The notes below the pieces were generated by a model. That model was given only the letters and a program-made list of their open reading frames with translations. It made no database searches and was not told the origin of the DNA. A stretch of 39,184 nucleotides of DNA, from positions 1 through 39,184 of the forward strand of contig JAISCL010000288.1 in NCBI GenBank assembly GCA_031265585.1, in the 5' to 3' direction. Shown piece by piece: positions 1-39,184 of the stretch; the stretch's first letter is position 1; every line of letters begins with the position of its first letter. Made by a program: the position numbers and the translations under genes. This DNA is from Tannerella sp. (GTDB lineage: Bacteria; Bacteroidota; Bacteroidia; Bacteroidales; Tannerellaceae).

Positions 1-23
1 CCGTGTTCTCTCTACGCGGGGAT

Positions 24-83
24 CTGTTAAGGACAAAAAATAACTGATAGGACTTTCCATAAGCGGTTTTTTGGGGAAAGATA
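24..83. repeat. Possible degenerate 20-base-period repeat at the left edge
   Basis: Three consecutive 20-base blocks start at 24, 44 and 64. The first two share CTGTTAAGGAC versus CTGATAGGAC and the third is hardly recognisable. It is weak on its own and is listed because two other intergenic regions here carry clear arrays of the same period. It could be chance or the end of an array lying left of the window. Confidence 0.25.
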
Positions 84-170
84 CAACTTTTCTACAAATC
101 AACAATAAAAATTAGATGCGTTTGCCCTGAGTTAATGACAGGTATGTTTTTTTATTTCGATAATAATTCG

Positions 171-178
171 TAAATTTG
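171..178 (+). promoter_or_regulatory. Bacteroidetes -7 element before the SNF2 gene
   Basis: TAAATTTG matches the TAnnTTTG -7 consensus of the Bacteroidetes primary sigma factor and lies 21 bases before the ATG at 199, which supports that start. No clear -33 TTTG is visible. Confidence 0.5.
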
Positions 179-198
179 CGCAATTTTAATATTTTTTT

Positions 199-3100
199 AT
201 GACACGTGAAGAATGTATCCACTTTTATCAGTCCCTTTCCGACGAACAGCAAAATATCCTGAACACAGCAATGATGTTTGCGCATGACTTCAGTGCGATT
301 CTGATTTACAGGGCGATAATCCAATCGGGGAAAAAAATAACACAAAAGGCAGTTGAGAGTTCGGTGACTCTGTTTATGGCAAAAAGAATCATCACCCCGT
401 CTAATACCTGGAACAAATCATACGATACGGATCCTTATTCCCTGATTCGGCTTTTCCCCCTGATCAAAGACAGGGCGGACAGAATCAGTAAAATTATTAA
501 GCCTGCATATACATTTTATATATACGATCATAATTTATCATTGATAACAAGAGATCTGCTTATTGCTCTGTTATCTCAAAGCGCCGATTCGTTCCGGAAC
601 ACCGAACAAAAATTCAGGACTAATCCCTATATACAACACCATCAGAAGGTTTCAATCCTGCGGGCAATCATTGAAAACGACGACTACCGGCCTTACCTGC
701 ACAAATTTCCATTCCCCCTCCTCTCCGAGATGCTTAATAACAAAGTGAGTGAAGATGTGTTTAATATCGTCCCCTTTGCCAAAATACGGAAAAACATTGA
801 ACACATTCAGCCTGTCATGGAAGACAAAAATATAGCGTCGTTACTGCTGGATAAAGAATATCTTTATAGCGGACAGTTTGATAAGGCGATGACCGACGGC
901 GCTTCAAAGAGTGACGAAGACGCCCTGTCCGGCTACTACCTGCCCGCGCTTAGATTATTGGCGAAAGACGGCGTAAATGAATCCTTAAAGCTCTTTGAGA
1001 AAGGACTCAAAGTTCAGCGGAAATGGCTGAAAGGGACATACCTGCCACACGACTTATGGATGGCGCTTTTTTACCAGACAGCCCTCCTGCGTATGGATTC
1101 GAACGTTTATATGCCGGTTTTCCTGCGAATACTAAAATCGTACGAAGACCAGAAATGTTATTATCCGGCCGGCTATTCCTTATTCCGGATCGTATCCCTG
1201 TATGTAACCGGACAAAAAATAAACCGGAATCTCCTTCAGGAAGAAATGAATAAATGCCTTGAAGAAGATAACATGGCCGGACTGATCACGCTACCGGTTG
1301 CTTATCTGTGCGATATAAAAACAGGCTCGGATGCCGTTTTTGAGAAATGTTTCCACCGGATTGAAAAAGCGGATGAAGCGGGATATACGGCACCGGCGCT
1401 CGAAGCGGCATACGTGCTGGACAAAATGGTGGCCAGTGAACAGACGCAGAAACTGTATGCCCGGATTGCGGCCAAAGCCAACTATTCGCCTTTTATAACT
1501 AAAATTGTCCGCGTCGAGGAATGGGAGAAATCAGTCAACCTGCTACTGGGACTGCAATCTCCCGGAACGGCGAAAAACAACGGTAACACAGACGCAAGTT
1601 CAAGAGTTATTTACATTTTCAATCCGAAATACAACTCCATTCAGCCGGTAATCCAGACCCGTAAAGGGAATGGCTGGTCCAGGGGGCGCAATATCGCGAT
1701 GAAAACCCTTTACGAAGGAAAAACACCCAGTATGACGCCACAGGATATACGCATCTCCCAGTCTATCCAGTATTACAACAATTATTATGACCACGAATAC
1801 ACGTTCAAGGAATCGGTTTTCAAAGAGCTGATCGGGCATCCGTATATCTTCCTCGAAGGGATCAATGAAATCCCCGTCGAATTTGCAGAAGGCAAACCGG
1901 TGGTGATGGCTGAAAAAACAGGCGCCCGCTATACGCTGAAAACCTACCCGGAGGTTCCCGGCGAAGAAAAAACAATCCTTATCGAAAAAGAAACCAATAC
2001 CCGGTACAAAATATATGATATCCCCGCAAAACAAAAGGAAATCCTCCGTATCATCAGGGACAGGCAAATAAGCATCCCCGAATCGGGAAAAGAAAAACTG
2101 CTGGAACTGCTGGGCGCATTAAATACACAGGGAATGGAAATTCATTCCGACCTGGTCGCATCCGGCAGTCGGAACATGACCCTGAAAACCGTTACCGCCG
2201 ACTCCCGGATCCGCGTGCAGTTGCTGCCTTTCGGCGATGGACTGAAAGCGGAACTGTTCTGCAAGCCTTTCGGAAACCACCCGCCTTACTGCAAACCGGG
2301 AAAAGGGGGAAAAGCGCTGTTCCGGAACGGAGAAAACGATATACAGTATCAGGTAAAGAGGCAACTGAATCAGGAAAAGGAATACGAAATGCAGCTGATG
2401 GACGCGATACAAAGCCTCGAAACCGTTGAAATGCAAGATGACCTGATTACGTTCGGCAATCCCCGCAATTCACTCTATCTGCTTGACATATTACAGGAAC
2501 ACAGCGATATCTGTGTCGTCGAATGGCCCGAAGGCGAACGTTTCCGAATACGCGGCACGGCCGGATTCGACAAGCTGAAACTGTCGCTGAAAACCGACAA
2601 CAACTGGTTTGACCTCCAGGGCGAACTTACGGTAGATGAAAATACGGTGCTCTCGCTTCAACAATTGCTTGCATTAACCGAAAAGGGACATGGACGGTTC
2701 ATCGAAATGTCCTCCGGCGAATTTATCGCCCTGAGCAACGACCTGAAAAAACGCCTCGACGATCTGAGCATGTTCGGTTCTTCCGGCAAAAAGGGGATTG
2801 CCCTGAACAGGTTTGCTTCTATCGCGCTGGATGATTTTTTTGACCAGGCAAAGCAACTGAAATCCGATAAGGCCTGGAAAGACTTCCGCCGGCGGATCCG
2901 GGAGGTGAATACGGAAGAAGTAGCCATACCGGAAACACTACAGGCCGAACTTCGTCCGTATCAGCAGGAAGGATTCCGCTGGATGGTTCGCCTCATGCAA
3001 TGGGGAGCCGGCGTCTGCCTGGCCGACGATATGGGATTGGGAAAAACCGTTCAGACCTTGGCCGTGCTGCTGCATCGCACCCATTCAGGAGCCGCCCTGG

Positions 3101-4323
3101 TCGTCTGTCCGGTATCTGTGATCGGAAACTGGATCAGCGAAATCAACCGTTTCGCCCCTACCCTCACATGCAAAACCTTAGGCGCCGGCAACCGCAAACA
3201 AACGTTTGACGAGTTGCAGCCCGGCGACGTACTGATCACTTCATACGGACTGCTGCAGTCGGAAGATCAGTTGTTCCACGAGAGCACATTCGACACGATT
3301 GTCCTCGACGAAGCGCATACCATCAAAAATTTTGCAACAAAAACCTCGAAAGCGACCATGAAACTTCAGGGCAACTTTTGTATCGCACTGACGGGTACAC
3401 CCATTCAAAATCACCTGGGCGAAATATGGAATCTGTTCAACTTTATCAATCCCGGTCTGCTGGGGGATTTAAACTCATTCTCAGACCGTTTTGTGAAACC
3501 GGACGACGAGACTGTAAAAAAAAGATTGAAAAAACTGATCTCCCCCTTTATGCTGCGTCGAACGAAAACAAGGGTACTGGACGAACTGCCACCCAAAACG
3601 GAAATTGTAAAACATATCCGCCTGTCGGATACCGAAATGGCGTTCTATGAAGCCTTGCGCAGGCAAGCGCTCGAAAACATCAGTAAGAACGAATCTCCGG
3701 CAGGTGCCAAACACCTGCAGATACTGGCCGAAATAACCCGCCTGCGACAGGGCTGCTGCAACCCGAAACTGATTGATAAAAATTCGGAAATCCCTTCGGC
3801 AAAATTAGCCACATTCCTTGAAATTGCGGATGAACTGGTGGAGAATAAGCATCGCGCACTGGTCTTCAGCCAGTTCGTAACCCACCTGTCGATTGTCCGG
3901 GAGGCGCTGGATAAAAAGAAAATCAACTACCTGTATCTGGACGGTTCTACCCCGACAGCCGAAAGAGAAAAGAGGGTAAAGGCCTTTCAATGCGGCGAAG
4001 GCCAGCTGTTCCTGATAAGCCTGAAAGCCGGCGGACTGGGCCTGAACCTCACGGGAGCCGACTATGTCATCCATTTAGACCCCTGGTGGAATCCGGCAGT
4101 CGAAGACCAGGCTTCCGACCGGGCGCACCGGATCGGACAGAAACGGCCCGTCACCATCTACCGGCTAATAACCGAAAATACAATCGAAGAAAAGATCATC
4201 CGCCTGCACGAGACCAAACGTGACCTGGCCGAATCCCTGCTCGAAGGAAGCGACCGGTCGGCACGCCTCTCCATGAACGAACTGCTGGAAGTATTAAAAG
4301 AAGCATCAATTGTCGATTCATAA
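199..4323 (+). CDS. SNF2-family DEAD/DEAH-box helicase (Swi2/Snf2 ATPase)
   Basis: A 1374-residue soluble protein with a complete C-terminal SNF2 motor. The Q/I region RPYQQEGFRWM is followed by a Walker A DMGLGKT near residue 943, DEAH near 1035, LTGTPIQN near 1065, and the helicase C lobe with LDGSTPTAERE, LKAGGLGLNLT and DRAHRIGQ near 1308. The first ~900 residues are a long helical/beta region without a motif I recognise, as is common in large bacterial SNF2 proteins. No signal peptide or membrane segment is seen. SNF2 ATPases translocate on double-stranded DNA and remodel protein-DNA complexes; the cellular role of this subgroup is unknown to me. It is monocistronic, convergent with a small gene. 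The start is supported by a -7 element at 171. No restriction-modification or defence neighbour is present, so a housekeeping role is more likely than a defence role. Confidence 0.93.
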   Translation: MTREECIHFYQSLSDEQQNILNTAMMFAHDFSAILIYRAIIQSGKKITQKAVESSVTLFMAKRIITPSNTWNKSYDTDPYSLIRLFPLIKDRADRISKIIKPAYTFYIYDHNLSLITRDLLIALLSQSADSFRNTEQKFRTNPYIQHHQKVSILRAIIENDDYRPYLHKFPFPLLSEMLNNKVSEDVFNIVPFAKIRKNIEHIQPVMEDKNIASLLLDKEYLYSGQFDKAMTDGASKSDEDALSGYYLPALRLLAKDGVNESLKLFEKGLKVQRKWLKGTYLPHDLWMALFYQTALLRMDSNVYMPVFLRILKSYEDQKCYYPAGYSLFRIVSLYVTGQKINRNLLQEEMNKCLEEDNMAGLITLPVAYLCDIKTGSDAVFEKCFHRIEKADEAGYTAPALEAAYVLDKMVASEQTQKLYARIAAKANYSPFITKIVRVEEWEKSVNLLLGLQSPGTAKNNGNTDASSRVIYIFNPKYNSIQPVIQTRKGNGWSRGRNIAMKTLYEGKTPSMTPQDIRISQSIQYYNNYYDHEYTFKESVFKELIGHPYIFLEGINEIPVEFAEGKPVVMAEKTGARYTLKTYPEVPGEEKTILIEKETNTRYKIYDIPAKQKEILRIIRDRQISIPESGKEKLLELLGALNTQGMEIHSDLVASGSRNMTLKTVTADSRIRVQLLPFGDGLKAELFCKPFGNHPPYCKPGKGGKALFRNGENDIQYQVKRQLNQEKEYEMQLMDAIQSLETVEMQDDLITFGNPRNSLYLLDILQEHSDICVVEWPEGERFRIRGTAGFDKLKLSLKTDNNWFDLQGELTVDENTVLSLQQLLALTEKGHGRFIEMSSGEFIALSNDLKKRLDDLSMFGSSGKKGIALNRFASIALDDFFDQAKQLKSDKAWKDFRRRIREVNTEEVAIPETLQAELRPYQQEGFRWMVRLMQWGAGVCLADDMGLGKTVQTLAVLLHRTHSGAALVVCPVSVIGNWISEINRFAPTLTCKTLGAGNRKQTFDELQPGDVLITSYGLLQSEDQLFHESTFDTIVLDEAHTIKNFATKTSKATMKLQGNFCIALTGTPIQNHLGEIWNLFNFINPGLLGDLNSFSDRFVKPDDETVKKRLKKLISPFMLRRTKTRVLDELPPKTEIVKHIRLSDTEMAFYEALRRQALENISKNESPAGAKHLQILAEITRLRQGCCNPKLIDKNSEIPSAKLATFLEIADELVENKHRALVFSQFVTHLSIVREALDKKKINYLYLDGSTPTAEREKRVKAFQCGEGQLFLISLKAGGLGLNLTGADYVIHLDPWWNPAVEDQASDRAHRIGQKRPVTIYRLITENTIEEKIIRLHETKRDLAESLLEGSDRSARLSMNELLEVLKEASIVDS

Positions 4324-4340
4324 TCTGTGGTCTTTCACGA

Positions 4341-4361
4341 AAAAACCGGGAAACAGTTTTT
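4341..4361 (+). terminator. Weak terminator hairpin after the SNF2 gene
   Basis: AAAAAC and GTTTTT form a 6-bp stem around CGGGAAACA, followed by TATATTTTTG. It lies between the convergent SNF2 and 64-residue genes and touches the latter's stop. The stem is short and AT-rich, so confidence is low. Confidence 0.35.
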
Positions 4362-4554
4362 ATATTTTTGATTTGTGCATACTTTTATAATGCTCTATGC
4401 GGGCATCCAGTTCTTCCTGGGACAGGCCGGCCGGAAGTTCGATCGTCGTTCTGTCGGTAATTCTCACCTGAACAACTTTTCCGACCCTATCCCGATGCTC
4501 TTTCAGCATTTGCTTTGTCGATTTATTAAGTTGATTTGTTTCCGTACGCGCCAT
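4360..4554 (-). CDS. Small conserved-looking hypothetical protein (64 aa)
   Basis: A 64-residue basic protein starting MARTETNQLNKSTKQML. It contains GKVVQVRITDRTTIELPAGLSQEE, a short beta-rich segment followed by a charged helix, and ends HKSKI. Its balanced charged composition differs from the Cys/Trp/Phe-rich shadow frames. It resembles short hypothetical proteins annotated in Bacteroidales, but I cannot name a family. It is convergent with the SNF2 gene. No clear -7 element was found upstream. Confidence 0.6.
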   Translation of the reverse strand: MARTETNQLNKSTKQMLKEHRDRVGKVVQVRITDRTTIELPAGLSQEELDARIEHYKSMHKSKI

Positions 4555-5072
4555 AATAGTTACTTTTATTTTGTTCGTATTCCAATAAAAAAATTCATTA
4601 AAAAAGAGCTTGCCTGTTCCGTTTTTGGATTGAGAGGAAAAATTAAAAAGAAAGACTGCTTAGAATTGTCGGTAAAAAGAAGAACTGTACTATAAAAATT
4701 CGCACTCAATTTTCAACAAAGATAAGATATTTATTTGAATAACCTTGCATTTTCTATATTATTTGCGCCGGCCTCTCCACAAGGATGGAGTCGAACCTGT
4801 CGGAACTGCGGAGCAGTTCAACTCCTCTTGCAGAGTTGTCGAGGAGAGAGATACGCTGTTAAAAACATCTGCATCCGTCAAAAAAATACCCGTATTTATC
4901 GTATATCAAAATATAATTATCTACATTTACACCCCTGTGACAGACAGGAAACAGGTAAACGTAAGACCGCATTTTAAGCCTTCAGTGAAGCCCGAAGCAG
5001 GTAAAAATAAAGGTATCAAGAGATAATTATGGCTGGTTTACAGATATTTGCTGAATTTGCCGGTGAAAGGAA
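4555..5072. other. AT-rich intergenic stretch with a hairpin cluster
   Basis: No convincing gene. The only long frame (4745-5026, plus) would need a TTG start and reads through a block of inverted repeats at 4775-4846. Its product is Tyr/Ile/Lys-rich with no recognisable family. The DNA is noticeably AT-rich except for the hairpin block. It may be a decayed gene or a non-coding RNA locus. Confidence 0.5.
4775..4846 (+). other. Cluster of three hairpins, candidate structured RNA
   Basis: CTCC (4775) pairs with GGAG (4787). GAACTGC-gga-GCAGTTC (4803-4819) is a perfect 7-bp stem. CTCCTC (4822) pairs with GAGGAG (4841). An alternative stem AACTC (4820)/GAGTT (4833) competes with the third. The block is GC-richer than its surroundings. 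No known RNA family was recognised. Confidence 0.35.
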
Positions 5073-5936
5073 ATGTCTCAATATGAAAATAGAAAATGTA
5101 TGATAAGATTTTGTTTTTTGTTTACGATATTTTTATTGCTTAATCAATATGTTATGGCTCAAAATACTGAAAATAATTATATTGATTGCTTTCAAAACGA
5201 TGGCAATAAAATCTATTACCGTGATACCGGTTCCGGCAACACTACCATTGTTTTAGTTTCCGGAGGAACACTTGGTTTGGAAACGTGGGAAAGTTTTCAG
5301 GAGCAGTTATCAAGTCATGCCAGAGTTATTTCCTATGACAGAAGCGGTTTGGGTAATTCTGATTATATCCCGAACAGCAAGAATATCGGTTCAATGACCA
5401 GTGAACTTGATATGGTAATCAATAAGCTCGGTGTCGATACGTCTGTTATCTTAGCAGGTCATTCCATCGGTGGCTATATAGTCAGAAAATATACGGAACT
5501 ATTTCCGCAAAAAATTAAGGCGCTTTTTTTAATCGATGCTTACCATGAGTTGTTTTACAAAGAACTTAAAGGTGCTGTAACAGAAGAAATGTGGAGCGAT
5601 TATGTCGGCAATTGGAAAAATCTGATAAGCCACGTACCACCCGGAGCCGCTGATGAAATAGGTTTTAATTTGGAATTGATGGAATCCGATGAAAGGTATC
5701 CCATACCCTCGGATATTCCTGTGTATTTGTTTACATCCATAAAGGAGGTAGAGATAGAAGAAAGGTTTGTCGAATTTAACAAAAGGGCTTTTGAGGTTCA
5801 TTTGAGGTTAAATAAGCAATTAGAGAGTGATCATAAGAACCTCCATCATGTCATAACCGATAAAAGTTCACATTTCATCTATTTAGATGAACCGGAATTG
5901 ATTATGAATGAGATATTAAAAACGATTGACAATTAA
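5073..5936 (+). CDS. Secreted alpha/beta-fold hydrolase
   Basis: A 287-residue alpha/beta hydrolase. The N-terminus has a hydrophobic export signal (FCFLFTIFLLLNQYVMAQ), so it is probably periplasmic or surface-exposed. The fold is shown by IYYRDTGSGNTTIVLVSGG (oxyanion-hole strand/loop), ISYDRSGLGNS, the nucleophile elbow GHSIGG with Ser131, and a C-terminal SSHFIYLDEPE placing the catalytic His at 267. The acid residue is not certain. The substrate is unknown; the family includes esterases, lipases and haloperoxidase-like enzymes. A second start at Met10 (5100) would give a more typical signal peptide. Base composition is clearly more AT-rich than neighbouring genes, and the flanks contain no intact genes, which suggests acquisition by transfer. 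No operon partner is seen. Confidence 0.87.
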   Translation: MSQYENRKCMIRFCFLFTIFLLLNQYVMAQNTENNYIDCFQNDGNKIYYRDTGSGNTTIVLVSGGTLGLETWESFQEQLSSHARVISYDRSGLGNSDYIPNSKNIGSMTSELDMVINKLGVDTSVILAGHSIGGYIVRKYTELFPQKIKALFLIDAYHELFYKELKGAVTEEMWSDYVGNWKNLISHVPPGAADEIGFNLELMESDERYPIPSDIPVYLFTSIKEVEIEERFVEFNKRAFEVHLRLNKQLESDHKNLHHVITDKSSHFIYLDEPELIMNEILKTIDN

Positions 5937-6285
5937 TATATGAAACATAAAGATATATTCCAAGAATAAAACGTCAAGGCTGAAATGAATTTTATAGGAA
6001 ATCGTCCTTTCTCGTATCTCGAAAGTGTATTTCCGATAAAAGCTTTGCCTTATTTATTCTTTCCATAAGAGAGGTGTTTACCAGATAAAAAAGGGGGAAA
6101 TATATACTTGAAATCCCAAAGAAATTGCTTACCTTTATACCCGAGTTATTTGACAGTATAGCGCCGCAAAACGCTGAAATAGGCACGGTTACTAAATCGT
6201 TACTTCTGAAATTCAAAAACTCTGCGAGATGTTTATTCTTCAATCGGTTAAGTCAAACCGATGAAAATTTAAAATAAATGTACAC
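5937..6285. other. Intergenic stretch with possible gene remnant
   Basis: No intact gene is supported. A plus-strand frame without a start codon (about 6079-6276) reads EIPKKLLTFIPELFDSIAP and onward for about 60 residues, and could be a decayed gene fragment. An 83-residue minus-strand frame (5992-6243) has no family features. The inverted repeat ATCGGTT/AACCGAT at 6243-6262 lies just before the next gene. Confidence 0.4.
6243..6262 (+). promoter_or_regulatory. Hairpin 24 bases upstream of the metallophosphoesterase
   Basis: ATCGGTT-AAGTCA-AACCGAT is a perfect 7-bp inverted repeat ending 23 bases before the ATG at 6286. It may be an operator, a leader hairpin, or the end of an upstream transcript. 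Confidence 0.35.
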
Positions 6286-7443
6286 ATGAAAACAAAAGGA
6301 TTATTAACAGTCATTGCAGTGCTGATGCAGACGATGCTGTTTGGCCAGTCGGGTTTTCGGATCCAGTACGGCCCTTATCTGCAGAATATCGGCGAAGAAG
6401 ATGTTACGGTTGTCTGGGTGACGAGCGGGAATGCGTTGGGCTGGGTCGAAGTGGCGCCCGACGATAACACTCACTTTTATGCCGGGGAACGGCCGCAATA
6501 TTTCGAAACAGCCAATGGCCGGAAACTGACCGGGACGCTGCATCGCGTGACAGTCGCGGGACTGCGGAAAGGGACAAAATACCGGTACCGCGTTTATTCG
6601 CGTGAAGTGCTTGATAATTCCGGATGGGACGTGAAATACGGGGACATCGCGGCGACAGACGCTTCCCAGCCATTCAGCTTCACGACACTCGACGCCACCC
6701 GGAACGACATCCATTTTGCCGTCGTAAACGATATTCACGCCCGGAACGAAGTCCTGGAAGCGCTTATGAAAAATGTTAAAACCGACGACCTCGATTTCAT
6801 GATTTTCAACGGGGACATGATCTCGCATCTCAATTCGGAACAGTTGATGTTCGAAGGCTTCCTGAACAAATCGGTCGAACTTTTCGCCTCCAGCCTGCCC
6901 TTCTTCTATACGAGGGGCAATCACGAGACACGCGGCCCGTTCTCCACGTGCTTCATGGACTACTTCCCGACTTCGACCGGCTTTCCCTACTACGCTTTCC
7001 GCCACGGCCCCGCCTATTTTATCCTATTAGACAGCGGTGAGGATAAGCCGGATACCGACATCGAATACGGCGGCCTGTCCGCTTTCGACGAATATCGTAC
7101 CCGGCAGGCCGAATGGCTGAAAATGGTTGTCGACAGCAAAGAATTTAAGGAATCGCCCGTAAAAATCGTAGCGATCCACATCCCAGCCTTCACCTCCACG
7201 TGGCACGGGACGCTGCACGTCCAGGAACTGTTCATTCCGATACTGAACAAAGCCGGCATCGACCTAATGTTCTGCGGACATACCCATCGCCATTCCTACT
7301 TCCCGAAGGGCGGAAAGGATAACAGTTTCCCGATCCTGACCAACTCGAACAATGAGATTCTGGACATTACGGTTACAGGACAAAAAATCAACATCAAAAT
7401 ATCGGATGCCGAAGGAAAGGTAACCAAAATCATTGACTTGTAG
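6286..7443 (+). CDS. Secreted metallophosphoesterase (purple acid phosphatase-like)
   Basis: 385 residues with an N-terminal signal peptide (cleavage likely after MLFGQ). An N-terminal fibronectin-like domain of purple acid phosphatase type follows (residues ~22-130, IQYGPYLQNIGEEDVTVVW). The calcineurin-like domain carries Asp149/His151 in NDIHAR, Asp177 in NGDM, Asn212-His213-Glu214 in GNHETRG, His in AIHIPAF and GHTH at 331-334, so the metal-binding set is complete. It should hydrolyse phosphoesters in the periplasm or outside the cell; the substrate is not evident. It is monocistronic, followed by a strong terminator at 7480-7517, and no phosphate-uptake genes lie nearby. Confidence 0.92.
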   Translation: MKTKGLLTVIAVLMQTMLFGQSGFRIQYGPYLQNIGEEDVTVVWVTSGNALGWVEVAPDDNTHFYAGERPQYFETANGRKLTGTLHRVTVAGLRKGTKYRYRVYSREVLDNSGWDVKYGDIAATDASQPFSFTTLDATRNDIHFAVVNDIHARNEVLEALMKNVKTDDLDFMIFNGDMISHLNSEQLMFEGFLNKSVELFASSLPFFYTRGNHETRGPFSTCFMDYFPTSTGFPYYAFRHGPAYFILLDSGEDKPDTDIEYGGLSAFDEYRTRQAEWLKMVVDSKEFKESPVKIVAIHIPAFTSTWHGTLHVQELFIPILNKAGIDLMFCGHTHRHSYFPKGGKDNSFPILTNSNNEILDITVTGQKINIKISDAEGKVTKIIDL

Positions 7444-7479
7444 ATTTATCACTGCCGATCCTTGCAAAGCGGGTTTCAG

Positions 7480-7517
7480 TTCAGCGCAGTCCGGAGACTG
7501 TGCTGAATGTTTTTTTA
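7480..7517 (+). terminator. Rho-independent terminator after the metallophosphoesterase
   Basis: TTCAGCGCAGTC and GACTGTGCTGAA form a 12-bp stem with one G-U pair around the tetraloop CGGA, followed by TG and seven T. Confidence 0.88.
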
Positions 7518-7609
7518 CTTTTGCCGCCTGACAGCATTAAAAATATATAATATACAGGCACATTCAGTTAAAAAACAGTGTCTTGCTTGGAAACCGGAAT
7601 ATTGACGCA

Positions 7610-7617
7610 TATATTTG
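7610..7617 (+). promoter_or_regulatory. -7 element before the serpin gene
   Basis: TATATTTG matches TAnnTTTG. A TTGG at 7587-7590, about 19 bases upstream, can act as the -33 element. The predicted leader is about 55-60 bases. Confidence 0.5.
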
Positions 7618-7677
7618 CAACAATTTGAAAACAGGTGTCAGTAATATTCCAAACATCAGATATTAAAACTCTAAGTT

Positions 7678-8976
7678 ATGAAAAAAAACATTCTATTATT
7701 CAGTTTAAGTTGTTTTCTGGCAGTATCATGTGAAAACCCAGATGTTAAAAACACGGATGTCGATGATGTCAATGATATCAGTGATGTCAGTGTCGACGAT
7801 ATTGAATTCCCCGCGCCGATATTCATTACGTTGACGGACGATGAACGGACGATGACAGGCGACTGTCAGGATTTTGCTATGAAATTCTTTTCAACGGTTT
7901 ATGGCGACGGGAAGGAAGAAAATATCTTCGTATCCCCTTTCAGCATGAGCATGGCGCTGGGAGTCCTGAGGAACGGAGCCGAAGGAGAAACAAAACGGGA
8001 GATGCAGGAAGTGTTGGGAATGAAAGATTTCTCCGATCAGGACATCAATGCGTATTACAAAAAGCTGAAGGAAGCGCTGATCACAACCGATCCGACGCTG
8101 AAACTGGCTATCGCAAATTCCGTATGGTACAATAAAGACCGTTATATGGTTAAAAGCGATTTCGCAGACCTCAGCCGGACATGGTTCGACACGCAGATAA
8201 CAGGCCTGGACTATTCCGATCCGGCCAAAGCCGTCGCAACCGTCAACAAATGGTGCGAAGACAACACAAACGGCTTGATAAAGGATATGTTGAAAAATCT
8301 GATGCCCTTTGAGATCCTTAATGCTTTATATTTTAAAGGAGACTGGAGTGAGAGTTATGATTTTGACGTTTCAAAAACGAAAAAAGAGGATTTTACCAAA
8401 GAAGACGGAAGCAAAATAAAGGCTGAGTTGATGAATAACAAGCTGACGCTTCCTTATTATGAAGACGATTACCTGTCTTTAACGTCCGTCCCTTATGGAA
8501 ACAAGGCTTACTCCATGTATTTTGTCCTTCCGAAGGAAAATGTCACCTTTAGCGAAATGACAGCGCAACTTGCCGAGCCGGATTATTGGAAGCAGTGCCT
8601 GGCCTGGCAGTATTCAGCCGAAGTAGATATTTCTGTCCCGAAATTCAAAATTGAATATAAGAATGAAGAATTGAAAGATATTCTGAGCCGGATGGGCATG
8701 GAGATTGCCTGCAGTCCCGAAGCGGAATATCCTCACATAGCCAATGCAGAATTTATTATTGCGCGTATAACGCAGAAAACCTATATTCAGGTTGATGAAA
8801 AAGGAACCGAGGCTGCCGCCGTTACGGAAATCGGCTTAGTAGAAAGTGCTGGCGGATCCGACTATGAAACTCCGAAAAAGACGTTCCGTGCCGACCGGAC
8901 GTTCCTTTTCCTGATACAGGAGCGTTATACCGGAACGATCCTTTTCATGGGAAAAGTAGGTAATCCGGCGGAATAA
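7678..8976 (+). CDS. Serpin (serine/cysteine protease inhibitor) lipoprotein
   Basis: 432 residues. The N-terminus MKKNILLFSLSCFLAVSCEN carries a lipobox with Cys18, so it should be membrane-anchored. A 25-residue Asp/Val-rich linker follows, encoded by near-tandem GATGTC-type triplets. The serpin fold is shown by NIFVSPFSMSMALGVLRNGA, NALYFKGDW, ISVPKFKIEY and the C-terminal FLFLIQERYTGTILFMGKV. The reactive-loop hinge EKGTEAAAVT (374-383) has the small residues needed for loop insertion, so it should be inhibitory. Counting from the hinge, P1 falls near Ser390, but the segment before FRADRTF is about eight residues longer than in alpha-1-antitrypsin, so P1 is uncertain. Tannerella forsythia miropin is a characterised bacterial relative. 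The segment before NALYFKGDW looks a few residues short. Likely role: protecting the cell surface from host or microbial proteases. Confidence 0.94.
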   Translation: MKKNILLFSLSCFLAVSCENPDVKNTDVDDVNDISDVSVDDIEFPAPIFITLTDDERTMTGDCQDFAMKFFSTVYGDGKEENIFVSPFSMSMALGVLRNGAEGETKREMQEVLGMKDFSDQDINAYYKKLKEALITTDPTLKLAIANSVWYNKDRYMVKSDFADLSRTWFDTQITGLDYSDPAKAVATVNKWCEDNTNGLIKDMLKNLMPFEILNALYFKGDWSESYDFDVSKTKKEDFTKEDGSKIKAELMNNKLTLPYYEDDYLSLTSVPYGNKAYSMYFVLPKENVTFSEMTAQLAEPDYWKQCLAWQYSAEVDISVPKFKIEYKNEELKDILSRMGMEIACSPEAEYPHIANAEFIIARITQKTYIQVDEKGTEAAAVTEIGLVESAGGSDYETPKKTFRADRTFLFLIQERYTGTILFMGKVGNPAE

Positions 8977-9010
8977 CGGAATTTCGGGTTTTGCAACGCA
9001 ACACACACAC

Positions 9011-9049
9011 ATCGGCCGGCAGTAGAAACAACAACCGCTGCCGGCCGAT
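9011..9049. terminator. Bidirectional hairpin between convergent serpin and EamA genes
   Basis: ATCGGCCGGCAG (9011-9022) and CTGCCGGCCGAT (9038-9049) form a perfect 12-bp stem around a 15-base A-rich loop. It is placed to end both the serpin transcript and the minus-strand four-gene operon. T-runs are weak on both sides. A short CA repeat precedes it. Confidence 0.75.
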
Positions 9050-9054
9050 ATGCG

Positions 9055-9999
9055 TTATTTTCTCCGGCTTACGAGCATGACGCTAAGCAAAATGACGAGC
9101 AGGCCGGCCAACTGGATACAAGTGACATGTTCACGCCCGAACGTCATCCCGATAAAAACCGCAATAAAAGGATTCACGTAGGCATGCGTCCCCACTTCGG
9201 TAGCGGGGCGGACTTTGAGCAGCCAGACATAAGCCGAATAGGCCAGCAGGGAGCCGAAAATGATCAAGTACGCCAAGGCCAGCCAGACGTATGACGGGAC
9301 GGACGTCAAATCAGTATTCGCCACATCCCCGCCGGCAATCGCAACCAGCCAGAACATCCCGGCGGCAAAAAGCATCTGCCATGCCGAGCCGGCAAACGCA
9401 TTGACCGCTTCTTCTCCCGACGAACGGTACTTGGCATACAAAGTACCCAGCGCCCAGGACACGCAGCCAAAGACAAGAATCAAAACGCCATATTCGCTAT
9501 GCCCACCGCCGCCGGAACGGACAGCGGCACACGCGTCGTCACCGCCCGTTTCGCCGGGATGCAATTGCTCAATATAAAGCATAACAACCCCCAGAAAGCC
9601 GGTAATAATACCCGTGACAACCGCCGGCGTCCGAAAATTCCTCTTCCACATCGGAACATCGAACGCCATAATCCAAATCGCCGTCGACGAAGCGATAATC
9701 GCGACCAGGCTGCTGTTCAGATACCGTTGCGCAAGCATCACAACCGCCATATCAATAAAAAGCAATATAATCCCGCTCACGGCCGATTTCCCGATCAGGC
9801 TTTTTCTGAAGACCGGCTCGCCCTTCAGCCGGCACCAGGCCAGGAGAATCAACCCGGCCGCCGTGAAGCGCAACGCGCCGAGCAGGAACGGAGGCAGTCC
9901 CTGCAGAGCCACGCCGATAAAATAGTAAGTCGAACCCCAAACCACATAAATAAGAAAATAGGCAACAACGACAGCCTTTGTCCTTTGCATCCCTCCCAT
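9055..9999 (-). CDS. EamA/DMT-family transporter
   Basis: 314 residues, about ten membrane segments in two EamA halves. The first begins YFLIYVVWGSTYYFIGVAL with the typical LRFTAAGLILL, and the second begins VLILVFGCVSWALGTLYAKY and ends LAGLLVILLSVMLVSRRK. Drug/metabolite transporters of this type usually export amino acids, bases or other small metabolites across the inner membrane. The start codon overlaps the aminotransferase stop by one base (TAATG), implying translational coupling, so the substrate may be connected with that enzyme's sulfur amino acid or amino acid chemistry. That link is inference. Met4 is an alternative start. A Gly/Asp/Ala-rich cytoplasmic loop (GETGGDDACAAVRSGGGGH) between the halves is longer than usual. 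Confidence 0.9.
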   Translation of the reverse strand: MGGMQRTKAVVVAYFLIYVVWGSTYYFIGVALQGLPPFLLGALRFTAAGLILLAWCRLKGEPVFRKSLIGKSAVSGIILLFIDMAVVMLAQRYLNSSLVAIIASSTAIWIMAFDVPMWKRNFRTPAVVTGIITGFLGVVMLYIEQLHPGETGGDDACAAVRSGGGGHSEYGVLILVFGCVSWALGTLYAKYRSSGEEAVNAFAGSAWQMLFAAGMFWLVAIAGGDVANTDLTSVPSYVWLALAYLIIFGSLLAYSAYVWLLKVRPATEVGTHAYVNPFIAVFIGMTFGREHVTCIQLAGLLVILLSVMLVSRRK

Positions 10000-11156
10000 T
10001 ATCCGAAAGCGTATTTAATCCTGCCCAGTCCCTCAAGAAGAAGCGCCCGCGGACAGGCGATATTCAACCGGATAAAACCCTCTCCCGCCGCTCCGTAAAT
10101 CGTCCCTTCGTTGATCCACAGCTTTTCTTTGTCAATCAATATCCTCGCAATCTCCGCCGACGGCAATCCGAGTGAAGAGCAGTCGACCCAGGCAAGATAA
10201 GTCGCTTCGAGCGGCAAGACGATGAACCGGGGGAAATGCCGGGCGAAAAAACTTTTCAGGCAAACATAGTTCACATAGAGATACCGATTCAGTTCGTCCA
10301 GCCACTCCTCCCCGCCGTTATAGGCAGCGATGAGGGCATCCGGCGCAAAGGCGTTTATCTCGCACACCTCATTTACGTTCAGCGCACGGTCAATCTTCCG
10401 CCGCATCCCGACGTCGGCAGCCAGGATGTTAGCCACCTGAAGGCCTGCCAGGTTAAAAGTCTTACTCGGCGCCGTGCAGGTCACCGAGTGATAAAGAAAC
10501 TCCTCGCCAAGCGACGCAAACGGGACGTGCGTATGGCCCGGATAAACCAAATCGCAATGAATCTCGTCGGAAACGACCGTCACCCCGTTGCGCAGGCAGA
10601 TCTCGCCAATCCTGCTCAATTCATCCCGCGTCCACACCCGTCCCGCCGGATTATGCGGGCTGCAAAGCAAAAGGAGTTTCGCCTGCGGAGAGGACGCTTT
10701 TTCCTCCAGGTCATCAAAGTCAGGACGGTATGTCCCGTTCCTGTACGTCAAATCATTCGAGACCGTTTCGCATCCGTTATTTCGAATGGAAGAAAAGAAA
10801 CAGTTATACACCGGCGACTGCACAATCACCCGGTCGCCGGGATTCGTGAGCGCCCGAATCACAGCCGACAGCGCCGGCACAACGCCGGTCGTAAATAGGA
10901 GCCACTCCCGCCGGAAACGGAAGCTGTGCCGCCTGTCGAACCATCCCGTCACCGCCTCGAAGTAAGCATCGGGCACTTTCGTATAGCCGAAAACGCCATG
11001 CCGCACCCTCTTTTCCAGCGCCTCAATCACGCACGGCGCCGTGCGGAAATCCATATCCGCCACCCACATCGGCAGGATGTCGGCATCCCCGGCAGAATCC
11101 CACTTATAGGAATGGCTCTCCCGGCGCGGGATGATTTCATCAAAATCGTATTTCAT
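9999..11156 (-). CDS. MalY/PatB-family PLP-dependent aminotransferase/C-S lyase
   Basis: 385 residues, fold type I. MalY/PatB signatures are [20 protein letters not shown] and [14 protein letters not shown] at the N-terminus, [44 protein letters not shown], and the PLP-binding Lys232 in [12 protein letters not shown]. These are close to E. coli MalY, whose Lys233 is equivalent. The family splits cystathionine or cysteine (beta-lyase) and some members transaminate, so the expected products are homocysteine or sulfide, pyruvate and ammonia. It overlaps the upstream DUF3737 gene by one base (TGATG) and the downstream EamA gene by one base (TAATG), so it is a central gene of a coupled operon. Confidence 0.9.
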
Positions 11157-12019
11157 CAGGCAGTACGGCTTTTTTTGCGTAATTCAATCCGGCAGGTTCC
11201 GGGATTCCGGCAATTTCCGTCAAAGATAATTTCGCCGGCGCTTCCTGCGGTGATATGGCCCGCATCCGGGTTTTTGATGCTCGTCACATGCCCCTCGATC
11301 GTCGCGTGCAGGGTGCTGTATTCAAAGCACAAATCGGCGTCGGGCGTCAGGGTGCAGTTTTCCATCACCAGGTCTGTGGCGTAGCACAGGGGCTGCGTGC
11401 CGGAGATTTTGCAGTTGACAAGGCGCAGGTTCCTGGAATGCCAGCCCAGGTATTCCCCGTCGATGACGGAATCGTAAACGGTGATATTTTCCGAGTTCCA
11501 GAAAGCGTCTTTCGAATCCAGGCGGGCATTCCGTATGACGACGTTTTTCGCATCCTGGAACGAATAATTGCCCTGCAGGTCGAACCCGTCAATTTCAATA
11601 TCCCGACCGTTCATAAAGATATAATCCCCGCCTTTCACCTCCACATCGTGCAATTCGAGTCCGCGGCAGTTCCAGCAACATTCGGCCGCGCTCGTAAGCC
11701 TTACGCGCTCAAGGTACAGCCCGTCTATTTCGCGAAACATCTTGGGCGCTTCTACCAGCGTATTGACCATCCGTATACGTTTCGAATACCAGATGGCCGC
11801 ACGGCTGTAGACCGTGAAGCGGCAGTCTTCGATCAGCGTGTTTTCGTTGCGCCAGAAAGGATACTTGCACATAAATTCACATTTATACGCCTCCACATTG
11901 CCGCTCTCCTTAACGGCGGATTCCCCGGGATAGAACTTCACGTTTTCAAGCCGGATATTGTCCGTCGCATACAAAGGCCTTTCGCCCTCAAAAAAAGTAT
12001 TACAGATTAATCGTTTCAT
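11156..12019 (-). CDS. DUF3737 family right-handed beta-helix protein
   Basis: 287 residues without signal peptide. It consists of short repeating strands of about 20 residues with a regular rhythm of Asn/Asp, Cys, Trp and aromatic positions (for example [71 protein letters not shown]). This is the pattern of a parallel beta-helix and matches what I know as DUF3737. It begins [21 protein letters not shown]. Function is unknown; in other genomes this family is often found beside MalY/PatB-like genes, as here. It lies 4 bases after the DUF418 gene and overlaps the aminotransferase by one base. Confidence 0.85.
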
Positions 12020-12023
12020 TGTT

Positions 12024-13286
12024 TTATTTTATTTTCTGAATATTGCGTTTAAAACCGTCTCCGTTGATGATCCTCAACCGTTTCCCGTACGTAAGCACGC
12101 GCCAGAGCCACTCAAGCGGCCCGAAGCGGAAAAAGTTCAGCCACAGACAGCTGCCCGCGACCTGAAAAAAGAAGACGCACAGCGCGACCATCTCCACATC
12201 CGCCAGTCCCATCGTAGCGCCCAGTCCGAAGCCGATTCCGTAGAAGATGACCATCCCGAAAGCCGACTGCCCAATATAATTCGTAAGCGCCATCCGCCCC
12301 GGCGCGGCCATCAGGCGGAAAAACGTCCGCTCCCTGTTTTTCACATACCAAAGGCAAACCGAAGACACGTAGGCCAGGCTCATCGGCACCACGCTCAACG
12401 CGTACGCCGCAGAACGCCCGACCAGTCCCAGCGGATTTTCGTTCAATGCGCTCCAGGCATAAAAGCAGGACACGGGAAGCCCGACAAGAAACCCGTACAG
12501 CCGGATTTTTTCCAATAGCGCCCTGTGATTTTCCGGGTTGGCATAGATCCGTTTCCGCCCGGCATACAGCCCCAGCAGAAACAAAGCCAGCACTTTGAAC
12601 ACGCGATTGCCGTCTATAAACTCCCGGCACCTGATAAAGGCGCCCGACAAAGTAAACTTCAGCACGTCGGAATAACTTTCGCCGTCCCGCAGCCACGTCG
12701 CGAAGTTCTCATCCGTTATGCCACTTTTCCGGTTGAAATACTGCGTCGCTTCTATCACCGGAACCGCTGGATCAAAACAGAACAGTACCTTCAACGTATC
12801 CAGAACAACCGGGACGAAGAGAAGCGCCACGGCAAGCAGAATCAGCTTCCTGTTGGACATCTTCACGAACAGCGGAAGCAACATGCCGATCAGCGCATAC
12901 AGGAGCAGGATATCGCCGCTCCATAAAAGCATCAGGTGCAAAAAGCCGATTACTGCCAGGAGGACCATCCTCCGGTAAAAAATCCGGTAACCGTTCACAC
13001 CTTTCTTCAACAAATTGGACAGGATAATTGTAAAGCCCATACCAAACAGGAGGGAAAAGAGACTGTAAAACTTACCGTCAATAAAAATATACTGCAAATA
13101 TTTGACGACCCGGTCCATGCCCGCAGAAGGCATAGCCTCCGTCACGCCTTCCTTCAAGAACGTATATAACGCAAACTCAGGGAAATTAGCCAGACAAATC
13201 CCCAACAAAGCAATTCCCCTCAACACATCCAAAATAAGATAACGTTCCGATGCTCCGACCGGCCCTGTTCGCTCTGATAATCCCAT
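12024..13286 (-). CDS. DUF418 family inner-membrane protein (YeiB-like)
   Basis: 420 residues with about nine to ten membrane segments. Family marks are RYLILDVLRGIALLGICLANFPEF at the N-terminus, FSLLFGMGFTIIL, the MVLLAVIGFLHLMLLWSGDILLLYALIGM segment, and a C-terminal DUF418 domain with GRMALTNYIGQSAFGMVIFYG and RFGPLEWLWRVLTYGKRL. Members are predicted transporters or acyltransferase-like membrane proteins; the function is not established. It is the first gene of the four-gene minus-strand operon. A near-consensus -7 element lies at 13311-13319, and short-period repeats begin just upstream of it. Confidence 0.88.
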   Translation of the reverse strand: MGLSERTGPVGASERYLILDVLRGIALLGICLANFPEFALYTFLKEGVTEAMPSAGMDRVVKYLQYIFIDGKFYSLFSLLFGMGFTIILSNLLKKGVNGYRIFYRRMVLLAVIGFLHLMLLWSGDILLLYALIGMLLPLFVKMSNRKLILLAVALLFVPVVLDTLKVLFCFDPAVPVIEATQYFNRKSGITDENFATWLRDGESYSDVLKFTLSGAFIRCREFIDGNRVFKVLALFLLGLYAGRKRIYANPENHRALLEKIRLYGFLVGLPVSCFYAWSALNENPLGLVGRSAAYALSVVPMSLAYVSSVCLWYVKNRERTFFRLMAAPGRMALTNYIGQSAFGMVIFYGIGFGLGATMGLADVEMVALCVFFFQVAGSCLWLNFFRFGPLEWLWRVLTYGKRLRIINGDGFKRNIQKIK

Positions 13287-13310
13287 ATACCGCTATATGA
13301 TTGACGACGC

Positions 13311-13319
13311 AAAAGTCAT
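13311..13319 (-). promoter_or_regulatory. Near-consensus -7 element for the DUF418 operon
   Basis: On the minus strand TGACTTTTG differs from TAnnTTTG only in the first dinucleotide. It lies about 25 bases before the start at 13286. Confidence 0.35.
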
Positions 13320-13351
13320 TAAAAAACGGGGAAGCTCCGCCAATGTCCCGT

Positions 13352-13393
13352 TTAACGCGAAAAATATACCGATTAACGCGAAAAGGGACGTTA
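13352..13393. repeat. Two 21-base units with TTAACGCG
   Basis: TTAACGCGAAAA starts at 13352 and again at 13373, exactly 21 bases apart. The flanking blocks at 13331 and 13394 are poorly matched. GTTTAACG (13350) and CGTTAAAC (13389) also form an inverted pair around it. The array lies upstream of the DUF418 operon promoter. Confidence 0.6.
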
Positions 13394-13507
13394 AACTTCG
13401 CGGCATCCCGTCCACCGGCTTGTTTTCATCTTGCAATGGAGACCCTGCAGATTTTCGACAGGGGGCCGCAATCGCCGCGCGTGCCGACCCACTGGAAGAT
13501 AAATCAG

Positions 13508-13633
13508 ACTAAAGACACGTGACATTGAACTAAAGACACGTGGCATCAAACTAAAGACACATGACATTTAGCTAGAAACACGTGTCTTTAAATAAAAATC
13601 ACGTGCTTTTTTATCTAAAGCTGCGGTCTTCCC
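13508..13633. repeat. Tandem 21-base array centred on CACGTG
   Basis: Five units at 13508, 13529, 13550, 13571 and 13592 have an exact 21-base period. The core is CACGTG at 13516, 13537, 13579 and 13600, and CACATG at 13558. The first three units share ACTAAAGACACRTGRCAT. The fourth carries the inverted flank (CACGTGTCTTTAA), and the fifth is a near-perfect palindrome around the core. A sixth, diverged unit (CTAAAGCTGCGG) follows at about 13613. It is non-coding and lies between two divergent genes. Confidence 0.9.
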
Positions 13634-13657
13634 GGAGAGATCTTTTCACGAACCATA

Positions 13658-13696
13658 CGATTCGTTAAAGAACCTGAGATTTGTTAAAAACCGGCA
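13658..13696. repeat. Pair of GTTAAA repeats, 19 bases apart
   Basis: GATTCGTTAAAGAACC (13659) and GATTTGTTAAAAACC (13678) are imperfect copies 19 bases apart, immediately right of the CACGTG array. They may continue the same arrangement with another word. Confidence 0.4.
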
Positions 13697-13736
13697 CTTT
13701 TATTGGATATTATCCCGGGCTTGCATTATTTTTTCA

Positions 13737-13744
13737 TACTTTTG
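13737..13744 (+). promoter_or_regulatory. -7 element before the DUF2807 gene
   Basis: TACTTTTG fits TAnnTTTG and lies 26 bases before the ATG at 13771. A TTGC at 13721 is closer than the ideal -33 spacing. Confidence 0.5.
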
Positions 13745-13770
13745 TGCATCAATAAATAAATATAAAAAGT

Positions 13771-14574
13771 ATGAAAAAGATAACACTCATTTCAGTCATG
13801 ATCTGCAGCATCGCAATTTATACGACAAGCTGCGTACATGTGAACATCAACAGTGCCGACGGGAAAAATTTAATCGGAAACGGTATCCAGAAAGAAAAGG
13901 AACGGGCCAAAATGGATTTTAACGCCCTCGATGCCAGAGGATCTATCGATGTGTATATATCCGAATCTTCCGACAGGCCGGTCACGGTTTCCGGCGATGA
14001 AAACCTTATCGACTCTATTGAAACGTATGTAAAAGAGGATGTTTTGTATGTACATTTCAAAAAAGGATATAACTATACCTCTAAAAAAGGCCTGAAGGTA
14101 ATAATTCCAAACAACGGGAAAATAAACAGGATAAACTTGTCCGGTTCTTCCGATGTTTCTATTGAAGGTTGCTTAGTGGCTGATAATATGTCAATAACGG
14201 CCAAAGGAAGTTCAGATATAAAAGGAAATATAAAAGCCGGTAACATTGACATGAATTGCAGCGGAAGCTCCGATTTTAAAGGCCATGTAGAAGCTATAAA
14301 GTGTAATGTGAAATGTACCGGCAGTTCTGACTGCATTATCAGTGGCAGCGCTGATGTCTGTGATATTTCAATGACCGGAAGCAGTGACTTCAAAGGGTAC
14401 GGTTTCACCGCGAAAAAATGCAACTGTTCAGCCTCCGGTTCTTCCGATGTACAAATTACGTGCACGGATGAATTAAGCGTAAGAGCCGGCGGATCCTCCG
14501 ATGTGTACTACAGGGGCAATGCTAAAATTGTACACAAACATCTCTCCGGTTCGTCGGATCTATATAACAAATAA
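13771..14574 (+). CDS. Head GIN domain (DUF2807) lipoprotein
   Basis: 267 residues. The lipoprotein signal MKKITLISVM...YTTSC places the acylated Cys at 21. The mature protein is a parallel beta-helix-like DUF2807 domain: FNALDARGSIDVYISESSDRPVTV near the start, then repeats ending GSSDV, GSSDI, GSSDF or GSSDL every 15-20 residues up to the C-terminus. This head-GIN type is common among Bacteroidetes surface or periplasmic lipoproteins and is often called a putative autotransporter adhesin; no activity is established. Several repeats carry Cys residues (KKCNCSASGSSD, KCNVKCTGSSDC), which is unusual for the family. It is monocistronic and convergent with comEC, 11 bases apart. Confidence 0.9.
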   Translation: MKKITLISVMICSIAIYTTSCVHVNINSADGKNLIGNGIQKEKERAKMDFNALDARGSIDVYISESSDRPVTVSGDENLIDSIETYVKEDVLYVHFKKGYNYTSKKGLKVIIPNNGKINRINLSGSSDVSIEGCLVADNMSITAKGSSDIKGNIKAGNIDMNCSGSSDFKGHVEAIKCNVKCTGSSDCIISGSADVCDISMTGSSDFKGYGFTAKKCNCSASGSSDVQITCTDELSVRAGGSSDVYYRGNAKIVHKHLSGSSDLYNK

Positions 14575-14585
14575 CCGGGGCCGGC

Positions 14586-15872
14586 TCATTTCAAATGCCA
14601 GCATAAAATGATAAATAAGACAGCAAGCGCGGCAAATAGCATCCAATATCGCCGCGCTTGAACATATATTAAAAATAATCCGAGAGCTATATACGAAAAT
14701 AGCATCGTAAACAAATCAAAACGCACGGAAACAGTTGCTCCGGGTATGGCGGCAAAACGGTTAACCACCCACATCAGGCTGTTTGCCATTGCTTCAACGG
14801 CTATTCCCAAATACCCCAATCCGGGCATCCATGAAGGGATAAGCATCCACAGCAAAGTAGCCGGTATTAAGAGGGTCGCCAAAAGGGATAAAAACAAATT
14901 GGTAAACAGGAAAACCAGTGAACTTTGCCCAAAATAAAAGAAACACAGAAACAGCGTTCCTGTCTGCGCCGAAACCGTTACAGCCAATGTGTTCCAGGGC
15001 GATGCCAGTAACGGATTTTTTATTTCCAGCAAATTGCTAAAACGGGGTTGAAGATATAAAATAAAAAGAACAGCCATATAACTCAATTGAAAACCAATAT
15101 CAAACAAATAAAACGGATTGTAAACAAGCATGCAAAAGGCGGCTCCCGCCAAGGTGTTATATTTATCCGGTCTTCGTCTCAACATCCTTCCTGTCAGGTA
15201 AATACTAATCATCACCGCTGAACGCACGGCAGCCGTTGCAAGCCCTGTCATATAAGTAAACATCCAGATAAAAAGTATCATTAAAAGATACTTCAGACAG
15301 TAAAAAAAAGCGATCCGCCCGGGCATAAATGACAGTAGCAGACCAATAAATGCCGAGACAATAGCAACATGAAAACCGCTTACGGAAAGCAGATGCGACA
15401 AACCCACCACCGAGAACTGTTTATTTACATCCCTTGTCATATATCTCCGGTAATTGACCGTTATCGTGGCAAGTACCGATTTTTCTTCATCCGACAGATC
15501 CAACAGATCAAGTTTGTTAACCATCGTTTCCTGAATTTCCAAGGCTTTCACAAGCAGCAAGCCCGGTTCTGCCTTATCTCCCAGTTGCCGTTCGGCAAGC
15601 GATGTACGCTGTATGGAAAGAAAAACAAGAAGAAAGGCAAACACACCTCCCCACACCCAACGGGTGCTGTATGCAAATGGACCGGGATGTATTTGTTTGG
15701 GAACAAAAAATGAGAGGACTGTAAAAATAACCGCAAAAGCAAAAAGGATAATCGAAAAAGCCTGTAACGGAAAACATACCTGAAGCAATGTCCCCGTCAG
15801 CCAAAAAATAAGCGGCCTGACAAAAGGCCGCTTCCGTATTTCATTTACAACCGCCCCTCTGTCATTGCTCAT
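14586..15872 (-). CDS. comEC: ComEC/Rec2-family competence membrane protein, reduced form
   Basis: 428 residues. The competence core is present: FSVVGLSHLLSVSGFHVAIVSAF, MTGLATAAVRSAVMISIYLTGRMLRRRPDKYNTLAGAAF and NPFYLFDIGFQLSYMAVLFIL, with about ten membrane segments in all. In transformable bacteria ComEC moves single-stranded DNA across the inner membrane. It is much shorter than full-length ComEC (about 700-800 residues). The C-terminal metallo-beta-lactamase domain is absent, and only about 60 residues separate the N-terminal membrane helices from the competence core, leaving no room for the usual OB-fold (DUF4131) domain. The start overlaps the rpe stop by four bases (ATGA), so the two are translationally coupled. 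The frame is open throughout, so this is a reduced protein and not an obvious pseudogene. Confidence 0.85.
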   Translation of the reverse strand: MSNDRGAVVNEIRKRPFVRPLIFWLTGTLLQVCFPLQAFSIILFAFAVIFTVLSFFVPKQIHPGPFAYSTRWVWGGVFAFLLVFLSIQRTSLAERQLGDKAEPGLLLVKALEIQETMVNKLDLLDLSDEEKSVLATITVNYRRYMTRDVNKQFSVVGLSHLLSVSGFHVAIVSAFIGLLLSFMPGRIAFFYCLKYLLMILFIWMFTYMTGLATAAVRSAVMISIYLTGRMLRRRPDKYNTLAGAAFCMLVYNPFYLFDIGFQLSYMAVLFILYLQPRFSNLLEIKNPLLASPWNTLAVTVSAQTGTLFLCFFYFGQSSLVFLFTNLFLSLLATLLIPATLLWMLIPSWMPGLGYLGIAVEAMANSLMWVVNRFAAIPGATVSVRFDLFTMLFSYIALGLFLIYVQARRYWMLFAALAVLFIILCWHLK

Positions 15873-16528
15873 GGGCTAAGCATTTTCAATTCTTTGATTG
15901 TTTCTATCGGATTCTTTGATTTAAAAACAAAATTACCGGCAACCAGCACGTCCGCGCCTGCCGCTAACAGGCGTTTACCGGTCTCCATATTTACACCGCC
16001 ATCTACCTCAATAAGCGTATCAAGACCTTTTGAAGTGATCATCTGTTTAAGTCTTGCCGTTTTCGCCACAGCATGTTCAATAAACTTCTGCGCCCCGAAC
16101 CCCGGATTAACCGACATCAGCAAAACCATATCCACATCCGCAATGAGGTCTTCAAGTAGTTCTACCGGCGTATGCGGATTCAACGTAACGGCGGCCTTCA
16201 TTCCGGCATCCTTCACTGCATATACCGTACGATGCAAATGGGTGCAGGCCTCATAATGCACATTCATCAGATAAGCGCCCGAAGCCGCTACCTCTTTAAT
16301 AAATTTTTGCGGCTCGACAATCATCAGATGAACATCCAAAGGCTTTTTACATAATGTATGAACTGCTTCCATCACCGAAAACCCGAATGATATATTCGGA
16401 ACAAATACGCCATCCATCACGTCTATATGCAGCCAGTCCGCATCACTCGCATTAATCATCTCTATCTCCCGCTGCAAATACAAAAAATCCGCCGACAATA
16501 ACGACGGGGCTATTTTATGATTTTTCAT
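15869..16528 (-). CDS. rpe: Ribulose-phosphate 3-epimerase
   Basis: 219 residues, the normal family length, TIM barrel. It interconverts ribulose 5-phosphate and xylulose 5-phosphate in the pentose phosphate pathway, in the cytosol. Visible active-site residues are Ser12 (APSLLSADF), His34/Asp36 (HIDVMDG), His67 (PLDVHLMI) and Asp176 (IEVDGGVN), plus the phosphate-binding MSVNPGFGAQKF and AGADVLVAGNFVF. The start is supported by AAGGGAG before the ATG and a -7 element at 16552-16559. It is the first gene of a two-gene unit with comEC. Confidence 0.96.
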   Translation of the reverse strand: MKNHKIAPSLLSADFLYLQREIEMINASDADWLHIDVMDGVFVPNISFGFSVMEAVHTLCKKPLDVHLMIVEPQKFIKEVAASGAYLMNVHYEACTHLHRTVYAVKDAGMKAAVTLNPHTPVELLEDLIADVDMVLLMSVNPGFGAQKFIEHAVAKTARLKQMITSKGLDTLIEVDGGVNMETGKRLLAAGADVLVAGNFVFKSKNPIETIKELKMLSP

Positions 16529-16551
16529 TTACTCCCTTCATTTTGTTTTCA

Positions 16552-16559
16552 CAAATGTA
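16552..16559 (-). promoter_or_regulatory. -7 element for rpe-comEC
   Basis: TACATTTG on the minus strand, 23 bases before the rpe start, matches TAnnTTTG. TTTTTTGC lies just upstream. Confidence 0.5.
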
Positions 16560-16641
16560 GTGCAAAAAACACATATTCCCTGAAATATATCATCTTTTTT
16601 CAAATTTGCGATATACGTCCTGCAAACAGGACTATATAACA

Positions 16642-16677
16642 GAAAAAAGTAAAAGCGCTTTTGCAAACGCTTTTACT
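16642..16677 (-). terminator. Rho-independent terminator after the 55-residue gene
   Basis: On the minus strand AGTAAAAGCG and CGCTTTTACT form a perfect 10-bp stem around TTTGCAAAAG, followed immediately by TTTTTT. It begins six bases after the stop of the small gene at 16683. Confidence 0.85.
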
Positions 16678-16682
16678 AAAGA

Positions 16683-16850
16683 TTAATTGACTAAGGATTT
16701 CCTTCCTATTCGTTTTCGTTCCGGTTCAAATTCGTACGTGCGTGCAAAATGACGGATAATCATCAATGTTTCGACACGCGGCCCGGACACTTTCTTCTTC
16801 ATCTTTCTATCAGATACAGATACAGCAACTTCAGCGGTAAAATTTATCAT
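16683..16850 (-). CDS. Small basic protein (55 aa), unknown
   Basis: An ORF of 55 codons starting MINFTAEVAVSVSDRKMKKK and containing VSGPRVETLMIIRHFARTYE, with a basic tail ending RKSLVN. It is rich in Lys/Arg and has no signal or membrane segment. Support comes from a very good terminator six bases past its stop. The inverted repeat GTTTCT/AGAAAC lies at 16869-16885 upstream. The ECF sigma gene ends 85 bases upstream on the same strand, so the two may share a transcript. Met17 is an alternative start. I do not recognise a family. Confidence 0.62.
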   Translation of the reverse strand: MINFTAEVAVSVSDRKMKKKVSGPRVETLMIIRHFARTYEFEPERKRIGRKSLVN

Positions 16851-16868
16851 AGGCAACGTTTTTAATAT

Positions 16869-16885
16869 GTTTCTGTTATAGAAAC
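16869..16885 (-). promoter_or_regulatory. Hairpin/operator-like repeat before the 55-residue gene
   Basis: GTTTCT-GTTAT-AGAAAC, a 6-bp inverted repeat about 20 bases upstream of the small gene's start. Confidence 0.3.
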
Positions 16886-16935
16886 GCCTCTGATTGCATA
16901 TTATTGTATCCGGAAGATTTTTTTTTTGAAAAAAA

Positions 16936-17529
16936 TCAGGTTAATGACAGTTCGATATTGTTTTCGTCAGCCATCCGGCGCATGTTTAGAATCGCATAAC
17001 GCATACGGCCAAGCGCCGTATTGATGCTAACGCCCGTAATGTCGGCTATTTCCTTAAAACTCATATCCTGATAATAACGCATTTCAAGCACTTCACGCTG
17101 GTTATCCGGAAGGTGTTTCACAAGCTTTTTTATATCCGAATATACCTGTTCCTGTACCATATTATCTTCCACATTCGATTCGCACAACCTCATATCATTC
17201 AGAAGATCAATTTCAACCTCATCATTGGAGATCGTATTTTCATTCCGTTCCTGACGGAAATTATCAATAATCAGGTTATGGGCAATCCGCGTAATCCATG
17301 CTTTAAATTTACCATTATCCGTATAACGGCCCTGCTTTATGGTCATGATCACTTTCAAAAATGTTTCCTGAAAAATATCTTCCGCCAGATCGTGGTTACG
17401 TACAATATAAAAGATATAAGAATGAATACTTTTCTGGTATCTGCTCAACAAAACATCGAATGCGGAATTATTTCCCTGTGCATACAAATCGACCAATGCT
17501 TCATCGGTCATCTTTTTCAAATTTTTCAT
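16936..17529 (-). CDS. RNA polymerase sigma-70 family (ECF-type) factor
   Basis: 197 residues with sigma region 2 (ALVDLYAQGNNSAFDVLLSRY, HDLAEDIFQETFLKVI, FKAWITRIAHNLIIDNFRQER) and region 4 (LPDNQREVLEMRYYQDMSFKEIADITGVSINTALGRMRYAILNM), joined by an acidic linker. It directs RNA polymerase to a dedicated promoter set, which cannot be deduced here. No anti-sigma factor is adjacent, unlike most SusCD-linked ECF factors. It lies downstream of the low-complexity protein and OmpP1-type gene on the same strand, but a terminator at 17662-17695 separates it. An AT-only hairpin overlaps the stop. Confidence 0.93.
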   Translation of the reverse strand: MKNLKKMTDEALVDLYAQGNNSAFDVLLSRYQKSIHSYIFYIVRNHDLAEDIFQETFLKVIMTIKQGRYTDNGKFKAWITRIAHNLIIDNFRQERNENTISNDEVEIDLLNDMRLCESNVEDNMVQEQVYSDIKKLVKHLPDNQREVLEMRYYQDMSFKEIADITGVSINTALGRMRYAILNMRRMADENNIELSLT

Positions 17530-17661
17530 TACTTTAATGTATTGGTTCGAAGTAATGTGTATGCTATAGGCAAATCGTTTTAATAATTGAACATTTATTT
17601 ATCAACACAAAGAAAAGACATTCTTTTGAACTGAGCAAATTATTTGCTGTTTTTTTTACAA

Positions 17662-17695
17662 AAAGGCGAAGATTTCTGTACAAATCCCCGCCTTT
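17662..17695 (-). terminator. Terminator after the OmpP1-type gene
   Basis: AAAGGCG and CGCCTTT pair. On the minus strand the stem continues inward through two G-U pairs and GATTT/AAATC to a six-base loop (about 14 bp). The distal arm is followed by TTGT. Confidence 0.75.
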
Positions 17696-17720
17696 CCGGT
17701 ACAAAGTCCGAATTTCAATC

Positions 17721-19334
17721 TTAAAATTTATATCCCAACGTCAACATCAAGTGTGTTGTTTTGGTTTTCAGAGATGCCGGAATCGATTCTACAGCAACCT
17801 CCTTATTGTCATTATAAATATTGGAAAATGCATACGCGTAAGCGCTGTTATAACGATACACACAAGCCAGATCCATGTATATGTTAGGAGTAAACCGATA
17901 CCCCAGTCCTACCGTATAATAACTGGTCGGCTTTGATGTTACCGTAAAATGAGGATGCGTTCCCGAAGGGAGGACTTCAACATTATTATCGGCAAGTCCC
18001 TTACGCATGGGAGAAGTCTGCTCCATATATCCGGCACGTACGGCAAACTGAGGGGTAATTTTCACTTCTGCTCCCAGCTTCAAGGTATGCCCCCAGGTAA
18101 AATCGCCTTTTATAAACTTATTCTCCGGAAATTCCTGATTATGTTTAGGATCATCATTCCGCGACGAATAATGCATATTTTTATAATTGGCCATTTCATA
18201 ATCCGCACTAATCAGGGCAGATTGTCCAATAATAAAAGCGGCGCTGAAAATCCATTTTCCGGGAGTCCGGAACCGGTAATCATTATAGCTGTTCTCCGGC
18301 GTCCACGCTTCATTAGCCGGCTTTTCATAATCAAGATTATAAGTGCCGGCCCTCGCATCAAAATAATCCGTCATCTTATACCAGCGCGGCGAATTATAAG
18401 CAAGCCCTAACCGAAAGATCTGCAAGTTCATGATTGCACCAACATTAACGGAGACGCCTGTTCCTTCCGTATTCAGCCAGTTCTCAAGATATAAATTGTT
18501 TCCTTTCGGATCATCCGAAAAGAAGTCTTCATAAAAGGAAGCATATTTATAATTCAAATCAGTTACCGAAATAGAACCTCCCAGAAATAAAAAGTTGGAA
18601 ATGTTCATGCCGAGTCCAATGTTATACTCATCCATATAACCGCTTTCATTTACGGAAAGACGTGATGCTTGCGGCTTGTAAATTCGCCAGTCATCCTTAC
18701 TCTCATTCCAGAAACCAAAATCACTGTGATATTCGCCATCTTTTCCATACTGATTCCTGAACATTCCGGATTCATATCCGATAACGGGAAACCATGGTAA
18801 ACGATCATACGGATCATAACTGCCTTCTACATATTTCAAATCGTTTTCCGGTATACCGGATGCGCGCTGAGCCGCATAATCCGCCATCGAATATTCCTGT
18901 CCGTTATTTGACATTTTATATCTGCGATCAAAATTCTTAACCCGGTTATAGGAAAAACCGAAATTCCAGTTACGTATACTTCCTGAACTTGTCGGGAAAT
19001 AAAACTCGAAACCGAAATTATTCGGTGCAAAACGTGTTTTATTCCGATCCGCACCGACCCCACTCCAGTTGGTAGAAGTTTTTGCTATAGACAGATCCAG
19101 GCTTCCGGAAATTTCAGAACTGCGATAAATGCCTAAGCCTGCAGGGTTACTTGAAATAACGGAAATATCACCGCCCAAAGCGCCAAACGCATTTCCCATA
19201 GCAACCGAACGGGCTGTTCCATTCATCTCGGTATTGGAAAGTGTAAAAGCATCAATCTCATTTCCCTGAGCAAACAAACCGATATTGCAACTTAGCAATA
19301 ACATTCCTGTAAATAAACCTAACTTTTTCATCAT
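17721..19334 (-). CDS. OmpP1/FadL-family outer-membrane transporter
   Basis: 537 residues. It has a signal peptide (MMKKLGLFTGMLLLSCNIGLFAQ) followed by the conserved N-terminal stretch NEIDAFTLSNTEMNGTARSVAMGNAFGALGGDISVISSNPAGLGIYRSSEIS, which is the FadL/OmpP1 hatch region with its NPA(G) motif. Many amphipathic beta-strands follow and the protein ends TTHLMLTLGYKF with a terminal aromatic, as expected for an outer-membrane beta-barrel. FadL-type proteins pass hydrophobic compounds across the outer membrane; Bacteroidetes members are often labelled hemin receptor without direct evidence. It lies 71 bases downstream of the low-complexity protein gene, with hairpins in the gap, and is probably co-transcribed. 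Confidence 0.9.
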   Translation of the reverse strand: MMKKLGLFTGMLLLSCNIGLFAQGNEIDAFTLSNTEMNGTARSVAMGNAFGALGGDISVISSNPAGLGIYRSSEISGSLDLSIAKTSTNWSGVGADRNKTRFAPNNFGFEFYFPTSSGSIRNWNFGFSYNRVKNFDRRYKMSNNGQEYSMADYAAQRASGIPENDLKYVEGSYDPYDRLPWFPVIGYESGMFRNQYGKDGEYHSDFGFWNESKDDWRIYKPQASRLSVNESGYMDEYNIGLGMNISNFLFLGGSISVTDLNYKYASFYEDFFSDDPKGNNLYLENWLNTEGTGVSVNVGAIMNLQIFRLGLAYNSPRWYKMTDYFDARAGTYNLDYEKPANEAWTPENSYNDYRFRTPGKWIFSAAFIIGQSALISADYEMANYKNMHYSSRNDDPKHNQEFPENKFIKGDFTWGHTLKLGAEVKITPQFAVRAGYMEQTSPMRKGLADNNVEVLPSGTHPHFTVTSKPTSYYTVGLGYRFTPNIYMDLACVYRYNSAYAYAFSNIYNDNKEVAVESIPASLKTKTTHLMLTLGYKF

Positions 19335-19374
19335 CTGCTATTTTTTATTAGCAGGGGGTGCTTTTACACCCCCT
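19335..19374 (-). promoter_or_regulatory. Two overlapping hairpins between the low-complexity gene and OmpP1
   Basis: AGGGGGTG-CTTTTA-CACCCCCT (19353-19374) is a perfect 8-bp stem. CTGCTA/TAGCAG (19335-19354) forms a second stem that shares its edge. There is no minus-strand T-run after the strong stem, so it is more likely an intercistronic RNA-stability or attenuation element than a full terminator. Confidence 0.5.
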
Positions 19375-19405
19375 CACTGATTTTTATTTCAACAATATAT
19401 CACTT

Positions 19406-20836
19406 TTATCTGCTACGGCCTCCGCCTGAAGAACGGCTGCTACCGCCACCTCCGCCTCCGCTTGAACGGCTTCCACCACCACTGCTAACGCTACCACTAG
19501 AACGGCTGCTGGACGAACCGGAAGAACCGGACGAATAGCTTCCGCTTGAGCGACCGGAAGAAGAAGATGATGATGAACGGCTACTATTGCTTGGCGCTGA
19601 ATAGCTGGAAGAACGGGAGCTACTGCTCGGAGCCGAATAATTCCCGGAAGAACTGCTTCCGGAAGAACTTTGACTGACAGACGAAGAACGGTTATTCTCG
19701 GAACTGACTCCACTTGAACTGGAAGCGCTGCGCGTACGAACTGATCTTGAAACATTCGCATCTGAAGATGAGGCTGAACTTCTATCCGTACTCACTGCCG
19801 GACGATTGCCCGTAGAACGTGTATCCGATGTACCCGTCCTTGTTGAACTTTCTCTTACAGCGCTTTCCCTCGTTGATCTTGTATTTGTTCCTTCCCTCAG
19901 AGAAGTACTGCGTCCCGAATCACCGGTGCTACGTACGGAAGAACTTCTGCTCTCCGCGGAACGCGCCGATGAACTGCGGCTTGATACGGCCGAACGGGTG
20001 CCGGAAGAGCGGTAACTGCTCGAATAACGCCCGTCCGAACGGCTTGTCCCCGAACGTCCATAGGCTTGACGATAGTACGGCTTGCTGTCGTGATGGTAAT
20101 GTCCGTAATAACCTCCTCCGTAATAGCCGCCATAATAACCTCCGTAATAGCCGCCTCCCCAGCCCCATCCGTAAGACGGGCCCCAGTACCAGTCATACCA
20201 CGGAGAATACCAGCCGGCATAGAAACCGCCCCAGCCATAATGATAAGGACGGTGCCAGTACGAAGTGTACCACGGATAATACCACGAACTGTAATACCAG
20301 GGATCATAGCCCCAGCCATAACCGTTACCGATGTTTATGTTCACATCAACGCCTCCGTCATAAGTATCATAATCGTAAGCGTAATAACCTTCACTCAAGT
20401 AAAGATTCACATTATCCGATCCCGTTATTGTGATTTTTTCGGGCGAATGATAACGGATAATACGCTCCGAATATTCCAGATCCGAACGACGGACATCTAC
20501 AGGAGCCGTATCTTCGGCTGATACATAATAGGCATTATCCGTAAAATCTTCTGCCGCTTCATAATCGGAATAATGACGGTTGTACGCATCTACATCCATC
20601 TCCATACCGGAAGAGGCAGGTTCTGCATAGGTCGCCGTTGTTTTTGCAGGTACGGTTGTCACCGCATTACCGCTCTGACCGGAAGACGTTGCCGACACTG
20701 TCTCAATTTTTGTGTTGTCTGTGCTTTTACTCTTACCCGAAGAGAAATAAACATCATCCACAAATTTTCCCTGTGCAAATGCGCCGAAAGTCATCGCAAG
20801 CATCGCAAACACGGAAGTTAATTTCTTTGTTTTCAT
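19406..20836 (-). CDS. Secreted low-complexity Tyr/Gly/Trp- and Ser/Arg-rich protein
   Basis: 476 residues with a clear signal peptide (MKTKKLTSVFAMLAMTFGAFAQG). Residues ~25-165 are an ordered acidic region with ITITGSDNVNLYLSEGYYAYDYDTYDGG. Residues ~165-260 are a Tyr/Trp/Gly-rich tract (PWYYSSWYYPWYTSYWHRPY, then repeated GGYY). From ~265 to the end it is a Ser/Arg/Gly-rich tail (SSSRSSSYSAPSNSSRSS) finishing in poly-Gly/Ser. I do not know its function. Similar Bacteroidetes proteins have been labelled vitellogenin-like on composition alone. It may be a surface or envelope component. The start is preceded by a strong AGAGGAGG Shine-Dalgarno, which is unusual here, and by a -7 element at 20982. 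It is likely co-transcribed with the OmpP1-type porin. Confidence 0.85.
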   Translation of the reverse strand: MKTKKLTSVFAMLAMTFGAFAQGKFVDDVYFSSGKSKSTDNTKIETVSATSSGQSGNAVTTVPAKTTATYAEPASSGMEMDVDAYNRHYSDYEAAEDFTDNAYYVSAEDTAPVDVRRSDLEYSERIIRYHSPEKITITGSDNVNLYLSEGYYAYDYDTYDGGVDVNINIGNGYGWGYDPWYYSSWYYPWYTSYWHRPYHYGWGGFYAGWYSPWYDWYWGPSYGWGWGGGYYGGYYGGYYGGGYYGHYHHDSKPYYRQAYGRSGTSRSDGRYSSSYRSSGTRSAVSSRSSSARSAESRSSSVRSTGDSGRSTSLREGTNTRSTRESAVRESSTRTGTSDTRSTGNRPAVSTDRSSASSSDANVSRSVRTRSASSSSGVSSENNRSSSVSQSSSGSSSSGNYSAPSSSSRSSSYSAPSNSSRSSSSSSSGRSSGSYSSGSSGSSSSRSSGSVSSGGGSRSSGGGGGGSSRSSGGGRSR

Positions 20837-20842
20837 TTCTGT

Positions 20843-20850
20843 TCCTCCTC
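20843..20850 (-). promoter_or_regulatory. Strong Shine-Dalgarno before the low-complexity protein
   Basis: On the minus strand AGAGGAGG lies about seven bases before the ATG. Most genes in this window lack such a site, so this gene may be highly translated. Confidence 0.6.
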
Positions 20851-20981
20851 TAATTTTTATTAGTTTAAAAGCTGTTGTATATGCTTTTGATGTTAGACAA
20901 TCTTTTAAACTGATGGTTTAATTATTTTATTATTCTGATGTCAAATTTTACGATACGGAAGAAAAAGTTTTTTCTCCGATA

Positions 20982-20989
20982 CAAATGTA
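20982..20989 (-). promoter_or_regulatory. -7 element for the low-complexity protein/OmpP1 unit
   Basis: TACATTTG on the minus strand matches TAnnTTTG, giving a leader of about 140 bases, long for this window. Confidence 0.4.
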
Positions 20990-21198
20990 TGTATTATCCC
21001 CCTAAAAAGCTCGAATTACATAATCTTTAACATATTCAACTCTTCTCTCCGCATAAATAGATGTACGCATTAACAGAAACGTTGCATCCGGTCATCTTTT
21101 CTATATTTTGTTAACAGCCCCCCCCTGCATTGGCCAAACGCACAAAACTTCCGGCCCAAGCAGAAGGCAGGCGGCGCCTCAAAAAAAGGCAAACTCTT

Positions 21199-21229
21199 TT
21201 TGCATTTTGCCCGGCTTATACTACCTTTG
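21199..21229 (+). promoter_or_regulatory. Promoter of the 21252 gene
   Basis: TTTG at 21199-21202 and TACCTTTG at 21222-21229, with a 19-base spacer, match the Bacteroidetes -33/-7 arrangement. The position fixes the start at 21252 and excludes the upstream ATG at 21108. Confidence 0.65.
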
Positions 21230-21251
21230 CCCGCCAAAAACAACCATAAAC

Positions 21252-22127
21252 ATGATTCTCAAGAAGAAAACAACCTGTCTACTCTTCACGGTCTTACTTG
21301 CCTCGACAGCCGTAAACAAAGGATATGCCGAAGGTGATGAATGGCGCGAAAACATGAAATACCTGCAGTATTCATCCCGGTATTTTGGGCCAAACGCATT
21401 TCCGATGCCGGAGTTACGAAACGGCTATTTAGGAACACGATGGGAAGTGGAATTAAGAGGTGAGTACCATGATTCCGAAGGAGATCGTACCAAAGATGTT
21501 TATGCACGCCTCTTTATACCTGTAGCCGAAGGACGCGCAGGGGTAGAAGTCAACTGTGTTATATACGAATACTATAACATGACTGGAGAAACCGTCGAAG
21601 AACGGCATGCCGCAGGAAGCTATTGGGATCATGGCGCACACGGGGATATCATTGTAAGTTCATTCTACCAATTAGTGAAAAGTGAAAAATGGGCGGACAT
21701 GATGCTCGAAGCCACGCTTAAAACGGCAAGCGGCAACAGGCTGGTGGATGCGCGCTTTACCGACGCGGCAACCTACTGGTTCAACGTGAACATCGGGCGC
21801 AACTTATATAAACGTCCGGATGGCAAATTCCATTTACGGATACAGGGATTAGCCGGATTCTATTGCTGGATGACAAACGACATGGTACACCGGCAGAATG
21901 ACGCGCTTATCTATGCTGCCGGCATTAGCGGCGCTTTTAAAAATCTCACATTAAATGCCGACATAGCCGGGATCTACGGCTATAAAAACAATGGAGACCG
22001 GCCATTGCAACTGCGCACCAAACTGAATTACGAATATAAAAAGAATATCCTTTCATTCAGATACAGGCATGGAATGAAAGACGCCCTGTACGATACCCTT
22101 TCACTTGCATACATCAGATGCTTCTGA
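21252..22127 (+). CDS. Secreted protein of unknown function, probable beta-strand-rich
   Basis: 291 residues from the ATG at 21252; a longer frame opens at 21108 but lies upstream of the promoter. The signal peptide MILKKKTTCLLFTVLLASTAVNKGYAEG is clear. The mature part is rich in alternating aromatic/polar strands (LGTRWEVELRGEYHDSEGDR, YARLFIPVAEGRAGVEVNCV, LRIQGLAGFYCWMT, LQLRTKLNYEYKKNILSFRY) and ends YIRCF with a terminal Phe, which resembles a small outer-membrane beta-barrel. I cannot name a family. It is monocistronic and convergent with the aminopeptidase gene, whose stop is only four bases away. Confidence 0.8.
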   Translation: MILKKKTTCLLFTVLLASTAVNKGYAEGDEWRENMKYLQYSSRYFGPNAFPMPELRNGYLGTRWEVELRGEYHDSEGDRTKDVYARLFIPVAEGRAGVEVNCVIYEYYNMTGETVEERHAAGSYWDHGAHGDIIVSSFYQLVKSEKWADMMLEATLKTASGNRLVDARFTDAATYWFNVNIGRNLYKRPDGKFHLRIQGLAGFYCWMTNDMVHRQNDALIYAAGISGAFKNLTLNADIAGIYGYKNNGDRPLQLRTKLNYEYKKNILSFRYRHGMKDALYDTLSLAYIRCF

Positions 22128-22149
22128 GGCTTTAATCCCGGAAAGCCTC
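22126..22149. terminator. Hairpin overlapping two convergent stop codons
   Basis: GAGGCTTT-AATCCCGG-AAAGCCTC is a perfect 8-bp stem. It includes part of the stop of the 21252 gene and the stop of the aminopeptidase. No clear T-run follows on either strand, so terminator function is uncertain. Confidence 0.45.
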
Positions 22150-23508
22150 CACCTCTTCAACCGTTCGCGGTATACGTTTACCCAAAAGGCGGGCGCCTGT
22201 TTCGGTTATCAGATAATCTTCTTCATTACGTATTCCTCCGAAACTTTTACAGGCTTCCAGTTTTTCATAATTGATAAAGCCGGGATACTTATTTTCCGCT
22301 TTCCACTGATCAATCAATTCCGGAATAAAGTATACGCCGGGTTCTATCGTATGTACAAATCCCGGCTCCAATACCCGGCCCAGGCGAAGGGAAGCGCGAC
22401 CGAACTGTTTGCTCTTTGGACGGCCGTCATATCCCACATATACCTCACCCAGATTTTCCATATCATGCACATCAAGCCCCATCATGTGACCCAGTCCGTG
22501 CGGATAAAACAGGGCATACGCACCGGATGCCAGCGCCTCCTCCGTATCACCGCGCATCAGGCCCAGTCCTTTTAGCCCTTCAATCATTACCCTGGCCGAT
22601 ATGTCATAGACCTCCTCAAACGCAATGCCGGGACGAAGCGCCTCGACAGACTGATCGTGCATGGCCGTCTGTATCCTGTATATATCAGCCTGCCAGGCAG
22701 TAAACCGGTGGTCTGCCGGAGTGGTGGACGACATGTCGCCGGCATAACACGCCGCTGTTTCCGCACCGGCGTCAACCAGGAACAGGTCGCCGCTCTTAAC
22801 CGGATTCCCGTGATAATGATTATGAAGCGTCTGTCCGTTGACCGTTGCGATGACAGGAAAGGACAAAGCGCAGTTCCGTGCACCGGCAACCGATTCGATC
22901 GCTGCAACAACTTCGTATTCATGAATGCCGGGACGAATTGCGCGCATTGCCGCCAGATGCATGTCGGCTGTGACCAGGCAGGCCTTTTCTATCTCCGCAA
23001 CTTCTTCGTCCGACTTATAATTACGCAGATTGACAACGGCCCGGATAAAATCTGCCGATGATTTTTCCTCATCCGGAAGTACTCCGAGCCGCTTCCAGAG
23101 CGTAAGCTTGTGTTCGGGACGGTAGGAGGGCAGATAATGTACCGCCCGGCCCTTTTGCCGCGCCTTCTGCAGGAAATCCGTGACGGCGCCGGCGGGCATC
23201 AGCTCGCTGATCCCGGCAAATGCGCACTTTTCCCGAAGGGTCGGCTGCGTACCCATCCAGATAATATCATCCATTGTCGGTTCATCTCCGAATATAATTT
23301 CACGGTCATCATCAATATCTATCACGGCAGACAGGCCGGCGTACGGCTGACCGAAAAAATACAGGAACGTAGAGTCCTGACGGTAAGGATAGGTATTGCC
23401 GGCATAATTGCATCCGGCCTCATCGTTGCCTGAAAAAAGCAACAAACCGGAACCTATCGCTTTCTTCAGCGATGTCCGGCGGTCCATATACGTTTCTTTA
23501 CTGAACAT
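22132..23508 (-). CDS. Xaa-Pro aminopeptidase (M24B, aminopeptidase P family)
   Basis: 458 residues from the ATG at 23508. The frame is open to 23640, but a -7 element at 23532-23539 places the start here. The N-terminal creatinase-like domain (residues ~1-170, LLLFSGNDEAGCNYAGNTYPYRQDSTFLYFFG) is followed by the pita-bread metallopeptidase domain. Its dimetal ligands are visible: Asp ~247 in LVDAGAE, Asp ~258 in YAGDMSS, His ~340 in HGLGHMMGLDVHD, Glu ~387 in HTIEPGVYF and Glu ~431 in GIRNEEDYLI. It should remove N-terminal residues preceding proline from peptides. There is no signal peptide, so it is cytosolic. It is monocistronic. Confidence 0.93.
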   Translation of the reverse strand: MFSKETYMDRRTSLKKAIGSGLLLFSGNDEAGCNYAGNTYPYRQDSTFLYFFGQPYAGLSAVIDIDDDREIIFGDEPTMDDIIWMGTQPTLREKCAFAGISELMPAGAVTDFLQKARQKGRAVHYLPSYRPEHKLTLWKRLGVLPDEEKSSADFIRAVVNLRNYKSDEEVAEIEKACLVTADMHLAAMRAIRPGIHEYEVVAAIESVAGARNCALSFPVIATVNGQTLHNHYHGNPVKSGDLFLVDAGAETAACYAGDMSSTTPADHRFTAWQADIYRIQTAMHDQSVEALRPGIAFEEVYDISARVMIEGLKGLGLMRGDTEEALASGAYALFYPHGLGHMMGLDVHDMENLGEVYVGYDGRPKSKQFGRASLRLGRVLEPGFVHTIEPGVYFIPELIDQWKAENKYPGFINYEKLEACKSFGGIRNEEDYLITETGARLLGKRIPRTVEEVEAFRD

Positions 23509-23531
23509 AAGATATAGTTTTAATTCGTTTC

Positions 23532-23539
23532 CAAAGATA
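23532..23539 (-). promoter_or_regulatory. -7 element for the aminopeptidase
   Basis: TATCTTTG on the minus strand, 23 bases before the start at 23508, matches TAnnTTTG. Confidence 0.55.
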
Positions 23540-23624
23540 GGGCAAATGGAGTGCAATACAAAACGAATGCCCGCTTTTATTTTAAAATAAGGAACGGGCT
23601 TCGTCATATTATCATTCATTTTAT

Positions 23625-23632
23625 TACTTTTG
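23625..23632 (+). promoter_or_regulatory. Orphan plus-strand -7 element
   Basis: TACTTTTG matches TAnnTTTG, but no real plus-strand gene follows. A transcript from here would cross the 28-codon ORF and then the repeat array. Confidence 0.4.
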
Positions 23633-23682
23633 CAGGACAAAACGATTGGCTTTTTACATTATAACTTTAACATAATTATCTT

Positions 23683-23769
23683 ATGAGAACAAAATATTTA
23701 TTACTTTTCCATGCAGCCGAAGCAAAATTACCGTTAGCCCCGTTCCGGACGGATGACTGGGATAATTGA
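23683..23769 (+). CDS. Possible 28-residue ORF or truncated gene start
   Basis: ATG-initiated frame MRTKYLLLFHAAEAKLPLAP ending DDWDN. It lies about 50 bases after the orphan -7 element and has the look of a normal gene start (basic then hydrophobic), but it stops after 28 codons. It may be the remnant of a secreted protein gene replaced by the array, or chance. Confidence 0.25.
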   Translation: MRTKYLLLFHAAEAKLPLAPFRTDDWDN

Positions 23770-23908
23770 AAATTGAGAACCTGTCATGTCCTGAAAAAAC
23801 GATACACATTTCTTGATTATTACTTCCTTCTTTATTTTTTGTATCCGTCTGCAAATCAGCAAATATATTCCGCATTTTCTGCCGGAAATACATCTTTTCC
23901 ATAAAACC

Positions 23909-24090
23909 GACGCGTCACATCCCGATCTGACGCGTCACATTCTGATCTGACGCGTCGGTTTCCGATATGACGCGTTTTATCACAATCTAACGCGTTCTTT
24001 TTTATAATATGACGCGTTCGTTTCCGATATGACGAGTCATATCGGAATGTGACGCGTCAGACTCCGATGTGACGCTTCCTTTTCCTGTTC
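23909..24090. repeat. Tandem 20-base array, GACGCGTC type
   Basis: Nine units start at 23909, 23929, 23949, 23969, 23989, 24011, 24031, 24051 and 24071; eight are 20 bases and one (23989) is 22. Each begins with GACGCGTC, a perfect 8-base palindrome, or a one- or two-base variant (GACGAGTC, GACGCTTC, AACGCGTT). Most end TCCGATAT or similar. The middle bases vary. No frame runs through it with a plausible protein. Confidence 0.93.
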
Positions 24091-24200
24091 GCGGGGTATT
24101 ACGCCGGTTCACGGGATGTTACGCCGATATGCGGGGTATTATGCCGGTTCACGGGGTATTCTGCCGGTTCGCGGCGTGCCGCGCCGGTATTAGCGGGAAA
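24091..24200. repeat. Tandem 20-base array, GCGGGGTATT type
   Basis: Units at 24091, 24111, 24131, 24151 and 24171, with a diverged one at 24191, keep the exact 20-base register of the preceding array but use a different word, RCGGGGTATTAYGCCGGTTC. The unit at 24071 is intermediate: its left half is of the GACGCGTC type and its right end is TGTTC. The array runs up to the TolC stop codon at 24202. Confidence 0.9.
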
Positions 24201-24201
24201 A

Positions 24202-25470
24202 TTACGGGTGCAGTTCTATGTCCCAGATCCCGCAGGCGCGCTCGAGTTCGACCAGGGCGAATGCGCAGTCGAACAATACTTCGCTGTAATTCACCCGGAC
24301 ATCGTTGTATGTGCGCCGGGCGTTGAAGACTTCCAGGATGCTGGCTTCACCACGCTCGTAACCGTACCGCTTCTTCAGGAAAATGGCGTGCGCGTCGTCC
24401 AGAAGCCCGGCCTCGAAATGTTCTGCCCGGCGACAGGCGGTCATGTACCTGTTGTAAGCCTGCATGACTTCCGAGCTTATTTGCAGCTCGATGGCTTCGT
24501 ATTGCCTTTCTCCCTGTTCGGCCGTCAGCCGGGCTGCGCGCAGCGCTCCCCTGTTCGCGTTTGAGAAGCGCAGGGGGATGCCGACGCCGGCCGTGATGCC
24601 TTTAAACGCCGGAGCCGGTGCGATTTCATTCCGCACGGCCGACGAATAGTTGCCTCCGATGACGATCTCCAAATCAATGGCCCGGTTCGCTTTCGCCAGT
24701 TCCAGGTTACGCTGCGATACGTCCCGGTACTTGAGCGCCGCCTGCAGGTCCGCACGGTTATGCTGCGCCGCCGCGACGAGCCGGGCCGGATCGAACGTCC
24801 GCTTCAGGCCGGTCGGTGCGCCTGCAATGGAATCGGGCAATGCCATCGTCGCATCGCCCTGGAACAGGAGCAGCCGAAGCAGCGCTTCCTGCAGGTCGCC
24901 CCCGGTCGAAAGCGCTTCGTCGAGCGCGGCGGCCGCTTCGAGTTTCGACTGCCGCGCATCCACTTCCGTGATCTCTCCCAGGCGGAAGCGGATACTGTCG
25001 GCGCGCGCCAGTTCGAGCATCTGCACGTGCGATGATTTCCGTATTTCGTACAGTTCACGCTGCTTGAGCGCGGTTAGATAAGCGAGGGTGGCATCGGCGC
25101 GCAGGTTGCGGAAGTAGTCTTCCAGCAGGGCCGCGGTCATTTCCATTTCGCTTTGGGCTACCCGTATGCGGGCGTTCCGCTTGCCGCCCAGTTCCAGCGT
25201 GTAGCTCAACCCGGCATCCACGCCGTAGCCCATTTGAAGATTCCAATTCTGATTATTGGCATAACCGGCCGACAATTCGGGGTCGGGAAAAACCTTAGAC
25301 GCCGTCAGGCGGGCCCCGGCGATTTCTACATTATACTTTTCCGCCAGGTAGCTGATGTTGGCATTCCGGACATGATCCAGGTATTCGCCGAACGTCAATA
25401 CCCGTTGCGCCTGAACCGGGAAGGCCGGCAGGCAGAGGAACAGGATCAAATATTTCAGGGGATTATTCAT
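24202..25470 (-). CDS. TolC/CusC-family outer-membrane efflux protein
   Basis: 422 residues with a signal peptide ending PAFPVQAQ. Two outer-membrane-efflux repeats contain long alpha-helical segments (AEKYNVEIAGARLTASKVFP, ELARADSIRFRLGEITEVDA, KYRDVSQRNLELAKANRAID, KKRYGYERGEASILEVFNAR) that form the periplasmic tunnel, and the barrel-strand segments SAGYANNQNW and IVIGGNYSS. It has no lipobox, unlike E. coli CusC. It is the outer-membrane channel of the tripartite heavy-metal pump, and its start overlaps the pump gene's end by eight bases. The stop codon abuts the 20-base repeat array and no ordinary terminator is seen. Confidence 0.92.
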   Translation of the reverse strand: MNNPLKYLILFLCLPAFPVQAQRVLTFGEYLDHVRNANISYLAEKYNVEIAGARLTASKVFPDPELSAGYANNQNWNLQMGYGVDAGLSYTLELGGKRNARIRVAQSEMEMTAALLEDYFRNLRADATLAYLTALKQRELYEIRKSSHVQMLELARADSIRFRLGEITEVDARQSKLEAAAALDEALSTGGDLQEALLRLLLFQGDATMALPDSIAGAPTGLKRTFDPARLVAAAQHNRADLQAALKYRDVSQRNLELAKANRAIDLEIVIGGNYSSAVRNEIAPAPAFKGITAGVGIPLRFSNANRGALRAARLTAEQGERQYEAIELQISSEVMQAYNRYMTACRRAEHFEAGLLDDAHAIFLKKRYGYERGEASILEVFNARRTYNDVRVNYSEVLFDCAFALVELERACGIWDIELHP

Positions 25471-28400
25471 AAGTCGATTCGTTTTTTAAGTTTCTTTTTT
25501 CCAGCATATAATAAAGGGCGGGCAGGACGTAGAGCGTGAGAAGCGTCCCGCACAGCAGGCCGTAAACAATAACGGTAGCCAGCGGGCGCTGCACGTCGGA
25601 GCCGATGCCGGTGGAGAGGGAAGCCGGGAGCAGGCCCAGAACGGCTACGGTAGCCGTCATCAGGACGGGGCGCAGCCGGTGTGAGGCGCCCGAGATGACG
25701 GCTTCCCTGAGTTCCGCGCCCCTCTTACGCAGCACGTTAATATGTGATATCAATATCACGCCGTTCTGAATAAAGACCCCGAAGAGCGCAATAAACCCTA
25801 CGGCCGACGATACGTTGAACGTCATTCCACGCACGACCAGCGCCAACATGCCGCCGAAAACCGCAAGCGGCAGCATCCCGATCAGCAGCCCTGCCTGGCG
25901 GAAGCGTCCGAAGGTGAAGAACAGCAGCAGGAACATCACGGCAAGCGTGACCGGCATAATGACAGCCAGGCGGGCGAACGCCCGGCGCTGGTTTTCCAGT
26001 TGCCCGGCCCAGTGCAGTCGGAAGCGGACATGGTCATACTTCACCTGCGCCTCGATCTTCGCTTCCGCTTCCCTGACGAACGACGTCAGGTCCCGTCCCC
26101 GCAAATTCACGCGCACCGTCGTGAAGCGCCGGTTCATCTCGCGGGAAATCATGCTGGCGCCGGTAGTCGTCCGGACCTCCGCCACCGTCGAAAGGGGGAT
26201 CATCGTCCCCGAAGCGGACGTTAGCATCAGCGCCCCGATTTTTTCGGGCGTATCACGGGATTCTTCGCTGTAGCGGCAAATGACGTCATACACCCTGCTG
26301 CCGATAAAGACCTGCGAAATAGCCTTGCCGCCGATCGCGACTTCTATCAGTTCGGCTACATCGGCTACATTCAGTCCGTACTGGGCTATTTTTTCGCGGT
26401 CGGCGACAATCTGAAGCTGCGGCAGGAACGGCTCTTCCATGATCCCGATATCGGAAGCGCCCTGCACGGAGGCCATAACCTCGGTTATCCGTCCGGCTAT
26501 GCGGCGGCTTTCGGTTAAGTCTTCACCGTAGATCTTGATGGCCAAATCGCTGTGCGCGCCGGCAATCTGATCCATCACCATATCAATGATCGGCTGTGAA
26601 AAGCCGACGCCATAGCCGGGCATCGTATCAATCATTGCGGCCATATCGGCAATCAGGTCCGGCTTCCTGCGGCCGGCCTTCCAGGTATTGTAAGGCTTCA
26701 GCCCGATCATGACTTCAATATGCGAGAAGGAGAACGGGCATACGCCTTCGTCGTCCCGTCCCGTCTGCGTCATTACGTAAGTCACCTCGTCAAAGTTTTT
26801 GAGCTTGTCGCGGAGCGCAGTCGCCATGCCGGAAGACTTTTCGAGCGACATGCCCGGAGGAAGCTGTATCTGAAGCCAGATGCTTCCTTCGTCAAGTTCC
26901 GGCAGGAAATCTTTCCCGACACAGACCGAAAGAACGACAACGGCAACCAGGACGGCCGCAAGGGGAGCCATGATCTTGCGGGGGGCGGCGATCAGTTCCG
27001 CCGTCCGGCGTCTGTACATTTTTGTCAGGCGTTCGAGCCAGCGGTTATGATAGACCTTCCGGGGCTTTCCATAGACGGCAAAAGCCAGTCCGGGAATCAG
27101 GATCAGGGCGGAGGCCAGCGCTCCGAGCAGGGCGAAGCTCAGCGTAAAGGCCATGGGGGTAAAGAGTTTTTGCTCCACCCGGTCGAAGGCGAACAGCGGC
27201 AGGTAGGCGATCATGATAATCAGCGTAGCAAAAAAGATGGGCCTGGCCACTTCGGCAACCCGTTTTGAGAGCGTCGTCCGGTCCAGGGGCAGGCCCGGAG
27301 TGTCTTCCCGTTTTTTGAGCGCCGTTTCCATCATGACAATCGTGCCGTCCACAATGATGCCGAAATCAATGGCGCCCAGGGAGAGCAGGTTTGCCGGGAT
27401 GCCGGTCAGCCACATCAGGATGAAGGCGACCAGCAGTGAAACGGGAATGGTAACGGTCGCCAGCAGCGCTCCCCTCGGGCTTCCGAGGAAGATAATCAAT
27501 ACGGCGATAACGAGCAGGATGCCGAACGAAAGCGTATGCGAGATGGTATGCAGTGTGGCATCCACCAGCTCGGTACGGTCGTAGAAGGTATGTATTTTCA
27601 CGTCTTCCGGCAGGATATTCCGGTTCAGGTCGTCCACCGCTTCGCTTATTTCTCCGAGCACGCGCGACGGGTTTTCATAGCGCAGCAGCTGCACCATTCC
27701 TTGGACGCCGTCTTCATAGTCCGCTTCCCTGTCTACGTAGCCCATGATGCCTTTGCGTTCGAGGCTGCCGTATCTTAATTCGCCCAGATCCTTTATATAG
27801 ACGGGCGCTCCGCCGACGGTCTTCACGACGATGTTACCCAGGTCCTGCAAATCGCGTACAAGCCCCACGCCACGCACGACATAGCTCAAGTCTCCGCGTA
27901 TAAGCGTGCTGCCGCCGGCGTTGGAGTTGTTGCGCTCGATGGATTCCGTGACCTCGCCGAGCGAAAGGTTATACTTGGTCAGCTTGTTGGGATCTATTTC
28001 TATCTGGAACTGCGATGTGATGCCGCCGAAATTGGATACGTCGGCAATGCCGTGGATTTGCCGCAGGCGGGGGATGATCACCCAGCGGTTGAGTTCGGTC
28101 AGTTCCTGCAAACTTTTATCGCCCCTGACCACATAGCGGTAAATTTCTCCCGTGGGCGAAGTCAGCGGATCCAGCCCGGGCCTGGCATCGAACGGCAGAT
28201 CAATGTCATTGATGCGTTCCAGCACCCGCTGGCGCGCCCAGTAGTCGTCTATCCCGTCTTCAAAAACAAGCGTGATTTTAGAGATCCCGAAAAAGTTCTT
28301 GCTCCGCATCACCTTCAAGCCCGGGATGCCGTTCAGTTCGCGTTCAAGGGGAATCGTTATCTGCTGCTCTATCTCGGCGACGGCAAGCCCCGGCACCTGC

Positions 28401-28549
28401 GTGGCGACGCCGACCGATACATCGGCAATATCCGGATAGGCGTCAATGGCAAGCTGCCTCCATGCATAAACGCCAATGCCGGACAGGATGACGAAAACCG
28501 TCGCCATCAGCCAGCGGCGCTGAATAAGGGTGTTCATTAATTTTTCCAT
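25463..28549 (-). CDS. CzcA/CusA-family heavy-metal RND efflux pump
   Basis: 1028 residues, the normal length for HME-type RND transporters. The N-terminal cytoplasmic/TM1 stretch (LIQRRWLMATVFVILSGIGVYAW) and AYPDIADVSVGVATQVPGLA are typical. TM4 carries GAIDFGIIVDGTIVMME (around residues 392-408), the D-D-E proton-relay pattern of CzcA-type Zn/Co/Cd pumps, more than the CusA pattern. FLPELDEGSIWLQIQLPPGMS and the C-terminal ISHINVLRKRG are also family marks. It is an inner-membrane proton antiporter that takes metal ions from the periplasm or cytoplasm. The exact metal is not determinable. It lies six bases after the adaptor gene and overlaps the TolC gene. Confidence 0.95.
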   Translation of the reverse strand: MEKLMNTLIQRRWLMATVFVILSGIGVYAWRQLAIDAYPDIADVSVGVATQVPGLAVAEIEQQITIPLERELNGIPGLKVMRSKNFFGISKITLVFEDGIDDYWARQRVLERINDIDLPFDARPGLDPLTSPTGEIYRYVVRGDKSLQELTELNRWVIIPRLRQIHGIADVSNFGGITSQFQIEIDPNKLTKYNLSLGEVTESIERNNSNAGGSTLIRGDLSYVVRGVGLVRDLQDLGNIVVKTVGGAPVYIKDLGELRYGSLERKGIMGYVDREADYEDGVQGMVQLLRYENPSRVLGEISEAVDDLNRNILPEDVKIHTFYDRTELVDATLHTISHTLSFGILLVIAVLIIFLGSPRGALLATVTIPVSLLVAFILMWLTGIPANLLSLGAIDFGIIVDGTIVMMETALKKREDTPGLPLDRTTLSKRVAEVARPIFFATLIIMIAYLPLFAFDRVEQKLFTPMAFTLSFALLGALASALILIPGLAFAVYGKPRKVYHNRWLERLTKMYRRRTAELIAAPRKIMAPLAAVLVAVVVLSVCVGKDFLPELDEGSIWLQIQLPPGMSLEKSSGMATALRDKLKNFDEVTYVMTQTGRDDEGVCPFSFSHIEVMIGLKPYNTWKAGRRKPDLIADMAAMIDTMPGYGVGFSQPIIDMVMDQIAGAHSDLAIKIYGEDLTESRRIAGRITEVMASVQGASDIGIMEEPFLPQLQIVADREKIAQYGLNVADVAELIEVAIGGKAISQVFIGSRVYDVICRYSEESRDTPEKIGALMLTSASGTMIPLSTVAEVRTTTGASMISREMNRRFTTVRVNLRGRDLTSFVREAEAKIEAQVKYDHVRFRLHWAGQLENQRRAFARLAVIMPVTLAVMFLLLFFTFGRFRQAGLLIGMLPLAVFGGMLALVVRGMTFNVSSAVGFIALFGVFIQNGVILISHINVLRKRGAELREAVISGASHRLRPVLMTATVAVLGLLPASLSTGIGSDVQRPLATVIVYGLLCGTLLTLYVLPALYYMLEKRNLKNESTYE

Positions 28550-28555
28550 CTGGCG

Positions 28556-29656
28556 TTACCGGTTTAAGAAGATTCCACCTTTTGTGACCACACGTTCGCC
28601 CCGGTCGAGGCCGCCGGTGATGCGCACACTGTCCGGCGTTACGGATTCGGTCGCTACTTTACGCCGGATGTATACGCCCTTCGACACTTCAACCAGGACA
28701 TAATCATGATCCGGCTTTTGCATCACGGCGCTCGAAGGCAGGAGGATCGCTTTTGCCGGGGAACTCAGGAAATGAACTTCGCAGAACATCCCAAGCTTAA
28801 GCCACCGCTCCGTGTTATTACATTCGACAATCACTTCGAGCGAACGGGTTTCCTCGTCCAGCATTTCACCGGCGTAATGAATCGTACCCCAAATGACTTT
28901 GTCCGGATAGGCGTTGGAATAGACCTCTACGCGGTCGCCATGCCGGATGGATCCGAAATATTTCTCCTTGACAAGCGCAGCCACCCAGACCTGCGACAGA
29001 TCGGCCACGACCGCCAGCGGCCCGGCATCTTCCTTTACATAATCCCCAATGGTCATACTGGATTTTATGACTTCGCCCGGAATGGGAGACACAACCGTCA
29101 GGGCCTGTCCCGTTTGGAGTGAGGCGGCATCTATGTTGAACAGTTTCAAGGTCGCCTCCGCCTGCTCAAATTCCCGGGCCGCGACGTGCGCTTCATTTTC
29201 CGCCTGTTCCAGTTCTTTCCGGGAGGCGACGCCGTGGGCCTCCAGATCTTTTTGACGGTTACAGTTCATCCGGGCAAGTTCGCCGGCCGACCGGGCGGAA
29301 AAGTAAGCCTTCGTAACTTCGTAAAAGTCCGCCGAGCCAAGCTCAAAAACCGGCGAACCGGCGCTTACCTGCTGTCCCAGCCCGACGAATGATTTTATAA
29401 TCCGCCCGGCAAACGGAGGCGATATTTCCGCTAATTTGCCGGAAACCGGACGAACGGTTCCGACGGTTCTGAACTCTGCCGAGAAATCCTGCAGTTGGGT
29501 TTCACGGACGATTATTTCTTTCAGGACAGGCGAATCTTCTTTCACGATAATCGTGTCGCCCGCAATGCTAAATTCCGCAGCTTCTTTTGTGGTTTCGTTA
29601 TTGCTGCAGGCTGCGGCAAGTAATACAAATACGAATACCTCTATCTGTTTATGCAT
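28556..29656 (-). CDS. CzcB/CusB-family periplasmic adaptor (membrane fusion) lipoprotein
   Basis: 366 residues from the ATG at 29656. It has a lipobox with Cys17 (VLLAAACSNN), then a beta-barrel and lipoyl-like half (ISPPFAGRIIKSFVGLGQQVSAGSPVFEL), a helical hairpin (NRQKDLEAHGVASRKELEQA), the second lipoyl half (VSPIPGEVIKSSMTIGDYVKEDAGPLAVVADLSQVWV) and a C-terminal membrane-proximal domain ending GGLDRGERVVTKGGIFLNR. It links pump and TolC and in metal systems also hands over metal. No N-terminal Met-rich metal-binding motif is obvious. The frame is open upstream to 29785 with a Cys-rich reading, but the lipoprotein signal fixes the start. Confidence 0.93.
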   Translation of the reverse strand: MHKQIEVFVFVLLAAACSNNETTKEAAEFSIAGDTIIVKEDSPVLKEIIVRETQLQDFSAEFRTVGTVRPVSGKLAEISPPFAGRIIKSFVGLGQQVSAGSPVFELGSADFYEVTKAYFSARSAGELARMNCNRQKDLEAHGVASRKELEQAENEAHVAAREFEQAEATLKLFNIDAASLQTGQALTVVSPIPGEVIKSSMTIGDYVKEDAGPLAVVADLSQVWVAALVKEKYFGSIRHGDRVEVYSNAYPDKVIWGTIHYAGEMLDEETRSLEVIVECNNTERWLKLGMFCEVHFLSSPAKAILLPSSAVMQKPDHDYVLVEVSKGVYIRRKVATESVTPDSVRITGGLDRGERVVTKGGIFLNR

Positions 29657-29838
29657 AAATGATTTTTTTAAAAGATTATAACTGTATTTCCTGCAACAGG
29701 TTTCCCCGTCGCATCTGTACGCCGGACAGTTATTGCGTGAATAACCCGGCGCCGGGAAACAGCGCCGCCCGCATCGGGGAGACACTGTCCGTAAGTTCCC
29801 GGCCGGCCAAATCGCCCGGCGTTTTTAATAAGATAAAG
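29657..29838 (-). promoter_or_regulatory. Structured leader before the efflux operon
   Basis: The gap between the His-rich gene and the adaptor contains nested inverted repeats: CGGACAGT (29723) with ACTGTCCG (29784), enclosing the perfect palindrome CCCGGCGCCGGG (29745-29756). GCCGG/CCGGC elements lie nearer the His-rich gene. It may be an attenuator, a terminator/antiterminator or a regulator site. No standard -7 element was seen here. Confidence 0.45.
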
Positions 29839-30192
29839 CTATAACCGGAAAGGGGGCGCCCGTAAGTTGTAACTGTCTACAACCCTCAACAGGACAACGC
29901 TTGAATAGCGCCGTTGCAGAAATATAAGCAGGAGTACACCGGCCGTCTCCAGGATAAAGAACGGGATCAGATCGACGGAAAAAGAATTGAACTGGGCGAT
30001 TGTCTCAAGGGAAGCCTTATCATGGGTATGAGCAGGCTTTCCTTCCGCATTTTTCCCGTAAGGATGTGAGTGCGTGACGGAATAAAAATGGTAATAATGG
30101 GTATGAACAAAAGCCGTATTCCCCATATAAAAACCTGTATAGAGGAATAAAAGAAGAACTTTTATGCAAATATTATTCCGTATTTTTTTCAT
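29839..30192 (-). CDS. Small His-rich membrane protein upstream of metal efflux genes
   Basis: 117 residues from MKKIRNNICIKVLLLFLYTG. The start at 30192 follows from the -7 element at 30211-30218; the open frame up to 30243 is upstream of it. It has an N-terminal hydrophobic segment, a His-rich periplasmic-type loop (HTHYYHFYSVTHSHPYG and AHTHDK, eight His in ~30 residues) and a C-terminal membrane helix (LIPFFILETAGVLLLIFL). The His cluster and its position just ahead of the pump operon suggest metal binding or sensing. That is inference. I do not know a named family. Confidence 0.72.
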   Translation of the reverse strand: MKKIRNNICIKVLLLFLYTGFYMGNTAFVHTHYYHFYSVTHSHPYGKNAEGKPAHTHDKASLETIAQFNSFSVDLIPFFILETAGVLLLIFLQRRYSSVVLLRVVDSYNLRAPPFRL

Positions 30193-30210
30193 CCGGTGCA
30201 AATTAGAATG

Positions 30211-30218
30211 CAAAAATA
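30211..30218 (-). promoter_or_regulatory. -7 element for the His-rich gene and efflux operon
   Basis: TATTTTTG on the minus strand, 18 bases before the ATG at 30192, matches TAnnTTTG. It is the only good promoter found for this operon. Confidence 0.55.
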
Positions 30219-30295
30219 CGCTTTTTTGCGGAATACCGGCCAATATCGGATAAATTTTAACTGTTTCTCCTTGCCTGTGGCCGGGTTTAAGGACC

Positions 30296-30324
30296 GAAAG
30301 CCCGCTATATCGTATCGGGCTTTC
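30296..30324 (-). terminator. Hairpin after the GH99-like gene
   Basis: GAAAGCCCG and CGGGCTTTC form a perfect 9-bp stem with an 11-base loop. On the minus strand a moderate T-poor tail follows. It lies between the GH99-like stop at 30360 and the promoter of the His-rich gene. Confidence 0.6.
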
Positions 30325-30359
30325 AGCCTTTACCCTGTGACGGCTATGCCGCCCGCGGG

Positions 30360-31574
30360 CTAATACCGGTCGTATTTGCCGTCAATGAATACCGATTTTA
30401 CGGCTTCGAGATAGTCGAAACCGTTGAGCATGTCGGGAAGGAGGTAGCTGCCTTCCACCCATTCGTTCCAGGCGTTGACGGTAATCAGAGGCGGCTGCTC
30501 GGGATGACTGTCGGCATACTGCTTCGCTTTGGAAAGCAGGGCGGCGAAACTTTCGGGCGTATTGTGATAGTGCACCACGTCGTGGATGCCTTTTGCGGGG
30601 AAACGGGGCGTGTCGTCCCAGCCGATGGAAACGCAGGGGAACAGCGGTATATTCAGGATGGAGTCCATCTGCGTCCGTATTTTGACGGAACTGGTTCCAT
30701 AAGCCACATAATCTTCTCCCGTACCGCCCATGTTGTACATGGCGACGCTGTTGAAGCCCATCGCATCTACCCTGCCGGAAAACCGTCCGGCTGCCTCCTG
30801 CGACATCAGCGAGCCGCCTCCCTGATTCCACTGTATGTGCAGTCCCGGAAAACCGGCTTTCTTCACTTCGGCACGGAAGTAGTCCAGCGCCTTGCGCGTT
30901 TCCTCTACGCTTCCGCCGAAACATTCCAGCAGTTTGTCTACGCTGAAAATGGAGAAAACCGGCTCGCCGTTAATTTTAAAATAATTGGGACGCTTGAAAT
31001 ACTGATTAATCACCCGGTCGACGATGATTTTATAGTTTTTCCAGTCCACTTTGGCATTCCACAGAATATTTGTGTTGTCCTTATAGCGGTGTACGTTCCA
31101 GTAGTTGTACTTCACGTCGTGGTTCGCCCACATGATGTAGAATTGCATTTTGCCGTTGTTCGGAGCTTTAAGGAAACCGTCGTTGAGGGCGCTTTCGAGG
31201 AAAGGGCCTTCCTCATACCAGTACCAGTCGTACACAAACACATTGACGCCATGATCGGTCGCCACGTCAATCCATTTCTCCACCACTTTCGGGTCATTGT
31301 CCAACTCATAACCCCAGAGCGGCTGACGCGGCTGATAATGCCCTTCAAAACGGGGATTGCCTTTTTTAATCACTTCCCATTCGCCGATCCCTTCCGGCCA
31401 CAATTTCTCATGCGCCAGCGGATCGTCATGACACGACGGCCAGATATACGCCGCCACATAATACTTACTGTTCCTTGCAGCCTGTCTTTCCGGCTGCGAC
31501 TGTACCACGGATACGCTGCCCAGGATCATGACCGCCGCGATAAACATCCGCACTTTAAATCTTACATTTCCCAT
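30360..31574 (-). CDS. Secreted GH99-like / WbsX-type glycan enzyme
   Basis: 404 residues from the ATG at 31574, which follows a -7 element at 31616; the open frame to 31730 crosses that element and a terminator. The signal peptide ends VSVVQSQ. The domain starts KYYVAAYIWPSCHDDPLAHE and GEWEVIKKGNPRFEGHYQPRQPLWGYELDNDPKVVEKWIDVATDHGVNVFVYDWYWYE, and ends near residue 368 with the motif NAWNEWVEGSYLLPD. These are signatures of the glycoside hydrolase 99-like/WbsX family (TIM barrel). Glycan hydrolysis, possibly mannose-type, is a plausible role; the substrate is inference. It lies directly after the SusC/D locus but is transcribed separately. Confidence 0.85.
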   Translation of the reverse strand: MGNVRFKVRMFIAAVMILGSVSVVQSQPERQAARNSKYYVAAYIWPSCHDDPLAHEKLWPEGIGEWEVIKKGNPRFEGHYQPRQPLWGYELDNDPKVVEKWIDVATDHGVNVFVYDWYWYEEGPFLESALNDGFLKAPNNGKMQFYIMWANHDVKYNYWNVHRYKDNTNILWNAKVDWKNYKIIVDRVINQYFKRPNYFKINGEPVFSIFSVDKLLECFGGSVEETRKALDYFRAEVKKAGFPGLHIQWNQGGGSLMSQEAAGRFSGRVDAMGFNSVAMYNMGGTGEDYVAYGTSSVKIRTQMDSILNIPLFPCVSIGWDDTPRFPAKGIHDVVHYHNTPESFAALLSKAKQYADSHPEQPPLITVNAWNEWVEGSYLLPDMLNGFDYLEAVKSVFIDGKYDRY

Positions 31575-31615
31575 ACATACTAAATTTAATTGTTCCACTG
31601 TTTTCAAATAAGCGT

Positions 31616-31623
31616 CAAAGATA
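31616..31623 (-). promoter_or_regulatory. -7 element for the GH99-like gene
   Basis: TATCTTTG on the minus strand matches TAnnTTTG, about 40 bases before the start at 31574. It lies downstream of the terminator at 31687-31724, so the gene has its own promoter. Confidence 0.55.
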
Positions 31624-31686
31624 AAAAAAATAGTACACATATAAAATCCCCGGCTGGGGAAAACGTAAGTCATGCTTTTTAAAAAA

Positions 31687-31724
31687 AACTTTCCGTCAGG
31701 CGATGTATGTCCTGACGGAAAGTT
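31687..31724 (-). terminator. Strong rho-independent terminator of the SusC/D operon
   Basis: On the minus strand AACTTTCCGTCAGG and CCTGACGGAAAGTT form a perfect 14-bp stem around a 10-base loop, followed by a run of T (31680-31686 region). It lies 27 bases after the DUF4998 gene's stop. Confidence 0.93.
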
Positions 31725-31750
31725 CTGCATAAATAAATATCAATGAATTT

Positions 31751-33016
31751 TTAGAGGTCTTCGTCCCAGAGGGTTATTTCGCCGATATTTACGCAGTTGG
31801 AGTTTTGCCAGTTAGCGGTTTTTATGACCAGGCGGATATAACGTACGCTTCTTCCGGCGCTGTTGCTGACGGGATATTCCCATCCGGCGGCCCATGCTGC
31901 TTTCTGCTCGTCTTCCGTGTCGGGTTTGACGATCGTGTGGTCGCCCATCAGTTTCCAGTCGGCTTTCCAGGCGTCGGATTTCCAGTAGGCTTCATCGCTT
32001 GCGTCCTTTTTCAGTTCGTCGGTTCCCCATATTTCAAAATAGCGGGGGCTGTGACCCGTGAAAGCGCCGGCGTCGGTTCTCGGCCAGATCCGGAAACGGA
32101 CAATGTCCGTCGGCATACTCATGTCAAAGGTGAAATGGTGGGGGAAGTTAAATCCCGCCGCATTTTCTACGGTGTGCAGGATGCCCGGATTGGCAATGGA
32201 GTTATCCCATATCCGCGCCAGGTTACGGTCGCCGTTTACGGACGTGTTGTCGCCAGCCAGGGTAACGATGGAAAAATTCGCCTTATTTATTTTCCATTTG
32301 GGCAATGTATAGGTTCTTCGCGGCGAATCAATCAGATCCAGTGCGTTTTCGGGGAGATAGGTCGTGTAGACGCTGATCTCGTCGCCCGAATTAAGTCCTT
32401 TCAGGACGGTTTGCGTTTCACTGTTTTCCACCCGTACGGATTTCGTTTCGCCGTTTAAAACGTATTCTACGGTTGCGTAGCGGATATCCCGGCTGGAGAG
32501 CGCTTCCCATGTGATCAGCATGTCCCCGTTCGTTTGTATTTCGATCGAAGAGATCCCCCGGTTCCTTAACACTCCGGCGTAAGCCTGGCCGTATATGATG
32601 ACGGTGGCTTCTTTCATCAGGGAATGATGACCCTCGTTGTCGCGGGTCATAAATTCAAAGATATAGCTTCCCTCATCCATGTTTTCCAGCGTATAACTCA
32701 TGAGGACGGGTCCGCTCTGCGTCCGGTTGACGTCGACGGTTACGGAATCCATGCGCTGGTTCCAGTAAATGAGTACTTTCGCAATACGCGGATCGGAGTT
32801 TACCTGCCACTCAAAGAGCACTTTTTCATAGCCGGCATACGTTTTGAGCGAATCGATTACGCCGGTATAAATATCCTCTCCTTCATCATAATATTTCTGG
32901 TGGAGACTGTTGATATCGTCACAGCCGGCGGCCAGGAATAACAGGAAGAACCCTGCGACGGCTGCGAAAGCGGCCTTGCATCCTTTCCGGATAATTGATA
33001 TATTATTTTTGTTCAT
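31751..33016 (-). CDS. DUF4998/DUF5000 surface lipoprotein of the SusC/D locus
   Basis: 421 residues. The lipobox at FLLFLAAGC puts the acylated Cys at 32. The first half consists of two fibronectin-like modules (YAGYEKVLFEWQVNSDPRIA and onward, GDMLITWEALSSRDIRYATV), consistent with DUF4998. The C-terminal ~170 residues are a DUF5000/discoidin-like module (RIWDNSIANPGILHTVEN, FRIWPRTDAGAFTGHSPRYFEIWGTDEL, RYIRLVIKTANWQNSNCVNIGEITLWDE), a probable carbohydrate-binding fold. It is the last gene of the operon, 27 bases after the neighbouring lipoprotein gene. It is likely a surface glycan-binding protein or scaffold of the utilisation locus. Confidence 0.87.
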   Translation of the reverse strand: MNKNNISIIRKGCKAAFAAVAGFFLLFLAAGCDDINSLHQKYYDEGEDIYTGVIDSLKTYAGYEKVLFEWQVNSDPRIAKVLIYWNQRMDSVTVDVNRTQSGPVLMSYTLENMDEGSYIFEFMTRDNEGHHSLMKEATVIIYGQAYAGVLRNRGISSIEIQTNGDMLITWEALSSRDIRYATVEYVLNGETKSVRVENSETQTVLKGLNSGDEISVYTTYLPENALDLIDSPRRTYTLPKWKINKANFSIVTLAGDNTSVNGDRNLARIWDNSIANPGILHTVENAAGFNFPHHFTFDMSMPTDIVRFRIWPRTDAGAFTGHSPRYFEIWGTDELKKDASDEAYWKSDAWKADWKLMGDHTIVKPDTEDEQKAAWAAGWEYPVSNSAGRSVRYIRLVIKTANWQNSNCVNIGEITLWDEDL

Positions 33017-33043
33017 TATCTTATCTGTTTTTGGTTTATACTG

Positions 33044-34276
33044 TTATTCATCTCTTGTCCCGTCATCGCCGAAAATGGACACCTCGTTGATGTGCAGCGC
33101 CGCCGTCCTGGCCCATGTTTCCTTGACCACGAAGCGGAGGTACTGAACATCTCCGGCTCCCGATTCAAAGATAAACTCAAGCCCGGCATCCTGCACCGCC
33201 CTGTCCTCGTCCGTGACCTGTCCCAAAGGAAGGCCGGAGGGTTTAATGGTCTCGAAATCGCCTAACAGGACCCAGTCATCGCGCCAGTTCCCCGTACGCC
33301 AGTATTCATTTTCGATGGGGTATTTCAGTTCGTCCGTACCCCAGACTTCGAAATAGCGCGGATTATGCTGTCCCCAGTAAAACGTTTCGCCCCGGTTCCA
33401 AAGCATCATGCGGCTGAGCTTCGCCTTAAGGCCCAGGTTAATGGTAAAAGTCAGCGGCGGGGTGAATCCGGCGTCGGGCACGGTGTGCCACAGCACGGAC
33501 AGGCTGCCGTCCCAGATGTTGCTGATCGGGCGGCTATTGTGAGACGTGTAGTTGTCTCCCAGCAGGTGTCCGTCGGCAAAGACTTTCTTGTTCAGCTCCT
33601 TTTCATACAGGGGTTCGGCCACGAGTCTGAACGTGTCGGACGTATTGCCGTACTGGTCAATCAGCGTGACTCCAAACAGGCGCGGATCGGTATTGTATCC
33701 TCTGATGGCGCGCTTGTCTTCTTTCATGGTTGAAAAGGCAAGGTCAAATTCTTCCCATTCGCCGTCGTCGCTCACGGCCAGGAGGAAGGCTCCGATCATG
33801 ACATTTGTTTCATTTTTCCAGCGAATGACGACGCCTCCGAAATCAGGCTCCATTTCGAGCGAGTTGAAGATCGTCCGGTAGGGCGGTTCAAGCGGGGAGA
33901 AAGAGCCGGTATAGGGCGCCGACTTGTTTTCGCTGTGGTCGACCATATAGAGCGTAAATTCGCAGGGTTCCGTATCCGCCAGGCCTTCTATGATCACATA
34001 GTTGTTGTAGACGGAGGCGCGTGCGATCTTCTTTTCGTTTTTAACCGCATACTCGCAAATGACGTAGGATATGTCCGTTTCCTTCGGCAAGTCGTAGGTT
34101 ATTTTCGCTCCTCCGGGCAGCGGTTCCGTCCGCACGTTTGTGACGGAAGAAGGAGGGGCGCTGTCCGTAGGAGTCTGCCCGATCCGGTCTTCACTGCATG
34201 AAGAGAGTAAAAGTGCAATTCCCGCCAGTAGTGCAAGGGAAAATACATTCTTCAGATTTATTTTTTTTCGATTCAT
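33044..34276 (-). CDS. DUF4959/DUF5126/DUF5000 surface lipoprotein of the SusC/D locus
   Basis: 410 residues with Cys27 lipobox (IALLLSSCSED). The domains in order are a DUF4959 fibronectin-like module (SSVTNVRTEPLPGGAKITYDLPKETDISYVICEY), a DUF5126 module (IFNSLEMEPDFGGVVIRWKNETN) and a C-terminal DUF5000/discoidin-like module (NIWDGSLSVLWHTVPDAG, LWNRGETFYWGQHNPRYFEVWGTDEL, RFVVKETWARTAALHINEVSIFGDD). The end module closely resembles that of the next gene. It lies 22 bases after the SusD gene and is probably a surface glycan-binding protein. Confidence 0.9.
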   Translation of the reverse strand: MNRKKINLKNVFSLALLAGIALLLSSCSEDRIGQTPTDSAPPSSVTNVRTEPLPGGAKITYDLPKETDISYVICEYAVKNEKKIARASVYNNYVIIEGLADTEPCEFTLYMVDHSENKSAPYTGSFSPLEPPYRTIFNSLEMEPDFGGVVIRWKNETNVMIGAFLLAVSDDGEWEEFDLAFSTMKEDKRAIRGYNTDPRLFGVTLIDQYGNTSDTFRLVAEPLYEKELNKKVFADGHLLGDNYTSHNSRPISNIWDGSLSVLWHTVPDAGFTPPLTFTINLGLKAKLSRMMLWNRGETFYWGQHNPRYFEVWGTDELKYPIENEYWRTGNWRDDWVLLGDFETIKPSGLPLGQVTDEDRAVQDAGLEFIFESGAGDVQYLRFVVKETWARTAALHINEVSIFGDDGTRDE

Positions 34277-34298
34277 ATCTATATTGTTTTTAGATTGT

Positions 34299-36200
34299 TT
34301 ACCATCCGGGGTTCTGGACTAAATTTGAATTTTTTGTGATGGAGGTGTTCCATAAAGGCCATAAATAGTCTTTCATGGTGTAATTACGGTTCGTATAATA
34401 GGTTATAATCCGGTAATATTCCTCCGGTTTAACCCCCTGAAAGTCCCATCCCTCCACGGGTTGATTCATATACCGCGTGGCGTCTTTCCAGCGGCGCAGG
34501 TCGAAGAATCGCTGTCCTTCAAACGAGAGTTCGATCATCCGTTCACGTTTGATGATTTCACGCATACCTTCCTTCGTTGCCGGTTTGTTGGGGATGGCCG
34601 AGTATTTGGCCCAGGAGTCGACAACGCCTTCCAGCCCCGCCCGTGTACGTATGCTGTCCACCCAGCGGTAGACTTCGTTGTCGGGCACGTCTTTCACTTC
34701 GTTCAATGTTTCGGCATACAGCAGGTAGAGGTCGCTCAGGCGGATGTTGGGGATTGAGAATCTCCACGGACTGGGGGACGTGGTGGTCGTACCGGACCGG
34801 AAGCTCACCAGTTTTTTAATGAAATAACCCGTTGAGATGTGACAGTCGGAAAATACGACGCCGTGGGGATCCCCGCTCCGGTTTTGGATGACGATGGTTT
34901 CTTCCTCCTTCTGCGCCAGCGCTTCGAAAAGACTGCGGTCGAAGGCCAGATGGGCATAGAAACGCGGTTCCCTGAAGTAGTTGAGGTTGGCCGTGATCTC
35001 GCCCCGGCCGATGTAGTACTGATGGGAGTTGTCGTCGTTCAGGCGCGTATCGTAGCGTCCGATATAATTCCACGTGGGATCCTCGTCGATGGGAATGCCG
35101 TTTTGGGTATAGTATTCTTCGGCCAGTTTCAGCGTTGCGCTTAGCTCGGCCGTACCGCTGTAAGTGGAGAAAAATTTAGGCGTACAGTAGTTTTGGAACT
35201 GATTACTTCCGCCTGTATGCGCCCAGATTGATTCCGGATTCACTCCCTGCCGTTCCGATACGGCGCCCCGCAGCGTATATTTCAGGTGCGTAGTCTCCGA
35301 CATGACTTCAAAACCGCGCTGATAGCGGAACAGAGCGTGCCGCTGGTGACAAACCTCGATGGCTTCCCGAACGGCTTCCATGGCCCGGTTCCATTTCGTC
35401 CGGTCTTCGACGGCAGGAATCAGCTGTACGCCCCTGTGATCTTTAAAGTTCATATAATCGGGATTGCCATTCATAAGGGGACTTGCCGCCCATACCAGCA
35501 CTTTTGCCTTTACAGCGTATGCAATGGGTTTTGTGATACGCCCCATTTCCGTGATGGTCTCCTCAATATAATCGGGCAGGTTTTCCATGGACTCGTCCAG
35601 CAGGTTCACAACGTATTCGATGACGTCTTCGACCGGTTCACGGTATACGCGCACGTCTTCGGTAGGGGCGTTTACCGGGAAGTTTTCATCGACAATGGGT
35701 ACAGGCCCGTATAACTGCAGAAGGAAAAAGTGCAGGTAAGCCTTTATGAATTTCACTTCCGATACCCAGCGTACCCGTTCCCAGTTCTGGAGGTCGGGCA
35801 CCCGTTCGATATTATCCAGGAAGATATTGCAGTCGCGTATCCCGATCCATAAGTTTTTACCGTCCCGCCTGCCGTCCCAATAGTTTTGGAACGGATCGGA
35901 TGCGTTCTGGTCATTGGTGGCGATCCGGGAGCCGCTTCTTGTGTTCAGGCCGCTCACGTCAACATCCCACCAGATTTCGTCGATACCGACATGCCCCGGA
36001 TAAGTGAACGGATTGTTCTGGTCCGGCAGCATATTATAGCATGAAAAAAGGAACTTTTCCGAATTGAGCCGGTTGGAAAAAGCATTGTCCAAAGTGGCCA
36101 CGCCGTCGGGCACTACATCCAGATAGTCGGAGCATGCTGTGAAAAAGACGGCGCCAAGGCATAAAACAAACAGTTTTACTGTTTTCATTATATGTTTCAT
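34299..36200 (-). CDS. susD-like: RagB/SusD-family nutrient-binding lipoprotein
   Basis: 633 residues. The lipoprotein signal ends FFTACSDYLDVVPDG with Cys23. The TPR-type alpha-helical scaffold typical of SusD follows: NAFSNRLNSEKFLFSCYNML, EVKFIKAYLHFFLLQLYGPVPIVDENF, AYAVKAKVLVWAASPLMNGNPDY, and the C-terminal RLSDLYLLYAETLNEVKD, IIKRERMIELSFEGQRFFDLRRWKDA and YLWPLWNTSITKNSNLVQNPGW. It binds glycan at the cell surface and acts as the lid of the SusC channel. It lies 17 bases after SusC. Met5 is an alternative start. Confidence 0.95.
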   Translation of the reverse strand: MKHIMKTVKLFVLCLGAVFFTACSDYLDVVPDGVATLDNAFSNRLNSEKFLFSCYNMLPDQNNPFTYPGHVGIDEIWWDVDVSGLNTRSGSRIATNDQNASDPFQNYWDGRRDGKNLWIGIRDCNIFLDNIERVPDLQNWERVRWVSEVKFIKAYLHFFLLQLYGPVPIVDENFPVNAPTEDVRVYREPVEDVIEYVVNLLDESMENLPDYIEETITEMGRITKPIAYAVKAKVLVWAASPLMNGNPDYMNFKDHRGVQLIPAVEDRTKWNRAMEAVREAIEVCHQRHALFRYQRGFEVMSETTHLKYTLRGAVSERQGVNPESIWAHTGGSNQFQNYCTPKFFSTYSGTAELSATLKLAEEYYTQNGIPIDEDPTWNYIGRYDTRLNDDNSHQYYIGRGEITANLNYFREPRFYAHLAFDRSLFEALAQKEEETIVIQNRSGDPHGVVFSDCHISTGYFIKKLVSFRSGTTTTSPSPWRFSIPNIRLSDLYLLYAETLNEVKDVPDNEVYRWVDSIRTRAGLEGVVDSWAKYSAIPNKPATKEGMREIIKRERMIELSFEGQRFFDLRRWKDATRYMNQPVEGWDFQGVKPEEYYRIITYYTNRNYTMKDYLWPLWNTSITKNSNLVQNPGW

Positions 36201-36217
36201 AAATTCGTATTTTATTG

Positions 36218-39184
36218 TTAAAATTCAATATTCACACCTACATTAATAACCCGTTGCAGGGGATAGTTAAAAGCATTTTCAGCCTGTTCGGGGTCCCATA
36301 ACTTGAATTTGCGCATCTGGAACAGGTTGTTGCCGGATGCATAAATGCGTACATTTTGCAGATAGGCGGCTTTAGACACCCTGGTGGGTAACGTATATCC
36401 TATTTCCATCGTTTTAAGACGCAGGAACGAGCCGTCGCGCATCCACCAGGTGCTCTGCACCGTATTGTTACTGATGCTTGTGGTCGACAGTCTAGGCCAG
36501 AAAGCATACACATCGCGGTTGGCTTCCGACCAGTAACTGTCTGCAATGGACTGCATCAGGGCGCGGTTGGTCAGCCATCCTCCCGGGTTGATCTCGGCGC
36601 TTGAATAATGCATGAAAGGAGCGACCTTGTCCGGCTGTATCCAAAATGCCGAGCGGGCGGAACCCTGGAAGAAGCATGAAAAATCAAAGTCCTTGTAGCC
36701 GAACGAAACGCCAAAGCCGTAGATGATTTCCGGTGTCTTCGGGAAACCGATCGGCACCTGGTCGTTTTCGTCAATGCGCCCGTCGTGGTTGATGTCCTTA
36801 TATTTGATGTCGCCCGCCGCGTAATCTCCAAACGTCTGTAGCGGCGAATTTTTAACTTCTTCGTCGTCCAGGAACAGGCGTTCGGCCACATATCCCCATT
36901 GCTGTGATATTTTCTGTCCGACATGCGAGCGCCACGGCACGTCGGCATAGTTCGGTTCTTCATATACCTTAAATTCGCTAGTTGCATACGTGAAATTGCC
37001 TCTTAGAACCGCCCAGAAGTCTTTGTTAAATGATTTGTTATAATCCACGGAAATATCAACGCCCTGTCCGTTTGCCTCTCCGATGTTTGCTTTCGGAATG
37101 GCCTGCAGACCCATCGTAGTCGGGATGTCGGCTCTTTCCTGCAGGATATTGCTCCGGTTTTCCAGGAAATAATCGACCTGTACTTCAATGTCGTTCATCA
37201 GGTTCAGTTCCAGCCCGAAATTGCTTTTCCGGCTGATTTCCCAAGTGATGTTGGGGTCTTCGTAGCGTGAAATGGAGATCCCGTTCAGGCCGTAACCGTA
37301 CGTATCGCCGAAAGCAATCCCTCTGCCTCCGTCCTGCATGTTCACGTTCGAGAGGTAATAAAACCGGTCTTCGGTGCGCCCTATTTCGTCGTTACCTACC
37401 AGTCCGTACGTTGCTTTGAGTTTCAGCTTCGAGATAATGTCCTTGTAAGGTTCCATGAAGGCTTCGTTTGTAATAATCCAGCCCAGGCCAGCAGAAGGGA
37501 AGAATCCCCAGCGCTCGTTCTTTGCAAAGCGTTCGGAGCCGTTATAGCCGAAGTTCCCTTCCAGGAAATAACGGTCGGCATAGCTGTAGGTCACCCTTCC
37601 CGCCAGGCCTTCGTTCCGTTGGGGAAGCGACAGTTGCAGCGTGTTGTACGTATTGTTTTTCTTTTCGCGCAACGTAAATACCATCAGTCCGGACAGGGTA
37701 TGCTTTTCGGCAATCGTCGTATTATACTGCAATGCACCTTCGAAATACATCGTATTTTCCATTTTCCGCTCTCCCGGCACATAATCCAGGTAATCCGTGC
37801 CGGCGTCGGCATTCAGCGCGATGAGCCGGTACGAGTCCATGCCGGCCAACTGGGGAGCCAGGGCGTAATAAAACGGGAAATACTGCCGCCTTACTTCCAG
37901 TTGTGCAAACCGGTTTACATTATACATGGCCCTTGCGGAAAGACCTTTTGCTATGAAATCCAGGTTCTGCTTTAGTTCAAACTGTACATACATAGTCGAG
38001 CGGTCGTTGGACTTGTACCCTTTCAGCATGTCGGCATAAGGGTTCAGGTAAAATCCCGAGGTGTTGCCGAAGAGGATATGTTTCGCATAGACGTTGGCTG
38101 CGTCGGGTTCGTAATAAGGCAGGAAGTAAACCGGGTTTGCGAGTATCGCCTTATTGTAGAGATCCGTACCGCCGTCCAGCGGTCCCTGGTAATCGTCGAA
38201 CATACCGTTCAAGCGGACGATGGCTTCTGTCGTACTGGTCAGGTTGATGTTCACGTTCGAGCGCAGCGAATACTTGTTGATATTAATGTTGTTGTTAAAA
38301 TTCTGGCGCTTATCCATCTTTATAATCCCGTTGTCGGTCGAATAGGAAGCTGCCACATAGTAGCGCGCCACCTTGCCGCCACCGCTGATGTTCAGGTTGT
38401 AGCGGTGATTGAACGTATTTTTGTCAAACAGGATGTCCTGCCAGTCGTTTGCCGGATAATGAATCGGGTCAATGCCTCTTTCCGTATAATTAATTTTCTT
38501 TTCGTCATACGGGAGGCGCGTTCCGGGAACCCGTGTCCGTACGGCTTCATTATGCAGCTTCATGAACGTGACGGGGTCGGCGATGCTGATGTTCTCGGTC
38601 GGGGAAGAAAAAGAGCCTTCCGCACGGAACTGCACCTTGACGCCGCCTTCCCGTCCTTCCTTCGTGGTCACCAGGATCACCCCGTTTGCGCCGCGTGCGC
38701 CGTAAAGCGCTGTGGCATTCGCATCCTTCATGATGGAAAAACTGGCGATATCGTCCGTCGTCAGGCGCGAAAGGTCTTCGGTCGTCATTTCCACCCCGTC
38801 GATAAGGATCAGCGGATCTACCTTTCCGGTACCGAAACTCGTCACGCCGCGGATAAAGAACTGTGCATTGTCCTGTCCCGGTTCTCCTGTACGCTGATAG
38901 GAGATCAGCCCCGCGATGCGTCCTGCAAAAGCAGTGGTAAGGTTGCTGGAAGGCACCCTGAGATCTCCGGGCTTTACCGTGGAAACGGAAGCGATCACGC
39001 TTTCCTTCTTCTGTTTGGCAAACGCTACGACTGTTACCTCATCCAGTTCGCTGGTCTTTTCCTTAAGTTCAATGTTGATGGTTGTCTGATCGCCGACCGG
39101 TATCGTCTGGCTTTCCAGTCCGATGTAGGAGATGACAATCTTTTCGCTGTTGCTCACCTCAATGGAGTAGCTTCCGTCGATGTC
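36218..39184 (-). CDS. susC-like: SusC/RagA-family TonB-dependent receptor, 5' end outside the window
   Basis: 988 residues are visible; the gene runs off the right edge. The in-frame GTG at 39157 is not a start: upstream codons still read DIDGSYSIE, part of the carboxypeptidase-regulatory-like domain (SYSIEVSNSEKIVISYIGLESQTIPVG). The plug follows (TVVAFAKQKKESVIASVSTV, LIDGVEMTTEDLSRLTTDDIASFSIMKDANATALYGARGANGVILVTTKEG), then a 22-strand barrel ending ENAFNYPLQRVINVGVNIEF with terminal Phe. The signal peptide and the start of the CarboxypepD domain are missing. It imports oligosaccharides across the outer membrane with TonB energy, in complex with the SusD protein. The operon promoter and any regulator lie beyond the edge. 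Confidence 0.95.
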   Translation of the reverse strand, partial: DIDGSYSIEVSNSEKIVISYIGLESQTIPVGDQTTINIELKEKTSELDEVTVVAFAKQKKESVIASVSTVKPGDLRVPSSNLTTAFAGRIAGLISYQRTGEPGQDNAQFFIRGVTSFGTGKVDPLILIDGVEMTTEDLSRLTTDDIASFSIMKDANATALYGARGANGVILVTTKEGREGGVKVQFRAEGSFSSPTENISIADPVTFMKLHNEAVRTRVPGTRLPYDEKKINYTERGIDPIHYPANDWQDILFDKNTFNHRYNLNISGGGKVARYYVAASYSTDNGIIKMDKRQNFNNNININKYSLRSNVNINLTSTTEAIVRLNGMFDDYQGPLDGGTDLYNKAILANPVYFLPYYEPDAANVYAKHILFGNTSGFYLNPYADMLKGYKSNDRSTMYVQFELKQNLDFIAKGLSARAMYNVNRFAQLEVRRQYFPFYYALAPQLAGMDSYRLIALNADAGTDYLDYVPGERKMENTMYFEGALQYNTTIAEKHTLSGLMVFTLREKKNNTYNTLQLSLPQRNEGLAGRVTYSYADRYFLEGNFGYNGSERFAKNERWGFFPSAGLGWIITNEAFMEPYKDIISKLKLKATYGLVGNDEIGRTEDRFYYLSNVNMQDGGRGIAFGDTYGYGLNGISISRYEDPNITWEISRKSNFGLELNLMNDIEVQVDYFLENRSNILQERADIPTTMGLQAIPKANIGEANGQGVDISVDYNKSFNKDFWAVLRGNFTYATSEFKVYEEPNYADVPWRSHVGQKISQQWGYVAERLFLDDEEVKNSPLQTFGDYAAGDIKYKDINHDGRIDENDQVPIGFPKTPEIIYGFGVSFGYKDFDFSCFFQGSARSAFWIQPDKVAPFMHYSSAEINPGGWLTNRALMQSIADSYWSEANRDVYAFWPRLSTTSISNNTVQSTWWMRDGSFLRLKTMEIGYTLPTRVSKAAYLQNVRIYASGNNLFQMRKFKLWDPEQAENAFNYPLQRVINVGVNIEF

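Follow-up and report, generated by a model that had tools for sequence, protein, structure and literature searches.

A class of intergenic minisatellites, with unit lengths in two bands and an excess of dyad symmetry, is found in the sampled DNA of the genus of this Tannerella sp., and the observation is robust. The words of these arrays differ, many of the units are dyad-symmetric, and the dyads recur every ~20-21 bp, the unit being either 20-23 bp long or 40-43 bp long with two dyads. Arrays B and C (Table 1), which lie in the window analyzed here (the whole stretch of 39,184 nucleotides of contig JAISCL010000288.1), are best explained as a small, partly decayed member of this class of the Bacteroidales genus. 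For the class itself our tentative reading, to which we give a probability of about 0.45, is that of self-renewing palindromic minisatellites, which would grow in place and be held near a two-turn dyad spacing by some constraint.

Table 1. Arrays, genes and repeated stretches discussed in the text. Positions are those of the window unless a locus is named.
Feature	Position	Strand	Basis
Array A: 21-bp units, core CACGTG, upstream of DUF2807 gene	13508..13605	.	Tandem Repeats Finder
AMP_N / Peptidase_M24 aminopeptidase gene	22132..23508	-	ORF + Pfam
Short repeated stretch CTGTCATGTCCTGAAAAAACGATACACATTT, between aminopeptidase and array B	23780..23822	.	Sequence search
Array B: nine 20-bp units on palindrome GACGCGTC, dyad ATNTGACGCGTCANAT	23909..24078	.	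Tandem Repeats Finder + word positions
Array C: five 20-bp units, second word GTTCGCGGGGTATTACGCCG, continuing the 20-bp pitch of B	24084..24190	.	Tandem Repeats Finder (24087-24174), scan
OEP (TolC-type) gene beside AcrB-type and HlyD-type genes	24202..25470	-	ORF + Pfam
Dispersed 41-bp arrays, common leader, two covarying dyads per unit	L260 433-754, L261 400-597, L262 434-717		Own genome

Array B and its locus

The core words of array B start at 23909, 23929, 23949, 23969, 23989, 24011, 24031, 24051 and 24071, with spacings of 20, 20, 20, 20, 22, 20, 20 and 20 bp, exactly the nine units of near-perfect 20-base period that had been proposed. GACGCGTC occurs four times among them, GACGCGTT twice, and AACGCGTT, GACGAGTC and GACGCTTC once each; four overlapping Tandem Repeats Finder rows cover the array. 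It had also been thought that both the palindrome and the TCCGATAT end are preserved. The TCCGATAT end is present in only part of the units, and in the unit at 24031 it comes inverted, as GACGAGTCATATCGGAA. Nor does the array stop at 24090, the limit first given to it: the same 20-bp pitch runs on into the second word to ~24190, and B and C have ~14 units together. When the register of B is continued into C, 9 of the 20 consensus positions agree (p 0.054 against shuffles), a figure which one further register also reaches, and a common origin of the two may be possible. Array C adjoins the stop of the OEP/TolC gene and is overlapped by an 85-aa frame (24069-24326, + strand).

When array B was compared with its own reverse complement, 67% identity was obtained over 166 bp, the best of 100 shuffles giving 58%, and as single-stranded DNA the array folds as one long hairpin (z -9.5). 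The corresponding self-reverse-complementarity has a z of 1.1 for array C and of 3.2 for array A (p 0.010). The mean pitch of array B is 20.25 bp, ~0.75 bp under two 10.5-bp turns, so that the palindromes drift by about half a turn across the array; the idea that they lie on one face of the DNA therefore holds locally but not over the whole array. Its description as non-coding and palindromic, with a pitch of about two turns, was upheld. B and C are intergenic, between the M24 aminopeptidase gene and the TolC-type gene, and no ORF of at least 80 aa spanning array B was found in the window. Because of this and of the 20-bp pitch a coding (heptad) repeat was rejected for array B; a coding repeat was rejected also for array A and the 41-bp arrays. 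With CRISPR the array has regular tandem units in common, but there are no unique spacers, as had been noted: the whole unit repeats. A Pfam scan of the nine window proteins assigned families to seven, no Cas family among them, and no Rfam family reached its gathering score in the window. A chance origin was also rejected, since no segment exceeded the scanner threshold in three samples (651,584, 400,000 and 334,054 bases) shuffled within 60-base blocks.

The original prediction had pointed to cooperative binding of a dimeric protein. If so, the array might serve a dimeric regulator as operator for the aminopeptidase gene or the efflux operon. The perfect palindrome, the regular pitch and the position on the 5' side of the aminopeptidase gene are what such an operator would show, but array B lies ~400 bp from the start of that gene (the start at 23508 is a chosen one; the open frame extends to 23640), and several comparisons argue against the idea at this locus. 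First, two exact GACGCGTC words at the spacing of B were found in 1 of 41 genus genomes, namely its own, and there only at the array B locus. Secondly, the 16-bp dyad ATNTGACGCGTCANAT, with at most 2 mismatches, has 20 sites in the genome, 6 in array B and 14 elsewhere, as against 16 for the reversed control; no regulon for the dyad was found in this count, and a common word or regulon was rejected. Thirdly, in none of 29 relatives' loci was an array found in the gap that immediately precedes the aminopeptidase gene, the array of L096 lying beyond the next gene. The TolC-type gene adjoins the aminopeptidase gene in 0 of these 29 loci and in the own genome only of 30 loci, some flanks being short, which puts B and C at a synteny break. 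The relatives have other 5' neighbors of the aminopeptidase in common, and the intergenic DNA at the array B locus matches one relative, over 117 bases. An operator here is thus highly improbable.

On the other side of the arrays, a TolC match at E<=1e-60 was obtained in 14 of 41 genomes. In L066 (a Tannerellaceae MAG) a 23-bp array at 8621-8705, with a different word, starts at the TolC stop codon. In the other 12 TolC loci no downstream array of comparable strength was found (the sequences of L065 and L069 stop no more than 24 bases past the match), and L074 has two weak rows ~300 bp downstream of TolC. An array as a conserved feature behind TolC was rejected, and the case of L066, the only comparable one, is treated as a coincidence.

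Unit lengths and words in the genus

Lags of 12-60 were scanned in the own genome (G000; 651,584 bases in 61 stretches, window included, four contigs of which were sampled because a sequence search had matched them, not randomly), in 400,000 bases of G042 (same genus; one contig, 3.01 Mb), in 334,054 bases of G023 (same genus) and in 343,734 bases of 20 other genus members. All 15 non-coding arrays of G000, L020 among them being counted as coding, have periods of 20-23 or 41-43 bp, which bears out the recurrence of the period within the same genome on which the original prediction depended. In G042, 68 of 77 non-coding arrays (two coding-like) fall within 20-23 or 40-44 bp and 9 fall outside these bands. 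The 20 other genus members gave 26 non-coding arrays, 16 in the bands (some of them weak or coding-like) and 10 outside, at periods of 12-15, 30, 33, 36 and 39; G023 had no array in the 334 kb scanned. When G042 was scanned with lags of 8-130 and a higher threshold, rows also appeared at 82-84 (7) and 123 (2), which are multiples of 41, with single rows elsewhere. Outside the genus, in-band rows were observed among 28 loci in L066 (23 bp), L077 (42 bp) and L076 (21 bp, low complexity), and six genomes of the same order (45,949 bases) had no in-band rows. The 68 in-band arrays of G042 occupy 16,400 bp of the 400-kb sample; this density, if even, would mean ~500 arrays genome-wide. Contigs end or start inside arrays at the end of L110, the start of L056 and the end of L208, so that short-read assemblies may under-count them.

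By a BLAST clustering cut-off, 92 arrays, preselected at 19-24 and 39-44 bp, gave 61 words, distributed over unit lengths of 20 (3), 21 (6), 22 (3), 23 (2), 40 (2), 41 (19), 42 (24) and 43 bp (2). Some of the 61 words have half-units in common by eye, e.g. GAAAAACTTTTT in several G042 arrays, and part of the clustering of periods may therefore be due to common descent. Four coding-like arrays (L020, L141 8791, L146 12437, L199 2312) were removed from this clustering and L066 was added; three further loci, L202, L205 and L207, whose four rows of 20-22 bp and single 39-bp row were weak or coding-like, were excluded by judgement from the clustering and from the stem-length, symmetry and second-dyad analyses.

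Coding-like 21-bp repeats of seven residues, sharing their period with the non-coding class, were seen in L013, L020, L043, L141 (8791-8881) and L146 (12437-12527). The coding reading was retained for L013, L020, L043 and two G042 arrays with seven-residue repeats, and no dyads were found in the three that were tested (L020, L141, L146).

Dyads, stems and the level of action

Self-reverse-complementarity reached p<0.05 in 41 of 95 arrays, where ~5 are expected, the other 54 lying above that limit. Among the words of 39-44 bp, 21 of 47 have a dyad of 7-8 of 8 pairs (shuffles ~1.6), centered mostly on a base (17 odd, 3 even, 1 tie); among those of 19-24 bp the proportion is 4 of 14 (shuffles ~0.2). 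A second dyad of at least 5 of 7 pairs is present in 48 of 75 arrays of 39-44 bp (17.7 when shuffled), and in 27 of these 48 it lies 19-21 bp from the first (2.3 when shuffled). The 41-bp unit can thus often be read as a pair of dyads set apart by the pitch of the 20-23-bp arrays.

In 43 arrays with stems of at least 6, departures from the consensus amount to 197 of 4430 in stems, 127 of 1121 in loops and 533 of 6309 in the rest, which suggests that stems are less variable than loops. The stem divergence is below the mean of a column-permuted control (7.7%), but not below its lowest run (1.8%), the control being noisy with ~5.5 arrays per run. Double changes that preserve pairing within arrays were found in 12 of 2103 pairs (0.57%), no excess over the column-permuted mean of 0.53%, and compensation consequently rests on one 41-bp family. 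This family (L260, L261 and L262), which shares the GACGCGTC core of array B in its second dyad, comprises 19 units, in which 8 of 13 pairs are doubly changed (reached in 2 of 500 shuffles). Doubly changed cells number 18 (shuffles 7.6; 0 of 500) and further pair types 15 (shuffles 12.6; 33 of 500). Pairing holds in 81.4% of cells, as compared with 30.5-43.1% when slid. The structure was read from the same, related units, and the controls do not fully remove these effects. A fourth match to the family was obtained by pattern search at G000:C180:6155.

Whether the arrays act as RNA can be judged from the stem mismatches and from the neighboring genes. Pairing as RNA would be expected to enrich GT among the mismatches. 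On the sense strand of 27 co-directional arrays the mismatches are 39 GT, 39 AC and 36 other; one array supplies 13 of the 39 AC, and without it GT leads AC by 38 to 26. Since no more than 47% of the G000 sample was assigned to coding sequence by the gene caller, gene contexts are weak there, and the context analysis relies on G042. The arrays of G042 lie in 44 co-directional, 15 divergent and 7 convergent contexts, with 2 at an edge, and the background of gaps of at least 150 bp is 83/30/19 in the same order; this closeness to the background speaks against terminators. The absence of a clear G-U bias in the stem mismatches and the irrelevance of gene orientation together suggest that the arrays act as DNA rather than RNA. 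Transcribed hairpins that stabilize or terminate mRNA would agree with the long hairpin that B and C together form as RNA too (z -6.3), with stems longer than in shuffles (p<0.05) in 30 of 75 arrays of 39-44-bp units, and with the lean toward GT when the one array is left out. However, a terminator-like site was not found in 23400-24400, the share of arrays lying between divergent genes is about that of gaps in general, no clear G-U bias appears across all 27 arrays, and at an orthologous locus the array comes after a hairpin and T-run that themselves read as a terminator. An RNA element is therefore very unlikely.

Turnover, fixed pitch and relation to known repeats

That orthologous locus lies behind the aminopeptidase gene in three related species, where the array, preceded by the common hairpin and T-run, has 6 units in G014, at least 2 in G044 (the contig ends inside) and ~1.5 in G041. 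Growth of an array in place is thus shown at one orthologous locus. Upstream of the DUF2807 gene, arrays were detected by scan in 2 of 12 usable loci, G000 (array A) and G042, and in none of the other 10 (in the locus set, L222 had 6 upstream bases and the row of L228 was misplaced). In G042 a 42-bp array is followed there, by eye, by a second repeated word, and its word is unlike that of G000. These differences in copy number and upstream of DUF2807 suggest that arrays are gained, grown and replaced. A promoter-like motif TGTAAC ... CGTC, which we take to resemble an ECF sigma promoter, was seen by eye upstream of the DUF2807 gene in relatives (L223-L234) and is not evident in the window copy.

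If the arrays are self-renewing, they would expand in place by slippage, and their single strands would fold back during replication, one arm being copied from the other; an array would then stay self-complementary while its word drifts. By such a mechanism words would become private and turn over fast. From the symmetry and the one 41-bp family we infer that fold-back correction of this kind may operate. Fold-back slippage alone, however, leaves the fixed pitch unexplained. The same spacing occurs with many sequences in related genomes, so that the spacing rather than the sequence seems to be fixed, and the likeliest setting of a pitch near two turns is by a dyad-recognizing DNA-binding protein or another ruler of the double helix.

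A protein might also account for the arrays altogether. A weakly sequence-specific, dyad-recognizing nucleoid protein could sit side by side every two turns, selection keeping intergenic dyads at that pitch. The two-band pitch over many words, the second dyad about half a unit off and the want of a clear RNA strand signature are compatible with such a lattice. Positions, on the other hand, are poorly conserved, as the DUF2807 loci with their different words indicate; the protein is a candidate only, and G023 is without an array in its sample. The G+C signal at 10.25-10.5 bp inside units has a power no greater than other harmonics of 41, and a helical periodicity of G+C was rejected. We regard this explanation as unlikely, though deserving of attention. 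Its far-reaching form, a chromosome-wide fixed-pitch palindromic lattice, in which varied intergenic sequences are kept as dyads every two turns and recognized through their shape and pitch instead of their word, seems doubtful to us.

Self-renewing minisatellites also have to be weighed against what is known of related bacteria. The closest known elements are the intergenic tandem repeats of 22, 23 and 41 nt of Porphyromonas gingivalis, to which BrickBuilt (23 nt) and 464/PgRS (41 nt) belong; their units are imperfect, long stem-loops are predicted for them, and copy number at a locus varies between strains (PMC4596501). The view that no named element has this form has to be qualified to that extent. 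Compared by description, both kinds are of the same order (by inference), intergenic, tandem and made of imperfect units. The arrays of the window (20, 20 and 21 bp) come near these lengths without equalling them; other sampled arrays have units of 22, 23 and 41 bp. The vehicle by which BrickBuilt spreads is a miniature transposon that has a leader, a tail and terminal repeats (PMC4596501). Array B, unlike BrickBuilt with its common leader and tail as described there, has flanks that match those of no compared array and match only a short stretch elsewhere.

This last point bears on whether array B came as an inserted miniature element carrying tandem repeats, like BrickBuilt or 464/PgRS. Some families are indeed dispersed with common flanks, namely a 22-bp family of G042 and L260, L261 and L262 with their leader; the locus of array B is a synteny break, and the stretch CTGTCATGTCCTGAAAAAACGATACACATTT at ~23780-23822, copies of which occur in contigs C374, C283 and C145 and in relatives, may resemble a transposon end. 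But apart from this stretch the surroundings of array B have no second copy in the genome, and singletons make up 37 of the 52 clusters of G000 and G042 arrays. Insertion is thus an improbable source of array B. Stretches of the CTGTCATGTCCTGAAAAAACGATACACATTT type were also observed beside genes elsewhere in the same genome (L041, L042) and in relatives (L029, L030, L038).

REP/BIME palindromes, which go with RAYT transposases, are likewise short, intergenic and present in many copies (PMC3733652), but most of the array words here do not form one family. A Y1_Tnp match was obtained in 8 of 16 genomes, G042 having one, and none was found in the array-bearing G014, G004, G016 and G044, which are draft genomes in which absence is uncertain; RAYT as the maker of the arrays was rejected, the presence of Y1_Tnp being without correlation to arrays. 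Around the single Y1_Tnp gene of G042 (L217 379-2055) there are repeats of 29, 31 and 35 bp, outside the bands, some with hairpins. Neisseria dRS3/NIME, F-plasmid sopC and plasmid iterons are palindromes or iterons at a pitch of 20-43 bp with one conserved word each, whereas the words here differ between arrays. In the titles and abstract openings covered, with subscription journals mostly outside, no pitch-locked palindromic arrays in Bacteroidales were described; patterns of DNA structure have been surveyed (PMC4060949).

Should a lattice nevertheless exist, it would correspond, in bacteria, to satellite or phased chromatin DNA. Tandem repeats usually preserve a word, and their length is arbitrary. 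Here a length class recurs while the words differ, and a ruler without a word calls for explanation. With such a ruler it becomes possible to test whether the P. gingivalis repeats of 22, 23 and 41 nt are an instance of a more general rule.
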